This document shows, piece after piece, positions 1 to 64,000 of a stretch of 64,000 nucleotides of DNA. The stretch comes from Aeromicrobium sp. (lineage in GTDB: Bacteria > Actinomycetota > Actinomycetes > Propionibacteriales > Nocardioidaceae), in contig NZ_JAGLCD010000004.1 of the NCBI RefSeq assembly GCF_023146395.1, positions 320,718 to 384,717 of the forward strand. The letters run 5' to 3'. Each line of letters opens with the position of its first letter. The first letter of the stretch is position 1. Below the pieces are notes generated by a model. The model saw only the letters and a list, made by a program, of their open reading frames with translations. It made no database searches and was not told the DNA's origin. The translations under genes and the position numbers were made by a program.

Positions 1-278
1 GCGACGCGGATGCCGGCCGCGGCCTGGTCCAGCCGGGCCTGGTCGCGCCCCAGGAGATGCACCGTGGCGCCCAGGCGCGCCAGCTCCGTCGCGGCGGCGA
101 GGCCCAGCCCACGGCTCGCCCCGGTGACGACGACGTGACGGCCGGTGAGTGCGCCCGCCGGGGGATCGGCGGGCCACCAGCGACGCCGCAGAGCGGGCCC
201 GATCGATGAGTACCCGGCCGGAACGACCTTGTCGAGGGCGGTGTCGAGGACATCGGTGACGGGGCGAGGGAGGCTCAT
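1..278 (-). CDS. Short-chain dehydrogenase/reductase (SDR), N-terminal part, cut by window edge
   Basis: Reading right to left from an ATG at 278, 92 codons are visible and the gene continues beyond base 1. After a 45-residue N-terminal extension the protein has HVVVTGASRGLGLAAATELA, the TGxxxGxG NAD(P)-binding motif of classical SDRs, followed by a strand ending LLGR, where SDRs bind the cofactor ribose or phosphate. The long extension before the Rossmann fold is typical of actinobacterial SDRs of unknown substrate. A TAGCGT -10 hexamer (285-290, minus strand) ends 6 nt before the ATG, suggesting a leaderless transcript. The catalytic YxxxK lies outside the window, so activity cannot be judged. 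Confidence 0.8.
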   Translation of the reverse strand, partial: MSLPRPVTDVLDTALDKVVPAGYSSIGPALRRRWWPADPPAGALTGRHVVVTGASRGLGLAAATELARLGATVHLLGRDQARLDQAAAGIRV

Positions 279-301
279 GCCGTCACGCTAGATGATCTGG
301 T

Positions 302-973
302 CTACAACAGCCCGGCGTCGTGCACCCGGATGGCGACCTGCACCCGGTTGGTGACGTCGAGCTTGGCGAAGATGTGTGCGATGTGGGCCTTGACCGTCGC
401 CAGGCTGAGGTAGAGGTTCTCGGCGATCTCGGCGTTCGACGCCCCGCGTCCGACCTCGATCGCCACCTCGAGCTCCCGCTCGGTCAGGCCGGAGACCCGG
501 CCGCGTGCCTCGTCGACCGCGGAGGTCGGGGCTGCGTCGGTGACCTGGCGGATGAGCTGGGCCGTGATCGTGGGGGACAGCATCGGCTCACCGCCCACGA
601 CCCGTCCGACCGCGTCGACGATCGTGGCGGGCGCGGTGTCCTTGAGGAGAAATCCGTGGGCCCCAGCCGCCAGCGCGCGCACGACGTAGTCGTCGGCGTC
701 GAAGGTCGTCAGCACGATGACCTTGGGCGGGTCCGGGAGGGCGAGGACCTGGGCCGTCGCCTCGATCCCGTCCAGCACGGGCATGCGGATGTCCATCAGC
801 ACGACGTCGACGCCCCCGCGGCGCACGGCCTCGACCGCCTCACGCCCGTCGCCGGCCTCCCCGACGACCGTCAGGGCCTCAGACCCGCCGAGGATCAGCG
901 CCAGCCCGGCCCTCACCAGGGCGTCGTCGTCGACCAGCAGCACGCGCACCGCGCTCTCGGTCGTCTGGCTCAT
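302..973 (-). CDS. NarL/FixJ-family response regulator
   Basis: A two-domain DNA-binding regulator of 223 residues. The N-terminal receiver domain has the acidic pair in VLLVDDDALVR, the phosphorylatable Asp in VVLMDIRMPVLDG, and the switch Thr and Lys (VIVLTTF, FLLKDTA). The C-terminal LuxR-type helix-turn-helix is LTERELEVAIEVGRGASNAEIAENL followed by LATVKAHIAHIFAKL. The ATG at 973 shares ATGA with the stop of the upstream sensor kinase, so the pair is translationally coupled. A GTG at 982 in frame is possible but less likely. Its target is unknown; the divergent ABC exporter at 2284-3986 is the obvious candidate by position. Confidence 0.9.
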   Translation of the reverse strand: MSQTTESAVRVLLVDDDALVRAGLALILGGSEALTVVGEAGDGREAVEAVRRGGVDVVLMDIRMPVLDGIEATAQVLALPDPPKVIVLTTFDADDYVVRALAAGAHGFLLKDTAPATIVDAVGRVVGGEPMLSPTITAQLIRQVTDAAPTSAVDEARGRVSGLTERELEVAIEVGRGASNAEIAENLYLSLATVKAHIAHIFAKLDVTNRVQVAIRVHDAGLL

Positions 974-2154
974 GCGGGCCACGGTAGCCAGGCCGAGAGC
1001 ACGAAGTCGCGCTGCGGGGTGATCTCCCGGTCGAGCCGGCCACCGGCCAGCTCGACCCGTTCCCGCAGTCCGATGAGGCCCAGACCGGACGCCGGAAGGT
1101 CGTGGGCCGGTTGACCGATCGGCAGGCGGTTGCTGACCACGACGCGCAGCCCCTCGCCGGGCGATCCGGTCACGTCGATGCTCACGGCGGTGTACGTCGC
1201 GTGCTTGCGGACGTTCGTGAGGGCTTCCTGCACGACGCGGTAGGCGGTGCGCCCCGTGGTCGGTGGGACGCCGGAGGTGTCGACCTGGATCGTCGGGCTG
1301 ACGCGAAGCCCGGTGGTCATCGCCTCGCGGATCAGGGCGTCGAGGTCCGTGGCGTCCGGCTGCGGGCGTTCGGGCGCGGCGTCGCCGGGTTCCTCGCGGA
1401 GCAGGCCGAGGACCTCGCGCAGCTCCACGAGAGCCTGCCGGGCGTTGTCCTGGATGACCTCGGCGGTCGCGCGCATCTGGGCCGCCGTCAGGTCCTCGCG
1501 GTAGGTCAGGGCACCGGCGTGCATCGTGACGGTCGAGATCCGGTGCGCGAGCACGTCGTGCATCTCGCGCGCGATGCGCGTCCGCTCGCTCGTCCGTGCC
1601 TGCGCCACGCGGGCGGCCTGCTCCGACTCGGCCGTCTCGGCCCGCTCCCGCAGCGTCCCGAGCAGCTCGCGACGTGAGCCCACGTACATGCCCCAGGCCA
1701 CGATGACGCCCAGGATCGCGACGAGTGCCGGACCGGTGACGATCAGGTCGTCCTCCTGCGATCCGGGAGCACTACGGAGACTGACCAGCCCCGCCGCCAT
1801 GGCCACGAGCGTGATCGGGACGATCTCGCGCCATCGACGCCGCGTGGCGAGGGAGAACAGCGTCAACGTCGCTGGGCCACCGGACGAGAACGAACCGATC
1901 GTGGCGACATTGGTGACCAGCGCGACCGTGAACGGGAAGCGGCGACGCCAGTGCGCGAGCACGAGACTCGCGATGCCGACGCCGAGATCGGCCCAGAACC
2001 ACGCGCGCAGGTGCTGCCACTGCCAGATCGCCGCCTCGACCCACGCGGCCGCGCTGATCGCGAGCACCAGGAGCAGACGCCAGGTGTGGCCCCACCGTGA
2101 GATGGGCAGCGGGGCGAAGACCTGCTGCCGTCCTCCCGCGGAGATCGTGCTCAC
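970..2154 (-). CDS. Sensor histidine kinase, HisKA_3/NarX-like
   Basis: A 394-residue membrane sensor that partners the response regulator downstream. The first about 150 residues hold several hydrophobic segments (for example LLLVLAISAAAWVEA) with no clear extracellular domain, so the stimulus is probably sensed in or near the membrane. A coiled linker leads to the dimerisation and phosphoacceptor motif RTRIAREMHDVLAHRIS, whose His is the expected phosphorylation site. The ATPase domain has the N box in YRVVQEALTNVRKHA and a glycine-rich GLGLIGLRERV. The start is GTG at 2154; TAGGCT on the minus strand (2161-2166) ends 6 nt before it, fitting a leaderless mRNA. Confidence 0.9.
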   Translation of the reverse strand: MSTISAGGRQQVFAPLPISRWGHTWRLLLVLAISAAAWVEAAIWQWQHLRAWFWADLGVGIASLVLAHWRRRFPFTVALVTNVATIGSFSSGGPATLTLFSLATRRRWREIVPITLVAMAAGLVSLRSAPGSQEDDLIVTGPALVAILGVIVAWGMYVGSRRELLGTLRERAETAESEQAARVAQARTSERTRIAREMHDVLAHRISTVTMHAGALTYREDLTAAQMRATAEVIQDNARQALVELREVLGLLREEPGDAAPERPQPDATDLDALIREAMTTGLRVSPTIQVDTSGVPPTTGRTAYRVVQEALTNVRKHATYTAVSIDVTGSPGEGLRVVVSNRLPIGQPAHDLPASGLGLIGLRERVELAGGRLDREITPQRDFVLSAWLPWPA

Positions 2155-2283
2155 GGCGTCAGCCTAGGCGAGCCGGGCGGAGGTCGAGACCGGCCGAGAG
2201 GCTTGGGCGTGGTCATACTTTCGGCGCTGACCTGTGGACCCCGGACGGATGCGCGCCGGTGCCCGCGCCGACAAGGTGGAGAC

Positions 2284-3195
2284 ATGATCACGGTCGAACA
2301 CCTCTCGAAGACGTACGGCGCGTTCCGCGCCGTGGACGACGTCTCCTTCACCTGCCAACCCGGCACGGTCACGGGCTTCCTCGGGCCCAACGGCGCCGGC
2401 AAGTCCACGACGATGCGCATCATGGCCGGTCTCACGATCCCCGACTCCGGCTCCGCCACGATCGGCGGCGTCTCCTATCGCGACATCCCGAACCCGGGCA
2501 CTCAGGTCGGCGTGCTCCTCGACGCCTCGGCCCAGCACGCCGGACGGACGGGGCGCGAGATCCTGACGCTCAGCGCGCTGACGATGGGCCTCCCCAAGGC
2601 ACGCGTCGACGAGATGCTCGCGCTCGTGAGCCTGTCGGACTCCGAGGCCAAGCGACGGGTCAAGAACTACTCGCTCGGCATGCGCCAGCGTCTCGGGATC
2701 GCCAACGCCCTGCTGGGCGACCCGAAGATCCTGATCCTCGACGAGCCGGCCAACGGTCTCGACCCGGCCGGCATCCACTGGATGCGCAGCCTGCTGCGGG
2801 CCTACGCCAACCAGGGCGGCACGGTGCTGCTCTCGTCGCACCTGCTCCACGAGATCGAGATCATCGCCGACGAGCTGATCGTCATCGGCAACGGCAAGAT
2901 CGTCGCCCAGGGCACCAAGGCCGAGCTCCTCCAGGGCGCCGGCGCCTACGTCCAGGCAGCCGACAACGCTGCCCTGGCCGCCGCCCTGACGCAGGGAGGC
3001 TTCACCGCCACCCCGAAGGGCGACGGGCTCTCGGTCGACGCCGAGCCCGTCCAGATCGGTCAGGTCGCCGCAGCAGCCGGCCTGGCCCTCATCGAGCTCC
3101 GCGGCGCCGACAGCGCCGGGCTCGAGGAGATGTTCCTGCAGCTGACCGCCACCACCCAGCGCGAGGGTGTCGTCACCACCGGAGGTGCCGCATGA
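2284..3195 (+). CDS. ABC transporter ATP-binding protein, drug/NatA-type
   Basis: A 303-residue ATPase for the permease encoded next. Walker A is GPNGAGKST, the signature is YSLGMRQRLG, Walker B is ILILDEPANGLDP, and the H-loop follows in LLSSHLLHEIE. The C-terminal 80 residues resemble the regulatory extension of NatA/DrrA-type exporters. The ATG at 2284 has a GGTGGAG ribosome site just upstream; a longer reading frame further upstream has none. It diverges from the two-component genes, an arrangement common for regulated antibiotic or bacteriocin-response exporters. The substrate cannot be told from sequence. Confidence 0.92.
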   Translation: MITVEHLSKTYGAFRAVDDVSFTCQPGTVTGFLGPNGAGKSTTMRIMAGLTIPDSGSATIGGVSYRDIPNPGTQVGVLLDASAQHAGRTGREILTLSALTMGLPKARVDEMLALVSLSDSEAKRRVKNYSLGMRQRLGIANALLGDPKILILDEPANGLDPAGIHWMRSLLRAYANQGGTVLLSSHLLHEIEIIADELIVIGNGKIVAQGTKAELLQGAGAYVQAADNAALAAALTQGGFTATPKGDGLSVDAEPVQIGQVAAAAGLALIELRGADSAGLEEMFLQLTATTQREGVVTTGGAA

Positions 3196-3986
3196 GCGCC
3201 GCAACGTCCCCTGTCACGATCCAGACCCAGCGTCCGGGCGTGCCGTTCAGCCGGCTCGTCACGGTCGAGCTCCGCAAGATGTTCGACACCCGCTCCGGGT
3301 TCTGGCTCGTCGCGACGAGCCTGATCATCTCGGTTCTCGCGGCGGTCGCTGTCATCGCCTTCGTGCCGGACAGCGAGCTGTCGTTCGGGATCTTCGGAGC
3401 CGCCTTCGGTACGCCGCTGTCGCTGTTCCTGCCCATCATCGCTGCCCTCGCGGTCACCTCGGAGTGGAGCCAGCGCTCGGGCCTGGTCACCTTCACCCTC
3501 GCGCCGCACCGCGGGGCCGTGATCGGTGCCAAGGCCGCGAGCAGCATCATCGTCGCTGTGGTGGCGATCCTGTTCGCCTTCGTCGTGGGAGCGCTCGGCA
3601 ACGTCGTCGGTGCGGCGATCAACGGCATCAGCCCGGTCTGGAACCTCGACGTCCTGGACGTCGTCTACCTGTTCATCGGCAACATCTTCGGCGTTCTGAT
3701 CGGCTTCATGTTCGGTGTGCTGCTGCGCAACTCCGCCGCTGCGGTCGTGGCCTATCTCGTGTACTCGTTCGTCCTTCCGGCCATCTTGAGCCTGCTGGCC
3801 GCGCTGCAGGAGTGGTTCGCGGACATCCAGCCGTGGATCGACTTCAGCAACGCCCAGATCCCCCTGTTCAACGGCGACACCTTGAGCGGGGAGCAGTGGG
3901 CCCAGCTCGGCACGTCGAGCCTGATCTGGTTCTGGATCCCGTTGGCCGTCGGCGTGTGGTCGGTCCTTCGAGCCGAGGTGAAGTAG
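3192..3986 (+). CDS. ABC transporter permease
   Basis: A 264-residue integral membrane protein with about six hydrophobic segments, including FWLVATSLIISVLAAVAVIAF and IFGVLIGFMFGVLLRNSAAA. An N-terminal cytosolic segment (VTVELRKMFDTRSG) is typical of ABC-2 type permeases. The ATG overlaps the stop of the ATPase gene as ATGA, so the two are co-translated and probably form a homodimeric exporter. No substrate can be inferred. Confidence 0.88.
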   Translation: MSAATSPVTIQTQRPGVPFSRLVTVELRKMFDTRSGFWLVATSLIISVLAAVAVIAFVPDSELSFGIFGAAFGTPLSLFLPIIAALAVTSEWSQRSGLVTFTLAPHRGAVIGAKAASSIIVAVVAILFAFVVGALGNVVGAAINGISPVWNLDVLDVVYLFIGNIFGVLIGFMFGVLLRNSAAAVVAYLVYSFVLPAILSLLAALQEWFADIQPWIDFSNAQIPLFNGDTLSGEQWAQLGTSSLIWFWIPLAVGVWSVLRAEVK

Positions 3987-4072
3987 AGCTTCTCGTCACC
4001 GGATCGGGGGAATCGGTGGCGAGGGTGCCGGGCTACGGGCGGCAGACAGTACCCGTGAGCCAGAATGGCGGC

Positions 4073-5275
4073 ATGCGCAAGCGTGTCGCCATTCTTGGTT
4101 CCACCGGATCGATCGGCACCCAGGCCCTCGAGGTCGTCGAGGCCGCTCCGGACCGCTTCGACATCGTGGCCCTGGCGGCCGGGGGAGGGCGCCCCGAGCT
4201 GATCGCGCAGCAGGCCATCGCCCACGAGGTCGAGGTCGTGGCCGTGGCGCAGGCGACGGCGGCCCAGGACGTCCAGCTCGCGCTGTACGCCGAGGCGCAG
4301 CGCCGCGGCTGGGAGCAGGGTGACCACCGCATCCCGCGCCTGCTGGCGGGCCGGGACGCCGCGACCGAGGTGGCCGGCATGACGTGCGACGTCGTGCTCA
4401 ACGGCATGACCGGCGCCGTGGGTCTCGGCCCGACCCTCGCCGCCCTGGGTGCCGGCACCACGGTCGCCCTCGCGAACAAGGAGTCGCTCATCGTCGGGGG
4501 CGAGCTCGTGACGTCGGCGGCCGGGCCCGGCCAGCTCGTGCCGGTCGACTCCGAGCACTCGGCGCTGGCGCAGGCGCTCAAGGGGGAGGACCCCGCCGAC
4601 GTGCGACGACTGCTCGTCACGGCGAGCGGTGGACCCTTCCGCGGTCGCACGCGCGCCGAGCTCGCCGGCGTCACCCCCGAGCAGGCCATGGCGCACCCGA
4701 CCTGGGACATGGGCCCGGTCATCACGATCAACTCCTCGACGCTCGTGAACAAGGGGCTGGAGGTCATCGAGGCGCACCTGTTGTTCGGCATCGACTTCGA
4801 CCGGATCGACGTCGTCGTGCATCCCGGCTCGGTCGTGCACAGCATGGTCGAGTTCGTCGACGGCTCCACGATGCTGCAGGCCTCGCCGCCCGACATGCGA
4901 CTGCCGATCGCGCTCGGGCTGGCCTGGCCCGAGCGGGTGCCCGGCGCCGCGAGGGGCTGCGACTGGACCGCGCCCGTCACGTGGGAGTTCGAGCCGCTCG
5001 ACGACGAGGCGTTCCCGGCCGTGCAGGTCGCGCGGCGCGCGGGGCGGTTCGGACGCACGGCGCCGGCGGTGTTCAACGCCGCGAACGAGGTGTGCGTCGA
5101 CGCGTTCGTCGGGGGAGATTTGGACTTCCTCGGCATCGTGGACACGGTGGCTGCGGTCCTGGAGGAGCATCTCCAGGAGCCGGACACCGCCTCCGCAGAC
5201 CTCACGCTCGAGGCCGTGCTCGCCGCTGACGCGTGGGCCCGGGACCGGGCCCGTCACAGGATCGAGACCGCATGA
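4073..5275 (+). CDS. dxr: 1-deoxy-D-xylulose 5-phosphate reductoisomerase
   Basis: Converts 1-deoxy-D-xylulose 5-phosphate to 2-C-methyl-D-erythritol 4-phosphate with NADPH, the first committed step of the MEP isoprenoid pathway. The 400-residue length is normal. The NADPH motif GSTGSIG lies at residues 8-14. The metal- and substrate-binding region has VPVDSEHSALAQAL and TASGGPFRGRTRAEL, and INSSTLVNKGLEVIEAHLLF is a DXR hallmark. The frame is open far upstream, but the ATG at 4073 fits the family N-terminus. It overlaps the following protease gene by ATGA, and another MEP gene, ispG, follows that. Confidence 0.97.
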   Translation: MRKRVAILGSTGSIGTQALEVVEAAPDRFDIVALAAGGGRPELIAQQAIAHEVEVVAVAQATAAQDVQLALYAEAQRRGWEQGDHRIPRLLAGRDAATEVAGMTCDVVLNGMTGAVGLGPTLAALGAGTTVALANKESLIVGGELVTSAAGPGQLVPVDSEHSALAQALKGEDPADVRRLLVTASGGPFRGRTRAELAGVTPEQAMAHPTWDMGPVITINSSTLVNKGLEVIEAHLLFGIDFDRIDVVVHPGSVVHSMVEFVDGSTMLQASPPDMRLPIALGLAWPERVPGAARGCDWTAPVTWEFEPLDDEAFPAVQVARRAGRFGRTAPAVFNAANEVCVDAFVGGDLDFLGIVDTVAAVLEEHLQEPDTASADLTLEAVLAADAWARDRARHRIETA

Positions 5276-6570
5276 CCGCCGTGATCTACGCCCTCGGTGT
5301 CATCGCCTTCCTGCTCGGCGTGGCGATCTCGATCGCCCTGCACGAGTGCGGCCACATGTTCCCCGCGAAGAAGTTCGGGGTGAAGGTCACCCAGTTCTTC
5401 GTCGGGTTCGGCAGCACGATCTGGTCGACCAAGCGCGGCGAGACCGAGTACGGGCTCAAGGCGATCCCGCTCGGTGGCTACGTCAAGCTCGTCGGCATGC
5501 TCCCGCCCGGACCGGGCGACGACCCGCACGCGGTGCGCTCGACCAACACCGGACTGTTCACCCAGCTCGTCACCGACGCCCGCCAGGCCGAGTACGACAC
5601 GATCGCCACCGCCGACGAGCCCCGTCTGTTCTACAAGCTGCCGTGGTGGAAGAAGGTCATCGTGATGGCCGGCGGGCCCATGGTCAACGTCGTCATCGCG
5701 GCCTTCCTCTTCGCGGTCGTCATCATGGGCTTCGGGGTCGAGCAGCCCACGACCACGGTCGCGTCGGTCTCCGACTGCGCCATCAGCGACGCCGAGGCCG
5801 GGCGCACGTGCACCGCCCAGGACCCGCCCACCCCGGCCAGCGAGATCGGCCTCCAGCCCGGTGACGAGATCACGGCCTTCGGCGGGACCCAGGTCACGAC
5901 CTGGGAGGAGCTGACCGCACTCATCCGGGCCAACGGCGCCGACACCTCGACCATCACCTACGTCCGCGACGGGGCCACCGCGACGGTTCCCGTCACGACG
6001 TCGGTGCTCGAGCGACTCGCCGTCGACGACCCGGACCGGGTCGAGAACGTCGGGTTCCTGGGCGTCTCGCCGGAGTTCACCTACCAGCGCGAGGGACCGC
6101 TGTACGTCGGCGAGGTCATGTGGGAGACCACGACCCGCACCGCCGAGGCCATCGCCCACCTCCCGTCGCGCATGGTCGACGTCGTCAAGGCGGCCTTCGG
6201 CCAGGAGCGCAAGGAGGACAGCCCCATCAGCGTCGTGGGCGCCAGCCGGGTCGCGGGCGAGCTCGTCACGGTCGACCAGCCCACCTGGGCCGAGCGCGCG
6301 CAGCGGGTCCTGACCCTCCTGGCGAGCCTCAACCTCTTCCTGGCGCTGTTCAACTTCGTGCCGCTCCTGCCGCTGGACGGCGGGCACATCGCCGGGGCGC
6401 TGTGGGAGGGCGCCCGGTCGCGCTGGGCCCGCCTGCGAGGTCGGCCCGACCCCGGGCCCGTCGACGTCGCCCGGATGCTGCCCGTGGCCTACGTCGTGGG
6501 CCTCGTGCTGATCGTCATGAGCGTGATCCTGATCTACGCCGACATCGTCAACCCGGTCAGCGTGACCTGA
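5272..6570 (+). CDS. rseP: Site-2 protease, RseP/Rip1 family (M50)
   Basis: An intramembrane zinc metalloprotease of 432 residues that cuts membrane-bound anti-sigma factors and similar substrates. The HExxH zinc motif is HECGH at residues 24-28 inside the first membrane segment. The third zinc ligand region is PLLPLDGGH near residue 366. A PDZ domain lies between them (about 170-260, with [12 protein letters not shown]). The ATG overlaps dxr by ATGA. The dxr-rseP-ispG order is a conserved actinobacterial cluster, matching the neighbourhood of mycobacterial Rip1. Confidence 0.95.
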
Positions 6571-6594
6571 GGCTGCAGGTCAGGTAGCGGGCGC

Positions 6595-6600
6595 TAGATT
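6595..6600 (+). promoter_or_regulatory. -10 hexamer TAGATT for leaderless ispG mRNA
   Basis: The hexamer is followed by 7 nt and then the ispG ATG, so the expected transcription start falls on or beside the start codon. No convincing -35 is visible. Confidence 0.5.
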
Positions 6601-6607
6601 CGTCAGC

Positions 6608-7759
6608 ATGGACATCGATCTGGGCATGCCTGAAGCACCGTCGCCCGTGCTGGCGCCGCGGCGGCTCTCGCGCAAGATCAAGGTCGGCTCGGTCGACGTC
6701 GGTGGTGACGCCCCGGTCTCGGTGCAGTCCATGACGACGACGCTGACGTCGGACGTCAACAGCACGCTGCAGCAGATCGCCGAGCTCACCGCCGCAGGCT
6801 GCGACATCGTGCGGGTCGCCTGTCCGAGCCAGGACGACGCCGACGCGCTCGAGGCGATCGCCCGCAAGTCGCAGATCCCCGTCATCGCCGACATCCACTT
6901 CCAGCCCAAGTACGTCTTCGCCGCGATCGACGCCGGGTGCGCGGCGGTCCGGGTCAACCCGGGCAACATCCGCAAGTTCGACGACCAGGTCGGCGCGATC
7001 GCCACGGCGGCCAAGGACGCGGGCGTCTCGCTGCGCATCGGCGTCAACGCGGGCTCGCTCGACAAGCGCCTGCTCGAGAAGTACGGCAAGGCCACGCCGG
7101 AGGCCCTCGTGGAGTCCGCGGTGTGGGAGGCCTCGCTGTTCGAGGAGCACGACTTCCACGACTTCAAGATCTCGGTCAAGCACAACGACCCGGTCATCAT
7201 GGCCCGGGCGTACGAGATGCTCGCCGAGCGCGGCGACTGGCCGCTGCACCTCGGCGTCACCGAGGCCGGCCCCGCGTTCCAGGGCACGATCAAGAGCGCC
7301 ACGGCCTTCGGCTACCTCCTCGGCCAGGGCATCGGCGACACGATCCGCGTCTCGCTGTCGGCGCCGCCGGTCGAGGAGGTCAAGGTCGGCATCCAGATCC
7401 TGCAGTCGCTCAACCTGCGTCCGCGCAAGCTCGAGATCGTCTCCTGCCCCTCGTGCGGCCGCGCCCAGGTCGACGTCTACACGCTCGCCGAGGAGGTCAC
7501 CGCCGGGCTCGACGGGCTCGAGGTCCCGCTCCGCGTCGCCGTCATGGGATGCGTCGTCAACGGCCCCGGCGAGGCCCGCGAGGCCGACCTCGGTGTCGCG
7601 TCCGGCAACGGCAAGGGTCAGATCTTCGTCAAGGGCGAGGTCATCAAGACGGTGCCGGAGAGCAAGATCGTCGAGACCTTGATCGAGGAGGCCATGCGCA
7701 TCGCCGAGGACATGGAACCGGTCGAGGGCGGCGCGGCCGAGGTCTCGGTCAGCGGCTGA
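6608..7759 (+). CDS. ispG: 4-hydroxy-3-methylbut-2-en-1-yl diphosphate synthase (flavodoxin)
   Basis: The [4Fe-4S] enzyme that reductively opens methylerythritol cyclodiphosphate to HMBPP in the MEP pathway. The 383 residues include the N-terminal TIM-barrel part ([18 protein letters not shown]) and three cluster cysteines at about 280, 283 (SCPSCG) and 315 ([11 protein letters not shown]). It lies 37 nt after rseP. A TAGATT -10 (6595-6600) ends 7 nt before the ATG, so it can be transcribed separately as a leaderless message. The stop codon lies at the start of a 29-bp direct repeat. Confidence 0.97.
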
Positions 7760-7819
7760 TCTGCCGCCCACGGCCCGGCACCCCCGTGCCTGATCTGCCG
7801 CCCACGGCCCGGCACCCCC
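7757..7819 (+). repeat. Two 29-bp direct repeats at the end of ispG
   Basis: Identical 29-bp copies beginning TGATCTGCCGCCCACG occur at 7757-7785 and 7791-7819, separated by 5 nt (period 34). The first copy contains the ispG stop codon. Each copy holds short GC-rich inverted segments, and the whole could act as a weak terminator, though there is no T-run. Confidence 0.85.
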
Positions 7820-7882
7820 GCCGGGAGGTGCGGAGAACCCCCACGTCCTACGCTGTCCCCAGTCGGTCGAAGGGAGCGTGTC

Positions 7883-8725
7883 GTGCTCGGCACCCGCACA
7901 GAGGTACGCGCGTTGGCTCCCGTCGACCTCGCAGAGTTCCGCCGCGTCGTCGACGCCGACCCGGACGTCAACGTCTTCCTGCGACACCGCGGTGACCTGA
8001 CCCGGCTCGAGCCTCGGTGGCTGGGCGGGCAGATCCTCGGCTGGTTCGTCGACGGTCACCTCACCTCGGTGTGCCACTGCGGCGCCAACGTGGTTCCGGG
8101 CCAGGCGGGCCCGGAGGCCGTCGACGCCTTCGCCGAGGTCCTCGCCCTGAGCTCGGTCCGCCCGTCCTCGATCGCCGGGCCCCGCGAGGCGGTGATCCAG
8201 CTGTGGGACGTCCTCGAGCCGCTGTGGGGACCAGCCCGTTCCGTGCGACCGGACCAGCCGTTCCTGCTGATCGACCACGCGCCGGCGATCGCCCCGGACC
8301 TGCGGGTGCGCCACGTCATGGTCGACGAGCTCGACCTGCTCTATCCCGCGTGCGTCCAGATGTTCACCGAGGAGGTCGGCGTCGATCCCGAGGCGACCCA
8401 CGGGAACCTGTACCGGTCCCGGGTCGCCCAGCTCATCGCCCAGGGCTGGTCGTTCGCGATCATCGAGCACGGCAAGGTCCTGTTCAAGGCCGAGGTCGGC
8501 GCCCTCGCCCCGGGCACCTGCCAGCTGCAGGGCGTGTGGGTCGCGCCCGAGCTGCGCGGCAGCGGCCTGGCGGCACCCGCCATGGCCGGGGTCGTCAACC
8601 TCGTGCGCGACCAGCTCGCCCCCACCGTCAGCCTGTACGTCAACCGGCACAACGAGCGGGCCCACCGTACCTACCTGCGGGCCGGGTTCCGCCAGCACGA
8701 CACCTTCGCCACGGTGCTGCTCTGA
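7883..8725 (+). CDS. GNAT-family acetyltransferase with N-terminal DUF4081-like domain
   Basis: A 280-residue protein. The C-terminal third is a GNAT fold: LQGVWVAPELRGSGLAAPAMAGVV matches the acetyl-CoA pyrophosphate loop, followed by LYVNRHNERAHRTYLRAGF. The N-terminal half matches the DUF4081 domain of actinobacterial acetyltransferases that sit directly after ispG. The GTG at 7883 has a GAAGGGAG ribosome site, and TACGCT (7849-7854) is a plausible -10. The acceptor substrate is not known. Confidence 0.85.
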   Translation: MLGTRTEVRALAPVDLAEFRRVVDADPDVNVFLRHRGDLTRLEPRWLGGQILGWFVDGHLTSVCHCGANVVPGQAGPEAVDAFAEVLALSSVRPSSIAGPREAVIQLWDVLEPLWGPARSVRPDQPFLLIDHAPAIAPDLRVRHVMVDELDLLYPACVQMFTEEVGVDPEATHGNLYRSRVAQLIAQGWSFAIIEHGKVLFKAEVGALAPGTCQLQGVWVAPELRGSGLAAPAMAGVVNLVRDQLAPTVSLYVNRHNERAHRTYLRAGFRQHDTFATVLL

Positions 8726-8766
8726 CGGCTCCGGCGCCGAGCTTCCCGACGCCGTAGAGTCCGCAC

Positions 8767-9135
8767 ATGCCCCGTGACATCAAGTTCCTCACCGTCCTGC
8801 TCGCCGGTGCGGGAATCCTGCACTTCGTGAAGCCCGAGCCGTTCGAGCGCATCGTCCCGAAGCCGCTGCCGTACAAGAAGGAGCTCGTGTACGCCTCCGG
8901 CGTCGTCGAGGTCGGATCGGCCCTGCTGCTCGCGCGCCCGCAGACGCGGCGCTGGGGCGGTCGCCTCGCCGCTCTGCTGCTGATCGGCGTGTTCCCGGCC
9001 AACGTGCAGATGACTGCCGACGTGCTGCAGAGCCGCAAGGCACCCACGTGGTTCAAGGTCGGCACGGTCGCCCGCCTCCCGCTCCAGCTCCCGTTGCTCC
9101 GCATCGCGCGCAAGGCGGCCCGTACGCCCCAGTGA
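8767..9135 (+). CDS. DoxX-like small membrane protein
   Basis: A 122-residue protein with four predicted hydrophobic segments ([48 protein letters not shown] and a weaker last one). The arrangement and the [14 protein letters not shown] motif after the first helix match the DoxX-like family of short actinobacterial membrane proteins. TAGAGT at 8755-8760 ends 6 nt before the ATG. The biochemical role is unknown. Confidence 0.75.
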
Positions 9136-9145
9136 GGCGGTTCAG

Positions 9146-9151
9146 TAGGGT
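9146..9151 (+). promoter_or_regulatory. -10 hexamer TAGGGT deciding the proS start
   Basis: It lies 7 nt before the ATG at 9159, favouring that codon over the in-frame ATG at 9165 and implying a leaderless mRNA. Confidence 0.5.
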
Positions 9152-9158
9152 CGTGCGC

Positions 9159-10904
9159 ATGCGCATGACCCAGCTGTTCGTCCGTACGCTCCGCGACGCC
9201 CCGGCCGACGCCGAGGTCCCGAGCCACCGGTTGCTGGTGCGGGCCGGGTACGTGCGACGCGCCGCGCCGGGCATCTACTCGTGGCTGCCCCTCGGCCTGG
9301 CCGTGCTGGGCAAGGTCGAGAAGATCGTGCGCGAGGAGATGAATGCGATCGGCGCGCAGGAGGTGCGCTTCCCTGCGCTCCTGCCGCGCGAGCCCTACGA
9401 GGCCACGAACCGCTGGACCGAGTACGGGCCCAATCTCTTCCGCCTGCAGGACCGCCGCGGCAACGACCTGCTGCTCGGGCCGACGCACGAGGAGATGTTC
9501 GCGCTCCTGGTCAAGGACCTGTTCTCCTCGTACAAGGACCTGCCCACGACGCTCTACCAGATCCAGACGAAGTACCGCGACGAGGCGCGTCCGCGCGCCG
9601 GCATCCTGCGAGGTCGCGAGTTCGTCATGAAGGACTCCTACTCCTTCGACGTCACCGACGAGGGTCTCGAGGTCAGCTACCGCAACCACCGCGACGCCTA
9701 CATCCGGATCTTCGACCGGCTCGGGCTGGAGTACGTCATCGTCCACGCCGACTCCGGCGCGATGGGCGGGTCGGCCAGCGAGGAGTTCCTCGCGGTCACG
9801 CCGATCGGGGAGGACACGTTCGTGCGCTCGCCGGGCGGCTACGCCGCCAACGTCGAGGCCGTCACGACGGTCGTGCCGCCTGCGCAGCCGCTCGACGGTC
9901 TGCCCGAGTCCCACGTCGAGGACACGCCCGGCACGCCCACGATCGAGACGCTCGTGGCGCACCTGAACGAGACCTTTCCCCGCGACGACCGCCCCTGGTC
10001 CGCGGCCGACACCCTCAAGAACGTCCTGGTGCTGCTGCGCCACCCCGACGGCACGACCGAGCCGTTGGCGATCGGGGTGCCCGGCGACCGCGAGGTCGAC
10101 GCCAAGCGACTCGAGACGCAGGTCTCGCCCGCCGAGGTCGAGCCGTTCGACGACGCACAGTTCGCCCGGCACCCCGGTCTCGTGAAGGGCTACATCGGCC
10201 CGGGCGCGCTGGGCACGGCGAGCAGCACCGGCATCCGCTACCTCCTCGACCCCCGGGTCGTCCCGGGCACACGGTGGGTCACGGGGGCCAACGCGCCCGG
10301 CCGGCACGTGATCGACCTGGTCGCCGGCCGTGACTTCACCGCCGACGGCACGATCGAGGCCGCCGAGGTCCGCGCGGGCGATCCCGCGCCGGACGGTTCC
10401 GGCCCGCTCGAGCTCGCCCGTGGCATGGAGATGGGCCACATCTTCCAGCTCGGTCGCAAGTACGCCGATGCCCTCGGTCTGCAGGTGCAGGGCGAGGACG
10501 GCAAGCTCGCCACCGTCACGATGGGTTCCTACGGCGTGGGCGTCTCGCGTGCCGTGGCCGCCGTCGTCGAGAGCTCGCACGACGATCTCGGCATCATCTG
10601 GCCGAAGGAGCTCGCGCCCTACGAGGTGCACGTCGTGCTGGCCGGCAAGGACGAGGCGACGGCCGCCGGAGCCGAGCAGGTCGTCGCCGACCTGGAGTCC
10701 GCCGGCATCGAGGTCCTGTTCGACGACCGCCCCAAGGTCTCGCCCGGCGTGAAGTTCAAGGACGCCGAGCTGCTCGGCATGCCGACCATCGTCGTGGTCG
10801 GACGCGGCTACGTCGACGGGGTCGTCGAGGTCAAGGACCGCGCCACGGGCGAGCGAAGCGACGTCGCGGTCGGCGAGCTCGTGGAGCACCTGCGCGCGGG
10901 GTAA
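9159..10904 (+). CDS. proS: Prolyl-tRNA synthetase, bacterial type
   Basis: Charges tRNA-Pro with proline. The 581-residue protein is a class II synthetase. Motif 2 is visible in [27 protein letters not shown], and motif 3 in [18 protein letters not shown]. Between them, about residues 220-400, lies the inserted editing domain of the bacterial-type enzyme, which removes Ala-tRNA-Pro. The C-terminal anticodon-binding domain contains [12 protein letters not shown] and the family-typical [24 protein letters not shown]. The upstream gene ends at 9135. Confidence 0.97.
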
Positions 10905-10928
10905 GCATCCGCGCCGTCCGGACGACGG

Positions 10929-11309
10929 TCAGTCGAGACCGGGGAACGCGACGGCCGTGCCGCCCCAGGCGAGTCGGGCGGCCTCGGCGGTCGTGAGTGC
11001 GGTGATCGCGTCGGCACGGTCCGGCCCGGTCACGATGCCGACGACGGCGCTCCAGGCCGCGGCGATGCGGGCCTCGACGCCCTGGGCCCGCAGACGCGCG
11101 GCCGCCTCGTCGGTCAGCGTCACCGGCTCGTAGGCCACCTGGGGCGGCACCGGCTCGTCGACGACCGCGAGGAGTCGGTCGCGCTCGCTGCGATGGGCGC
11201 GGTAGGCCGAGTCGGCCTGCTCCCGCAGGGTCTCGAACGCGCCGCCGATCAGGCCGTAGGTCCACACGGCCTCGTGCTCGAGCGCGAGGACCCGGGCGAG
11301 GTCGCTCAT
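10929..11309 (-). CDS. DUF4439 ferritin-like domain protein
   Basis: A 126-residue, mostly helical protein. Its N-terminus (LARVLALEHEAVWTYGLIGG) and the later EARIAAAWSAVVGIV match DUF4439, a ferritin-like four-helix family of actinobacteria. It overlaps the upstream gene by ATGA. Conserved Glu/His residues of the first helix could bind metal, but enzymatic or storage function is not established for the family. Confidence 0.75.
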   Translation of the reverse strand: MSDLARVLALEHEAVWTYGLIGGAFETLREQADSAYRAHRSERDRLLAVVDEPVPPQVAYEPVTLTDEAAARLRAQGVEARIAAAWSAVVGIVTGPDRADAITALTTAEAARLAWGGTAVAFPGLD

Positions 11310-11740
11310 GTGACGGCTCCCGTGCCCATCAGCGTCAGGCAGGCCGAGACCGAGCCGAGGGTGCGCGCCAGGTCGGGGGAGACGGCGTCGGTGGCCTGAC
11401 GAGCGCGGGAGGCTGCGGCCTCCGTGAAGGCCGCACGGGCCGCGGCGAGGTCGGTGGCGGCGTCGATGCGGACCGTCTCGGCGCCACCGAGCGCTTCGAG
11501 CTGCTCGGTCAGCAGCGCCGTGAGGGTCGGGGACAGGGCGCCGACCACGGCGATCAGTCGCGCCTGGTCCTCGGCGGCCTCGGCGAGCAGTGCGGTGTCG
11601 CCCTCGGCGGGGCGGGGCACCGGGTCGATGCCGAGCTCACGGGCGACGTCGTCGAGCCGGCCGGCCGCCGCGACGCCCCCGACGGCGGCAGCACCGGCGA
11701 CCGCGACGCCTCCGAGCAGCAGAGTTCGTCGCCGGGTCAC
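11306..11740 (-). CDS. Exported hypothetical protein, partner of DUF4439 gene
   Basis: A 144-residue protein starting MTRRRTLLLGGVAVAG, a short RR-containing signal followed by a hydrophobic core, so export by Tat or anchoring by one membrane helix is likely. The remainder is Ala-rich and helical (for example LIAVVGALSPTLTALLTEQLEAL). It is translationally coupled to the DUF4439 gene and diverges from rimP. TAGCCT on the minus strand (11747-11752) ends 6 nt before its GTG. No function is recognised. Confidence 0.7.
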   Translation of the reverse strand: MTRRRTLLLGGVAVAGAAAVGGVAAAGRLDDVARELGIDPVPRPAEGDTALLAEAAEDQARLIAVVGALSPTLTALLTEQLEALGGAETVRIDAATDLAAARAAFTEAAASRARQATDAVSPDLARTLGSVSACLTLMGTGAVT

Positions 11741-11794
11741 GGTGGCAGGCTAGCCGACCCGGCCCGGGTAGGGTGGCGCTGACACCTGCACGCG

Positions 11795-11832
11795 GGTGCC
11801 GACAATCGAACCCCACAATCGAACCCGGCACC
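11795..11832 (+). repeat. Hairpin with internal direct repeat in the rimP leader
   Basis: GGTGCC (11795-11800) pairs with GGCACC (11827-11832). The loop carries two copies of ACAATCGAACCC. It lies about 20 nt after a TAGGGT -10 candidate (11768-11773) and so is probably part of the rimP 5' leader. Confidence 0.5.
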
Positions 11833-11867
11833 GGCGTCGCCCACCCTTTTCTGGTCGAGGAGACGAG

Positions 11868-12329
11868 ATGGACCACCGGATCGCCGACGTCGTGCGCGAC
11901 GTCGTGGGAGTGCACGGGCTCGACCTCGACGACCTCACGCTCGGCGGTGGTCAGCGTCGCCTCCTGCGCATCGTGGTCGACGCCGATGGCGGAGTGGACC
12001 TCGATGCCCTCGGGCCGGTCTCGCGCGAGATCTCCGCGGCGATCGACGAGGACCCCGAGGCCTCCCGGGCGGTCGGCGACGGGCCGTTCACGCTCGAGGT
12101 CACCTCGCGCGGCACCGATCGACCGCTCACCCTGCCGCGGCACTGGCAGCGCAACGTGGGCCGCCTGGTCGCGGTGACGCCGGTCGACGGCGACCGCTTC
12201 GCGGGGCGGGTCGTGGGCGCTGACGACGACGCTGCGACCCTCACGGTGGCCAAGGTCGACCGCCGTGTGCCGTACTCCGAGATCCGCACCGCCGTGGTGC
12301 AGGTCGAGCTGAACCGAAAGGACGCCTGA
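11868..12329 (+). CDS. rimP: Ribosome maturation factor RimP
   Basis: Needed for maturation of the 30S subunit. The 153-residue protein has the two-domain RimP pattern: an N-terminal domain with [24 protein letters not shown] and [22 protein letters not shown], then an SH3-like C-terminal domain ending in [13 protein letters not shown]. The ATG at 11868 has GAGGAGACGAG upstream. It begins the rimP-nusA-ylxR-infB-rbfA-truB operon. Confidence 0.95.
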
Positions 12330-12330
12330 C

Positions 12331-13371
12331 ATGGACATCGACATGACGGCCCTGCGTGCTCTCGAGCGCGAGAAGGACATCGCCTTCGACGTCGTCGTGG
12401 AGCTGATCGAGCAGGCGCTGCTCTCGGCCTACCACAAGGTGCCCGGAGCGCTCCCGCAGGCGCGGGTCACGCTCGACCGTCGCAGCGGGCACGTCGCCGT
12501 GCTGGCGCGCGAGCGGCTCGAGACGCCTCCGGTCGACCCGGCCGACGAGGGCGTCGAGGGCGAGGGCCTGAAGGCGGCGCCTCCGGCCCCGCGCTTCAGC
12601 GAGGAGTTCGACCACACGCCGGACGACTTCGGACGCACCGCCGCCGCGATCGCCCGTCAGGTCATCATGCAGCGCCTGCGCGAGGCCGAGGACGAGCAGA
12701 CGTTCGGGGAGTTCTCGGGCAAGGTCGGCGACGTCGTGTCGGGCATCATCCAGCAGGGCCGGGTGCCCGGCGACGTCCTGATCGACCTCGGCAAGGTCGA
12801 GGCCCTCCTGCCGGCCACCGAGCGCGTCGCGGACGAGAAGTACGCCCACGGCGAGCGCATCAAGGCCTACGTCTACGAGGTCGAGAAGGGCACCCGAGGA
12901 CCGAAGGTCAAGGTCTCGCGCACCCACCCGAACCTGGTCCGCCTGCTGTTCGCGCTCGAGGTGCCCGAGATCGCCGACGGGTCGGTCGAGATCGTCGGCA
13001 TTGCCCGTGAGGCCGGCTACCGCTCAAAGATCGCGGTGCGGGCGACCGTGCCCGGCGTCAACGCCAAGGGGGCCTGCATCGGCCCCATGGGATCGCGGGT
13101 GCGCAACGTCATGCACGAGCTGCACGGCGAGAAGATCGACATCGTCGACCACAGCGAGGACCCGGCGGAGTACATCGGCTACGCCCTCTCACCCTCGCGC
13201 GTCATCAGTGTCACGGTCGTCGACGAGGCCGCCCGTGCGGCCCGGGTCGTCGTGCCGGACTTCCAGCTCTCGCTCGCGATCGGCAAGGAGGGGCAGAACG
13301 CACGGCTGGCCGCCAAGCTCACCGGGTGGCGCATCGACATCCGTTCCGACACCGCCCCCGAGTCGGCGTGA
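12331..13371 (+). CDS. nusA: Transcription termination/antitermination factor NusA
   Basis: Binds RNA polymerase and nascent RNA to control pausing, termination and antitermination. The 346 residues comprise the N-terminal polymerase-binding domain ([23 protein letters not shown]), an S1 domain (about 130-200, [23 protein letters not shown]), and two KH domains ([22 protein letters not shown] and [21 protein letters not shown]). The C-terminal acidic repeats of E. coli NusA are absent, as usual in actinobacteria. It starts 1 nt after the rimP stop codon. Confidence 0.97.
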
Positions 13372-13685
13372 TCTCGACCGGGGGAGAGGGCACCACCGCC
13401 GACGGGGTAGACTCGTCCACGGTCTGGCGCACGTGCATCGGTTGCCGAGAGCGGGCGCCCCAGACCACACTGGTCCGATTCGTCGCGGTCAGGGCGGGAG
13501 CCACCACGGTGGTCACGCCCGATCCGGGGCGGACGATGCCGGGACGAGGCGCACACGTGCACCCCGTCCCAGCGTGTCTGGACCTGGCGCGACGCCGCAA
13601 GGCGTTCGGGCGGGCACTCCGTGTGGAGGGGCCGCTCGACCTCGATCTGATCGAGGACGTCGCCGGACCGACGACCACCACCTGA
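13368..13685 (+). CDS. YlxR-family RNA-binding protein
   Basis: A 105-residue protein with the YlxR hallmarks: [19 protein letters not shown] near the N-terminus, [22 protein letters not shown] in the middle. The family is encoded between nusA and infB and is reported to bind RNA or RNase P RNA in some bacteria. The GTG at 13368 overlaps the nusA stop as GTGA, which fixes the start; the longer upstream frame lies inside nusA. Confidence 0.92.
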
Positions 13686-13823
13686 CCAGAGGGGCCTGGC
13701 CCCCCGACCGGAAGCGGAGCACTCAGCTCATGAGCACTCGATGAGTACGTTCCGATGAACTTGCACGTCAACCTGGTCTGATCAGCCCTTCGGGGGATCG
13801 GTCAGACCCCATGAAGGAGAACA

Positions 13824-16640
13824 GTGGCTGTCAGAGTCCACGAGCTCGCACGTGAGCTCGGAGTCGAGAGCAAGATCATCCTGTCCACGTTGAAGGACAT
13901 GGGTGAGTACGTGAAGTCCGCCTCGTCGAGCGTCGAGGCCCCCGTGGTCCGCCGTCTCAAGGAGGAGCACGGCGACGCGCTGCGCGCCCAGGGCACCAAG
14001 AAGGCCCCCGCCAAGAAGGCGTCGAGCCCGGCCCCGAGCGAGACCGTCGCGCCCGACGCCGGTCAGCCGACGGTGCCGACCGAGGCCTCCGAGGCCGTCA
14101 CGGTCACCCCGCCCACCCCGGGTCCGCGTCCCGGCCCGCGGGCGCCGCAGTCGCCCGCGACCCCCGAGGCCGCGCCGGCTCCCGAACCGGCCGACACGCC
14201 GGCCGCGAGCGCGCCGCCCGAGGCTGAGGCCGCGGCCACCGAGACCCCCGCAGCCCCGACCCCGGGTCCGCGCCCCGGCCCCCGTCCTCCGGCCGGACCG
14301 GCTGGTGGCTCCGCAGGCTCGACCCCGCGGCCCGGCGGTCCGCGTCCGACGGCGCGCCCGGGCAACAACCCGTTCTCGTCGAAGCAGGGCATGGCTCAGG
14401 AGCGCCCGCCGCGTCCGCCGGCCGCTCGTGAGGGCGGCGCCGCGGCGCGCCCGGGCATGCCGCGTCCGAACCCGGCGATGATGCCGAAGCAGTCGGGACT
14501 CACCCCGCCGCGTTCCGGACCCGGTGGCGGTCGCCCCGGCCCCGGTGGACGCACGGGTGGACCCGGTGGACGCCCCGGCGGTGCCGGTGGCGGTGCCGGT
14601 CGTCCCGGTGGTGGCGGTGGCGGCGGCTTCGCCGGTCGTCCCGGTGGTGGCGGTGGCTTCGGCGGCCGTCCCGGTGGCGGTCCCGGTGGTCCGGGTCGCG
14701 CCGGCCGTGGCGGCACCCAGGGTGCCTTCGGCCGCGCCGGTGGTCCCGTCCGACGTGGTCGCAAGAGCAAGCGCGCGAAGCGTCAGGAATTCGACCAGAT
14801 GCAGGCGCCGGCGATCGGTGGGGTGCGGGTCCGCAAGGGCAACGGCGAGACCGTCCGCCTGGCGCGCGGCGCGTCGCTGACCGACTTCGCCGAGAAGGTC
14901 GGCGTCGACGCAGCCTCGCTCGTCCAGGTGCTGTTCCACATGGGCGAGATGGTCACCGCGACGCAGTCGGTCAACGACGACACGCTGCAGCTCCTGGGCA
15001 CCGAGCTGGACTACGACGTCCAGATCGTCTCGCCTGAGGACGAGGACCGCGAGCTGCTGGAGTCCTTCTCGCTGGAGTTCGGCGAGGACGAGGGCGACGA
15101 CACCAACCTGGAGGCCCGTCCGCCGGTCGTGACCGTCATGGGTCACGTCGACCACGGCAAGACCAAGCTCCTGGACGCCCTGCGCAACTCCAACGTGGTG
15201 GCCAAGGAGGCCGGTGGCATCACCCAGTCCATCGGTGCCTACCAGGTCGCCACGGAGCTCGACGGCGTCGAGCGCGCCATCACCCTGATCGACACCCCGG
15301 GTCACGAGGCGTTCACCGCCATGCGTGCCCGGGGCGCCCAGGCCACCGACATCGCGATCCTCGTGGTGGCGGCGGACGACGGCGTGATGCCGCAGACGGT
15401 CGAGGCGCTCAACCACGCCAAGGCCGCCGGCGTGCCGATCGTCGTGGCGGTCAACAAGATCGACAAGCCCGACGCCGACCCGTCGAAGGCGCGCGGTCAG
15501 CTCACCGAGTACGGCCTCGTGCCCGAGGAGTACGGCGGCGACACGATGTTCGTCGACGTCTCGGCCAAGGCCGGAACCGGCATGGAGGACCTCCTCGCGG
15601 CGGTCGTCCTGACCGCGGACGCGTCCCTGGACCTGCGGGCCAACCCCGACCAGAACGCCGAGGGCCTCGCGATCGAGGCGCACCTGGACCGCGGTCGTGG
15701 TCCGGTCGCCACGGTGCTCGTCCAGCGCGGCACGCTGCGCGTCGGCGACACGCTGGTGGCGGGCTCGGCCTTCGGCCGAGTCCGGGCGATGCTCGACGAG
15801 TTCGGGGAGACGATCGAGGAGGCCACGCCGTCGCGTCCGGCCCTCGTGCTCGGCCTGACCTCGGTGCCCGGTGCCGGTGACAACTTCATGGTCGTCACCG
15901 ACGACCGCATCGCGCGGCAGATCGCCGAGAAGCGTGAGGCGCGCGAGCGCAACGCGCTGTTGGCCAAGCGCAGCGGCCGCCGGACCCTCGAGGACTTCAT
16001 GTCCTCGATGGAGAAGGGCGAGACCGACGAGCTCCTGCTCATCCTCAAGGGTGACGGCTCCGGTTCGGTCGAGGCGCTCGAGGACTCGTTGGCGAACATC
16101 GACATCGGCGAGGAGGTGGCGCTGCGCGTCATCGACCGCGGTGTCGGTGCCATCACCGAGACCGACGTCAACCTCGCCGCCGCGTCGAACGCCGTCATCA
16201 TCGGCTTCAACGTGCGTCCGCAGGGCAAGGCCACCGAGCTCGCCGATCGCGAGGGTGTCGAGATCAAGTACTACTCGGTCATCTACCAGGCGATCGAGGA
16301 GATCGAGGCCGCGCTCAAGGGCATGCTCAAGCCCGAGTTCGAGGAGGTCCAGCTCGGCACGGCGGAGATCCGCGAGATCTTCCGCTCGTCCAAGATCGGC
16401 AACATCGCCGGTTGCATGGTCACGAGCGGCACGATCAAGCGCAACGCCAAGGCCCGGCTGCTGCGTGACGGCACCGTCGTCGCGGACAACCTCGACCTCG
16501 CGAGCCTCAAGCGCGAGAAGGACGATGCCAGCGAGGTCCGCGAGGGCTTCGAGTGCGGTCTCGTGCTCAAGGGCTACGGCGACATCAAGAACGGCGACGT
16601 CGTGGAGTCCTTCGAGCTGCGCGAGAAGCCCCGCGCCTGA
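13824..16640 (+). CDS. infB: Translation initiation factor IF-2
   Basis: The GTPase that brings fMet-tRNA to the 30S subunit. It has 938 residues. The N-terminal IF2_N domain ([21 protein letters not shown]) is followed by a long Pro/Gly/Ala/Arg-rich linker (about 50-320) with repeated GPRPGPR and GGRPGG units. A second IF2_N copy follows (about 350-400). The G domain starts at residue 440 with [12 protein letters not shown], then DTPGHEAF and NKIDKPD. Domains II-IV end the protein. The GTG at 13824 is preceded by AAGGAGA. The 138 nt between ylxR and infB contain no gene. Confidence 0.97.
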
Positions 16641-16657
16641 CTCGCGCCACGACGGCT

Positions 16658-16699
16658 GAGCCTCGGAGCCTGCCCACACCCGGGCAGGCTCCGAGGCTC
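16658..16699 (+). terminator. Strong hairpin after infB
   Basis: An 18-bp perfect stem (16658-16675 with 16682-16699) and a 6-nt loop. There is no T-run, as common for actinobacterial terminators. Because rbfA follows in the same direction, it may instead attenuate or process the transcript. Confidence 0.75.
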
Positions 16700-16750
16700 C
16701 TGCGTCGTCGCACCCCAGCCAGTGAGGCTGGAGAACTAAGGAGAAGCACC

Positions 16751-17194
16751 ATGGCCGGAGCACGCCAGCACCAGATCGCCGACCGCATCAAGGTCATCGT
16801 CGCCGAGCTGCTCGAGCGTCGGGTCAAGGACCCCCGCCTCGGTTTCGTCACGATCACCGACGTCCGGGTCACGGGCGACAACCAGCACGCGTCGATCTTC
16901 TACACCGTCCTCGGCGACGCCGAGGCGATCGAGGGCAGCGGCGCCGCGCTGCGCAGCGCCACGGGCATGCTGCGCTCGGAGGTCGCCAAGCGACTGAACC
17001 TGCGGCTCGCGCCCAGCCTGGAGTTCTTCCTGGACGCCGTGCCGGACAGTGCGCGACACATCGAGGAGCTGCTGGCCAAGGCGCGCGAGTCCGACGCCGA
17101 CGTCGCGGCCCGGGCCGAGGGGGCGCAGTACGCCGGCGAGGCCGACCCCTACAAGCGACCTGCCGACGAGGCCGACGAGGACGACGAGGCGTGA
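16751..17194 (+). CDS. rbfA: Ribosome-binding factor A
   Basis: A 30S maturation factor with a KH-like fold. The 147 residues include [37 protein letters not shown] and a conserved [22 protein letters not shown] segment. The acidic C-terminus (about 115-147) is an actinobacterial extension. The ATG at 16751 has CTAAGGAGAAG upstream. It overlaps truB by GTGA. The DHH phosphoesterase gene that often follows rbfA in other actinobacteria is absent here. Confidence 0.95.
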
Positions 17195-18075
17195 CCCAGC
17201 CCGAGGTCACGCCCGGCCTGGTGGTCGTCGACAAGCCGAGCGGCTGGACCTCGCACGACGTCGTGGGTCGGGGCCGCCGGTTGGCCGGCACGCGCAAGGT
17301 CGGTCACGCCGGCACGCTCGACCCCATGGCCACGGGGGTGCTGCTGCTCGGCATCGGCCGAGCCACGCGTCTGCTCGGCCAGCTCCAGCTGACCGACAAG
17401 GCCTATGACGCCACGATCCGGCTGGGCCAGGCCACCGTGACCGAGGACGCGGAGGGCGAGGTCGTGTCCACGACGCCGGCCTCCCACCTGAGCGCCGAGC
17501 AGATCGAGCGGGCCCTCGAGCCGCTGCGCGGTGAGATCTCCCAGGTCCCGTCGGCGGTGTCCGCGATCAAGGTCGACGGCCAGCGCGCCTACGCGCGGGT
17601 GCGTGCGGGCGAGGACGTGCGGCTCGCGGCCCGTCCCGTCCGGGTCTCGGAGCTCTCGGTCCGAGCGGTCCGCCCGGCGGGCGGCCTGGTCGACGTCGAC
17701 GTGCACGTCGAGTGCTCGACCGGCACGTACGTCCGGGCGCTGGCCCGCGACCTGGGGGAGTCGCTCGGGGTCGGAGGTCACCTGACGATGCTGCGGCGCA
17801 CCCGGGTCGGGCCGTTCACGCTCGAGCACGCCGCCACGCTCGAGGACCTGGCGCAGGACTGGCAGGTCATCGGCCTCGACACCGTCACCCGCCTGGCGTT
17901 CGCCTCGTACGACCTCACGCAGGAGCAGGCCGACGACGTGCGGTTCGGCCGCACGCTCACGAGCATCGACCTCGGCGCGCCCGGTCCGGTCGCGCTGTTC
18001 GACCCGGTGGGCACGTTCCTCGCGCTGTACGAGCAGCGAGGCGCGACGGCCAGGCCGGTGTCGGTGTTCGTCTAG
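17191..18075 (+). CDS. truB: tRNA pseudouridine(55) synthase
   Basis: Makes pseudouridine 55 in the T loop of tRNAs. The 294-residue protein has the catalytic Asp in [19 protein letters not shown], the [10 protein letters not shown] motif, and the substrate-binding region [22 protein letters not shown]. The C-terminal PUA-like region is less conserved. The GTG at 17191 overlaps the rbfA stop. Confidence 0.96.
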
Positions 18076-18078
18076 GGT
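18073..18078 (+). promoter_or_regulatory. -10 hexamer TAGGGT overlapping the truB stop
   Basis: The TAG stop of truB forms the first half of the hexamer, which ends 7 nt before the ATG at 18086. It favours that ATG over the in-frame GTG at 18077. Confidence 0.45.
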
Positions 18079-18085
18079 GGCGGCC

Positions 18086-19324
<1,239 letters not shown>

Positions 19325-19383
19325 GCCGGACGCGAGCCACCCGCACGAGGGTGCGCCCCGAGATCGTGTGGCACAGTTCTGCC

Positions 19384-20337
19384 GTGGCGATCTGGCGAGA
19401 CGTGAAGGGGGCGGGCTCAGCCCCGTCGACCTCGTCGACCGTCGTCACGATCGGCACGTTCGACGGGGTCCACCTCGGACACCAGACGCTCCTGGCCCGG
19501 GCCCGTGAGGTCGCCGACGCCGCGGGGGAGCAGGTCGTCGCCGTCACGTTCGACCCCCATCCGATCGCGGTGTTCGCACCCGACCGTGCGCCCCGCCTGC
19601 TGAGCGACCTCGAGCGCCGGGTCGAGCTGCTGCACGAGGGCGGCGCCGACGAGGTCCGTGTGCTCGCCTTCGACCGCGCGATGGCCGCGTGGTCGCCGGA
19701 CGAGTTCGCCCAGCGGGTCCTGGTCGACGACCTGCGGGCCTCCCACGTCGTGGTGGGTCAGAACTTCACCTACGGCAGCAAGGCCGCGGGCGACGTCGTC
19801 TGCCTGGCCGCCTTCGGAGCCGACCACGGGTTCGTCACCGAGGCGCTCGAGCTGGCGGGAGGCTCCGAGGAGTACTCCTCGACCCTCGTGCGCCGCCTCG
19901 TCGAGAGTGGCGACGTCGTCGGGGCGGCCGCGGTGCTGGGACGCCCGGCCGAGGTCAACGGCGTGGTGGCGCGGGGCGAGCAGCGCGGTCGCGAGCTCGG
20001 CTTCCCGACTGCCAACGTGCCGGTGCCGGAGGCTCAGGCCACCCCCGCCGACGGGGTGTACGCCGCGTGGGTCCTGGACTTCGACGGTGCGGCGTCCGGC
20101 GGTTCCCCGGAGCGGTGGCCCGCGGCGGTGTCCGTCGGCGACAACCCGACCTTCGAGGGTGTCTCGCGCCGGGTGGAGTCCTACGTCATCGACCGCACCG
20201 GGCTCGACCTGTACGGGCACCGCATCCGCGTCGAGCTCGTGGAGCGTCTGCGAGGGATGGAGGCCTACGAGTCGCTCGAGGCCCTCGTCGAGCAGATGCA
20301 CGCCGACGTGGACCGCGCCCGCGCGATCCTCGCCTGA
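19384..20337 (+). CDS. ribF: Bifunctional riboflavin kinase/FAD synthetase
   Basis: Phosphorylates riboflavin to FMN and adenylates FMN to FAD. The 317 residues have the nucleotidyltransferase motif TIGTFDGVHLGHQTLL at the N-terminus, VVGQNFTYGSKAAGDV in the middle, and the C-terminal kinase domain with GRELGFPTANV, ADGVYAAWV and VSVGDNPTF. The GTG at 19384 gives the usual N-terminal length; the ribosome site is weak. No FMN riboswitch is evident in the 59 nt before it. Confidence 0.94.
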   Translation: MAIWRDVKGAGSAPSTSSTVVTIGTFDGVHLGHQTLLARAREVADAAGEQVVAVTFDPHPIAVFAPDRAPRLLSDLERRVELLHEGGADEVRVLAFDRAMAAWSPDEFAQRVLVDDLRASHVVVGQNFTYGSKAAGDVVCLAAFGADHGFVTEALELAGGSEEYSSTLVRRLVESGDVVGAAAVLGRPAEVNGVVARGEQRGRELGFPTANVPVPEAQATPADGVYAAWVLDFDGAASGGSPERWPAAVSVGDNPTFEGVSRRVESYVIDRTGLDLYGHRIRVELVERLRGMEAYESLEALVEQMHADVDRARAILA

Positions 20338-20466
20338 GCGGGACGGACCGGATTGGCTCCGCACGGTCGTTCACTGATAGCCTGAGAGATGCCGTGTACC
20401 GGCCGCGGATCCCATGCCCCGAAGAACATGCCCGGGTGCGCCGCGCTACGACTCCAGGAGTATCGA

Positions 20467-20757
20467 ATGTCCAAGAAGACTGCTGCGCCCACCGTGGCGG
20501 ACATGTCCCGCGCCGACATCATCGCGCAGTACGCCACCCACGAGGGTGACACCGGTTCTCCTGAGGTCCAGATCGCTCTGCTCACGCAGCGCATCTCGCA
20601 CCTCACGGGTCACCTGCAGGAGCACAAGCACGACCACCACAGCCGTCGCGGCCTGCTGCTGCTCGTCGGCCAGCGTCGTCGTCTGCTGAACTACGTGCAG
20701 AACACCGACATCGAGCGCTACCGCGGCCTCATCGAGCGCCTCGGTCTGCGTCGCTGA
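20467..20757 (+). CDS. rpsO: 30S ribosomal protein S15
   Basis: Binds 16S rRNA at the platform of the 30S subunit. The 96 residues are about seven longer than the usual 89 because of an N-terminal extension ([14 protein letters not shown]). The core has [24 protein letters not shown] and [22 protein letters not shown]. The ATG at 20467 follows CAGGAGTATCGA, a good ribosome site. Confidence 0.97.
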
Positions 20758-20764
20758 CACGCCA

Positions 20765-20795
20765 CGGGCGGTCGTCCCACCGGGACGGCCGCCCG
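20765..20795 (+). terminator. Hairpin after rpsO
   Basis: A 14-bp stem with one G-T pair (20765-20778 with 20782-20795) and a 3-nt loop, starting 8 nt after the rpsO stop. No T-run. Confidence 0.75.
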
Positions 20796-21105
20796 CGGTG
20801 CATCATCACTGTTGAACCCTCACAACTGAATCACGCACAACCACGGGCGAGGAACAGGCCAGCCGTTCGGTCCTCGGTAGTGGCTCTCGGAGCAGGTCGA
20901 CACCACGTCGTCGCTCCGCGGGCCTCGATCGAAGACCGGAACACCCCGGGCCCATCCCGGCCTCCCGACACACCGCTCGCGCCGCGCCGCACCTCACCGA
21001 GGTCGGCGCCCGGCGCGACGTGTCGGTCCAGGCCTGTGCCCCGTCCTCCACTCTGGGCCTTCGCGCCCATGTCATCAGTGGGCTCTGCCCACGGAAGGGA
21101 CATCC
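20796..21105 (+). promoter_or_regulatory. Gene-free, structured leader region before pnp
   Basis: With the terminator, this makes 348 nt without a convincing gene. It contains a large hairpin at 20978-21017 (CGCGCCG and GCCG...ACCTC arms) and a small perfect hairpin at 21078-21092 (GTGGGC/GCCCAC). The latter touches the pnp ribosome site GGAAGGGA. In enteric bacteria pnp is autoregulated through a 5' hairpin; a similar role here is inference only. Confidence 0.45.
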
Positions 21106-23343
21106 ATGACGGATTCCATCCACACTGTCGAGACCGTGATCGACAACGGTCGCTTCGGCACCCGCACGGTCCGCTTCGAGACGGGCCAGCTGGCCCAGCA
21201 GGCCGCGGGCGCCGTGTCGGCGTTCCTCGACGACGACACCATGCTGCTGTCGGCCACCACGGCCGGCAAGCACCCCAAGGACCACTTCGACTTCTTCCCC
21301 CTCACGATCGACGTCGAGGAGCGGATGTACGCCGCCGGTCGCATCCCGGGGTCGTTCTTCCGCCGCGAGGGCCGCCCGTCCGAGGACGCGATCCTCACGT
21401 GCCGTCTGATCGACCGTCCGCTGCGCCCGACCTTCAAGAAGGGTCTGCGCAACGAGGTCCAGGTCGTCATCACGGTCCTGGCGCTCAACCCGGACGCCCC
21501 GTACGACGTCCTCGCGATCAACGCCGCCTCGGCGTCGACGCAGATCTCCGGCCTGCCGTTCACCGGCCCGGTCGGCGCCACCCGCGTCGCGCTGATCGAC
21601 GGCCAGTGGGTCGCGTTCCCCAGCCACAGCCAGCTCGAGGACGCCGTCTTCGACATGGTCGTCGCGGGCCGCATCGCCGGTGACGACGTCGCGATCATGA
21701 TGGTCGAGGCCGAGTCGACCGAGGTCACCTGGGAGCTCGTCCAGTCGGGCGTCCAGGCCCCGACCGAGGAGATCGTCGCCGAGGGCCTCGAGGCCGCCAA
21801 GGGCGTCATCAAGCAGCTGTGCGAGGCCCAGGCCGAGCTCGCCTCGACCGCCGCCAAGCCGGTCCGCGACTTCCCGGTCTTCCTCGACTACGAGGACGAC
21901 GCCTTCGAGGCCGTCGAGGCCATCGCCAAGGCCCCGTTGGCCGAGGCCGCCCGCATCGCCGTCAAGGCCGACCGCGAGGAGCGCGAGGCCGAGATCAAGG
22001 CCGACGTGCTCGAGCAGCTCGGTGCGCAGTTCGAGGGTCGCGAGAAGGAGCTCGGCGCCGCCGTCCGCTCCGTCCTCAAGTCGGTCATCCGTGAGCGCGT
22101 CCTGCGCGACAAGGTCCGCATCGACGGCCGTGGCCTGGCCGACATCCGCGAGCTGTCGGCCGAGGTCGGCGTCATCCCGCGCGTCCACGGCTCGGCGCTG
22201 TTCCAGCGCGGCGAGACCCAGATCCTGGGTGTCACGACGCTGAACATGCTCGACATGGAGCAGAAGCTCGACACGCTGAGCCCCGAGACGAAGCGTCGCT
22301 ACCTGCACAACTACAACTTCCCGCCGTTCTCGACCGGTGAGACCGGTCGCGTGGGCTCGCCCAAGCGTCGCGAGATCGGCCACGGCGCGCTCGCCGGCCG
22401 TGCGCTGCTGCCGGTGCTGCCGCCGCGCGAGGAGTTCCCGTACGCGATCCGTCAGGTCTCCGAGGCGCTGAGCTCCAACGGCTCCACGTCGATGGGTTCG
22501 GTCTGCGCCTCGACGCTCGGCCTGCTCAACGCCGGTGTGCCGCTGCGCGCCCCGGTCGCCGGCATCGCGATGGGTCTCATCTCCGGTGAGGTCGACGGCA
22601 AGACCGAGTACGTCACGCTGACCGACATCCTGGGAGCCGAGGACGCCTTCGGCGACATGGACTTCAAGGTCGCCGGCACGCGGGAGTTCGTCACCGCCCT
22701 GCAGCTCGACACCAAGCTCGACGGCATCCCCGCCGACGTGCTCGCCGGTGCGCTGACCCAGGCGCGCGACGCCCGGTTCACGATTCTCGACGTCATGGCC
22801 GAGGCCATCGACGAGCCCGACGAGATGAGCCCCTACGCCCCGCGGATCATCACGATCAAGATCCCCGTCGACAAGATCGGTGAGGTCATCGGCCCCAAGG
22901 GCAAGATGATCAACCAGATCCAGGACGACACCGGCGCCAAGATCTCGATCGACGACGACGGCACGGTCTTCGTGGGCGCCGACAACGGCGACGCCGCCGA
23001 GGCCGCCCGGTCCGCGATCAACTCGATCGCGAACCCGACGATGCCCGAGGTCGGCGAGCGCTACCTCGGCACGGTCGTCAAGACGGTTGACTTCGGCGCG
23101 TTCATCTCGCTGCTGCCGGGCAAGGACGGGCTGCTGCACATCAGCAAGCTGCGCGACCTCAACGGCGGCCAGCGCGTGAACAACGTCGACGACCTGCTCA
23201 GCGTCGGTCAGAAGATTCAGGTCGAGATCGCCGAGATCGGTGACCGCGGCAAGCTGTCGCTGATCCCGGTCGTGGAGAAGTCCGACGATGAGCCGTGGGC
23301 CGCTGACGCCCCCGCGGCCGACGAGGCCCCCTCCGAGGCCTGA
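21106..23343 (+). CDS. pnp: Polyribonucleotide nucleotidyltransferase (PNPase)
   Basis: A 3'-5' phosphorolytic exoribonuclease that can also add tails. The 745-residue protein has two RNase PH domains (about 20-150 and 335-560, with [19 protein letters not shown] and [10 protein letters not shown] carrying the metal-binding Asp residues). A helical linker lies between them. The KH domain ([16 protein letters not shown]) is followed by an S1 domain ([26 protein letters not shown]) and a short acidic tail. Confidence 0.97.
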
Positions 23344-23358
23344 TCGACCCAGCACCAT

Positions 23359-23401
23359 CACCGGACCCCGGTTCCCCTCTCGTGGGAGCCGGGGTCCGGT
23401 G
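23359..23401 (+). terminator. Strong hairpin after pnp
   Basis: An 18-bp stem with one G-T pair (23359-23376 with 23384-23401) and a 7-nt loop, 16 nt after the pnp stop. It separates pnp from kynureninase. Confidence 0.8.
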
Positions 23402-23430
23402 CGTCCGGGGTGTGCGACGATCGCCCGACC

Positions 23431-24624
23431 ATGACTGACTTCCACTCCTTCCGGGAGCGGGCTGCGGCCCTCGACGCGAGCGATCCTCTGGCGGGCTTCC
23501 GCTCCGCGTTCGTCCTGGACCCCGACGTCGTCGCCTACCTCGACGGCAACTCGCTGGGGCGCCTTCCGCGCCGGACGCAGGAGCGCCTGGCGCGGTTCGT
23601 GCGTGAGGAGTGGGGCGGTCGCCTGATCCGGGGGTGGTCCGAGGGGTGGGTCGACCTCCCGGTCACGGTGGGCGACGAGGTCGGCGCGCTGCTCGGGGCT
23701 GCGCCGGGCCAGACCGTCGTGGCCGACTCGACGTCGGTGTGCCTGGCGAAGGCGCTGCACGCGGCCGTCTCGCTCGCGCCGGGGCGCGACCGGCTGGTCG
23801 TCAGCGCCGCGGACTTCCCGACCGACCGGTACCTGGCGCGTCGCGTCGCGGCGGACCGCGGGCTCGCGATCGTCGAGGTCGACGACCTGGGGACAGCGAT
23901 CGACGAGCGCACGGCGGTGGTCCTGGTCAGCCACGTGGACTACCGCACGGGTGCGCTGCTCGACCTGCCCGGCCTCACGGCTCGAGCGCACGCGGACGGA
24001 GCCGTCGTGGTCTGGGACCTGTGCCACTCCGCGGGCGTCGTGCCGATCGACCTCGATGCCTCGGGGGCCGACCTTGCCGTGGGCTGCACCTACAAGTACC
24101 TCAACGGCGGTCCCGGCTCACCCGCGTTCCTCTACGCCGCCGCCCGTCACCACGCGCGTCTCGAGCAGCCGCTGCCTGGGTGGTGGAGCGCCGACGACCT
24201 CTTCGCGATGGCCGACGAGTACCGGCCCGCGGCGGGGATCCGCCGGATGCTGACCGGGACCCCTCCTGTCGCCGGGCTTCTCGCGGTGCGCGAGGGAGTG
24301 GCCCTGGCCGCCGAGGCAGGTGTGGCGGCCGCACGCGTGAAGTCCGAGGCGCTGACGTCGTTCTGCATCGAGATGCTCGACGCGCTGGGCCTGGAGGTCG
24401 TCACGCCGCGCGACCCGGCGCGTCGGGGGAGTCACGTGACGGTGCGCCTGGCTGACGCTCGCGCCATCGCCGAGCGACTCACTGAGCGAGGCGTCATCCC
24501 GGACTTCCGGGAGCCCGACCTGGTGCGACTCGGACTCGCGCCGCTCACGACCAGCTTCACCGAGCTCGTCGATGGCCTCTCAATGCTCGCCGAGGTGCTG
24601 GACCAGGTTGGTCCACTGGACTAA
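23431..24624 (+). CDS. kynU: Kynureninase
   Basis: A PLP enzyme that cleaves kynurenine to anthranilate and alanine in tryptophan catabolism. The 397 residues have the fold-type I pattern. LDGNSLGRLPRRTQERL lies at the N-terminus, DLCHSAGVVPIDLDASGADLAVG holds the cofactor-contacting Asp and His, and the Schiff-base Lys is in CTYKYLNGGPGSPAF. No other kynurenine-pathway gene is in the window, so the enzyme stands alone between pnp and a toxin-antitoxin pair. A different substrate for the kynureninase fold is possible. Confidence 0.9.
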   Translation: MTDFHSFRERAAALDASDPLAGFRSAFVLDPDVVAYLDGNSLGRLPRRTQERLARFVREEWGGRLIRGWSEGWVDLPVTVGDEVGALLGAAPGQTVVADSTSVCLAKALHAAVSLAPGRDRLVVSAADFPTDRYLARRVAADRGLAIVEVDDLGTAIDERTAVVLVSHVDYRTGALLDLPGLTARAHADGAVVVWDLCHSAGVVPIDLDASGADLAVGCTYKYLNGGPGSPAFLYAAARHHARLEQPLPGWWSADDLFAMADEYRPAAGIRRMLTGTPPVAGLLAVREGVALAAEAGVAAARVKSEALTSFCIEMLDALGLEVVTPRDPARRGSHVTVRLADARAIAERLTERGVIPDFREPDLVRLGLAPLTTSFTELVDGLSMLAEVLDQVGPLD

Positions 24625-24627
24625 CCT
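24622..24627 (+). promoter_or_regulatory. -10 hexamer TAACCT built on the kynU stop
   Basis: The TAA stop of kynU is the first half of the hexamer, which ends 6 nt before the antitoxin ATG. A weak -35 candidate, CTGGAC at 24598-24603, lies 18 nt upstream. Confidence 0.5.
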
Positions 24628-24633
24628 GGCCTC

Positions 24634-24885
24634 ATGCCGATCACGGTCAACATCCACGAGGCGAAGACGCAGATGTCCCGCCTCGCCCGCGCCGTCGAGG
24701 AGGGCGAGACCGTCATCGTGGCGCGAGCCGGCACGCCGATCATGGAGTGGCGCTCGGTCCACCCGCGCAAACCGCTGTTCGGGTCGATGCCGGGACTGTT
24801 CGGCGACGACTGGGAGCAGGCCTTCACGGAGGAGGCGGACGCGCAGGTCCGGGCGATGTTCGACGACGACCTTGGTGTGCAGTGA
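24634..24885 (+). CDS. Type II antitoxin, Phd/YefM-like (VapB role)
   Basis: An 83-residue protein. Its N-terminus, ITVNIHEAKTQMSRLARAVEEGETVIVARAG, is the Phd/YefM fold with the typical hEAK..hs.Lh..v..Ge.hhIt pattern. The C-terminal half (WEQAFTEEADAQVRAMFDD) is acidic and probably binds and blocks the toxin. It overlaps the PIN toxin gene by GTGA. Antitoxins of this kind usually repress their own promoter. Confidence 0.88.
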   Translation: MPITVNIHEAKTQMSRLARAVEEGETVIVARAGTPIMEWRSVHPRKPLFGSMPGLFGDDWEQAFTEEADAQVRAMFDDDLGVQ

Positions 24886-25265
24886 TCCTGCTCGACACCA
24901 GCCTGATCATCTGGCTCGTGCACGGGGAGTCGAAAGCAGGACCGGGAGCGGTCGAGCTGATCGGGTCGCACCATCCGGTGCACTACTCGTCCGTGAGCCA
25001 TCTGGAGATGCAGATCAAGCACATCAGCGGGAAGCTCCGGGTCCCGGCCGACCTGGTCGAGCGACTCGACGAGGTGGGGCTGCGGCAGCTGCCGTTCGTC
25101 GCGGAGCACGCCGACGCGATGCGGGCGTTTCCCGAGCTCGACGGCCACGACCCGTTCGATCGTGCCCTCGTGGCGCAGTCTGCCGCCGAGGGACTGCTGT
25201 TCCTCACCGCTGATCGACGGCTCCTCGCGCTCGACCGTTCGTTCATCGTCGACGCCACGAGGTGA
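24882..25265 (+). CDS. PIN-domain toxin (VapC-like RNase)
   Basis: A 127-residue protein starting at GTG 24882, fixed by the overlap with the antitoxin stop. The acidic PIN residues are visible: Asp in ILLDTSLIIW, Glu in SHLEMQIK, Asp in DPFDRALVAQSA, and Asp in LTADRRLLALD. PIN toxins cleave RNA, often tRNA or rRNA. All four acidic positions are present, so the toxin appears intact. The longer upstream frame lies inside the antitoxin gene. Confidence 0.9.
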   Translation: MILLDTSLIIWLVHGESKAGPGAVELIGSHHPVHYSSVSHLEMQIKHISGKLRVPADLVERLDEVGLRQLPFVAEHADAMRAFPELDGHDPFDRALVAQSAAEGLLFLTADRRLLALDRSFIVDATR

Positions 25266-25283
25266 CCTCCGGTGCCGGGTCAC

Positions 25284-25289
25284 TAGGCT
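25284..25289 (+). promoter_or_regulatory. -10 hexamer TAGGCT selecting the dapB start
   Basis: Seven nt separate it from the ATG at 25297. The nearer ATG at 25291 would lie before the expected transcription start. Confidence 0.5.
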
Positions 25290-25296
25290 GATGACC

Positions 25297-26040
25297 ATGA
25301 CGCGAGTGGCCGTGATCGGCGCGAACGGACGCATGGGCTCGACCTCGGTGCAGGCGATCGACGCCAGCGACGACCTGGAGGTCGTCGCGACGATCGACGT
25401 CGGCGACGACCTGGCCACGATCACCGAGGAGGCGGCCCACGTCGCCCTGGTGTTCTCGACCCCCGACGTCGCACTCGACCACGTCCGCTGGTGCGTCGAG
25501 CACGGCGTGCACGTCGTGGTCGGCACCTCGGGATTCGGCGACGAGACGATGGCCGAGGTGCAGGCGATCAGCGCTGAGCACCCGGGCATCGGGATCCTCG
25601 TGGTGCCGAACTTCTCGATCGGCGCGGTCCTGATGATGAAGTTCGCGGCCGTGGCAGCGCCGTTCTTCGAGTCGGTCGAGGTCATCGAGATGCACCACCC
25701 CGACAAGATCGACGCGCCCTCGGGCACGGCGACCCGCACCGCCGAGCTGATCGCGCAGGCGCGGGAGGCAGCCGGCTCCGACCCCCTGCCGGACGCCACC
25801 ACAACCGACCCCGACGGGGCGCGCGGCGCGACCGTCGCCGGCGTCCCGGTGCACGCCGTGCGCGCGCGGGGCTTCGTGGCCTCGCAGGAGGTCATCCTCG
25901 GCGGCACCGGCGAGATCCTGAACCTGCGCCACGACTCCTCGACGCGGGAGTCGTTCATGCCCGGAGTCCTGAGCGCGCTGCGGTGGGCGCCGTCGAACGC
26001 CGGCGTCACGGTCGGCCTCGACGCGGCCCTCGGACTCTAG
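25297..26040 (+). CDS. dapB: 4-hydroxy-tetrahydrodipicolinate reductase
   Basis: Reduces 4-hydroxy-tetrahydrodipicolinate with NAD(P)H in lysine and diaminopimelate synthesis. The 247 residues have the N-terminal Rossmann motif VAVIGANGRMGSTSVQAI, VGTSGF, and the substrate motif EMHHPDKIDAPSGTATRTAE. Its stop codon is interlocked with that of convergent azlD (CTAG at 26037-26040). dapA and dapF are elsewhere in the window. Confidence 0.96.
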   Translation: MTRVAVIGANGRMGSTSVQAIDASDDLEVVATIDVGDDLATITEEAAHVALVFSTPDVALDHVRWCVEHGVHVVVGTSGFGDETMAEVQAISAEHPGIGILVVPNFSIGAVLMMKFAAVAAPFFESVEVIEMHHPDKIDAPSGTATRTAELIAQAREAAGSDPLPDATTTDPDGARGATVAGVPVHAVRARGFVASQEVILGGTGEILNLRHDSSTRESFMPGVLSALRWAPSNAGVTVGLDAALGL

Positions 26041-26342
26041 ACCAGACGCACGAGAGCCGTGGCCGCCGCGGCGAGCACGAGCATCGGCAGGAACGGCACC
26101 CGGGCCAGCAGGCAGGCCACGGCGGTCGCCACGCCGGCCAGGCGGGCGTCCACGACGACCTCGCGGTCACCCGCGGCGGCCTGCACGGCCACCAGGGCGG
26201 CGAGCAGGCCGACCGGGATCAGGGCCGTGGCGCGCACCGTCAGGCGGTGCTCGAGCACCGCCGGCGGAACCGACAGGCCCGCGAGCTTCAGCGCGTAGCA
26301 ACCGACGCACACCGCGAGCACGCCCCACCAGAGATCAGTCAT
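26037..26342 (-). CDS. azlD: Branched-chain amino acid exporter small subunit, AzlD family
   Basis: A 101-residue protein with three to four hydrophobic segments (WWGVLAVCVGCYALKLAGL, ALIPVGLLAALVAVQAA, and the C-terminal LPMLVLAAAATALVRLV). It pairs with AzlC to export branched-chain amino acids or similar compounds. Its ATG overlaps, as ATGA, the stop of the last of three tandem 27-residue mini-ORFs, not the azlC stop as in most genomes. Confidence 0.88.
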   Translation of the reverse strand: MTDLWWGVLAVCVGCYALKLAGLSVPPAVLEHRLTVRATALIPVGLLAALVAVQAAAGDREVVVDARLAGVATAVACLLARVPFLPMLVLAAAATALVRLV

Positions 26343-26422
26343 CGCGCCACCGCCGTGGGAACGGCACAGTACGGCGGCGTCGCGATGACGTGCTCATGGT
26401 TCCCTCGCTGCCGCTCGGTCAT
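26339..26422 (-). CDS. Mini-ORF 1 of the ERQR cassette, coupled to azlD
   Basis: Encodes the 27-residue peptide ending AVAR instead of AVAQ, because the last codon is CGA. Its TGA overlaps the azlD ATG. A ribosome leaving azlC could therefore reach azlD only by four successive reinitiations, or azlD must initiate on its own. Confidence 0.5.
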   Translation of the reverse strand: MTERQRGNHEHVIATPPYCAVPTAVAR

Positions 26423-26580
26423 TGCGCCACCGCCGTGGGAAAGGCACAGTACGGTGGCGTCGCGATGACGTGCTCATGGTTCCCTCGCTGCCGCTCGGTC
26501 ATTGCGCCACCGCCGTGGGAACGGCACAGTACGGCGGCGTCGCGATGACGTGCTCATGGTTCCCTCGCTGCCGCTCGGTC
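26341..26580 (-). repeat. Three tandem 80-bp repeats between azlC and azlD
   Basis: Copies at 26341-26420, 26421-26500 and 26501-26580 are exactly 80 bp each. Copies 1 and 3 differ only at the third base (C or T). The middle copy has two further substitutions (C to A at 26462-26463 equivalent region of the stem, and C to T in the stem). Each copy contains an inverted repeat, CCGCCGT with ACGGCGG, and begins and ends so that ATGA on the minus strand is repeated at every junction. The unit length leaves an open reading frame through each copy. Confidence 0.97.
26419..26502 (-). CDS. Mini-ORF 2 of the ERQR cassette
   Basis: Encodes the same 27-residue peptide as its neighbours with one change: Phe replaces Val at position 21. 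The other base change in this copy is silent (a Pro codon). Start and stop overlap the neighbouring copies by ATGA. Confidence 0.5.
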   Translation of the reverse strand: MTERQRGNHEHVIATPPYCAFPTAVAQ

Positions 26581-26582
26581 AT
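26499..26582 (-). CDS. Mini-ORF 3 of the ERQR cassette, coupled to azlC
   Basis: Encodes 27 residues starting MTERQRGNHEHVIATPP and ending AVAQ. Its ATG overlaps the azlC stop as ATGA, and its own stop overlaps the ATG of the next copy in the same way. The peptide has no signal or membrane segment and one Cys. No function is recognised; it may be a real peptide, a translational bridge, or an accident of a repeat that keeps frame. Confidence 0.5.
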   Translation of the reverse strand: MTERQRGNHEHVIATPPYCAVPTAVAQ

Positions 26583-27280
26583 CTCCGACCACCCCAGACG
26601 AGGCCGAGGGCGACGGCCGAGAGCCCGCCGAGGATGATCGGCACCCCCGGTGCGGTGAACGGGACGAGGAGCAGGGCCAGCACGACGCCCGTGACGGCCA
26701 CGGCTCGGGGCACGGCGGAGTCCAGGCGCGGCCACAGCAGCCCCAGGAACGCGGCGGCGACGGCGCCGTCGAGGCCGATCGCCTCGGGGTCGCCGATCGC
26801 GTCCCCGGCGATCGCGCCTGCGGCGGTCGTGAGGTTCCAGATCAGGAAGATCGTGATGCCGGTCCAGTAGAAGCCCAGGCGGGCCTGGTGGGAGGTCGGG
26901 CGGGTGACGCCCATCGCGGTCGACTCGTCGATCACGAGGTGTGCGGCGGCCCACCGCCGCCACCCGCGGACCTGCAGGTGTGAGGCCATGCTGATGCCGT
27001 AGAACACGTTGCGGCCCCCGAGCAGCACCGAGGTGAGCGCGCCGGCGACGGGGGATCCCCCCGAGGCCACGACGCCGACGAAGGCGAACTGCGAGGCGCC
27101 CGTGAAGGCCAGGAGCGACAGGGCACACGTCTGCCACACGCTCAGGCCGGCCGCTGGTCCGAGGGCTCCGAACGTGACGCCGTACAGGCCCACGCCGATC
27201 CCCACGCCGAGGGCGTCCCGGATGACGGCCCGGTCGGCGTCGGGGTCGGGGTCGGCGTCGTGGTTCTGCGCGTCGGTCAT
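26579..27280 (-). CDS. azlC: Branched-chain amino acid exporter large subunit, AzlC family
   Basis: A 233-residue membrane protein. The family signature near the N-terminus is GVGLYGVTFGALGPAAGLSVWQTCALSLLAFTGASQFA, followed by GGRNVFYGISMA. About six membrane segments are expected. The ATG at 27280 overlaps the GNAT gene upstream as ATGA. The longer frame upstream lies inside that gene. Confidence 0.9.
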   Translation of the reverse strand: MTDAQNHDADPDPDADRAVIRDALGVGIGVGLYGVTFGALGPAAGLSVWQTCALSLLAFTGASQFAFVGVVASGGSPVAGALTSVLLGGRNVFYGISMASHLQVRGWRRWAAAHLVIDESTAMGVTRPTSHQARLGFYWTGITIFLIWNLTTAAGAIAGDAIGDPEAIGLDGAVAAAFLGLLWPRLDSAVPRAVAVTGVVLALLLVPFTAPGVPIILGGLSAVALGLVWGGRR

Positions 27281-27825
27281 GCCACGGCGGTGTGCAGGCG
27301 AACCTGCTTGACCCGGCGGCCGTCGGGCGCCTCGAGCTCGCGGTACGCGCCGTCGGAGGACCACCCGCCGGACGTCAGGAGCAGCCGCGCGCCGTCGTCG
27401 CCGGCCGCGACCCACGTGCGCAGGTACACGAACCGGTCGGCCGCCGTGGTGTCGACCGCCGCCTGCACCAGGCGCGTGCCGTGTCCGGCACGCCGCGCAG
27501 ACGGGAGCACCGCGAGATCGCCCATCTCGGCGTCGCGGACCGGGTCGGCGTCGGGATCGGTGCCGGGATGCACCACGACGTACCCGACCACGACGTCGTC
27601 GCTGGTGGCCACCAGGACCCGGAAGCGGGCCTCGGGGGAGTGCGTGAGGGTGCTGCGCCAGCGGCCGGCGTGCTCGTCGAGGTCACCGAAGGCGGCCCCG
27701 AGCTGGTCGAGCTCGAGCCAGTCGGCCAGCCAGGCCTCGCGCTGGAGCGCCGCGATGGTCGTGGCGTCGTCCGGCCAGGCCAGGCGAACGGCGTCCCCGG
27801 ACCCGGCGGCCGATGCCCCGCTCAC
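27277..27825 (-). CDS. GNAT-family N-acetyltransferase
   Basis: A 182-residue protein starting at GTG 27825, which overlaps the stop of the gene upstream. The acetyl-CoA motif is DLAVLPSARRAGHGTRLVQAAVD; FRVLVATSDDVVVGYVVV is the preceding strand pair. The C-terminal residues (YRELEAPDGRRVKQVRLHTAV) are usual for small actinobacterial GNATs. The substrate is unknown. Gene overlap with azlC suggests a shared transcript. Confidence 0.85.
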   Translation of the reverse strand: MSGASAAGSGDAVRLAWPDDATTIAALQREAWLADWLELDQLGAAFGDLDEHAGRWRSTLTHSPEARFRVLVATSDDVVVGYVVVHPGTDPDADPVRDAEMGDLAVLPSARRAGHGTRLVQAAVDTTAADRFVYLRTWVAAGDDGARLLLTSGGWSSDGAYRELEAPDGRRVKQVRLHTAVA

Positions 27826-28316
27826 ACGAACGAGTCGATGAGGTCCGACTCGGCACCGTTCGCGTCGAGCATCGTCGCGGTCATGGAGACGTTGCGCAGC
27901 GAGGGCCAGACCTCGAAGGCCATGACGATGAGGCCGGGGAGGCCGGCGATGGCGATGGGCCAGCCGCCCGAGTCGGTCACGAACGCCACGAGCACGGCGA
28001 GCAGAAGGGGGGCCTCGCACAGGATGAGCTTGCGGACCGTCTGGGCCGCATAGACCCCGACGGCGGCGCTGCGGTTCTCCTCGGGGTCGGTGGCCGGATC
28101 GAGCGGTGCGGCCGAGAGCCAGACACGGTCGGCCAGCAAGCCGCCGATCGCGACCGCGGCGAGCAGGCCGACCCAGACGGCCCAGTGCGGGCGATCGGCG
28201 TCGGTGCCGCCCAGCATCCAGAACAGGGCGGCGAGGAACGCGGCCGTCAGCACGATCTGCAGGAGCGCGAAGTTCCGCAGCTCCCGGGGCGTGGCGTCGT
28301 ACTCGTTCTGTGCCAT
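27822..28316 (-). CDS. Small membrane protein of unknown function
   Basis: A 164-residue protein with four hydrophobic segments, roughly at 17-38, 44-62, 92-113 and 119-137. No family is recognised with confidence. It is the first gene of the four-gene operon leading to azlD. The ATG at 28316 is chosen because an upstream GTG would overlap the thyA promoter region. It diverges from thyA. Confidence 0.65.
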   Translation of the reverse strand: MAQNEYDATPRELRNFALLQIVLTAAFLAALFWMLGGTDADRPHWAVWVGLLAAVAIGGLLADRVWLSAAPLDPATDPEENRSAAVGVYAAQTVRKLILCEAPLLLAVLVAFVTDSGGWPIAIAGLPGLIVMAFEVWPSLRNVSMTATMLDANGAESDLIDSFV

Positions 28317-28372
28317 GGCCGGATTCTCGCACAGCGCGGTCCGGCTTCCCACCGGTGCCGGGCCCGGTTCGG

Positions 28373-28378
28373 TAGCCT
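28373..28378 (+). promoter_or_regulatory. -10 hexamer TAGCCT for leaderless thyA mRNA
   Basis: Ends 6 nt before the thyA ATG. No clear -35. Confidence 0.5.
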
Positions 28379-28384
28379 CGGGGC

Positions 28385-29194
28385 ATGCAGCAGTACCTCG
28401 ATCTCGTGCAGCGGATCCTCGACGACGGCATCGAGAAGGGTGACCGCACGGGCACCGGGACGCGGAGCGTGTTCGGCCACCAGATGCGCTTCGACCTGCA
28501 GGAGGGCTTCCCGCTCGTCACGACCAAGAAGATCCACCTCAAGTCGGTCGTGGGCGAGCTGCTCTGGTTCGTCTCCGGTGAGACCAACGTGCGCTGGCTG
28601 CAGGAGAACGGCATCTCGATCTGGGACGAGTGGGCCGACGCCGACGGTGAGCTCGGCCCCGTCTACGGGCACCAGTGGAGGTCCTGGCCGACCCCGTCGG
28701 GCGACACGATCGACCAGCTGCGCGACGTGGTCGAGGCCCTCAAGACCGACCCGAACTCGCGCCGGCACATCGTCAGCGCCTGGAACGTCGCCGACCTCGA
28801 CGCGATGGCCCTCGCGCCGTGCCACGCGTTCTTCCAGTTCTACGTCGCCCCGCAGGCAGGCGGCCCGGGTCGCCTGAGCTGCCAGCTCTACCAGCGATCG
28901 GCCGACGTCTTCCTCGGCGTCCCGTTCAACATCGCCTCCTACGCGCTGCTGACGCACATGGTCGCGCAGGTCGCGGGTCTCGAGGTGGGCGACTTCGTCC
29001 ACACGCTCGGGGACGCCCACCTCTACCTGAACCATCTCGACCAGGCGCGTCTGCAGCTGATCCGGGAGCCCAGGCCGCTTCCGGAGCTGTGGCTCGACCC
29101 GTCGGTCACCGACATCGACGGATTCGGCTTCGACGCGATCAAGGTCACCGGCTACGACCCGCACCCGCTGATCAAGGCCCCGATCGCCATATGA
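28385..29194 (+). CDS. thyA: Thymidylate synthase, ThyA type
   Basis: Methylates dUMP to dTMP using methylene-tetrahydrofolate. The 269 residues include the catalytic Cys in [12 protein letters not shown], the nucleotide-binding RRHIVSAWN and [26 protein letters not shown]. It overlaps dfrA by ATGA, so the enzyme that makes dihydrofolate and the one that recycles it are co-translated. No flavin-dependent thyX lies between here and dapA. Confidence 0.97.
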
Positions 29195-29664
29195 CGCTCA
29201 CCCTCGTGGTGGCGATGGGCTCGAACCGCGTCATCGGCGCCGGTGGCACGCTGCCGTGGCACCTGCCCGAGGACCTCGCGCACTTCAAGCGGGTGACGCT
29301 CGGGCACCCCATGATCATGGGACGCACGACGTTCGAGTCGATCGGGCGCCCACTGCCGGGCCGGACGACGATCGTCGTGACCCGCCAGCAGGACTGGTCG
29401 GCCGAGGGCGTGGAAGTGGCGCACTCGCTCGACGACGCGATCGCGCTCGCGTCCGCGATGGGCGAGGAGCCGATGCTCGTCGGCGGTGCCCAGGTCTACG
29501 CCGAGGCGCTCGAGCGCGACCTGGTCGACACGATGATCGTGACCCGCGTGCGCCAGGCGCCCGAGGGTGATGCGTGGTTCCCCGAGATCGACTGGGAGGC
29601 GTGGGTCGAGGTGGCCCAGGAGCCCCACGCCGAGTTCGACGTCGTCACCTACCAGCGCGCCTGA
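29191..29664 (+). CDS. dfrA: Dihydrofolate reductase
   Basis: Reduces dihydrofolate to tetrahydrofolate with NADPH. The 157 residues have [19 protein letters not shown] (substrate-binding Trp and acidic residue), [27 protein letters not shown], and the NADPH motif [13 protein letters not shown]. The start at 29191 is fixed by overlap with thyA. Confidence 0.96.
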
Positions 29665-29684
29665 ATCTGCCGGTTGCTCCGTCG

Positions 29685-29729
29685 CGGTCCTGGCTACGCC
29701 AGCTCTGCCCTCGGTCCTGGCTACGCCAG
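29685..29729 (+). terminator. Two hairpin repeats between convergent dfrA and thioesterase genes
   Basis: The 18-bp sequence CGGTCCTGGCTACGCCAG occurs at 29685-29702 and 29712-29729 (period 27). Each copy folds as CTGGC-tac-GCCAG; the second extends to TCCTGGC/GCCAGGA. The second copy spans the stop codon of the minus-strand gene. A bidirectional terminator is likely. Confidence 0.65.
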
Positions 29730-30512
29730 GAGTGCGATCTGGCGGCTCGTCGCCACGATCCGACCCTCCGGGTCCCACAGACGGACGTCCTCGTCGTGGA
29801 ACCCGTCGACGGTGCGGTGGGTGACGACCTCCATCTGGACCCACTCGGCCGTGAAACGGCGCCAGAAGTGCACCGTCAGCTGGATCGTCGAGGAGGCCAG
29901 CTCGCCGAGATCGGCGAGCACCGGCGGGTAGGCGTCGACGATCGCACCGGCCGCGAAGGCATCGACGGGCCGGCCGTCGACCGGCCGGATCCAGAAGTGC
30001 GCCGTCGGGTCGCCGGACGGTGCGCCGGCGAGCCAGCCCGGCACCGTGGCGTGCCGCGTCGTGTAGCGACGCGCGACGGCCGGCACCAGCTCGGGCGGGA
30101 ACCCCGCCATCGGGTCGACGCCGTCCTCGGGCGCCGGCAAGGCGGGCGGGACCTCGTCCAGGTGCTGCTTCGCACCGGCCAGGTCGGCGTCGTGCAGGCT
30201 GACGACGCCGTGGGTGATCGGCGTGCCGCCCTGGCTCAGCACGACCGTGAACGTCGAGACCCGGCGGCCCTCCCGCACCGGCGTCACGGTCACGACGGCA
30301 GGACCGGGCGTGGTCGGCTTGAGGTAGGTCACCGCGACCGAGAGGGGGTCGGGTTTGTCGGACTCCTCGAGCGCCGCGCGCACGAGGATCGCCAGGAGGT
30401 AGCCGCCATTGGCCGTACCAGCGGGTGTGTTCCACTCGGCCGTCAGCTCGACCGAGCGGACGCCCGGTGAGACGGGGGTGGACCAGGTGGCGGCATCGAG
30501 CTCGTAGGTCAT
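29721..30512 (-). CDS. Acyl-CoA thioesterase, TesB-like double hotdog
   Basis: A 263-residue protein. The N-terminal hotdog domain has WNTPAGTANGGYLLAILVRAALEE and SVAVTYLKPTTPGPAVVTVTPVREGRRVSTFTVVLSQ. The C-terminal half has AHFWIRPVDGRPVD and LTVHFWRRFTAEWVQMEV. This is the pattern of actinobacterial thioesterase-family proteins that hydrolyse acyl-CoA. The ATG at 30512 starts a usual N-terminus; the frame is open further upstream without a ribosome site. Confidence 0.82.
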   Translation of the reverse strand: MTYELDAATWSTPVSPGVRSVELTAEWNTPAGTANGGYLLAILVRAALEESDKPDPLSVAVTYLKPTTPGPAVVTVTPVREGRRVSTFTVVLSQGGTPITHGVVSLHDADLAGAKQHLDEVPPALPAPEDGVDPMAGFPPELVPAVARRYTTRHATVPGWLAGAPSGDPTAHFWIRPVDGRPVDAFAAGAIVDAYPPVLADLGELASSTIQLTVHFWRRFTAEWVQMEVVTHRTVDGFHDEDVRLWDPEGRIVATSRQIALLA

Positions 30513-30569
30513 GACGCCATCCTGCCGGGCCGAGGGCGTGCGGGCCGCAGGGCCACCGACGTGCCGCGA

Positions 30570-30575
30570 TAACCT
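30570..30575 (+). promoter_or_regulatory. -10 hexamer TAACCT for the dapA leader ORF
   Basis: Ends 6 nt before the ATG of the SERQR mini-ORF at 30582, so that mini-ORF would be the first thing on a leaderless dapA transcript. Confidence 0.5.
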
Positions 30576-30581
30576 CGCACC

Positions 30582-30665
30582 ATGAGCGAGCGCCAGCGAG
30601 TGGACACGGGCACGTGGCATGTCGTCACCTGCGAAGGTGGTCGTGTGGGGCAGGTGACGTCATGA
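30582..30665 (+). CDS. SERQR mini-ORF upstream of dapA
   Basis: Encodes 27 residues starting MSERQRVDTGTWHVV and ending GQVTS. It is preceded by a -10 at leaderless spacing. Its TGA overlaps the dapA ATG as ATGA. The first six codons match the azlC-azlD cassettes in sense (M-S/T-E-R-Q-R), but the rest differs. The second half of the ORF carries the hairpins described for the dapA start. Confidence 0.5.
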   Translation: MSERQRVDTGTWHVVTCEGGRVGQVTS

Positions 30666-30672
30666 CGTCACC
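30624..30672 (+). promoter_or_regulatory. Alternative hairpins covering the dapA start
   Basis: Stem A: GTCACCTGC (30624-30632) pairs with GCAGGTGAC (30650-30658), loop 17 nt. Stem B: a 20-bp perfect palindrome, 30653-30672, centred on the dapA ATG. The two share bases 30653-30658 and exclude each other. The geometry resembles a translation-controlled attenuator, or the palindrome may be a protein-binding site. Confidence 0.45.
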
Positions 30673-31567
30673 GCTCGCCACGGCCGGCGCGCCCTTCGGG
30701 CGCGTGCTCACCGCGATGGTCACCCCGTTCACCGCCGACGGTGCCCTGGACCTCGAGAGCGCGCAAAAGCTCGCGTCACACCTCGTCGACGCGGGCAACG
30801 ACGGGCTCGTCGTCTCCGGCACGACGGGGGAGTCGCCCACCACGACGGGCGAGGAGGACGGTCGCCTGCTGGCGGCGGTGCTCGAAGCCGTCGGCGACCG
30901 CGCCACGGTCGTGGCAGGGGTCGGCACCAACGACACGCGCCACTCGGTCGAGCTCGCGGAGTCCGCGGCACGCATCGGGGCGCACGGCCTCCTGCTCGTC
31001 ACGCCGTACTACTCCCGACCCCCGCAGGCCGGCATCATCGGTCACGTCGACGCGGTGGCGAAGGCGGCCGGCGACGTCCCGATCATGCTCTACGACATCC
31101 CCGGGCGCACCGGCACCGAGCTCACGCGCGAGACGTACCTCGCGATGAACGACCGGCCCACCGTGACCGCGATGAAGGACGCCGTCGGCGACCTCCACCG
31201 CGGAGCCTGGATCATGGAGAACACCGACCTCGCCCTCTACTCCGGCGACGACGTCCTCAACCTCGGCTGGCTCGCCGTCGGGGCGGCCGGTGTCGTCAGC
31301 GTCGTGGGGCATGTGGCAGGACCGCAGTACCAGGCCATGGTCGAGGCGGTCGACGCCGGTGACCTGGCCACCGCCCGACGCATCGACCGCGACCTCATCG
31401 GTCTTGTCGCCGCGATCATGGGCCAGACCCAGGGCGCCATCGCCGCCAAGGTCGCCGCCCACGAGCTGGGCCTCATCAGTTCATCCCGGGTGCGCCTGCC
31501 CCTGTCGCAGGCCACCGACGAGCAGGTCGCGATCATCCGCGCCGCCATCCAGAAAGTCACTGCATGA
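30662..31567 (+). CDS. dapA: 4-hydroxy-tetrahydrodipicolinate synthase
   Basis: Condenses pyruvate and aspartate semialdehyde, the entry step of lysine and diaminopimelate synthesis. The 301 residues have VSGTTGESPTTT (the Thr pair of the catalytic triad), TPYYSRPPQAGI (catalytic Tyr), MLYDIPGRTG, and the Schiff-base Lys in TVTAMKDAVGD. The ATG at 30662 lies in the ATGA overlap with the preceding mini-ORF; the next mini-ORF overlaps its stop. Confidence 0.96.
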   Translation: MTSPLATAGAPFGRVLTAMVTPFTADGALDLESAQKLASHLVDAGNDGLVVSGTTGESPTTTGEEDGRLLAAVLEAVGDRATVVAGVGTNDTRHSVELAESAARIGAHGLLLVTPYYSRPPQAGIIGHVDAVAKAAGDVPIMLYDIPGRTGTELTRETYLAMNDRPTVTAMKDAVGDLHRGAWIMENTDLALYSGDDVLNLGWLAVGAAGVVSVVGHVAGPQYQAMVEAVDAGDLATARRIDRDLIGLVAAIMGQTQGAIAAKVAAHELGLISSSRVRLPLSQATDEQVAIIRAAIQKVTA

Positions 31568-31646
31568 GCGAGCGCCAGCGAGCGACAAACGAAGGAGATC
31601 TCATGGCGAATCCGCCTACCATCACGTTTTTGAAGGCGGTTTCGGC

Positions 31647-31650
<4 letters not shown>
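31564..31650 (+). CDS. SERQR mini-ORF bridging dapA and rnj
   Basis: Encodes 28 residues starting MSERQRATNEGDLMANPP and ending AVSA. ATGA overlaps join it to dapA in front and to rnj behind. A ribosome site GAAGGAG (31591-31597) lies inside it, 5 nt before an in-frame ATG at 31603, which would give a 15-residue product. Residues 9-18 align with the azlC-azlD peptides (N-x-E-x-x-h-A-x-P-P), so this copy is related beyond the first six codons. Confidence 0.5.
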
Positions 31651-33326
<1,676 letters not shown>

Positions 33327-33431
33327 CCCGCCGATTGTCACGGCTTCGACCCGATCGGGAAACCGGGTCGAAACACGACCGGCTCACCCTGAAGCGGTGG
33401 ACGTGGCACAGGCGTGGGGGGCGGCACCGTG

Positions 33432-34154
33432 GTGAGCCGGGTGCTGATCGTCGGTTCGGCCGGGACGCACAGCCCGGAGGGACGGGCCAACGTCTCGCGA
33501 CTGGTCAACGCGGTGCGTCGTGAGGCGCACGGTCTCGACGTCGCCGACGGGTACGTCGACCAGCAGTCGCCGGCCCTGGCCGAGGTCGTGCGCACGACGG
33601 CCGGTCCGCGGGCGATCGTCCCGCTGCTGCTGACCCGCGATCCCTTGCCGTTGCGGGCGATGATCGCCGCGGCCCGTCTGGACCCGTCGGTGTCGGTCAC
33701 CGCTCCGATCGGGCCGGACTGGGTGCTGGCCGAGATCGGCGTGCAACGCCTCATCGAGGCCGGCGCCCGCCCCGACGACAGCATCGTGCTGGCGGCCGAG
33801 GCGCTCACGGACGCCGCGGCGGTCGATGACGTCAGCAAGGCCGCTCGGCTGCTCAGCGCGGTCTGGGGTGGGCGGGTGCACATCGGCACGCTGGCGGGGC
33901 TCGACACCGGGCTCGACGAAGCGATCGACATCGCGCGGGCCTACGGCAAGCGCGTCGTCGTCAGCTCGTACGTCCTGACCTCGGGTGCCGCGCACGACGA
34001 GATGCTGGCCTGCGGTGCGGACGTCGTGACGGCGCCGCTGGTTCCCGCGGGGGCGCCGGACCAGCGGCTCGTGGGCCTCGTGCTCGCCCGGGCCCGTTCG
34101 CGCTCGGGCTGGGTCACGGGTGAGGACGGCGAGCACCACGTCGCCCTCGGGTAG
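33432..34154 (+). CDS. CbiX/sirohydrochlorin chelatase-family protein
   Basis: A 240-residue protein. Its N-terminus VLIVGSAGTHSPEGRANVSRLV resembles the G(S/H)G.. start of CbiX-type chelatases, with two similar halves (the second around VVVSSYVLTSGAAHDEM). The expected N-terminal His is replaced by Ala in GSAGTHS, although a nearby His follows. It could insert metal into sirohydrochlorin, but no sirohaem or cobalamin genes are near. Two adjacent GTG codons (33429, 33432) could start it. Confidence 0.65.
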   Translation: MSRVLIVGSAGTHSPEGRANVSRLVNAVRREAHGLDVADGYVDQQSPALAEVVRTTAGPRAIVPLLLTRDPLPLRAMIAAARLDPSVSVTAPIGPDWVLAEIGVQRLIEAGARPDDSIVLAAEALTDAAAVDDVSKAARLLSAVWGGRVHIGTLAGLDTGLDEAIDIARAYGKRVVVSSYVLTSGAAHDEMLACGADVVTAPLVPAGAPDQRLVGLVLARARSRSGWVTGEDGEHHVALG

Positions 34155-34220
34155 GGCACGACCGAGGCCGCCACGCGGCCGTTCGCCGCGTCAATCCTGA
34201 GAAAGGCTCGAGTCTTCCTT

Positions 34221-34226
34221 TAGGCT
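34221..34226 (+). promoter_or_regulatory. -10 hexamer TAGGCT for leaderless ftsK mRNA
   Basis: Six nt before the ftsK ATG. A weak -35, CTGAGA at 34197-34202, lies 18 nt upstream. Confidence 0.5.
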
Positions 34227-34232
34227 TTCGCC

Positions 34233-36716
34233 ATGGCGACCCGAACGTCTTCCCCGCCGCGCAAGCGGCCGTCCGGTTCCCAGGCCCGTAGTCGCACCAG
34301 CGGCAAGCGAGGCCCGGCCCGAGCCCCTGCGAACCGCCGACCGGCGGCCAAGAAGCCTGCCCCGAAGGGCGGCGGATCCTCCGGCGGCGGTCTCGGTGCC
34401 GTCGTGACCGGCCTGGGGCGCCTCCTCCGGGCGATCTGGGTCGGACTGGCCGCCGCGGTCGGCGCGATCGCGCGCTCGATCGGCAGCAGCGCTCGCGACC
34501 TCGACCCCGCTCAGCGGCGCGACGGCGTGGGCCTGGCCGTGCTCGGACTCGCGATCGTGGCGGCCTCCGCGACCTGGTGGCAGATCCCCGGCCCCGTCGG
34601 GCGGGGGGTCCGCCAGATCTGCGAGGGAAGTGTCGGCGTGCTCGCCGGCGCCGTCCCGATCGTGCTGGTCGTGATCGCGTGGCGGACCCTGCGCCGGCCC
34701 GACGCGCAGGGCCCGGCCGGACGCCAGGCCATCGCCTGGACCGCCGTCGTCGGCGGTGTCCTGGGCCTCGTGCACGTCGCCCACGGCGTGCCGCGGCCCA
34801 ACGACATGGCCGCCGTCCGTGACGCCGGGGGAGCGATCGGCTATCTGTTCTCGGCGATCCTGATCGACCTGCTGAAGACCCCGTACGTCGTGGCTCCGCT
34901 GCTCGTGCTCGTCGTGGCCTTCGGGGTGCTGATCCTCAGCAACACGCCGATCCATGCGATCCCGGAGCGGGTGCGGGCCCTGCGCGACCGCGTCGCCCGC
35001 CGCTCGCCTGATCCCGTCGACGCCGCCGAGGACCCCAAGCGCCACCCCCGTACCGAGCGCCAGGCCGACGAGCCCTACGAGGACCCGATCGTGGCGGACC
35101 CGGACGACCACGCGGTCGACGAGACCCCCACGCCCCCGCCCGGCGTCAAGCGCCCCGTCCCGCCCGTCGACGACGTCGACGAGAGCCCGGCCGAACACGT
35201 GCCGATGGAGCCGCTCCCGGCCCGTGCCGAGCAGCTCGAGCTCGCCGGCGACGTCCTGTACTCCCTCCCGGACAGCACCGTGCTGCGCGAGGGCACGCCG
35301 CACAAGGCGCGCAGCCAGGCGTCCGACGCCGTGGTGGAGCGGCTGACCGAGGTGCTGGAGCAGTTCAAGATCGACGCCACGGTCACGGGCTACACCCGGG
35401 GCCCCACCGTGACCCGGTACGAGGTCGAGCTCGGTCCCGCGGTCAAGGTCGAGAAGGTCACGGCGCTCGGCAAGAACATCGCCTACGCGGTCGCCTCGAA
35501 CGAGGTCCGCATCCTCAGCCCGATCCCCGGCAAGTCCGCGATCGGCGTCGAGATCCCGAACGCCGACAAGGAGATGGTCAGCCTCGGCGACGTCCTGCGC
35601 TCGACCAAGGCCCGCGGCGACCACCACCCGATGGTCGTGGGTCTGGGCAAGGACGTCGAGGGCGGCTACGTCGTGGCCAACCTCGCGAAGATGCCGCACC
35701 TGCTCGTGGCCGGCGCCACCGGCTCGGGCAAGTCGAGCTTCGTGAACTCGATGATCAGCTCGATCCTGATGCGCACGACGCCCGACGAGGTCCGGATGAT
35801 CCTGGTCGACCCCAAGCGGGTCGAGCTGACGGCCTACGAGGGCATCCCGCACCTGATCACCCCGATCATCACCAACCCGAAGAAGGCGGCCGAGGCGCTG
35901 CAGTGGGTCGTGCGCGAGATGGACCTGCGCTACGACGACCTGTCGGCCTACGGCTTCCGGCACATCGACGACTTCAACAAGGCGGTCCGTTCCGGTGCCG
36001 TGCAGCCGCTGCCCGGCAGCGAGCGCGTGCTGGCGCCCTACCCCTACCTCCTGGTCGTGGTCGACGAGCTCGCCGACCTCATGATGGTCGCCCCGCGCGA
36101 CGTGGAGGACTCGATCGTCCGGATCACCCAGCTGGCACGCGCGGCCGGCATCCACCTGGTGCTCGCGACGCAGCGGCCCTCGGTCGACGTCGTGACCGGC
36201 CTGATCAAGGCCAACGTGCCCAGCCGTCTGGCGTTCGCGACCAGCTCGCTCGGCGACAGCCGCGTGATCCTCGACCAGCCCGGAGCCGAGAAGCTCGTGG
36301 GCCAGGGCGACGGCCTGTTCCTGCCGATGGGGCACAGCAAGGCCATGCGCATGCAGGGCGCCTGGATCACCGAGCAGGAGATCGTGGCGGTCGTCGACCA
36401 CTGCAAGGCCCAGCTCGAGCCCGCGTACCGTGAGGACGTGACAGCGGTCCAGCAGAGCAAGCGCGAGCTCGACGACGACATCGGCGACGACCTCGACCTC
36501 GTGATGCAGGCCGTCGAGCTCGTCGTGAACACGCAGTTCGGGTCGACCTCGATGCTGCAGCGCAAGCTGCGCGTGGGCTTTGCCAAGGCCGGACGTCTGA
36601 TGGACATCATGGAGAGCCGTGGGATCGTCGGCCCGAGCGAGGGCTCCAAGGCTCGTGACGTGCTGATCAAGCCCGACGAGCTCGAGCAGGTCCTGGCCAC
36701 GATCGGTGCTGAGTGA
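34233..36716 (+). CDS. ftsK: DNA translocase FtsK/SpoIIIE
   Basis: Pumps DNA at the division septum and directs chromosome dimer resolution. The 827 residues begin with a basic, Ala/Pro-rich cytosolic tail. Membrane segments follow (about 90-230, for example [17 protein letters not shown] and [17 protein letters not shown]), then an acidic linker to about 350. The motor has Walker [14 protein letters not shown] at 494 and Walker [14 protein letters not shown]. The C-terminal gamma winged helix ([23 protein letters not shown]) recognises KOPS-type sequences. Confidence 0.96.
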
Positions 36717-36729
36717 AGGGGGCCCCGTG

Positions 36730-37167
36730 ATGCACGAGCCGTTCGAGATCCACCGGCGCGTGGGTCTCTACGCCCTCGTCGCACTGCTGTGCCTGGCCGT
36801 CGCCGGCGGGCTGGGCTGGTTCGCCTACGACCGCCCCGAGCCGTTGCTGTGGATCGGCACGGGCGTCCTGACGCTGCTGGCCCTCACGCTGCTGCGAGGC
36901 ACGCTGGACCCGTCGACGCCGCTGTTCGTCGCCGACGACCACGGCGTGCGCCTGCAGACCGAGGACGGCTGGACCGGGCTGCTCTGGGACGAGATGGGCG
37001 AGATCCGCGTCGAGCCTCGCGCCGGTATCCGTCACGACGCGCGCGTCAAGGTCATCAGCCTCGACGGACGCAAGGTCTTCTCCACGCCCGTCGGCCTGGC
37101 GACCACGGTCGACCTGGAGCAGGCGGTCGCCGAGTTGGCGCGCCGCCGCGGCCCTGCCGCATACTGA
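36730..37167 (+). CDS. Two-helix membrane protein with a PH-like tail
   Basis: A 145-residue protein. Two hydrophobic helices (LYALVALLCLAVAGGLGWF and LLWIGTGVLTLLALTLL) are followed by about 80 residues rich in strands (GVRLQTEDGWTGLLWDEMGEIRVE), resembling small bacterial PH-like membrane proteins. It starts 13 nt after ftsK and probably shares its transcript with pgsA. Function unknown. Confidence 0.7.
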   Translation: MHEPFEIHRRVGLYALVALLCLAVAGGLGWFAYDRPEPLLWIGTGVLTLLALTLLRGTLDPSTPLFVADDHGVRLQTEDGWTGLLWDEMGEIRVEPRAGIRHDARVKVISLDGRKVFSTPVGLATTVDLEQAVAELARRRGPAAY

Positions 37168-37196
37168 GGCGTCCCGCCCCCGCCTGAGAGGCCTCC

Positions 37197-37826
37197 ATGC
37201 CTGACCCCCAGTCCGGTACCCGTGACAGCCCGCCGCCGAGCAACCTCAACATCGCCAACGCGCTGACGGTCCTGCGGATCGCCGGTGTCCCGGTGTTCGG
37301 CTGGCTCCTGCTGGTCGACGGCGGCTCGGACGTCTCGACCCGGGTCTGGTCGTTCGTGGCGTTCGCGCTGCTGATGATCACCGACCGCATCGACGGCGAC
37401 CTCGCCCGCAGCCGGGGCCTGGTGACCGACTTCGGCAAGCTCGCCGATCCGATCGCCGACAAGGCGCTGACCGGCATGGCCTTCATCGGGCTCGGCATCA
37501 TCTTCGACCACTGGCTGTTCTGGGTCATCGCGATCACGACCCTGGTGCGGGAGTGGGGCATCACGATCATGCGCCTGTTCATCGCGAAGTACGGCGTCAT
37601 GCCGGCCAGCCAGGGCGGGCGGATCAAGACCACGATGCAGGCCGGGGCGCTCGGCCTGTACTGCCTGCCGCTGGAGATCTGGGACACCACGGCCAGCGAC
37701 GTCACGATGTGGGTCGCCCACGCCTTCCTGGCGGTCGCGTACGTCATCACGATGGTCACCGGGGTGCAGTACGTCATCGACGCCCGCCGGCTCCGCGCCG
37801 CGTGGCTCGCGGCACAGAACGCCTGA
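37197..37826 (+). CDS. pgsA: CDP-diacylglycerol-glycerol-3-phosphate 3-phosphatidyltransferase
   Basis: Makes phosphatidylglycerol phosphate from CDP-diacylglycerol. The 209 residues are a CDP-alcohol phosphotransferase with the complete motif DGxxARx8GxxxDxxxD in IDGDLARSRGLVTDFGKLAD continuing to PIAD. About six membrane helices. The N-terminal 15 residues are a polar extension. Its place between ftsK and cinA is conserved, which supports the PgsA call over other family members. Confidence 0.9.
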   Translation: MPDPQSGTRDSPPPSNLNIANALTVLRIAGVPVFGWLLLVDGGSDVSTRVWSFVAFALLMITDRIDGDLARSRGLVTDFGKLADPIADKALTGMAFIGLGIIFDHWLFWVIAITTLVREWGITIMRLFIAKYGVMPASQGGRIKTTMQAGALGLYCLPLEIWDTTASDVTMWVAHAFLAVAYVITMVTGVQYVIDARRLRAAWLAAQNA

Positions 37827-37830
37827 GTCG

Positions 37831-38352
37831 ATGCACGTCGGTGCGACCTCCCTCATCGCAGCCCTGGTCGAGCGCGGAATGACCGTCGCGACGGCGGAGT
37901 CGTTGACCGGTGGCGCGCTCTGCTCCGCGCTGGTGTCGGTGCCGGGGGCCTCGGCCGTCGTGCGTGGGGGAGTCGTGGCCTACGCGGCCGAGGTCAAGAG
38001 CACGGTGCTCGGCGTGCCGGCCGAGCTCGTGGCCCAGGTCGGCACGATCGACGCGCGGGTCGCCCGGGCCATGGCCGAGGGAGTGCGGGCCAGGCTCGGT
38101 GCGGACGTCGGCCTGGCCACCACGGGCAACGCCGGCCCCGTCGCCACCGAGGGCAAGCCGGTGGGTCGGGTGCACGTCGCGGTCGCTACGCGGAACGGCA
38201 CCCGCGACTGGCGTCTCGACCTCGCCGGGGACCGCGACACGATCCGTCAGGAGACCGTGGCCTCCTGCCTGTCGCACGCAGTCGCTACGCTGACGTCAGA
38301 GCCTGACGGCCGCCGGAAGAACTTCGGTCCTTCCGGCGTTGAGCAGGAGTAG
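37831..38352 (+). CDS. cinA: CinA C-terminal domain, nicotinamide-nucleotide amidase
   Basis: Deamidates NMN to nicotinate mononucleotide, feeding NAD recycling. The 173 residues contain only the CinA C-terminal domain: TVATAESLTGGALCSALVSVPGAS, GGVVAYAAEVKSTVLGV, and ATTGNAGP (usually GxAGP). The N-terminal molybdopterin-like domain of longer CinA is absent, as usual in actinobacteria at this position. It begins 4 nt after pgsA. Confidence 0.92.
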   Translation: MHVGATSLIAALVERGMTVATAESLTGGALCSALVSVPGASAVVRGGVVAYAAEVKSTVLGVPAELVAQVGTIDARVARAMAEGVRARLGADVGLATTGNAGPVATEGKPVGRVHVAVATRNGTRDWRLDLAGDRDTIRQETVASCLSHAVATLTSEPDGRRKNFGPSGVEQE

Positions 38353-38381
38353 AGACCCGAGGTAGACCTGGAGGTGAGCGC

Positions 38382-38684
38382 GTGACCACGATGCGACAGC
38401 TCGTCGGCGAGACTTTGCGCGCGCGCCGGGCCGAGCGCGGTCTCACGCTGCGGGAGGTCTCTGGCAAGGCGCGCGTCAGCCTCGGCTACATCTCCGAGAT
38501 CGAGCGCGGTCAGAAGGAGCCCAGCTCCGAGCTCCTGGCGGCGCTCGCCGAAGCCCTCGACGTCCCGCTCTCGGCCGTCCTGCGTGACGTCGCCGACCAG
38601 ATGGAGCTGCACGAGGTCGTCTCCGCCCCGCTGGCCACCGTGTCCTCGATCGGCGCCGACGGCGTCCGGGCCTCGGCGGCCTGA
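38382..38684 (+). CDS. clgR: XRE-family regulator, ClgR type
   Basis: A 100-residue DNA-binding protein. The helix-turn-helix is LTLREVSGKARVSLGYISEIERGQKEPSSELLAALAEAL, the pattern of ClgR, which activates clp protease and related stress genes in actinobacteria. The GTG at 38382 has GGAGG 7 nt upstream; an ATG at 38391 in frame is second best. The position between cinA and DUF3046-recA matches known clgR loci. Confidence 0.88.
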   Translation: MTTMRQLVGETLRARRAERGLTLREVSGKARVSLGYISEIERGQKEPSSELLAALAEALDVPLSAVLRDVADQMELHEVVSAPLATVSSIGADGVRASAA

Positions 38685-38691
38685 GGCGACG

Positions 38692-38886
38692 GTGCGGCAC
38701 AGCGAGTTCTGGGAGCGGATGGACCTCCACCTGGGGGAGTCCTACGCGCGCGTCTGGGCCGACACCCAGGTCATCGGCGAGCTCGACCACCGCACGCCCA
38801 CCGAGGCGCTCGACGGCGGTGTCGACCCCAAGCAGGTCTGGCGAGCGGTGCACGCCCGTCTCCAGCTGCCCCCCTCGGAGCGCTGA
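38692..38886 (+). CDS. DUF3046 protein
   Basis: A 64-residue protein starting at GTG 38692. It has the DUF3046 pattern: MDLHLGESYARVWADTQVIGELDHRTPTEALDGG and KQVWRAVHARLQLPPSER. The family is found directly upstream of recA in actinobacteria and has no known role. It lies 7 nt after clgR. Confidence 0.9.
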   Translation: MRHSEFWERMDLHLGESYARVWADTQVIGELDHRTPTEALDGGVDPKQVWRAVHARLQLPPSER

Positions 38887-38915
38887 GCACGCCGGTTCGG
38901 CGTGTCGCGCCTGCT

Positions 38916-38931
38916 TCGAACACCTGTTCCC
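38916..38931 (+). promoter_or_regulatory. LexA-type SOS box before recA
   Basis: TCGAACACCTGTTCCC matches the Gram-positive SOS consensus TCGAAC-N4-GTTCGA at the left half and four bases of the right half. TATTGT (38933-38938) directly after it is a -10 candidate, so LexA binding would block the promoter. Confidence 0.75.
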
Positions 38932-38967
38932 GTATTGTCACAGGTGAGGTGACGTAACCGAGAGCGC

Positions 38968-38986
38968 CGATCCACAGGGTGGATCG
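38968..38986 (+). repeat. Perfect dyad in the recA leader
   Basis: CGATCCAC and GTGGATCG (8 bp each) flank AGG. It lies about 95 nt before the recA ATG, downstream of the SOS box, and would form a hairpin in the leader RNA. Confidence 0.5.
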
Positions 38987-39078
38987 ACCCACAGGCGGAT
39001 CGATGAGGTCCACAAAATGTCTGCGGGCTCTCCTAGCGTCGACGATGCCTCGCCACCGACGACCGAACGGATCTCCTG

Positions 39079-40194
39079 ATGCCTCCCAAGACAGCCCTGA
39101 CCCCCGTCCCTCGCCTGACCGGTGAGGGCGGCTCCGCCGATCAGCGCAGCAAGGCCATCGACAACGCGATCGCCCAGATCGACCGCGCCCACGGCAAGGG
39201 TGCCGTGATGCGTCTGGGGGAGCGAGGCCGCACCAAGATCGACGTCATCCCCACCGGAGCCACGGCCCTGGACGTCGCGCTCGGCATCGGCGGTCTGCCC
39301 CGCGGGCGTGTGGTCGAGATCTACGGCCCGGAGTCCTCGGGCAAGACCACGGTCGCGCTGCACGCGGTCGCCAACGCCCAGAAGGCCGGCGGAGTCGCCG
39401 CCTTCATCGACGCCGAGCACGCGCTCGACCCCGACTACGCCCGCAAGCTCGGCGTCGACACCGACGCCCTGCTGATCTCTCAGCCGGACTCCGGTGAGCA
39501 GGCGCTCGAGATCGCCGACATGCTCATCCGCTCCGGTGCGCTCGACATCATCGTCATCGACTCGGTCGCGGCCCTGGTGCCCCGGGCCGAGATCGACGGC
39601 GAGATGGGCGACAGCCACGTGGGCCTGCAGGCCCGTCTCATGAGCCAGGCGCTGCGCAAGATGACCGGCGCCATCAACGGTTCGGGCACCACGGCGATCT
39701 TCATCAACCAGCTGCGCGAGAAGATCGGCGTCATGTTCGGCTCGCCCGAGACCACCACGGGTGGCAAGGCGCTCAAGTTCTACGCCTCGGTCCGACTCGA
39801 CGTGCGGCGCATCGAGACCTTGAAGGACGGCACCGACATGGTCGGCAACCGCACCAAGGTCAAGGTCGTCAAGAACAAGCTGGCCCCGCCCTTCAAGGTG
39901 GCCGAGTTCGACATCATGTACGGCAAGGGCATCAGCCGTGAGGGCTCGCTGATCGACGTGGGCGTCGACGCCGGCATCGTGCGCAAGGCCGGCGCCTGGT
40001 ACACCTACGAGGGCGATCAGCTGGGCCAGGGCAAGGAGAATGCTCGTCAGTTCCTCGCCGACAACCCTGATCTGGCCCTCGAGATCGAGCGCCGGGTCAA
40101 GGAGCACCTCGGCGTGGGTGTCGATGCCGCTGTCGAGGAGGTCGACGACTCCGGCGACGCCGAGCCCACCTCGGTCACCGAGGTCGACTTCTGA
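39079..40194 (+). CDS. recA: Recombinase A
   Basis: The strand-exchange protein of recombination and the co-protease of the SOS response. The 371 residues have Walker [10 protein letters not shown] at 83-91, the L1 loop region around [22 protein letters not shown], and L2 in [22 protein letters not shown]. The C-terminus is acidic. No intein is present. The ATG at 39079 is preceded by GGATCTCCTG, a weak ribosome site. Confidence 0.98.
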
Positions 40195-40199
40195 GCTCG

Positions 40200-40733
40200 A
40201 TGAACCACGACGCGGAGTCTGACGAGTCCGACTCGGGCCTGGATCCCGAGGAGGCGCGCACGCTCGCCATGAAGGTCCTCTACGACCGGTTGGCCGAGCG
40301 GGCGCACAGTCGGGCCGATCTCGAGCGGGCCCTCGCCAAGCGGCGGGTGCCCGCCGAGATCGCCGCGGCAGTGCTTGACCGGTTCGAGGCGGCCGGCTTC
40401 GTCGACGACGCAGCCTTCGCCCGCTCCTGGGTCGAGGGGCGCCAGCGTGGCAAGGGGCTGGCCAGCCGCGCTCTGGCGATGGAGCTGCGCCAGAAGGGCG
40501 TCGACGACGAGATCGCTCGTGAGGCGCTGGCGGAGATCGATCCGGAGGCCGAGCGGCAGGCGGCCCACCGGTTGGTGCAGGCCAAGCTCCGCACCATGCG
40601 GGGGCTCGACGACCAGGTCCGCACCCGGCGGCTGGTCGGCATGCTGGCGCGCAAGGGTTATCCGCCGGGGCTGGCCTTCGAGGTCGTGCGGTCCGAGCTG
40701 GGCGCCGAGCCCGAACCGCTCGACTCGCTCTGA
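40200..40733 (+). CDS. recX: RecX regulatory protein
   Basis: Binds RecA filaments and inhibits strand exchange. The 177 residues have the three-helix repeats of RecX: KVLYDRLAERAHSRADLERALAKRRVP, DAAFARSWVEGRQRGKGLASRALAMELRQKGV and RRLVGMLARKGYPPGLAFEVVRSEL. It starts 5 nt after recA and is surely co-transcribed. Confidence 0.95.
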   Translation: MNHDAESDESDSGLDPEEARTLAMKVLYDRLAERAHSRADLERALAKRRVPAEIAAAVLDRFEAAGFVDDAAFARSWVEGRQRGKGLASRALAMELRQKGVDDEIAREALAEIDPEAERQAAHRLVQAKLRTMRGLDDQVRTRRLVGMLARKGYPPGLAFEVVRSELGAEPEPLDSL

Positions 40734-40743
40734 GCGGCCGGAT

Positions 40744-41223
40744 TCACGGTTCGATCGCGGCGACGACCTCCGGGTCGGTGCAGCCCCGCGCCCAGGCGGC
40801 GATCCGCGTGCGGATCTCGCGCCCGAGCACCCACTGCCCGATCGGCTCGGCCACCGGGCGCAGCCATCGCGGCGCGATCGTGTAGCTGTACTTCCAGGTC
40901 GCGCGGCAGCCGTCCACGCCGGCACGCTGCTCCGGTACGAACCTCCACCCGCCACCGAACACCGCGAAGAACCAGGGACCCCGCACCATCGTCATCCCCA
41001 CCGAGGTCGGCGGTCGGTACGAGACGTACTCGCTGATCATGGCCGGGCCCACGCGGGCCCGGGTGTAGGTCCGGACGCCCTTGGCGGGCGCCTCAGCATC
41101 GATCAGGTGCTGGTGCCGGATGAAGGGGTCCCAGCGCAGCCGGGTCTCTCCGGTCGTCTGCGACACGGCGAAGGCGGTCTCCGGGCTCACCGGGACCCAG
41201 GTTTCAGCGACCACGTGCGGCAT
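40744..41223 (-). CDS. SRPBCC-family protein (polyketide cyclase/dehydrase-like)
   Basis: A 159-residue START-like fold. It begins VVAETWVPVSPETAFAVSQTTGETRLRWDPFI, the usual SRPBCC entry strand and helix, and ends with the long C-terminal helix (PIGQWVLGREIRTRIAAWA). The ligand is unknown. It converges with recX with a 10-nt gap. TACCGT on the minus strand (41230-41235) ends 6 nt before the ATG. Confidence 0.8.
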   Translation of the reverse strand: MPHVVAETWVPVSPETAFAVSQTTGETRLRWDPFIRHQHLIDAEAPAKGVRTYTRARVGPAMISEYVSYRPPTSVGMTMVRGPWFFAVFGGGWRFVPEQRAGVDGCRATWKYSYTIAPRWLRPVAEPIGQWVLGREIRTRIAAWARGCTDPEVVAAIEP

Positions 41224-41283
41224 GCCGCCACGGTACGCAGCCTCGATGGCCGGCGACCATTACCTGCGAGTAACATCGGGGTC

Positions 41284-41742
41284 ATGGCCTCCACCTACGA
41301 TCTCTTTCGCAAGCTCAGTGCGCTCCCGCAGGGCAAGCGCCTGTTCTCCCTGGCGTTCAGCCAGAAGGCGCCCTACTTCGGCTCGATCCACCTGCGGGTC
41401 GACCAGATGAACCCGCACTTCGCCCAGATCTCGCTGCCCAAGCGTCGTGCCGTGCAGAACCACATCGGCACGGTGCACGCGATCGCGGTGTGCAACGGCC
41501 TGGAGGCGGCCATGGGTCTGCTGGCCGAGGCGACCTGCCCGAAGGATGCGCGGTGGCTGCCCAAGGGCATGGAGGTCCAGTACCTCGCCAAGTCCACGAC
41601 CGACCTGATCTGCACGGCCGAGTCCTCGCCCGAGGACTGGGCGAATGGCCCGGACGTGCCGATCACGGTCAAGGCCACCCGCGAGGACGGCACCGTCGTC
41701 GTGGCCGGCACGATCCACCTCTGGGTCACCCCCAAGAAGTAG
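41284..41742 (+). CDS. DUF4442 hotdog-fold protein
   Basis: A 152-residue protein of the DUF4442 hotdog family, related to thioesterases. The pattern HIGTVHAIAVCNGLEAAMGLLAEATCP is the hotdog central helix region. It may act on acyl-CoA, but this is not shown. TAACAT (41271-41276) ends 7 nt before the ATG; the promoter shares a 60-bp gap with the divergent SRPBCC gene. Confidence 0.8.
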   Translation: MASTYDLFRKLSALPQGKRLFSLAFSQKAPYFGSIHLRVDQMNPHFAQISLPKRRAVQNHIGTVHAIAVCNGLEAAMGLLAEATCPKDARWLPKGMEVQYLAKSTTDLICTAESSPEDWANGPDVPITVKATREDGTVVVAGTIHLWVTPKK

Positions 41743-41758
41743 CCGCCGCGACTCGGCC

Positions 41759-42751
<993 letters not shown>

Positions 42752-42757
42752 GACCCC

Positions 42758-42788
42758 AGCCAACAACCTGGAGTGCGCTCCAGGTCAA
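42758..42788 (-). promoter_or_regulatory. MerR-type promoter/operator of the aldo/keto reductase
   Basis: On the minus strand TTGACC (42783-42788) is the -35 and TTGGCT (42758-42763) a weak -10, separated by 19 bp, the stretched spacing of MerR-controlled promoters. The spacer holds a perfect dyad, ACCTGGAG-N4-CTCCAGGT (42766-42785). The -10 ends 6 nt before the ATG. Confidence 0.75.
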
Positions 42789-42796
42789 GCCCTCGG

Positions 42797-43186
42797 TCAG
42801 GCCGACTTCTCGCGCGGGCGGAGTCGGGCGTGGTACGTCGCGATCTTGGTCTCGATGGCGACCAGATGGGCCGAGACCTCCTCGAGCTGGCGCACGACCT
42901 CGTCGCGGTGCGCGGTCAGCACGGCCAGGCGCTCGGTCTCGTTGCCGGAACCGGCCCGGACGAGCTCGGCGTAGCGCCGGATGTCGCGGATCGGCATCCC
43001 CGTCGACCGGAGTCGGGTCACCAGCTCGATCCACCCGAGGTCGACATCGGTGTAGGTGCGGTGACCGTTGCCGCCGCGAGGCACGGCCCGCAGCAGCAGC
43101 CCGTCCCGTTCGTAGTAGCGCAGTGTGTCGACCGACACGCCGAGCTCGGCGGCTGCTGCGGCGATGGTGCGTGGGTGGTTCGGCAT
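42797..43186 (-). CDS. MerR-family transcriptional regulator
   Basis: A 129-residue regulator. The winged helix has IAAAAAELGVSVDTLRYYERDGLL and RTYTDVDLGWIELVTRLRSTGMPIRDIRRYAELV. A coiled coil follows (HRDEVVRQLEEVSAHLVAIETKIATYHARL). No Cys cluster is present, so it is not a metal or redox sensor of the usual Cys type. It lies just upstream of the reductase and probably activates it. Confidence 0.9.
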   Translation of the reverse strand: MPNHPRTIAAAAAELGVSVDTLRYYERDGLLLRAVPRGGNGHRTYTDVDLGWIELVTRLRSTGMPIRDIRRYAELVRAGSGNETERLAVLTAHRDEVVRQLEEVSAHLVAIETKIATYHARLRPREKSA

Positions 43187-43287
43187 GTCGTCAGTCTGCT
43201 CGCCACCCGGTGGCGGTGTCAGGAGGCGTGGTGTGCGAGTCGGCTCGGGTCGGTCTGTGGGTCGTCGGCGCGTATCCTTGACGGGTC

Positions 43288-44769
43288 ATGACGAAGACCT
43301 ACGAGGTGCGCACCTACGGGTGCCAGATGAACGTGCACGACTCCGAGCGGATCAGCGGTCTGCTCGAGACGGCCGGGTACACCGCCGCCGAGAAGGCCGG
43401 CGGTGCCACGCCTGATCTCGTGGTGTTCAACACCTGCGCGGTCCGCGAGAACGCCGACAACAAGCTGTACGGCAACCTGGGCCACGTCGCGAGCCTCAAG
43501 GCGGAGAAGCCCGGGATGCAGGTCGCGGTCGGGGGCTGCCTGGCGCAGAAGGACCGCGCGACCATCACCGAGAAGGCCCCCTGGGTCGACGTCGTCTTCG
43601 GCACCCACAACGTCGGGTCGCTGCCGGTGCTCCTGGAGCGAGCCCGAGTGCAGTCCGAGGCGCAGGTCGAGATCCTCGACTCGCTCGAGACCTTCCCGTC
43701 GACGCTGCCGACCAAGCGCGACTCGGTGTTCGCAGCCTGGGTGTCGATCAGCGTGGGCTGCAACAACACCTGCACGTTCTGCATCGTGCCGAGCCTGCGC
43801 GGCAAGGAGCGCGACCGTCGCCCGGGCGACGTTCTCGCCGAGGTTGAGGCGCTCGTCGCCGACGGTGTCGTCGAGGTCACGCTGCTGGGCCAGAACGTCA
43901 ACTCCTACGGCGTCGAGTTCGGCGACAAGCAGGCGTTCGGCAAGCTCCTGCGCGCGTGCGGCCAGATCGAGGGTCTGGAGCGGGTGCGGTTCACGAGTCC
44001 GCATCCCAAGGACTTCACCGACGACGTCATCGCGGCGATGGCCGAGACGCCCAACGTCATGCCGCAGCTGCACATGCCGCTGCAGTCGGGCTCGGACGAC
44101 GTCCTCAAGCGCATGCGCCGGTCGTATCGGCGCGAGAAGTTCCTGGGCATCATCGATCGGGTCCGCGCCGCGATGCCCGACGCGGCGATCACGACCGACA
44201 TCATCGTGGGGTTCCCGGGCGAGACCGACGAGGACTTCGAGCAGACCCTCGACGTCGTGCGCCGTGCCCGGTTCAGCAGCGCGTTCACGTTCCAGTACTC
44301 CCCACGCCCCGGCACGCCGGCCGCCGACCTCGACGACCAGATCGCCCCGGAGGTCGTCAAGGAGCGGTACCTGCGCCTGGCCGAGGTCGTCGACGAGATC
44401 GCGTGGTCGGAGAACCAGGCGCTCGTGGGCCGGCGCGTCGAGCTGCTCGTCTCCGACACGAGCGGCAAGAAGGACCGGGCGACCGAGCGCCTCACGGGGC
44501 GTGCGCGCGACAACCGTCTGGTCCACTTCGTCCCGGCGGACACGCAGGTGCGACCCGGCGACGTCGTGGAGGTCGAGATCACCTCGGCCGCTCCGCACCA
44601 CCTGATGAGCGACCTCCCGCCGCTGAGCGCGCGCACGACGGCCGCCGGCGACGCCTGGGCCGCCCGCCGGGGCACGACCGAGGTCAGGCCTGGCACCCCG
44701 GTCGGACTCGGCATGCCAGGTCTCGGCGTGCCGGAGCCGCTGCCTCCGGCCCCCGCCTGCGCGACCTGA
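43288..44769 (+). CDS. miaB: tRNA-2-methylthio-N6-dimethylallyladenosine synthase
   Basis: A radical-SAM methylthiotransferase that acts on i6A37 of tRNA after MiaA. The 493 residues have the N-terminal cluster Cys residues ([32 protein letters not shown]), the radical-SAM CxxxCxxC in [18 protein letters not shown], and a C-terminal TRAM domain (about 375-440). The last 50 residues are Pro/Gly-rich and unusual. TATCCT (43273-43278) is a -10 candidate 9 nt before the ATG. The miaA gene lies about 6 kb away, separated by the accessory operon. Confidence 0.96.
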
Positions 44770-44772
44770 GGA

Positions 44773-46806
44773 TCAGACGACGAGCTCGGGGTGCAGCCGG
44801 CCCATCGTGACCCGCTGTCGTCGGTAGGCCGCGACGACCGTGACCGCCAGCGCCAGCACCGTGAACACCGCGAGCGCGAAGAAGTCCCGCCCGACCGACT
44901 CCCCGCCGCCGGCCGTGGCTGCCCGGAACAGGTCGACGACGTAGGTCATCGGCAGCAGGTCGTGGAAGAAGTTGAAGAATCCCGGCGCCGTCTCGATCGG
45001 GTACGTGCCACCGGCCGAGGTCAGCTGCAGGCACACGACGACGAGTGCGAGGAACCGGCCGGCGGCGCCGAACAGGGCGATGAACATCTGGTTCACCGCG
45101 GTGAACACGACGCCTGCGGCCAGTGCGGTGCCGACCAGGAGCAGACGGTCCTCCGCGTGGATGCCGACGACCCCCTCGACGACGGCCACGAGCAGGAGCG
45201 CCTGCACGGCCGAGAGCACCAGACCGGGTGCCAGGCCGGCCAGGGCGATCCTGGCGCTGCCGGCCGTCGACGCGATCGCCCGGTCCGACAGCGGGCGCAG
45301 CAGGAGGTAGATCGCCATCGCGCCGACCCACAGGGCCAGGGCCATGAAGTAGGGCGCCAGCGCGGTGCCGTAGTTCGCGACCCCGTTGACGCGGTCGGCC
45401 GCGTCCTCGATCGGCGTGGCGACGGTCGAGGCGAGGTTCTGCCGCTCCTGCTCGTCGTAGTCGGGGACCTGGTCGACGCCCGCGGCCAGGCCGTCGGCGA
45501 GGTCGGACGAGCCCGCGGCGAGCTGATCGGCCCCCGAGGCCAGCTGGCCGACCCCGGCCGCGAGGTCGTCGGCCCCGGACGCGGCAGAGGCGGCCCCGTC
45601 GGCGAGCCGCCCCGTGCTGTCGGCGAGGGTCGAGGCGCCGCCGGCCGCCTGGTCGAGAGCGCTGACGAGCGTGGGCACGGCACCGGCGAGCTGGCGGTTG
45701 CCGTCCGCCACCTGGTTGGCTCCCGCGGCCAGTGCAGCGGTGTCGGCGCGGACCTGTTCGGCCTGCCCGCGGACCGTGCCGACGAACGCCGTGAGCTCGC
45801 CGGACCGGCTCGCGGCCTCGCGCAGCAGGGCGCAGCCCTCGGGCGGCCCCGCCGCCTCGCACTGGTCGGCCAGCGTCGTCAGCTGCGCGGCCAGGGCGTC
45901 GATGTCAGCGGCCGCGTCGCTCGTCGCGTCCAGCAGCCGCTGGGTGACGGTCTGCACCGTCTGGTTGACCTGGTCGGTGCCGGCGGCGACCTGGCCCGCG
46001 CCGTCTGCGAGTCGCTGGGTGTCCTGGACCAGGGTCCCGGTCTGGGAGCGCAGCAGGCCGAGCCCGGCGGCGAGCTGGCCGACCGCGCCGTCGAGCTGCG
46101 CGGCACCGCCGGCCAGCTCGCGGTTGCCGGCCGCGAGCTGCCGAGCCCCGGTCGCGGCCGAACTGGTGCCGTCGGCCAGCTCGCGTGCCCCACCGGCCAG
46201 GTCGGCAGCGCCATCGGCCGCTTCCTGCAGCGAGGCGCGGATGTCGCTGAACCCGAGGTAGACGTTGTCGAGGTAGGTTTCGGTGACCTGGGCGTTCAGC
46301 GCGGTACGGGCCGCGTCCAGGATGCGTTCGGCGATCGTGCCGTTGATGTAGTTGACCCGGTCGTTGGTGCGCAGGTCGAGCTGTCCCTGCACGGCCTGCG
46401 CCGGATCTGCCGAGGTCGAGGTCGCGGCGGCCGAGAGGTTCTCGGGGATCGTGAGGACGGCCTTGTACTCGCCCGAGGCCAGGCCGTCGGAGGCGTCCTT
46501 CGCGTCGGTCAGCACCCAGTCGTAGTTCGAGCCGTCGTCGTCGCCGATGAGGTCGGCGGCCAGCACACGGCCGATCGCGACGGGCTGGGTCGTGCCGTCG
46601 GGTGCGGTGACCTCGACGATCTCGTCCTCGTTGACCACCGCGGCCCGGATCTTGTCCAGATTCCCGGTCGGGTCGAGGTTGGCCCAGATGTAGAGGGCGC
46701 CGTACAGGAGCGGGACGATCGTCACCGCGACGACGGCCGCGCGGGCCAGTCGGCTGCGGCGCAGACGCGCGAGCTCGAACCAGGGCAGGGACGGGGAGGG
46801 GATCAT
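44773..46806 (-). CDS. YhgE/Pip-family membrane protein
   Basis: A 677-residue protein with one N-terminal membrane helix (AAVVAVTIVPLLYGALYIWANLDP, the Pip signature region) and about five C-terminal helices. Between them, about 220-470, is a long run of short repeats of the form x-x-L-A-x-G (for example LAGGARELADG, LAAGNRELAGG), predicted as an extracellular coiled rod. The family includes phage-infection protein and export components. It overlaps the MMPL-ABC gene by one base (TGATG), so the two form an operon. Its stop is 3 nt from that of convergent miaB. Confidence 0.88.
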   Translation of the reverse strand: MIPSPSLPWFELARLRRSRLARAAVVAVTIVPLLYGALYIWANLDPTGNLDKIRAAVVNEDEIVEVTAPDGTTQPVAIGRVLAADLIGDDDGSNYDWVLTDAKDASDGLASGEYKAVLTIPENLSAAATSTSADPAQAVQGQLDLRTNDRVNYINGTIAERILDAARTALNAQVTETYLDNVYLGFSDIRASLQEAADGAADLAGGARELADGTSSAATGARQLAAGNRELAGGAAQLDGAVGQLAAGLGLLRSQTGTLVQDTQRLADGAGQVAAGTDQVNQTVQTVTQRLLDATSDAAADIDALAAQLTTLADQCEAAGPPEGCALLREAASRSGELTAFVGTVRGQAEQVRADTAALAAGANQVADGNRQLAGAVPTLVSALDQAAGGASTLADSTGRLADGAASAASGADDLAAGVGQLASGADQLAAGSSDLADGLAAGVDQVPDYDEQERQNLASTVATPIEDAADRVNGVANYGTALAPYFMALALWVGAMAIYLLLRPLSDRAIASTAGSARIALAGLAPGLVLSAVQALLLVAVVEGVVGIHAEDRLLLVGTALAAGVVFTAVNQMFIALFGAAGRFLALVVVCLQLTSAGGTYPIETAPGFFNFFHDLLPMTYVVDLFRAATAGGGESVGRDFFALAVFTVLALAVTVVAAYRRQRVTMGRLHPELVV

Positions 46807-49685
46807 CACAGCATCAGCTCGTCGAGGGTGCGGGCGGTGTCCAGCTCCAGGAGGTGGACCCGGTCGGACGGCGGGGGCGCAGCGCTCACGGACACGACGC
46901 TCGCCACGAGCGATGCCCCTGAGTCCTCCAGGAGGTGCTCGAGCGCGCCCCAGAGCAGGGCGAGGTCGTCGCCGATGCGGAGGTCGTCGGCCCCGTCGAG
47001 GACGACGACGCGAGGCGACTCCTGCAGGGCGAGCACGACACCGAGGAGCGTGCGCTGCAGCGGCGAGAGGCGCCCGACCGGCACCGAGCCCTCGACCGGG
47101 ACGTGCGGCACGCCGTGCGCGGCGTGGGCGTGCGCGAGCGCACGGTCGAGCTGCTGGCGCACCGGGGCGATCCGCGACCTGCTCACCCAGAGCCCGAAGC
47201 GACGGATCGACAGTCGCTCGGCGATGTGCTGGTCGACCGTCAGGTTGACGTCCAGGTCGTTGAGACCCGCGATCTCGGCCAGGGCGACCGAGTGCCGCAC
47301 GGCGCGGGCCTCCTGGGGGAGCAGGTGCCCGTTGACGCGCAGTCGTCCCTGGTCGTAGTCCATCCGTCCGGCGATGGTCAGCAGCAGTGCGGTCTTGCCC
47401 GATCCGCTCGGCCCGTGGACGACGAGCCAGTCGTGCTCCGGGAGGTCGATCGTGACGTCGTTGAAGACCGGACCGTGCGGGCCCGCCGTGGTCAGTCCGG
47501 CGGCCGTCACCGCAGCCGTGGAGTCGCGACGCGGCCAGCTCTGCAGCTCGACCCGGCGGTGCAGTGCCTCGCCCTCGACGTCGATGTGCGGCAGGACCTG
47601 ATCGAGGCGCTTCGGCAGGCGCCAGGAGCGGGCGCCGAAGAGCTGCAGGACCGCCGGCGCGAACAGCATGCGGATCAGGAACGCGTCCACGAAGACGCCG
47701 ATCGCGAGCGCGAAGGCGATCGACTTGATGTTGGGGTCGCCATCGGGCACGAAGGCCGCGAAGACCGCGAGCATGATGACGGCCGCGGCGGTCACGACGC
47801 GCGAGCTGCCGACGAACCCGTCGACGATCGCGCGGCGCGGATCGCCGCTGCGGACGTACTCCTCCTTCATGCGCGACATGAGGAACACCTCGTAGTCCAT
47901 CGACAGGCCGAACAGCACGGCCATGAGGATGATCGGCAGGAAGCTGATGAGCGGTCCGGGGGAGTCGAGGTTGACCACGGGTCCGAGCCAGCCCCACTGG
48001 AACACCGCCACGACGGCGCCGAAGGCCGTTCCCGTCGACAGCAGGAAGCCGAGCGTGGCCTTCAGGGGGACGACGACGCTGCGGAACACGATCAGCAGCA
48101 GGAGGACCGACAGGCCCACCACGACGATCCCGAAGGGCACCAGGGCCGACTGCAGGCGGTCGGAGATGTCGATTCCCCCGGCCGTCAGACCGGTGACCTG
48201 CACCTGGACGCCGTGCTCCTGCTCCCAGCCCGGAGCGAGGGCACGGAGGCGGTCGACGAGGTCGTGGGTCGCGACGGCGTCGGGTCCGGAGGTGGGAATG
48301 ACCTGGATGACTCCGGTGTCTCCGGTGCGGTTCGGGGTCGCGAGACCGATCGCGGCCACGCCGTCCAGGCGCCGGATGTCGGCCGTGACGTCGTCCACGA
48401 CGCCGATCGGGTCGGTCGAGGTGATGAGGTCGGCCGTGACGAGCAGGGGGCCGTTGAATCCGGGGCCGAAGTACTCGTCGATCAGGTCGAACGCCTCGCG
48501 CTGCGTCGAGTCGTGGGGTGCGGAGCCGTTCGTGGGCAGGGCCAGGCGCAGGTCGGGGGCCGGGATCGTCGTGATCGCCAGGCCGACCACGATCAGCACG
48601 ATGGCCGTCTTGGGGAACCGGATGACGGTCTGCACCCAGCGCCGGGAGAAGGCTCCGGGCGGGTGCTCACGGTCGGGTGCGAGCCGGGTGCCGGCTCGTC
48701 CCAACATCGCCGGGAGCAGGGTGAGGGCGACCGCGACCGCCACGACGACCGCGAAGGCCGCCACGATGCCCATGACGGTCAGGAACGGGATGCGCGCGAT
48801 GCTGAGGCCGACCAGGGCGATCACGACCGTGGCACCCGCGAAGACGACCGCGGAGCCGGCGGTGGCGGTGGCGCGGGCCGTCGCCTCGTCGGGCTCGACG
48901 CCCTCGCCCAGGAGCTCGCGGTGGCGCGACACGATGAACAGGGCGTAGTCGATGCCGACCGCGAGGCCGATCATCAGGGCGAGCAGCGGAGCCGTGCTCG
49001 AGATCGTGACGAATCCGGTCGCCGCGAAGGTCAGGCCGACCGCCACGATGACGCCGGCCAGCGCCGTGACGATCGGGATCACGGCCGCTCGCAGCGAGCG
49101 GAACATCAGGAACAGCACGATGAAGGCGATGACGACGCCGAAGATCTCGACGATCGAGAGCTGTGGACCCGTGCTGGTGAACACGTCGCCGCCGAAGGCC
49201 GTGGTGTAGCCGGCCTCGTCCAGGGCGGTCGCCGTGGCGATCAGGTCGTCCTTGGCCGACGGGGCGACCGCTTCCAGGCCGACGTCGAACTGGACCAGGA
49301 CCTGGGCGGCCTCCCGATCGGGGGAGATGCCGATGGCGTTGCCCTCGTCGAAGGGCGACACGACCTCGGTCACGCTGTCGATCGTGGCGATCTGCGCGAC
49401 GGCCGCCTCCACGAGTCGGCGGGTGCGGGCGTCGTCGACCGTCTCGCCCTCCGGTGCGACGATCACCATCGTCGCGCCGGCGCCGCTCAGCTCGGGAAAC
49501 GTGCGGTCGAGGGCGTTGATCGCGTCCTGTGACTCCGTGCCCGGGATCTCGAAGGAGTCGCGGGTGCCGTCGCCGAGCGCGGCAGCCGCTGCTCCCACGG
49601 CGATGATCGCGGCGACCCAGAGCAGGACGACGCGACGGTGGTGGACGTACGCCCAGCGGCCCAGGGCGTACAGAAAGGTCGACAC
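46806..49685 (-). CDS. MMPL/RND-type transporter fused to an ABC ATPase-like domain
   Basis: A 959-residue protein. Residues 1 to about 690 form a full MMPL transporter: two sets of an outer loop plus several helices, with GLAVGIDYALFIVSRHRE and GLSMDYEVFLMSRMKEEY, the paired Asp-Tyr motifs of the proton path. From about 725 an ABC-like nucleotide-binding domain follows, with Walker A HGPSGSGKT near 757-764. The signature is LSPLQ instead of LSGGQ, and Walker B is VVVLDGADD, lacking the usual catalytic Glu. The ATPase part may bind ATP without normal turnover. GTG start at 49685. Confidence 0.88.
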   Translation of the reverse strand: MSTFLYALGRWAYVHHRRVVLLWVAAIIAVGAAAAALGDGTRDSFEIPGTESQDAINALDRTFPELSGAGATMVIVAPEGETVDDARTRRLVEAAVAQIATIDSVTEVVSPFDEGNAIGISPDREAAQVLVQFDVGLEAVAPSAKDDLIATATALDEAGYTTAFGGDVFTSTGPQLSIVEIFGVVIAFIVLFLMFRSLRAAVIPIVTALAGVIVAVGLTFAATGFVTISSTAPLLALMIGLAVGIDYALFIVSRHRELLGEGVEPDEATARATATAGSAVVFAGATVVIALVGLSIARIPFLTVMGIVAAFAVVVAVAVALTLLPAMLGRAGTRLAPDREHPPGAFSRRWVQTVIRFPKTAIVLIVVGLAITTIPAPDLRLALPTNGSAPHDSTQREAFDLIDEYFGPGFNGPLLVTADLITSTDPIGVVDDVTADIRRLDGVAAIGLATPNRTGDTGVIQVIPTSGPDAVATHDLVDRLRALAPGWEQEHGVQVQVTGLTAGGIDISDRLQSALVPFGIVVVGLSVLLLLIVFRSVVVPLKATLGFLLSTGTAFGAVVAVFQWGWLGPVVNLDSPGPLISFLPIILMAVLFGLSMDYEVFLMSRMKEEYVRSGDPRRAIVDGFVGSSRVVTAAAVIMLAVFAAFVPDGDPNIKSIAFALAIGVFVDAFLIRMLFAPAVLQLFGARSWRLPKRLDQVLPHIDVEGEALHRRVELQSWPRRDSTAAVTAAGLTTAGPHGPVFNDVTIDLPEHDWLVVHGPSGSGKTALLLTIAGRMDYDQGRLRVNGHLLPQEARAVRHSVALAEIAGLNDLDVNLTVDQHIAERLSIRRFGLWVSRSRIAPVRQQLDRALAHAHAAHGVPHVPVEGSVPVGRLSPLQRTLLGVVLALQESPRVVVLDGADDLRIGDDLALLWGALEHLLEDSGASLVASVVSVSAAPPPSDRVHLLELDTARTLDELML

Positions 49686-49691
49686 GCGTTG

Positions 49692-49726
49692 AAGATACGA
49701 TCCCGTATTCGATACGTCAATGTATC
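49692..49726 (-). promoter_or_regulatory. Promoter with twin operators for the MMPL-ABC operon
   Basis: On the minus strand TTGACG (49715-49720) and TATCTT (49692-49697) are 17 bp apart, and the -10 ends 6 nt before the GTG. Two dyads of the form GATAC-N6-GTATY (49694-49709 and 49711-49726) overlap the two hexamers. They look like TetR-type repressor sites, but no regulator gene is adjacent. Confidence 0.8.
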
Positions 49727-49767
49727 CAAACCGGATCGAGGTGTCGGCTGGGTCACACCGGCCGCCG

Positions 49768-50343
49768 TCAGGCGTTGCGCGCGATGCCGGCGTCGGGGTT
49801 CAGCAGGGTCTCCGGCACCGGACACCCCGTCATGACGGCGTCCATGCGGTCGACGATCGGTTCCCCGTCGACCTCCGGTTCCTCGAACAGGGCGTTCGGG
49901 TTGCTCTGGAGCTCGGTGACGTAGGCGTCGCGCGCCTCGATCAGCCGGTCCCAGTCGTCGAGCCAGTCGTCGAAGGGCTCGTCGGACGCGCGCAGGTCGG
50001 CGTCGAGGTCGCGCCAGCTCGCGACGACCTCCCGGACGACGGACGTCTGGGCCTCGATGCGCGCCGGCCGGTCGACCGCCAGGCCGTCGACGGAGACCGG
50101 CTCGACCCCGGCCGCGAGGGTGTTGCACCCGACGTCGACGGCGTCGATGATCTCGGGCTCGTCGATCGAGGCCGGGAGGTCCGAGCCACCGGCCACGATC
50201 AGGACGACGATGAGCCCGACCACGGCCACGGCCGAGGCGACACTCGTGCCGATCGCGATCCAGAGCCACCGGCGCGAGACCGGCGGGGGCGCGAACCGCC
50301 ACGCGTCCTGCGCAGGGGGGTAGGGCGGCAGCGGATCGACCAC
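49768..50343 (-). CDS. Membrane-anchored hypothetical protein
   Basis: A 191-residue protein with a Pro-rich N-terminal tail, one membrane helix (LWIAIGTSVASAVAVVGLIVVLIVAG), and an outer domain with two Cys (VGCNTLAAG and VMTGCPVPE) that could form a disulfide. No family is recognised. It is upstream of, and in the same direction as, the MMPL-ABC operon, and diverges from the gene at 50400. GTG start. Confidence 0.65.
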   Translation of the reverse strand: MVDPLPPYPPAQDAWRFAPPPVSRRWLWIAIGTSVASAVAVVGLIVVLIVAGGSDLPASIDEPEIIDAVDVGCNTLAAGVEPVSVDGLAVDRPARIEAQTSVVREVVASWRDLDADLRASDEPFDDWLDDWDRLIEARDAYVTELQSNPNALFEEPEVDGEPIVDRMDAVMTGCPVPETLLNPDAGIARNA

Positions 50344-50399
50344 GGGGACATGGTGTCACGTGGTCGGTGGCGCCGGGCCGGCATGGCTAGGCTCGTGCG

Positions 50400-51035
50400 G
50401 TGCCCTCCGCCGTGATCGTCCCCGCGTCGCCCGCGCTGGTGCCGGCGATCTCGGGCCTGGCTCCCGAGCTCGACGAGGTCCGCGCCGCGGCTCGGTCAGC
50501 GGTGCAGCAACTGCTCGCGACGCGCCCGGGTCGAGTCCTGGTGGTGGCCGACGCCCCCGAGGACGCCGACGAGACCTCGGCCCTGGACCTGCGGCCCTAC
50601 GGCGTCTCCACCGCCCAGGTCGCCTCTGGTCCGGTGCCGGTCGCCTTCGCCACGGCAGCCTGGCTGCTGGACGATGCCGGCTGGGGCGGTCGACGCGCGT
50701 ACGCCGGACCGGGACGTGCCACGGGGGCGGGCGACGACGCCGTGCTCGTGGTGGCCGACGGCACCGCCTGCCGCAGCGAGCGCGCTCCGGGACACCTCGA
50801 TCCGCGTGCCGAGGGGGTCGACGCACGCCTGTCGACCGCGCTGGCCTCGGGTGACCTGCGGGTGCTGGACGACCTGGACCACGTCACGGTCCGCGAGCTG
50901 ATGATCGGTGGCCTGCCGGCGCTGGCATGGCTCCGCGCCGCGGCCGCCCACCACGAGGTCACGGCGCGCCTGCTCTACCGCGGTGCACCGCTCGGCGTGG
51001 GGCTGTGGGTCGCGCAGTGGAGCTGGGACGAGTGA
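50400..51035 (+). CDS. LigB-like (class III extradiol dioxygenase-type) protein, actinobacterial
   Basis: A 211-residue, Ala-rich protein. IVPASPALVPAISG at the N-terminus and LDDLDHVTVRELMIGGLPALAWLRAAA near the end match the conserved actinobacterial gene found just upstream of miaA, which is distantly related to LigB-type dioxygenases. The usual metal-binding His pairs are not evident, so catalysis is doubtful. TAGGCT (50388-50393) ends 6 nt before the GTG start. Confidence 0.65.
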   Translation: MPSAVIVPASPALVPAISGLAPELDEVRAAARSAVQQLLATRPGRVLVVADAPEDADETSALDLRPYGVSTAQVASGPVPVAFATAAWLLDDAGWGGRRAYAGPGRATGAGDDAVLVVADGTACRSERAPGHLDPRAEGVDARLSTALASGDLRVLDDLDHVTVRELMIGGLPALAWLRAAAAHHEVTARLLYRGAPLGVGLWVAQWSWDE

Positions 51036-51093
51036 GCCGACTGAGCCGGCGCCGCGGACGACGCGGCGAGGTGCTGGTGCGAGGATGGCGCCC

Positions 51094-52020
51094 ATGGGAC
51101 GGGTCGATCACCTCGTGGCCGTGGTGGGCCCGACCGGGGTGGGCAAGTCCGACCTAGCGATCGAGCTGGCGTGCCGGCTCGGCGGCGAGGTCATCAGCAC
51201 CGACGCCTACCAGCTGTACCGCGACATGGACATCGGGACGGCCAAGACGCCGGTCGCCGAGCGGCGAGGCGTCCCGCACCACCTCGTCGACGTGCTCGAC
51301 CTCGCACAGGCCGCGTCGGTGGCCCAGTTCCAGACCGCTGCCCGCCGGGCGGTCGCCGACTGCCAGGCCCGAGGAGTCGTGCCGGTCGTCGTCGGCGGCT
51401 CGTCGCTGTACGTCCGTGCTGTGCTGGACGACCTCGACTTCCCGGGGACCGACCCGGACGTCCGCGCGCGGTGGACGCGCCGCCTCGACCAGGTCGGGTC
51501 GGCGGTCCTGCACCAGGAGCTGGCCGGACGCGATCCCGCGGCGGCCGCCCAGATCCTGCCGTCGAACGGGCGCCGGATCGTCCGTGCCCTCGAGGTGCTG
51601 GAGCTCACCGGTCAGCCCTTCCGCGCCCACATGCCCGCGTACGAGTCGGTCATCGGCCCGGTGTCCCTCGTGGGGCTCACCGCCGACCGCGACGTGCTCG
51701 ACGCACGCCTGGCGGCCCGCGTCGACGCGATGTGGGAGGCCGGCCTGGTCGAGGAGGTGCGGGCCCTGGCGGCCCGCGGGCTGGCTGACTCGCCCACGGC
51801 GTCACGCGCGCTCGGGTACGCCGAGGTCCTCGACCTGATCGCCGGGCGCATCGACGAGCAGGAGGCCCGTGACCGCACCGTGCGCGGCACGCAGCGGTTC
51901 GCGCGACGTCAGGAGCGCCTGTTCGGCAAGGACCCCCGGGTGACCTGGCTGCCGCACGACGCGCCGGACCTGGTCGACCGCGCGGTCGCCGCCGCCTCGT
52001 CACCACCGCACCCGGCCTAG
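51094..52020 (+). CDS. miaA: tRNA dimethylallyltransferase
   Basis: Adds the isopentenyl group to A37 of tRNAs reading UNN codons, the substrate of MiaB. The 308 residues have the P-loop VVGPTGVGKSDLAIELA, STDAYQLYRDMDIGTAK, HHLVDVLD, and VPVVVGGSSLYVRAVLDDLDF. The ATG at 51094 is the usual start; an ATG at 51085 in frame is possible. Together with dxr and ispG, which supply dimethylallyl diphosphate, it links to isoprenoid metabolism. Confidence 0.96.
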   Translation: MGRVDHLVAVVGPTGVGKSDLAIELACRLGGEVISTDAYQLYRDMDIGTAKTPVAERRGVPHHLVDVLDLAQAASVAQFQTAARRAVADCQARGVVPVVVGGSSLYVRAVLDDLDFPGTDPDVRARWTRRLDQVGSAVLHQELAGRDPAAAAQILPSNGRRIVRALEVLELTGQPFRAHMPAYESVIGPVSLVGLTADRDVLDARLAARVDAMWEAGLVEEVRALAARGLADSPTASRALGYAEVLDLIAGRIDEQEARDRTVRGTQRFARRQERLFGKDPRVTWLPHDAPDLVDRAVAAASSPPHPA

Positions 52021-52023
52021 ACT
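52018..52023 (+). promoter_or_regulatory. -10 hexamer TAGACT overlapping the miaA stop
   Basis: The miaA TAG is the first half of the hexamer, and it ends 6 nt before the dapF ATG. The intervening GGAGGG looks like a ribosome site but abuts the ATG and so is badly spaced. Confidence 0.5.
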
Positions 52024-52029
52024 GGAGGG

Positions 52030-52875
52030 ATGCACCTCACCTGGCTGAAGGGACACGGCACGGAGAACGACTTCGTGCTGCTGCCCGACCACGACGGCCG
52101 GGTGCTCGGCGACCTCGATCCGGGCTTCGTGGCCGAGCTGTGCGACCGGCACCGCGGCCTGGGCGCCGACGGCGTCCTGCGGGTCGTGCGGACCGCCGCG
52201 ATCGACGTCGACCCCGACCTCGATCTCGCGGGCGCGGAGTGGTTCATGGACTACCGCAACGCCGACGGCTCGATCAGCGAGATGTGCGGCAACGGCGTGC
52301 GCGTGTTTGCGCGCCACCTGGTCGAGGAGTCCCTCGTCGACGCCGCCAGCCCGGTGCGGATCGGCACCCGCGACGGGGTCAAGGTCGTCACGCTGGCAGG
52401 CGACGACCTCCGGGTCGACATGGGTCCCTTCGTCGTCGGTGACGTCTCGGAGGTCACGGTCGGTGACCACGCCTGGAAGGCGCGGGAGGTCCACACGGGC
52501 AATCCGCACGCGGTCGCGTTCGTCGACGCGGTGGCCGACGCCGGACCACTGGTGGAGCAGCCGGGGTACGACGCCGGGGTCTATCCCGACGGCGTCAACA
52601 TCGAGTTCGTGGAGCGACGCGGCGACCGCCACGTCGCGATGCGCGTGCACGAGCGTGGCTCCGGTGAGACCCGGTCGTGCGGCACGGGTGCCTGCGCCGT
52701 CGGACTCGCCGCGGCGCTCGCCGACGGGGCGCGGCCCACGCGGGAGGCGCCCGTCCGGTACCGCGTCGACGTGCCGGGCGGCACGGTGCACGTCGAGTGG
52801 ACGGCCGACGATCGCCTCGTGCTGGAAGGTCCCGCCGTCATCGTGGCAGCGGGGGAGATGGAGTGGCGCGCATGA
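52030..52875 (+). CDS. dapF: Diaminopimelate epimerase
   Basis: Converts LL- to meso-diaminopimelate for peptidoglycan and lysine. The 281 residues have KGHGTENDFVLLPD at the N-terminus and the two catalytic Cys in EMCGNGVRVFARHL and SCGTGACAVGLAAAL. The stop overlaps hflX by ATGA. It is the third dap gene in the window, after dapB and dapA. Confidence 0.97.
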   Translation: MHLTWLKGHGTENDFVLLPDHDGRVLGDLDPGFVAELCDRHRGLGADGVLRVVRTAAIDVDPDLDLAGAEWFMDYRNADGSISEMCGNGVRVFARHLVEESLVDAASPVRIGTRDGVKVVTLAGDDLRVDMGPFVVGDVSEVTVGDHAWKAREVHTGNPHAVAFVDAVADAGPLVEQPGYDAGVYPDGVNIEFVERRGDRHVAMRVHERGSGETRSCGTGACAVGLAAALADGARPTREAPVRYRVDVPGGTVHVEWTADDRLVLEGPAVIVAAGEMEWRA

Positions 52876-54293
52876 GTCGAGCCGACCTGGACCGTGACGT
52901 GACCGAGATCCCGGTGGAGTCGCCCGGGTTCGAGGAGATCGGGCAGGAGCTCGCCGAACGCCAGTCGCTGCGCCGCGTCGCCGGTCTGCGCACCGAGCTC
53001 GAGGACATCACCGAGGTCGAGTACCGGCAGCTGCGCCTGGAGCGGGTCGTCCTGGTCGGTGTCTGGACCGAGGGCAGCGCCGAGGATGCCGAGAACTCGC
53101 TCGCCGAGCTCAAGCTCCTGGCCGAGACCGCCGGGTCCGAGGTGCTCGACGCGCTGATCCAGCGACGTTCGCGGCCTGATCCGGCCACGTACATCGGCAG
53201 TGGCAAGGTCGCCGAGCTGCACGAGATCGTGGAGGCGACCGGCGCCGACACCGTGATCTGCGACGGGGAGCTGGCCCCGAGCCAGCTGCGCAACCTCGAG
53301 GACCGGGTCAAGGTCAAGGTCGTCGATCGCGTGGCCCTGATCCTCGACATCTTCGCGCAGCACGCCAAGAGCGCCGAGGGCAAGGCGCAGGTCGAGCTCG
53401 CCCAGCTGCAGTACCAGACGCAGCGTCTGCGTGGCTGGGGCGGCAATCTCTCGCGCCAGGCGGGCGGACGTGCCGCCGGAGGCGAGGGCATCGGTGGTCG
53501 CGGCCCCGGTGAGACCAAGCTCGAGACCGACCGCCGGCGCATCCAGGCCAAGATGGCCAAGCTGCGCCGCGAGCTGGCGCACCTGCGCACGACGCGGGAC
53601 ACCAAGAAGGCCAACCGCCGTCGCCACGAGGTGCCGTCGGTCGCGATCGCCGGGTACACCAACGCCGGCAAGTCGAGCCTGCTCAACCGGCTCACCGGCG
53701 CCGGCGTGCTGGTCGAGGACGCCCTGTTCGCGACCCTGGACCCGACGACGCGCCGCACCGAGACCTCCGACGGACGCGTCTACACGCTGTCGGACACCGT
53801 CGGCTTCGTCCGTCACCTGCCGCACCAGCTGGTCGAGGCCTTCCGCTCGACGCTGGAGGAGGTCGGTGACGCCGACCTGGTCCTGCACGTCGTCGACGGC
53901 TCCCATCCCGATCCGGAGGGTCAGCTCGCCGCGGTGCGCGAGGTGTTCGCCGACATCGAGGCGATCCACGTGCCCGAGATCGTCGTGGTCAACAAGGCCG
54001 ACCAGGCCGACCAGGTGGCGCTGGCCCGCCTGCTGACCCGGGAACCGCACGCGGTCGTGGTCAGCGCCCGCACGGGCGAGGGCATCGACGAGCTCCTCGG
54101 GGCGATCGAGGCCGATCTGCCCCGTCCGGCCGTGCAGGTCTCGCTGGTCCTGCCGTACGAGCGCGGTGACCTGCTGAACCAGATCCACACCTCCGGCGAC
54201 ATCGAGACGATCGCCCACGAGGCCGACGGCACCCACGTCGTCGCGCGGGTGGGGGAGCAGCTCGCGCACGAGCTGGACCCCTACAGCGTCTGA
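52872..54293 (+). CDS. hflX: GTPase HflX
   Basis: A ribosome-associated GTPase that splits stalled or hibernating 70S ribosomes. The 473 residues have the N-terminal HflX domain (YIGSGKVAELHEIVEATGADTV, ELAPSQLRNLEDRVKVKVVDR), a coiled linker with GGRGPGETKLETDRRRI, and the G domain: [34 protein letters not shown] and VVNKADQ. The start at 52872 is fixed by the dapF overlap. Confidence 0.97.
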   Translation: MSRADLDRDVTEIPVESPGFEEIGQELAERQSLRRVAGLRTELEDITEVEYRQLRLERVVLVGVWTEGSAEDAENSLAELKLLAETAGSEVLDALIQRRSRPDPATYIGSGKVAELHEIVEATGADTVICDGELAPSQLRNLEDRVKVKVVDRVALILDIFAQHAKSAEGKAQVELAQLQYQTQRLRGWGGNLSRQAGGRAAGGEGIGGRGPGETKLETDRRRIQAKMAKLRRELAHLRTTRDTKKANRRRHEVPSVAIAGYTNAGKSSLLNRLTGAGVLVEDALFATLDPTTRRTETSDGRVYTLSDTVGFVRHLPHQLVEAFRSTLEEVGDADLVLHVVDGSHPDPEGQLAAVREVFADIEAIHVPEIVVVNKADQADQVALARLLTREPHAVVVSARTGEGIDELLGAIEADLPRPAVQVSLVLPYERGDLLNQIHTSGDIETIAHEADGTHVVARVGEQLAHELDPYSV

Positions 54294-54312
54294 GGCGTTC
54301 CCCGGGTGCGGC

Positions 54313-55092
54313 TCAGCGCTCGCTGCCCTGGAGGGTCTCCGAGACGTCCTCCGGGCTGATCAGGACGCACGTGACCAGGCGGTCGCCGTACTTCCACGTC
54401 TGTGCCGTGGGCACGTAGTAGTAGAAGTCGAGCTCGGAGTCCTCGTACGTCAGTCCCACGAACGGCTCGAACGCCTGGTAGCAGGTGCTGTCGGCGATCT
54501 CGCTCATCTCGGCGTCGCCCGGGAACTCAGGCTCGGTCAGCTCCAGGTCGTGGAAGACCTCCCCGTTGTGTGGCTCGTCGCAGGGCCGTGCGCTGACGGT
54601 GTAGACGTTCTCCTCGTGGCCGCTGAACTCCTCCGCGAGGCAGTCGCCGACCACCAGGTCCTCCACGGAGACCTCGCCTCCGGACGTGATGTCGCCGTTG
54701 TCGTCGCGGTCGGCCGGCACGGAGGCGATCAGCACGACCGCGAGGATCACGCTCCCGATCGTCCACAACGTCACGATCACGAGCGAGGCCCACGCCATCC
54801 CCCGACCGCGCCGCTGACCGTCGTGAGGGCCGACGAGGACCATGATCGCGAGCACGGCCGCCGCGATCCAGGTCAGGCACAGGGGAAGGATCGCGAGTAC
54901 CAGGGCCCAGACCGCCTTGGTGCGGGAGGCCGCGGCGTCCTCGCCCGGCTGTGGGGGACCCGGCGGATAGGGCGGGCATCCCGGGTACCACGGCTGAGGC
55001 GGGTACGCGGGATACCGCTGCGCCGGTGGCGTCTGTACGGGCTGGCCGAAGGGGTCGCGGTCAGGACCGCCGGGCGGCGGGGCGTCGGTCAC
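54313..55092 (-). CDS. DUF4190/septum-formation-like membrane protein
   Basis: A 259-residue protein. A Pro/Tyr-rich cytosolic N-terminus (about 1-55) is followed by two membrane helices with the DUF4190 pattern (AVWALVLAILPLCLTWIAAAVLAIM, GMAWASLVIVTLWTIGSVILAVVLIA). The outer C-terminal domain (VGDCLAEEF..., ARPCDEPHNGEVFHDLEL, STCYQAF) has four Cys and matches the septum-formation domain of actinobacteria. The precise role is unknown. It lies tail to tail with hflX. Confidence 0.75.
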   Translation of the reverse strand: MTDAPPPGGPDRDPFGQPVQTPPAQRYPAYPPQPWYPGCPPYPPGPPQPGEDAAASRTKAVWALVLAILPLCLTWIAAAVLAIMVLVGPHDGQRRGRGMAWASLVIVTLWTIGSVILAVVLIASVPADRDDNGDITSGGEVSVEDLVVGDCLAEEFSGHEENVYTVSARPCDEPHNGEVFHDLELTEPEFPGDAEMSEIADSTCYQAFEPFVGLTYEDSELDFYYYVPTAQTWKYGDRLVTCVLISPEDVSETLQGSER

Positions 55093-55311
55093 GGGCGGCG
55101 GTCCTGTCAGTCGCAGGTGGGCGACCGGACAGCGAACGCCACCACAGGTCCCGGACAGGGTAGGGCGCCAGGAGCCACTGCGGGGCGGGATGGTCGCACT
55201 GAGGCGGGCCTGATTCGTCCGTGTGTCCGGCGCGTGTCATGATGGACTGCTGCCGCGGCCAACGTCGTCCACGGAATGCACGACTTGTCGACGACGCTGA
55301 AGGGGACTCAT

Positions 55312-58300
55312 GTGAGCGCCTTGTTCTCCAGCCTTCCCACCGCCCAGGGCCTGTACGACCCGGCGAACGAGCACGACGCGTGCGGTGTCGCCTTCGTGGC
55401 CACGCTCACGGGTGTGGCCAGCAACGACATCGTGGCCAAAGGGCTCACGGCGTTGCGCAACCTCGACCACCGTGGCGCCGTGGGCGGCGAACCCGACACC
55501 GGCGACGGTGCGGGCATCCTCCTGCAGGTCCCGGACCGCTTCCTGCGGGCCGTGGCCGACGTCGACCTGCCCGAGCCGGGCCGGTACGCCGCGGGCATCG
55601 CCTACCTGCCGGCCGACGCCGACCGGGCCGCCGAGGCCAAGGCGGCGATCGAGGCGCTGACCGCCGAGGAGGGCCTGACGTTCCTGGGCTGGCGCGACGT
55701 CCCGGTCGATCCGTCGATCCTCGGCAACATGGCCCTGGGGGCGATGCCGAGCTTCTCGACCCTGTTCGTGACCTCGCCCGACGGCTCGCTCGAGGGCGTC
55801 GAGCTCGACCGCCACACCTACGGCCTGCGCAAGCGCGCCGAGCACGAGAACGACGTGTACTTCCCGTCGCTGTCGGCCCGCACCTTCGTCTACAAGGGCA
55901 TGCTCACGACCGAGCAGCTCGACGCGTTCTATCCCGACCTGCGTGACGAGCGCATGGAGTCGGCGCTGGCCATCGTGCACAGCCGGTTCTCCACCAACAC
56001 CTTCCCCAGCTGGCCCCTGGCGCACCCGTTCCGCTTCGTGGCCCACAACGGCGAGATCAACACCGCGCGCGGCAACCGCAACTGGATGCGGGCGCGCGAG
56101 GCATTGCTCGAGAGCGACCTCATCCCGGGCGACATCTCGCGCCTGTTCCCGATCTGCGACCCGCACGGCAGCGACACCGCCTCGCTCGACGAGGTGCTCG
56201 AGCTGCTGCACCTGGGCGGTCGCACCCTGCCCCACGCCGTCATGATGATGATCCCGGAGTCGTGGGAGAACGACACGGTCATGGACCCCGCCCGCCGGGC
56301 GTTCTACGAGTTCCACTCCTCGATCATGGAGGCCTGGGACGGGCCCGCCTGCGTGACCTTCACCGACGGCACCCAGATCGGTGCGGTCCTGGACCGCAAC
56401 GGCCTGCGTCCGGGCCGCTTCTGGGTCACCGACGACGGCCTCGTCGTGCTGGCCTCGGAGGCTGGCGTGCTCGACCTCGACCAGGCCTCGATCGTCCGCA
56501 AGGGCCGCCTCGAGCCGGGCCGGATGTTCCTGCTCGACCTCGACGAGCACCGCATCATCGAGGACGACGAGATCAAGGGCCAGCTCGCCTCCGAGCACCC
56601 CTACGACGAGTGGCTCTACTCCGGCCTGGTCCGCTTCGAGGACCTGCCCGACCTGGAGCACATCGTGCACACGCACGCCTCGGTCACCCGCCGCCAGCAG
56701 GTCTTCGGGTACACCGAGGAGGAGGTGCGCAAGCTCGTCGCGCCCATCGCCCGCACCGGCGCCGAGGCCATCGGGTCCATGGGCACCGACACGCCGATCG
56801 CGGCCATCTCCGAGCGCCCCCGGCAGCTCTTCGACTACTTCAGCCAGCTCTTCGCGCAGGTCACCAACCCGCCGCTGGACTCGATCCGCGAGGAGATCGT
56901 GACCTCGCTGGCCGGCACGATGGGCCCGGAGAAGAACCTGCTCGACCCGAGCCCCGCGAGCTGCCGCATGCTGCAGCTGCCGTTCCCCGTCATCGACAAC
57001 GACGAGCTCGCCAAGATCCGGCACATGAACAAGGACGGCGACATGCCGGGGTTCAGCGTGCACGTCGTGCGGGGTCTGTACGACGTCGCCGGCGGCGGAC
57101 GCGCCCTGAAGGACAAGATCGACGAGATCTGCGCCGACGTGTCGCGCGCGGTGGCCGACGGCGCCCGCATCATCGTGCTGTCGGACCGGCACTCCAACGC
57201 CGACCTGGCGCCGATCCCGTCCCTGCTGCTGACCGGCGCGGTGCACCACCACATGGTGCGCGAGAAGCTGCGCACGCAGGCCGGTCTGATCGTCGAGACC
57301 GGAGACGTGCGCGAGGTACACCACGTCGCGCTGCTGATCGGGTTCGGCGCCACGGCCGTCAACCCGTACCTGGCGCTCGAGACCGGCGAGGACCTGGCCC
57401 GCGAGGGCGTCTTCGTGCAGGGCGTCGAGCCGTCCAAGGCCGCGCGCAACATCGTCTACGGCCTCGGCAAGGGCGTGCTCAAGGTCATGAGCAAGATGGG
57501 TGTCTCGACGGTGTCGTCGTACACCGGCGCCCAGATCTTCGAGTGCATCGGCCTGGAGCAGGACGTCATCGACGCCTACTTCACCGGCACGTCGAGCAAG
57601 CTCGGCGGCGTCGGCCTCGACGTGATCGCGGCCGAGGTCGCGGCCCGTCACGCCGTCGCCTACCCCACGTCCGGCATCGCCGGCCCGCGGATGCTCGAGG
57701 TCGGCGGCGAGTACCAGTGGCGTCGTGAGGGCCCCGAGCACCTCTTCGACCCCGAGACGGTCTTCCGGCTGCAGCACTCGACCCGCACGGGTCGCTACGA
57801 CATCTTCAAGCAGTACACCTCGCGCGTCGACGACCAGTCCGAGCGGCTCATGACGCTGCGCGGCCTGTTCGCGTTCAAGGACGGCGAGCGTGCGCCGATC
57901 TCGATCGACGAGGTCGAGCCGGTCAGCGAGATCGTCAAGCGGTTCTCCACCGGCGCGATGAGCTACGGCTCGATCAGCCAGGAGGCGCACGAGACGCTGG
58001 CGATCGCGATGAACCGCCTCGGCGGCAAGTCCAACACCGGCGAGGGCGGCGAGGACCCGGAGCGGCTGTACGACCCCGAGCGTCGGTCGTCGATCAAGCA
58101 GGTCGCCTCGGGGCGCTTCGGCGTCACCTCGGAGTACCTGACCAACGCCGACGACATCCAGATCAAGATGGCGCAGGGTGCCAAGCCCGGTGAAGGCGGC
58201 CAGCTTCCCGGACCGAAGGTGTACCCGTGGGTCGCGAAGACCCGGCACTCCACGCCGGGCGTGGGCCTCATCAGCCCGCCGCCGCACCACGACATCTACT

Positions 58301-59850
58301 CGATCGAGGACCTCAAGCAGCTCATCCACGACCTGAAGAACGCCAACCCGTCGGCGCGTGTGCACGTCAAGCTCGTCTCCGAGGTCGGAGTGGGCACGGT
58401 CGCGGCAGGCGTCTCGAAGGCCAAGGCCGACGTCGTGCTGATCTCCGGCCACGACGGCGGCACCGGCGCCTCGCCGCTGACGTCGCTCAAGCACGCGGGC
58501 GGACCGTGGGAGCTCGGCCTGGCCGAGACCCAGCAGACGCTGCTGCTCAACCTGCTGCGTGACCGCATCGTCGTGCAGTGCGACGGCCAGCTGAAGACCG
58601 GCCGCGACGTCGTCATCGCCGCCCTGCTGGGTGCGGAGGAGTTCGGCTTCGCGACGGCCCCGCTCGTCGTGAGCGGCTGCATCATGATGCGCGTCTGCCA
58701 CCTCGACACCTGCCCTGTGGGCGTCGCGACGCAGAACCAGCAGCTGCGGGAGAAGTTCTCCGGCAAGGCCGAGTACGTCGTGAACTTCTTCGAGTTCATC
58801 GCGCAGGAGGTCCGCGAGATCCTGGCCGAGCTGGGATTCCGCACGATCGAGGAGGCCGTCGGCCACGCCGAGGTCCTCGACACGCGTCGGGCGGTCGACC
58901 ACTGGAAGGCGCAGGGCCTGGATCTGTCGCCCATCTTCCACGTGCCCGAGCTCCCCGAGGGCGCAGCCCGACACTGCACCACGACGCAGGACCACGGCCT
59001 CGACGCGGCCCTGGACACCGAGCTCATCGCGCTCAGCGCCGATGCGCTGGAGCGGGGCGAGCCCGTGCGTGCGCAGATCGCGATCCGCAACGTCAACCGC
59101 ACGACCGGCACGATGCTCGGCCACGAGGTCACGAAGCGCTACCGGGGCGAGGGACTGCCTGACGACACGATCGACATCACCTTCACGGGTGCGGCCGGTC
59201 AGTCGTTCGGCGCGTTCGTGCCCCGCGGCATCACGCTGCGCCTCGAGGGCGACGGCAACGACTACGTCGGCAAGGGCCTCTCCGGCGGCCGGTTGATCGT
59301 GCGTCCGCCGCGCGAGGCGAAGATCGTCGCCGAGGACCACATCGTGGCCGGCAACGTCATCGGCTTCGGGGCCACCGGCGGCGAGATCTTCCTGCGGGGC
59401 CGGGTGGGCGAGCGCTTCTGCGTCCGCAACTCCGGTGCTCGCGCGGTGGTCGAGGGGGTGGGCGACCACGCGCTGGAGTACATGACCGGCGGTCGCGTCG
59501 CCATCCTCGGCCCGACCGGTCGCAACATCGCCGCCGGCATGAGCGGTGGCATCGCCTGGGTCCTCGACCTCGACGAGTCGCTGGTCAACCGCGAGATGGT
59601 CGAGACGCGCGCCGTCCCGGCCGAGAGCGCCGAGGAGCTCCAGCAGCTCGTGCGCCGGCACGCCGAGGAGACCGGCTCGGAGCTCGCCGAACGGCTGCTG
59701 GCCGACTGGCCGGCCTCGCTCGAGCGCTTCGTCGAGATCATGCCGGTCAACTTCCGCAAGGTGCTCGAGGCGCAGGCCGCCGCCCAGGCCGAAGGGCTGT
59801 CCGACGACGAGACGACTGCACGCATGATGGAGGTGGCCGCGAATGGCTGA
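55312..59850 (+). CDS. gltB: Glutamate synthase, large subunit
   Basis: Transfers the amide nitrogen of glutamine to 2-oxoglutarate. The 1512-residue protein has an N-terminal glutamine amidotransferase domain whose nucleophile is Cys 24 in [10 protein letters not shown], meaning a 23-residue propeptide is removed. The FMN-binding synthase domain contains [22 protein letters not shown]. The 3Fe-4S cysteines are at about 1123, 1129 and 1134 ([12 protein letters not shown]). The C-terminal beta-helix domain has GGRLIVRPP. The GTG at 55312 has GAAGGGGA upstream; an ATG 36 nt earlier is less likely. The 219 nt before it hold no gene. Confidence 0.96.
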
Positions 59851-61309
59851 TCCCAGGGGATTCATCACGACGCCCCGAGAGGTCGCCCCCCGGCGGCCCG
59901 TCGAGGAGCGGGTCCACGACTGGAAGGAGGTCTACCCGGGTGGTCCGGGCAAGGCGCTCCTGCCGATCATCTCCGAGCAGGCCGGACGCTGCATGGACTG
60001 CGGCATCCCGTTCTGCCACCAGGGCTGCCCGCTGGGCAACCTGATCCCGGAGTGGAACGACCTGGTCTGGCGCGACGACTGGGACGACGCGATCGACCGG
60101 CTGCACCGCACCAACAACTTCCCGGAGTTCACCGGGCGGCTGTGCCCGGCGCCGTGCGAGACGGCGTGCGTCGTGGGCATCAACCGCGACCCCGTCACGA
60201 TCAAGAACGTCGAGGTCGCGATCATCGACAAGGCGTGGGAGCAGAACAACGTCAAGCCCCAGGCGCCGGAGTTCCTGACCGGGCGCACGGTCGCGGTCAT
60301 CGGCTCGGGCCCGGCGGGTCTGGCCGTCGCGCAGCAGCTGACGCGTGCCGGTCACACCGTCGCGGTGTACGAGCGTGACGACAAGCCGGGCGGCCTGCTG
60401 CGCTACGGGATCCCCGAGTTCAAGATGGAAAAGGTCCAGGTCGACCGTCGCATCGCCCAGATGCAGCGCGAGGGCACGGTCTTCCGCACCGGGGTCCAGG
60501 TCGGCGAGACCCTCACGGGCAGCCAGCTGCGCGACCGGTACGACGCCGTCGTGCTGGCCACGGGTGCCACGGTGCGCCGCGACCTGCCGATCGACGGGCG
60601 CGAGCACCAGGGCATCCACCAGGCGATGGACTTCCTCCCGCAGGCCAACCGCGCTGCGCTCGGTGAAGAGGTCGAGGACCAGATCGTGGCGACCGACAAG
60701 GACGTCGTGATCATCGGCGGCGGCGACACCGGCGCGGACTGCCTGGGCACCTCGATCCGTCAGGGCGCCCGCAGCATCACGAGCCTGGAGATCATGCCGC
60801 AGCCGGGGGAGGAGCGCCCGGAGAACCAGCCGTGGCCGACCTACCCCATGACCTACCGCGTCGCCTCGGCGCACGAGGAGGGCGGCGACCGCGTCTACGC
60901 GGTCTCGACCAAGGAGTTCATCGGCGACGAGCACGGCAACGTCAGCGGCCTGCGCATCAGCGAGGTCGAGATGGTCGACGGGAAGTTCACCGAGGTCGAG
61001 GGCACGGAGCGGGTCATCCCGGCGCAGCTCGTGCTGTTCGCGATGGGCTTCACCGGCCCGGAGACCGACGGGGTCGTGGCGCAGCTCGGGGTCGAGCTCG
61101 ACGAGCGGGGCAACGTCAAGCGCGACAAGAACTACATGTCCAGCGTCCCCGGCGTCTTCGTCGCGGGTGACTGCGGCCGTGGTCAGTCGCTCATCGTGTG
61201 GGCCATCGCGGAGGGTCGCGGCGCCGCTGCCGGCGTCGACGCCTACCTCCAGGGCTCGACGACTCTCCCGAGCCCCATCCCCCCGACCGCCCGCCCCCTC
61301 GTCGTCTGA
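59843..61309 (+). CDS. gltD: Glutamate synthase, small subunit
   Basis: Supplies electrons from NADPH to GltB. The 488 residues have N-terminal iron-sulfur cysteines at 50, 53, 58 and 62 ([13 protein letters not shown]), an FAD motif ([15 protein letters not shown]) and an NADPH motif ([14 protein letters not shown]), ending with [19 protein letters not shown]. The ATG lies 8 nt inside the end of gltB, so the subunits are co-translated. Confidence 0.96.
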
Positions 61310-61315
61310 GGCAGG

Positions 61316-61417
61316 TGCCGCTCGCGAGAGACTTTGTTGGTGGTCAGGAGAGAAATTGTGGCCTCCTGGCCTGCGCAAAGTCTCTCGCGAGCGCAACAAA
61401 CTCTCTCGCGAGCGGCA
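61316..61417 (+). repeat. Nested inverted repeat between gltD and pyk
   Basis: A 24-bp arm (61316-61339) matches, inverted, an outer arm at 61394-61417 with one mismatch and an inner copy at 61376-61393 over 18 bp without mismatch. The left arm can pair with either. A small hairpin (CAGGAG/CTCCTG) lies in the loop. The copies share the CTCGCGAG palindrome. It starts 7 nt after gltD and may terminate or process its mRNA, or be a small repeat element. Confidence 0.85.
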
Positions 61418-61455
61418 ATGTGGGTCGTGACTGTCGGGTAATGGGTGAGGGTCGA

Positions 61456-61461
61456 TAGGCT
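61456..61461 (+). promoter_or_regulatory. -10 hexamer TAGGCT for leaderless pyk mRNA
   Basis: Ends 6 nt before the GTG start of pyk. Confidence 0.5.
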
Positions 61462-61467
61462 CAAGGG

Positions 61468-62919
61468 GTGCGTAGAGCCAAGATCGTCTGCACCCTCGGC
61501 CCCGCGGTCAACACCGCCGAGCGGATCCTCCAGCTGGCCGAGGCCGGCATGGACGTGGCCCGCCTGAACATGAGCCACGGCGAGCAGACCGACCACCAGT
61601 CGAATCTCGAGTTCGTGCGCGCCGCCGCGGCGCAGACGGGCAAGGCGATCGCCGTGCTCGCGGACCTGCAGGGGCCCAAGATCCGGCTCGGGCGGTTCTC
61701 CGGCGGGCCCGTGGAGCTCGCGCTCGGCGACCGCTTCACGATCACGATCGAGGACGTCGACGGCAACCAGGAGCGGTGCTCCACGACCTACAAGGGCCTG
61801 CCCGGTGACGTCTCCCCGGGCGACGAGATCCTCGTCGACGACGGTCGGGTGCGTCTGCGCGCGCTCGAGGTCACCTCGACCGAGGTCGTCACGATCGCCG
61901 AGACGGCCGGCGTCCTCAGCAACAACAAGGGCCTCAACCTGCCCGGCGTCGCCGTCAGCGTCCCGGCCATGAGCGCCAAGGACATCGACGACCTGCGGTT
62001 CGCGCTGCGCGCCGGCGTCGACTTCATCGCCCTGTCGTTCGTGCGCTCGGCGCGTGATGCGGAGGACGTCCGCAAGATCATGAGCGAGGAGGACATCCAC
62101 CGTCCGATCATCGCCAAGATCGAGAAGCCCCAGGCCGTCGACGCGCTCGACGACATCGTCGACGCCTTCGACGGCTTCATGGTGGCGCGCGGCGACCTCG
62201 GCGTCGAGCTGCCGCTCGAGGACGTGCCGATCGTCCAGAAGCTCATCGTCGAGAAGGCGCGGCGCAACGCCAAGCCGGTCATCGTGGCGACCCAGATGCT
62301 CGAGTCGATGATCTCGGCCCCGCGTCCCACCCGGGCCGAGGCGTCCGACGTCGCCAACGCGGTGCTCGACGGCGCCGACGCGGTGATGCTGTCGGGCGAG
62401 ACCAGCGTGGGGGAGTACCCGATCCAGACGGTGCGCACGATGGCGCGCATCGTGGAGTCCACCGAGGACCACGGCCTTCCGCGCATGGCCGCCTACACGT
62501 GGCAGGCGCGCACCCGCACCGGCATCGTGTGCAAGGCCGCGCAGCAGGTCGGCGAGGCGGTCGACGCCCGCTACCTCGTGGCCTTCACCACGACGGGCGG
62601 ATCGGCGCGCCGCATGGCCCGCTACCGCTCGCACATCCCCGTGCTCGCGTTCACCCCGCACGAGCACGTGCGCAACCAGCTCGCGCTGACCTGGGGGGTC
62701 GAGACCCTCCTGGTCAAGGAGGTCGTGCACACCGACGAGATGGTCATGCAGGTCGACAAGGCGCTCCTGGAGGCGGCTCGCTGCTCCGAGGGTGAAGAGG
62801 TCGTCGTCGTGGCCGGTGCACCCCCGGGCATCCCGGGCTCCACCAACGCCCTGCGCATCCACCGCATCGGTGACGCGATCAACCGGGTCGTCCCGGCGTA
62901 CCAGGACATCCAGGCCTGA
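61468..62919 (+). CDS. pyk: Pyruvate kinase
   Basis: Makes pyruvate and ATP from phosphoenolpyruvate and ADP. The 483 residues start RRAKIVCTLGPAVNTAERILQLAEAGMDVARLNMSHG. The catalytic Lys is in IAKIEKPQAVD, and metal ligands in FMVARGDLGVELPLEDV. The C-terminal domain (about 350-483) carries the allosteric site. The start is GTG at 61468. The gene ends 7 nt from the convergent tRNA-Leu. Confidence 0.97.
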   Translation: MRRAKIVCTLGPAVNTAERILQLAEAGMDVARLNMSHGEQTDHQSNLEFVRAAAAQTGKAIAVLADLQGPKIRLGRFSGGPVELALGDRFTITIEDVDGNQERCSTTYKGLPGDVSPGDEILVDDGRVRLRALEVTSTEVVTIAETAGVLSNNKGLNLPGVAVSVPAMSAKDIDDLRFALRAGVDFIALSFVRSARDAEDVRKIMSEEDIHRPIIAKIEKPQAVDALDDIVDAFDGFMVARGDLGVELPLEDVPIVQKLIVEKARRNAKPVIVATQMLESMISAPRPTRAEASDVANAVLDGADAVMLSGETSVGEYPIQTVRTMARIVESTEDHGLPRMAAYTWQARTRTGIVCKAAQQVGEAVDARYLVAFTTTGGSARRMARYRSHIPVLAFTPHEHVRNQLALTWGVETLLVKEVVHTDEMVMQVDKALLEAARCSEGEEVVVVAGAPPGIPGSTNALRIHRIGDAINRVVPAYQDIQA

Positions 62920-62926
62920 GCCTCGG

Positions 62927-63009
62927 TGCCGACAGCGGGACTCGAACCCGCACGCCCTTTCGGACAATGGTTTTTGAGACCATCGCGTCTACCATTCCGC
63001 CATGTCGGC
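62927..63009 (-). tRNA. tRNA-Leu, anticodon CAA
   Basis: An 83-nt tRNA on the minus strand. The acceptor stem GCCGACA pairs with TGTCGGC, with A as discriminator base. The anticodon loop is CTCAAAA within the stem ATGGT/ACCAT, giving anticodon CAA for UUG codons. A long variable arm marks a class II tRNA. The T arm has GGTTCGAGTCCC. The 3' CCA is not encoded. Confidence 0.95.
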
Positions 63010-63025
63010 CGGCTGTGAAGCCCGA

Positions 63026-63031
63026 TAACCT
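63026..63031 (+). promoter_or_regulatory. -10 hexamer TAACCT before the ANTAR regulator
   Basis: Ends 6 nt before the GTG at 63038. Its -35 region would fall inside the divergent tRNA gene. Confidence 0.5.
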
Positions 63032-63037
63032 TCTCAT

Positions 63038-63646
63038 GTGACCCCACCCCGTGACCCCGCGACCCCGCCCGTCCGCGTCGTCATCGCCGAGGACGAGGCA
63101 CTCATCCGGCTCGACCTCGCGGAGATGCTCGCCGAGGAGGGGTACGACGTCGTCGCCCAGGCCTCGGACGGCGAGCAGGCGATCGCGCTGGTGACCGAGC
63201 ACCGGCCCGACGTCGTCCTGATGGACATCAAGATGCCGCGCCTGGACGGGATCGAGGCGGCCTCGCGCATCGCCGACCAGCGTCTCGCGCCGGTCGTCCT
63301 GCTGACGGCCTTCAGCCAGCGTGACCTCGTCGAACGGGCCCGCGAGGCAGGGGCCATGGCGTACCTGGTCAAGCCGTTCCGGAAGTCGGACCTGGCGCCC
63401 GCGATCGAGATGGCCCGCAGCCGGTTCGGCGAGATCACGGCGCTCGAGTCCGAGACGCGCGACCTCGCCGACCGGCTCGAGACCCGCAAGCTCGTCGAGC
63501 GGGCCAAGTCGGTGCTGCAGGAGTCGTTCGGGATCAGCGAGACCGAGTCGTTCCGCTGGATCCAGAAGTCGGCGATGGACCTGCGGCTGTCGATGCGCGA
63601 GGTCGCGGAGCAGGTCATCGAGAAGGGGCCGGAGATCACCGGTTGA
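63038..63646 (+). CDS. pdtaR: ANTAR-domain response regulator, PdtaR type
   Basis: A 202-residue antitermination regulator. The receiver domain has VVIAEDEALIRLDLAEML, the phosphorylated Asp in VVLMDIKMPRLDG, and YLVKPFRKSD. The C-terminal RNA-binding ANTAR domain is at about 140-195 (LETRKLVERAKSVLQESFGISETESFRWIQKSAMDLRLSM). In Mycobacterium the partner kinase PdtaS is encoded elsewhere; none is visible here. Targets would be terminator/antiterminator RNA hairpins. Confidence 0.93.
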   Translation: MTPPRDPATPPVRVVIAEDEALIRLDLAEMLAEEGYDVVAQASDGEQAIALVTEHRPDVVLMDIKMPRLDGIEAASRIADQRLAPVVLLTAFSQRDLVERAREAGAMAYLVKPFRKSDLAPAIEMARSRFGEITALESETRDLADRLETRKLVERAKSVLQESFGISETESFRWIQKSAMDLRLSMREVAEQVIEKGPEITG

Positions 63647-63680
63647 CCTCGGTCGGCGCCCCGCGTCCGGGACCCGAGGT
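63646..63680 (+). terminator. Hairpin after pdtaR
   Basis: ACCTCGG (from 63646) pairs with CCGAGGT (to 63680), extended by TC/GA with one bulge. It starts on the last base of the pdtaR stop codon. Confidence 0.6.
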
Positions 63681-63715
63681 TACAACTTGGCTACGACGTG
63701 CGGCGGTCCGGCGAC

Positions 63716-63731
63716 TGTCACACAAATGACA
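63716..63731 (+). promoter_or_regulatory. Dyad TGTCA-N6-TGACA before the lipoprotein gene
   Basis: A 5-bp perfect dyad with a 6-nt centre, about 82 nt upstream of the ATG, in an A/T-richer patch. Possible operator; no regulator can be assigned. Confidence 0.4.
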
Positions 63732-63812
63732 CGCCAACGGGCTAAGTTCCTCGTAATCCGCATGGTCCGGGTCACACCCGGACGTGCGTCCACAGAGAAC
63801 CCCGGAGGACTG

Positions 63813-64000
63813 ATGACGCGCAGGACGAAGACGTTCCGTCTCGCAGCCGTGGCCGCCACGAGCGCCTTGGTGCTCGCCGCATGTGGCGGCGGCGACGACG
63901 ACGGTGGAAGTGACGACAGCTCGGCCCCCTCCCGGAGCGACGGCGTGCTGACGATCGGCATGCTGCTGCCGCAGACCGGCAGCCTGGCCTTCCTCGGCCC
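63813..64000 (+). CDS. Branched-chain amino acid-type ABC substrate-binding lipoprotein, N-terminal part
   Basis: The first 62 codons are visible and the gene runs off the window. A basic start (MTRRTKTFRL) and hydrophobic core end in the lipobox VLAAC, so it is a lipid-anchored protein. A Gly/Asp/Ser linker follows, then GVLTIGMLLPQTGSLAFLG, the opening strand of Leu/Ile/Val-binding proteins. A CGGAGG ribosome site lies 4 nt before ATG 63813. Ligand unknown. Confidence 0.85.
   Translation, partial: MTRRTKTFRLAAVAATSALVLAACGGGDDDGGSDDSSAPSRSDGVLTIGMLLPQTGSLAFLG

Follow-up and report, generated by a model that had tools for sequence, protein, structure and literature searches.

A MIRU-like interspersed element at gene starts in Aeromicrobium that probably doubles as a translational relay

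Mini-ORFs at gene junctions and their copies beyond the window

The window, the whole 64,000-nucleotide stretch of Aeromicrobium sp. DNA analysed here, carries azlC (26579..27280; PF03591, 2e-32) and azlD (26037..26342; PF05437, 7e-06) on the minus strand, and dapA (30662..31567; PF00701, 8e-75) and rnj, encoding RNase J (31647..33326; PF22505 and PF17770), on the plus strand. Five mini-ORFs of 27–28 codons opening with M(S/T)ERQR, reported in a preliminary description of this DNA, are real: three lie between azlC and azlD on the minus strand, one before dapA and one between dapA and rnj on the plus strand. Copy 1 (26499..26582; R1 model score of 85.1 bits) encodes the 27-codon frame MTERQRGNHEHVIATPPYCAVPTAVAQ and has one ATGA in common with the azlC stop and another with copy 2; copy 2 (26419..26502; 27 codons, R1 match) stands in tandem with a period of 80 bp, and the last ATGA of copy 3 (26339..26422; 27 codons, 88.6 bits) is the azlD start. 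The copy at the dapA start (30582..30665; 27 codons) and that between dapA and rnj (31564..31650; 28 codons), the terminal ATGA of which starts rnj, were likewise matched by the R1 model. As described, the TGA of all five overlaps the next ATG as ATGA, and four of the five also start in an ATGA overlap. The exception is the dapA copy, where a −10 at leaderless spacing had been pointed out: the −10-like TAACCT (30570..30575, plus strand) lies six bases upstream of its ATG. Among 30 dapA loci (its own included), relatives lacking the element have a similar TAACCT or TAGCCT about as far upstream of the ATG of dapA itself, on which ground the dapA start is read here as probably leaderless.

The repeats of the window are copies of one interspersed element of 80, 83 or 86 bp. 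The R1 model found 11 matches, one of them weak, in this genome and matches in 44 of 49 genomes of the genus, at 0–78 copies per genome (1–78 where matched). The pattern ATGANCGAGCGN{0,2}AGCGAG was present in 92 of 245 family genomes, with a maximum of 65 copies in one, against a single genome of the 245 for the reversed control, so that the repeats are not due to chance; for CGAGCGSCAGCGAG, a shorter core, this genome has 11 occurrences (one for the reversed pattern), of which only six are true element copies. Tandem arrays occur at 14 of 106 loci, and at one site the array comprises three units in G019 and four in its close relative G124. Elements of this build were found in the labelled families f1, f5, f14 and f18; in the three other than the family of this genus, they are related elements with divergent middles. 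Single motif matches in further families look like chance, since among 14 loci (L224–L237) only L233 and L234, both from f5, end as ATGA. Carriage by phages or plasmids was rejected: no plasmid match was found for the rnj copy, and the 12 occurrences of the 5′ motif on 11 viral contigs, with weak R1 scores (21–29 bits) that come mostly from the common 5′ core, included one ending as ATGA and one as GTGA. The copies beyond the window, the filled and empty sites in relatives and the covarying hairpin with its Shine–Dalgarno (SD) sequence and next start codon had all been missed in the preliminary description.

Placement at start codons, reading frame and insertion sites

Among 130 same-genus copies collected by the 5′ motif alone, 116 form mini-ORFs of 9–33 codons that close with ATGA at the start codon of what follows, compared with 1 of the 12 chance viral matches ending in this way. 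Of the other copies, one closes with GTGA, 11 continue in frame into a longer ORF (L038, one of these, may be a chance match) and two do neither. Length was divisible by three in 57 of the 58 strong R1 matches from four genomes (84 or 87 nt in most of them, with the ATGA at each end included), and one was off frame; these 58 exclude five weaker matches, three of which were off frame. All 30 R1 matches read together with their loci end in ATGA. An ORF of at least 90 aa is opened by 98% of the ATGA ends (n=98, ends leading into another unit left out) and by 34% of the other ATGA sites at the same loci (n=1632, real gene starts included). Pfam domains were detected in 17 of the 19 downstream ORFs scanned, the products including NuoK, a NuoM-like protein, QcrA, dUTPase and RNase J, as well as HemA and ornithine/aspartate carbamoyltransferase in two genomes each. 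Neither random placement relative to start codons nor frameshifts as frequent as intact frames, the two outcomes named earlier as incompatible with coupling, was observed.

Orthologous junctions with and without the element, a comparison proposed earlier, were available for several sites. The dapA–rnj junction CACTGC-ATGA-GCCATCT is empty in G097 and filled in G000 (DapA 96% identical); judged from raw flanks, because MAFFT misplaced the left flank, the two sequences show a clean insertion at ATGA. The azlC–azlD junction lacks the element in eight relatives, in which the two genes overlap by 8 bases, so that the left junction needed a further small change. The copy at the dapA start is shared with G097 and absent from G080, and the element before rnj is present in G118 and absent from G115. 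Together with the range of copy numbers and the array difference between close relatives, these sites bear out the earlier suggestion of a mobile repeat.

A further reading is that of a functional small-peptide family, in which the peptide MSERQR..PPYRALPTEVTA would itself be active; it is recognisable in 101 distinct full-length copies, and substitutions in 17 pairs carry a mild synonymous bias (22 synonymous and 38 non-synonymous against 16.4 and 43.6 expected). However, two frames are used to read the conserved core of the DNA: 38 of 130 copies have a 13-nt core read as SER, and in the other 92 the reading is mostly QR, with a one-base difference between the two, and the middle of the peptide differs in other labelled families. 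Moreover, the dapA-start copies of G000 and G097 differ at seven bases in six codons, each of which changes its residue while the frame stays intact. Frame, SD and hairpin are conserved and the peptide is only weakly so; given the two-frame core and the weak synonymous excess, a function of the peptide was disfavoured and appears very improbable.

Hairpins enclosing the next ribosome-binding site

The element carries two covarying hairpins, of which the 3′ one, of up to 18 bp, buries the SD and the next AUG. In the window it lies at 26499..26548 (copy 1, minus strand, enclosing the SD-like GGCGGTGG as well as the next ATG), 26419..26468 (copy 2, minus strand), 26339..26388 (copy 3, minus strand, with the azlD start codon inside), 30616..30665 (dapA copy, plus strand; arms ATGTCGTCACCTGC and GCAGGTGACGTCAT) and 31601..31650 (rnj copy, plus strand; arms TCATGgCGAAtCCGCCT and AGGCGGtTTCGgCATGA); the first four were assigned from alignment A2, with pair counts for the three minus-strand copies. 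In this alignment 87.0% of cells were paired, against 74.1% in shuffled and 30–55% in slid versions, with 131 double changes against 35.2, and none of 500 shuffles matched either the pairing or the double changes. Pairing is poor at two of the 18 stem positions, where 37 and 23 of the 66 rows are unpaired, and G–A/A–G mismatches are not depleted in the stem (71 versus 74.7). The 5′ hairpin is conserved as GCGAGC-GNA/GNNA-GCGAGC with tandem G.A, its closing pair showing 17 double changes against 4.2.

The SD of the element lies about 7 nt upstream of the ATG of the displaced gene, and the mean pairing probability was 0.87 for the SD and 0.82 for the AUG. In 101 distinct copies the mean SD duplex energy was −8.8 kcal/mol at the element end and −7.9 kcal/mol at the native left site, compared with −3.5 kcal/mol in mid-element and −3.6 kcal/mol in shuffled controls; 56 of the 106 full-length copies contain a canonical GGAG, GAGG or AGGA, fewer than the 66 of 106 native left sites that do.

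A hairpin preceded by a mini-ORF invites comparison with regulators that sense a signal. In a translational attenuator, a mini-ORF is followed by a hairpin that sequesters the ribosome-binding site, and the layout of the element matches this; a leader-peptide attenuator or riboswitch-like device, with the hairpin sensing ribosome stalling at particular codons or a ligand, is nevertheless highly unlikely, as the downstream genes are unrelated, no codon run is conserved and Rfam returned no family at gathering score for positions 26000–32000 of the window (two matches, both below it).

The covariation and the energies fit an RNA role or a DNA role alike. Folding was stronger than expected with RNA parameters (mean z=−3.5; 52 of 66 below −2) and no less so with DNA parameters (mean z=−4.3; 62 of 66 below −2), and counts of G–U (83 seen, 103 expected) and A–C (23 and 45) in the stem are only suggestive as to RNA versus DNA. 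The DNA values would suit a purely selfish repeat in which the hairpins serve only mobilisation through recognition of single-stranded DNA, nothing is regulated, and frame, SD and start-codon position reflect the survival of the least harmful insertions. Hairpins with tandem G.A and a GNA/GNNA loop are unusually stable in DNA. For one DNA hairpin, CGCGAAGCG, a Tm of 88.5 °C is given (PMC10527192). The tandem G.A and loop of the 5′ hairpin point the same way, only suggestively because G..A in the loop is imposed by the pattern used for the search, as do copy numbers ranging from none to many per genome. A plain DNA hairpin, however, has no need of an SD at 7 nt from its end, nor of a buried ATG, the SD energies are as strong as native ones, and the in-frame length is almost invariant among strong matches; we regard a purely selfish repeat as rather unlikely.

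Likeness to known systems, the relay and mobilisation

Mycobacterial interspersed repetitive units (MIRUs) were reportedly described by Supply et al. in 1997. The element resembles them in build: passages of five papers present MIRUs as short dispersed and tandem units of variable copy number that insert at start codons and bring a mini-ORF with coupling at −4 (PMC12548453, PMC4128351, PMC2453075, PMC4213456, PMC2734929), and the element is likewise a dispersed unit of 40–100 bp, also occurs in tandem arrays whose unit number varies, and sits at start codons. The MIRU lengths of 77 and 53 bp in these passages are also 3n−1, whereas the units described here measure 80, 83 or 86 bp. In one passage, a 77-nt class I MIRU makes up the entire 5′ UTR of M. 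bovis Mb3239c, the M. marinum orthologue of which is leaderless (PMC4128351), a case that parallels dapA if this is leaderless as proposed. The hairpin over SD and AUG belongs to the element, and none is described for MIRUs in the passages of the five papers. The element is not confined to Mycobacterium, as it occurs in at least four labelled families, of which at most one can be that of Mycobacterium. Among the literature matches listed, none showed an element like the MIRUs outside mycobacteria or a hairpin of this kind; the term 'MIRU-like' appeared with one paper, on a cyanobacterium (PMC9189399). A MIRU04 primer scan returned 12 chance records with no Mycobacterium among them.

REP and BIME elements, mobilised by RAYT (Y1) transposases, have a tetranucleotide beside an imperfect hairpin and many dispersed copies; the element shares the adjoining tetranucleotide and the dispersal, but has ATGA at start codons instead of the GTAG foot and copies inside operons with the frame kept, and no Y1_Tnp was found in the 49 genus genomes. 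MITEs are small non-autonomous dispersed elements, as is this one, which by eye in alignment A2 lacks terminal inverted repeats across its whole length and has only ATGA repeated at its ends. Termination–reinitiation at ATGA has the same −4 stop/start geometry in two papers (PMC6728339, PMC12548453); here, however, the anatomy suggests that the coupling unit is a mobile insertion which brings an SD and a hairpin of its own.

In our assessment, this is probably a small non-autonomous MIRU-like mobile element that doubles as a translational relay. Two of the three readings offered earlier, the coupling cassette and the mobile repeat, thereby stand jointly, coupling as anatomy, while the peptide family is the weakest. 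The element would enter in one orientation at a start-codon ATGA, and with ATGA at both ends and a length of 3n−1 its mini-ORF would be set between the displaced gene and an upstream ribosome source, which may be a gene, a further unit or a leaderless promoter. The native start site would now start the mini-ORF, and the 3′ end would provide the SD for the displaced ATG within the hairpin that pairs both; a ribosome on the mini-ORF would melt this hairpin and stop at ATGA, where the same or another ribosome would start the next gene. Mini-ORF, ribosome-binding site and hairpin thus apparently let split genes still be translated. Precise insertion, the kept frame, the SD, the covarying hairpins, the location at gene starts and tandem expansion are seen in the sequences themselves, whereas we infer that the mini-ORF is translated and coupled and that insertion is near-neutral. 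The 5′ hairpin, being conserved with its tandem G.A, may be recognised as folded single-stranded DNA.

More tentatively, and at somewhat less than even chances, the elements may form a class-wide family of mobile translational relays, with the same hairpins underlying mobility and MIRUs as the mycobacterial branch. Such an element would have evolved to insert into operons at start codons and leave them unbroken, carrying a start, a short frame, a stop, an SD and a hairpin locking the next ribosome-binding site until a ribosome passes, and downstream translation would depend strictly on that upstream. Typing with MIRUs is done all over the world. Elements built alike in other bacterial families, which reach 78 copies per genome, leave clean empty sites in relatives and have covariation in the hairpin at the ribosome-binding site, make MIRU movement and translational effect testable in harmless organisms. 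If the proposed relay works, it would exemplify in nature a mobile element that spares the operons of its host, and it could serve as a compact part in polycistronic expression.

As to the mobilising enzyme, Y1/RAYT was rejected, with PF01797 in none of the 49 genus genomes and in 5 of 14 control genomes. A reverse transcriptase (RVT_1) was rejected too, occurring in 5 of the 49 and, among eight copy-rich genomes, in G138 alone. An IS110-type transposase may be involved but is not required; in a set of eight copy-rich and six copy-poor genomes, it was absent from the copy-rich G151, G083, G074 and G109 and from all six copy-poor ones, and was found in 4 of the 14, all of them copy-rich (G106, G138, G118 and G115).

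Filled and empty insertion sites

Re-reading of the window sequence bore out the five mini-ORFs of the preliminary description and their ATGA ends, together with the 80-bp period of the tandem copies; upstream of the dapA copy lies a −10-like TAACCT, with six bases between it and the ATG of the copy. The genes flanking the copies are azlC, azlD, dapA and rnj. Comparison with relatives revealed insertion directly in the sequence: the dapA-rnj junction reads CACTGC-ATGA-element-ATGA-GCCATCT in the source genome and CACTGC-ATGA-GCCATCT, an empty site, in G097, whose DapA is 96% identical. Before rnj, G091 and G118 have copies of their own and G115 has none. The copy at the dapA start is common to the source genome and G097 and absent from G080, in which the dapA ATG lies six bases downstream of a TAACCT. 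A tight azlC-azlD junction with no element was found in 8/8 relatives examined, of 40 with a match, and one site contains three units in G019 and four in G124 (next gene identical at 417/420 residues). We infer that insertion is near-neutral. Elements also occur on the same gene in different species, namely hemA (L027/L086), a carbamoyltransferase gene (L014/L090) and rnj (source genome/G091/G118), which suggests hot spots or repeated insertion.

Between convergent genes of the window, the direct repeat GGTCCTGGCTACGCCAG is present in two copies (29686-29702 and 29713-29729; span 29686-29729), each able to form a small hairpin, possibly as a terminator.

Position at start codons and reading frame

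With the 5′ motif as the sole selection criterion, 130 distinct copies at 106 loci were sampled from three source-genome loci matching the core 14-mer, 30 loci returned by a family search with a longer pattern, and 80 stretches picked by hand from that search's listed matches in nine genomes, repeats being removed. Mini-ORFs of 9-33 codons with an ATGA end account for 116 copies; 11 run on into a longer ORF, and one each ends in GTGA, in CTGA and at a contig end (a plain tally gives 118 ATGA ends, two belonging to the run-on class). As a control, the motif in viral contigs had an ATGA end in 1 of 12 occurrences. The upstream frame, closed by the first TGA, is open for at least 60 codons in 107/130 copies, which is weak evidence because the DNA is GC-rich; stronger evidence comes from the downstream side, where an ORF of at least 90 aa is opened by 98% of 98 element ends versus 34% of 1632 other ATGA sites. 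Pfam domains, many typical of housekeeping operons, were detected in 17 of 19 downstream ORFs scanned (20 picked, minus L002, scanned separately, and L082, plus L244 of another genus).

A covariance model of the element, R1, was built from 66 distinct 27-codon copies. Among 63 model matches in four genomes, length was divisible by three in 57 of the 58 strong ones (E of 1.7e-7 or less) and 2 of the 5 weaker ones; matches with loci ended in ATGA in 30/30 cases and started with ATGA in 29 and GTGA in one. The core is one base short in 38/130 copies, of which 33 keep the ATGA end, one as a run-on ORF; in the alignment A2, whose rows were preselected for 27 codons, such cores are offset by an extra base elsewhere.

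Solo 5′ modules lacking the 3′ hairpin run in frame into a gene at L012, L061, L082, L095, L098, L109 and L116, and may add an MSER(Q/S/E)-type N-terminal extension. At L002 (1516-1638, minus strand), a short ORF before the C12 copy has an end, GGCGGTGGCGTCATGA, resembling the element's own tail, and may be what is left of a second unit in tandem.

Hairpins and a proposed coupling mechanism

The 3′ stem of 18 pairs (TCATGCCGNCGCCNCCGT / ACGGNGGTGNCGGCATGA, 14-nt loop) contains the SD and the next ATG. In a MAFFT alignment with no structure supplied, 87.0% of stem cells were paired, relative to 74.1% when shuffled and 30-55% when slid by 1-3 columns. Double changes occurred in 13/18 pairs (9.9 shuffled; 3/500 shuffles reach 13) and 131 cells had changed on both sides (35.2 shuffled; 0/500 reach 131), while two poor pairs were unpaired in 37/66 and 23/66 rows. 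RNAalifold, unprompted, recovered 12/18 pairs; the remainder comprise the four TCAT-ATGA pairs and two more. For a second hairpin, from the 5′ core, the closing pair covaries (17 cells versus 4.2) and the other three pairs are invariant. The SD at the element end has a mean duplex energy at least as strong as that of native sites, and predicted pairing conceals it. Like the insertion, the frame, SD and hairpin can be read off the sequence. We infer translation of the mini-ORF and coupling: a ribosome translating it would open the 3′ hairpin and then reinitiate at the ATGA.

Distribution and similarity to MIRUs

In the source genome (2.82-Mb assembly, 83% complete), the core 14-mer occurs 11 times versus once for the reversed pattern, 6/11 being the element and 5/11 lying in other sequence; R1 matched 11 places, the weakest at E 6e-4. 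Across the genus, R1 matched 44/49 genomes, with up to 78 copies. The longer 5′ pattern was found in 92/245 family genomes (reversed control 1/245) and, at class level, in 70/394 (control 4/394). The ends of 60 distant copies, from the source genus's family (f1) outside the genus, families f5, f14 and f18 and single matches elsewhere, were ATGA in 37 and GTGA in 11; their middle is divergent and their shared 5′ core was built into the search. For 38 distinct distant copies of 15-40 codons ending in ATGA or GTGA, the best end-closing stem scored a mean of 8.7 versus 4.5 shuffled (at least 8 in 20/38); TCAT faces ATGA in 15/38, and CAC faces GTG in the GTGA-ended L283 and L284.

A 2025 review (PMC12548453) presents MIRUs as elements that seem to be mobile, with insertion at start codons and an ORF coupled at −4. 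Two further papers report a class I MIRU that makes up the entire 77-nt 5′ UTR of a gene whose M. marinum counterpart is leaderless (PMC4128351) and units of 77 and 53 bp (PMC2453075). Because the element agrees with these published MIRU traits in every respect tested, taxon excepted, it works like a MIRU and may be one.

The core GCGAGC-GCCA-GCGAGC also lies inside other hairpin-like repeats with complementary arms, at L003 (arms GGTCGAGTAC and GTACCGAGACC) and L010 (CTCGGTGCGAGCGCCAGCGAGCACCGAG) (about position 1501, minus strand); because of this recurrence, there seems to be a second repeat family sharing the element's hairpin core.
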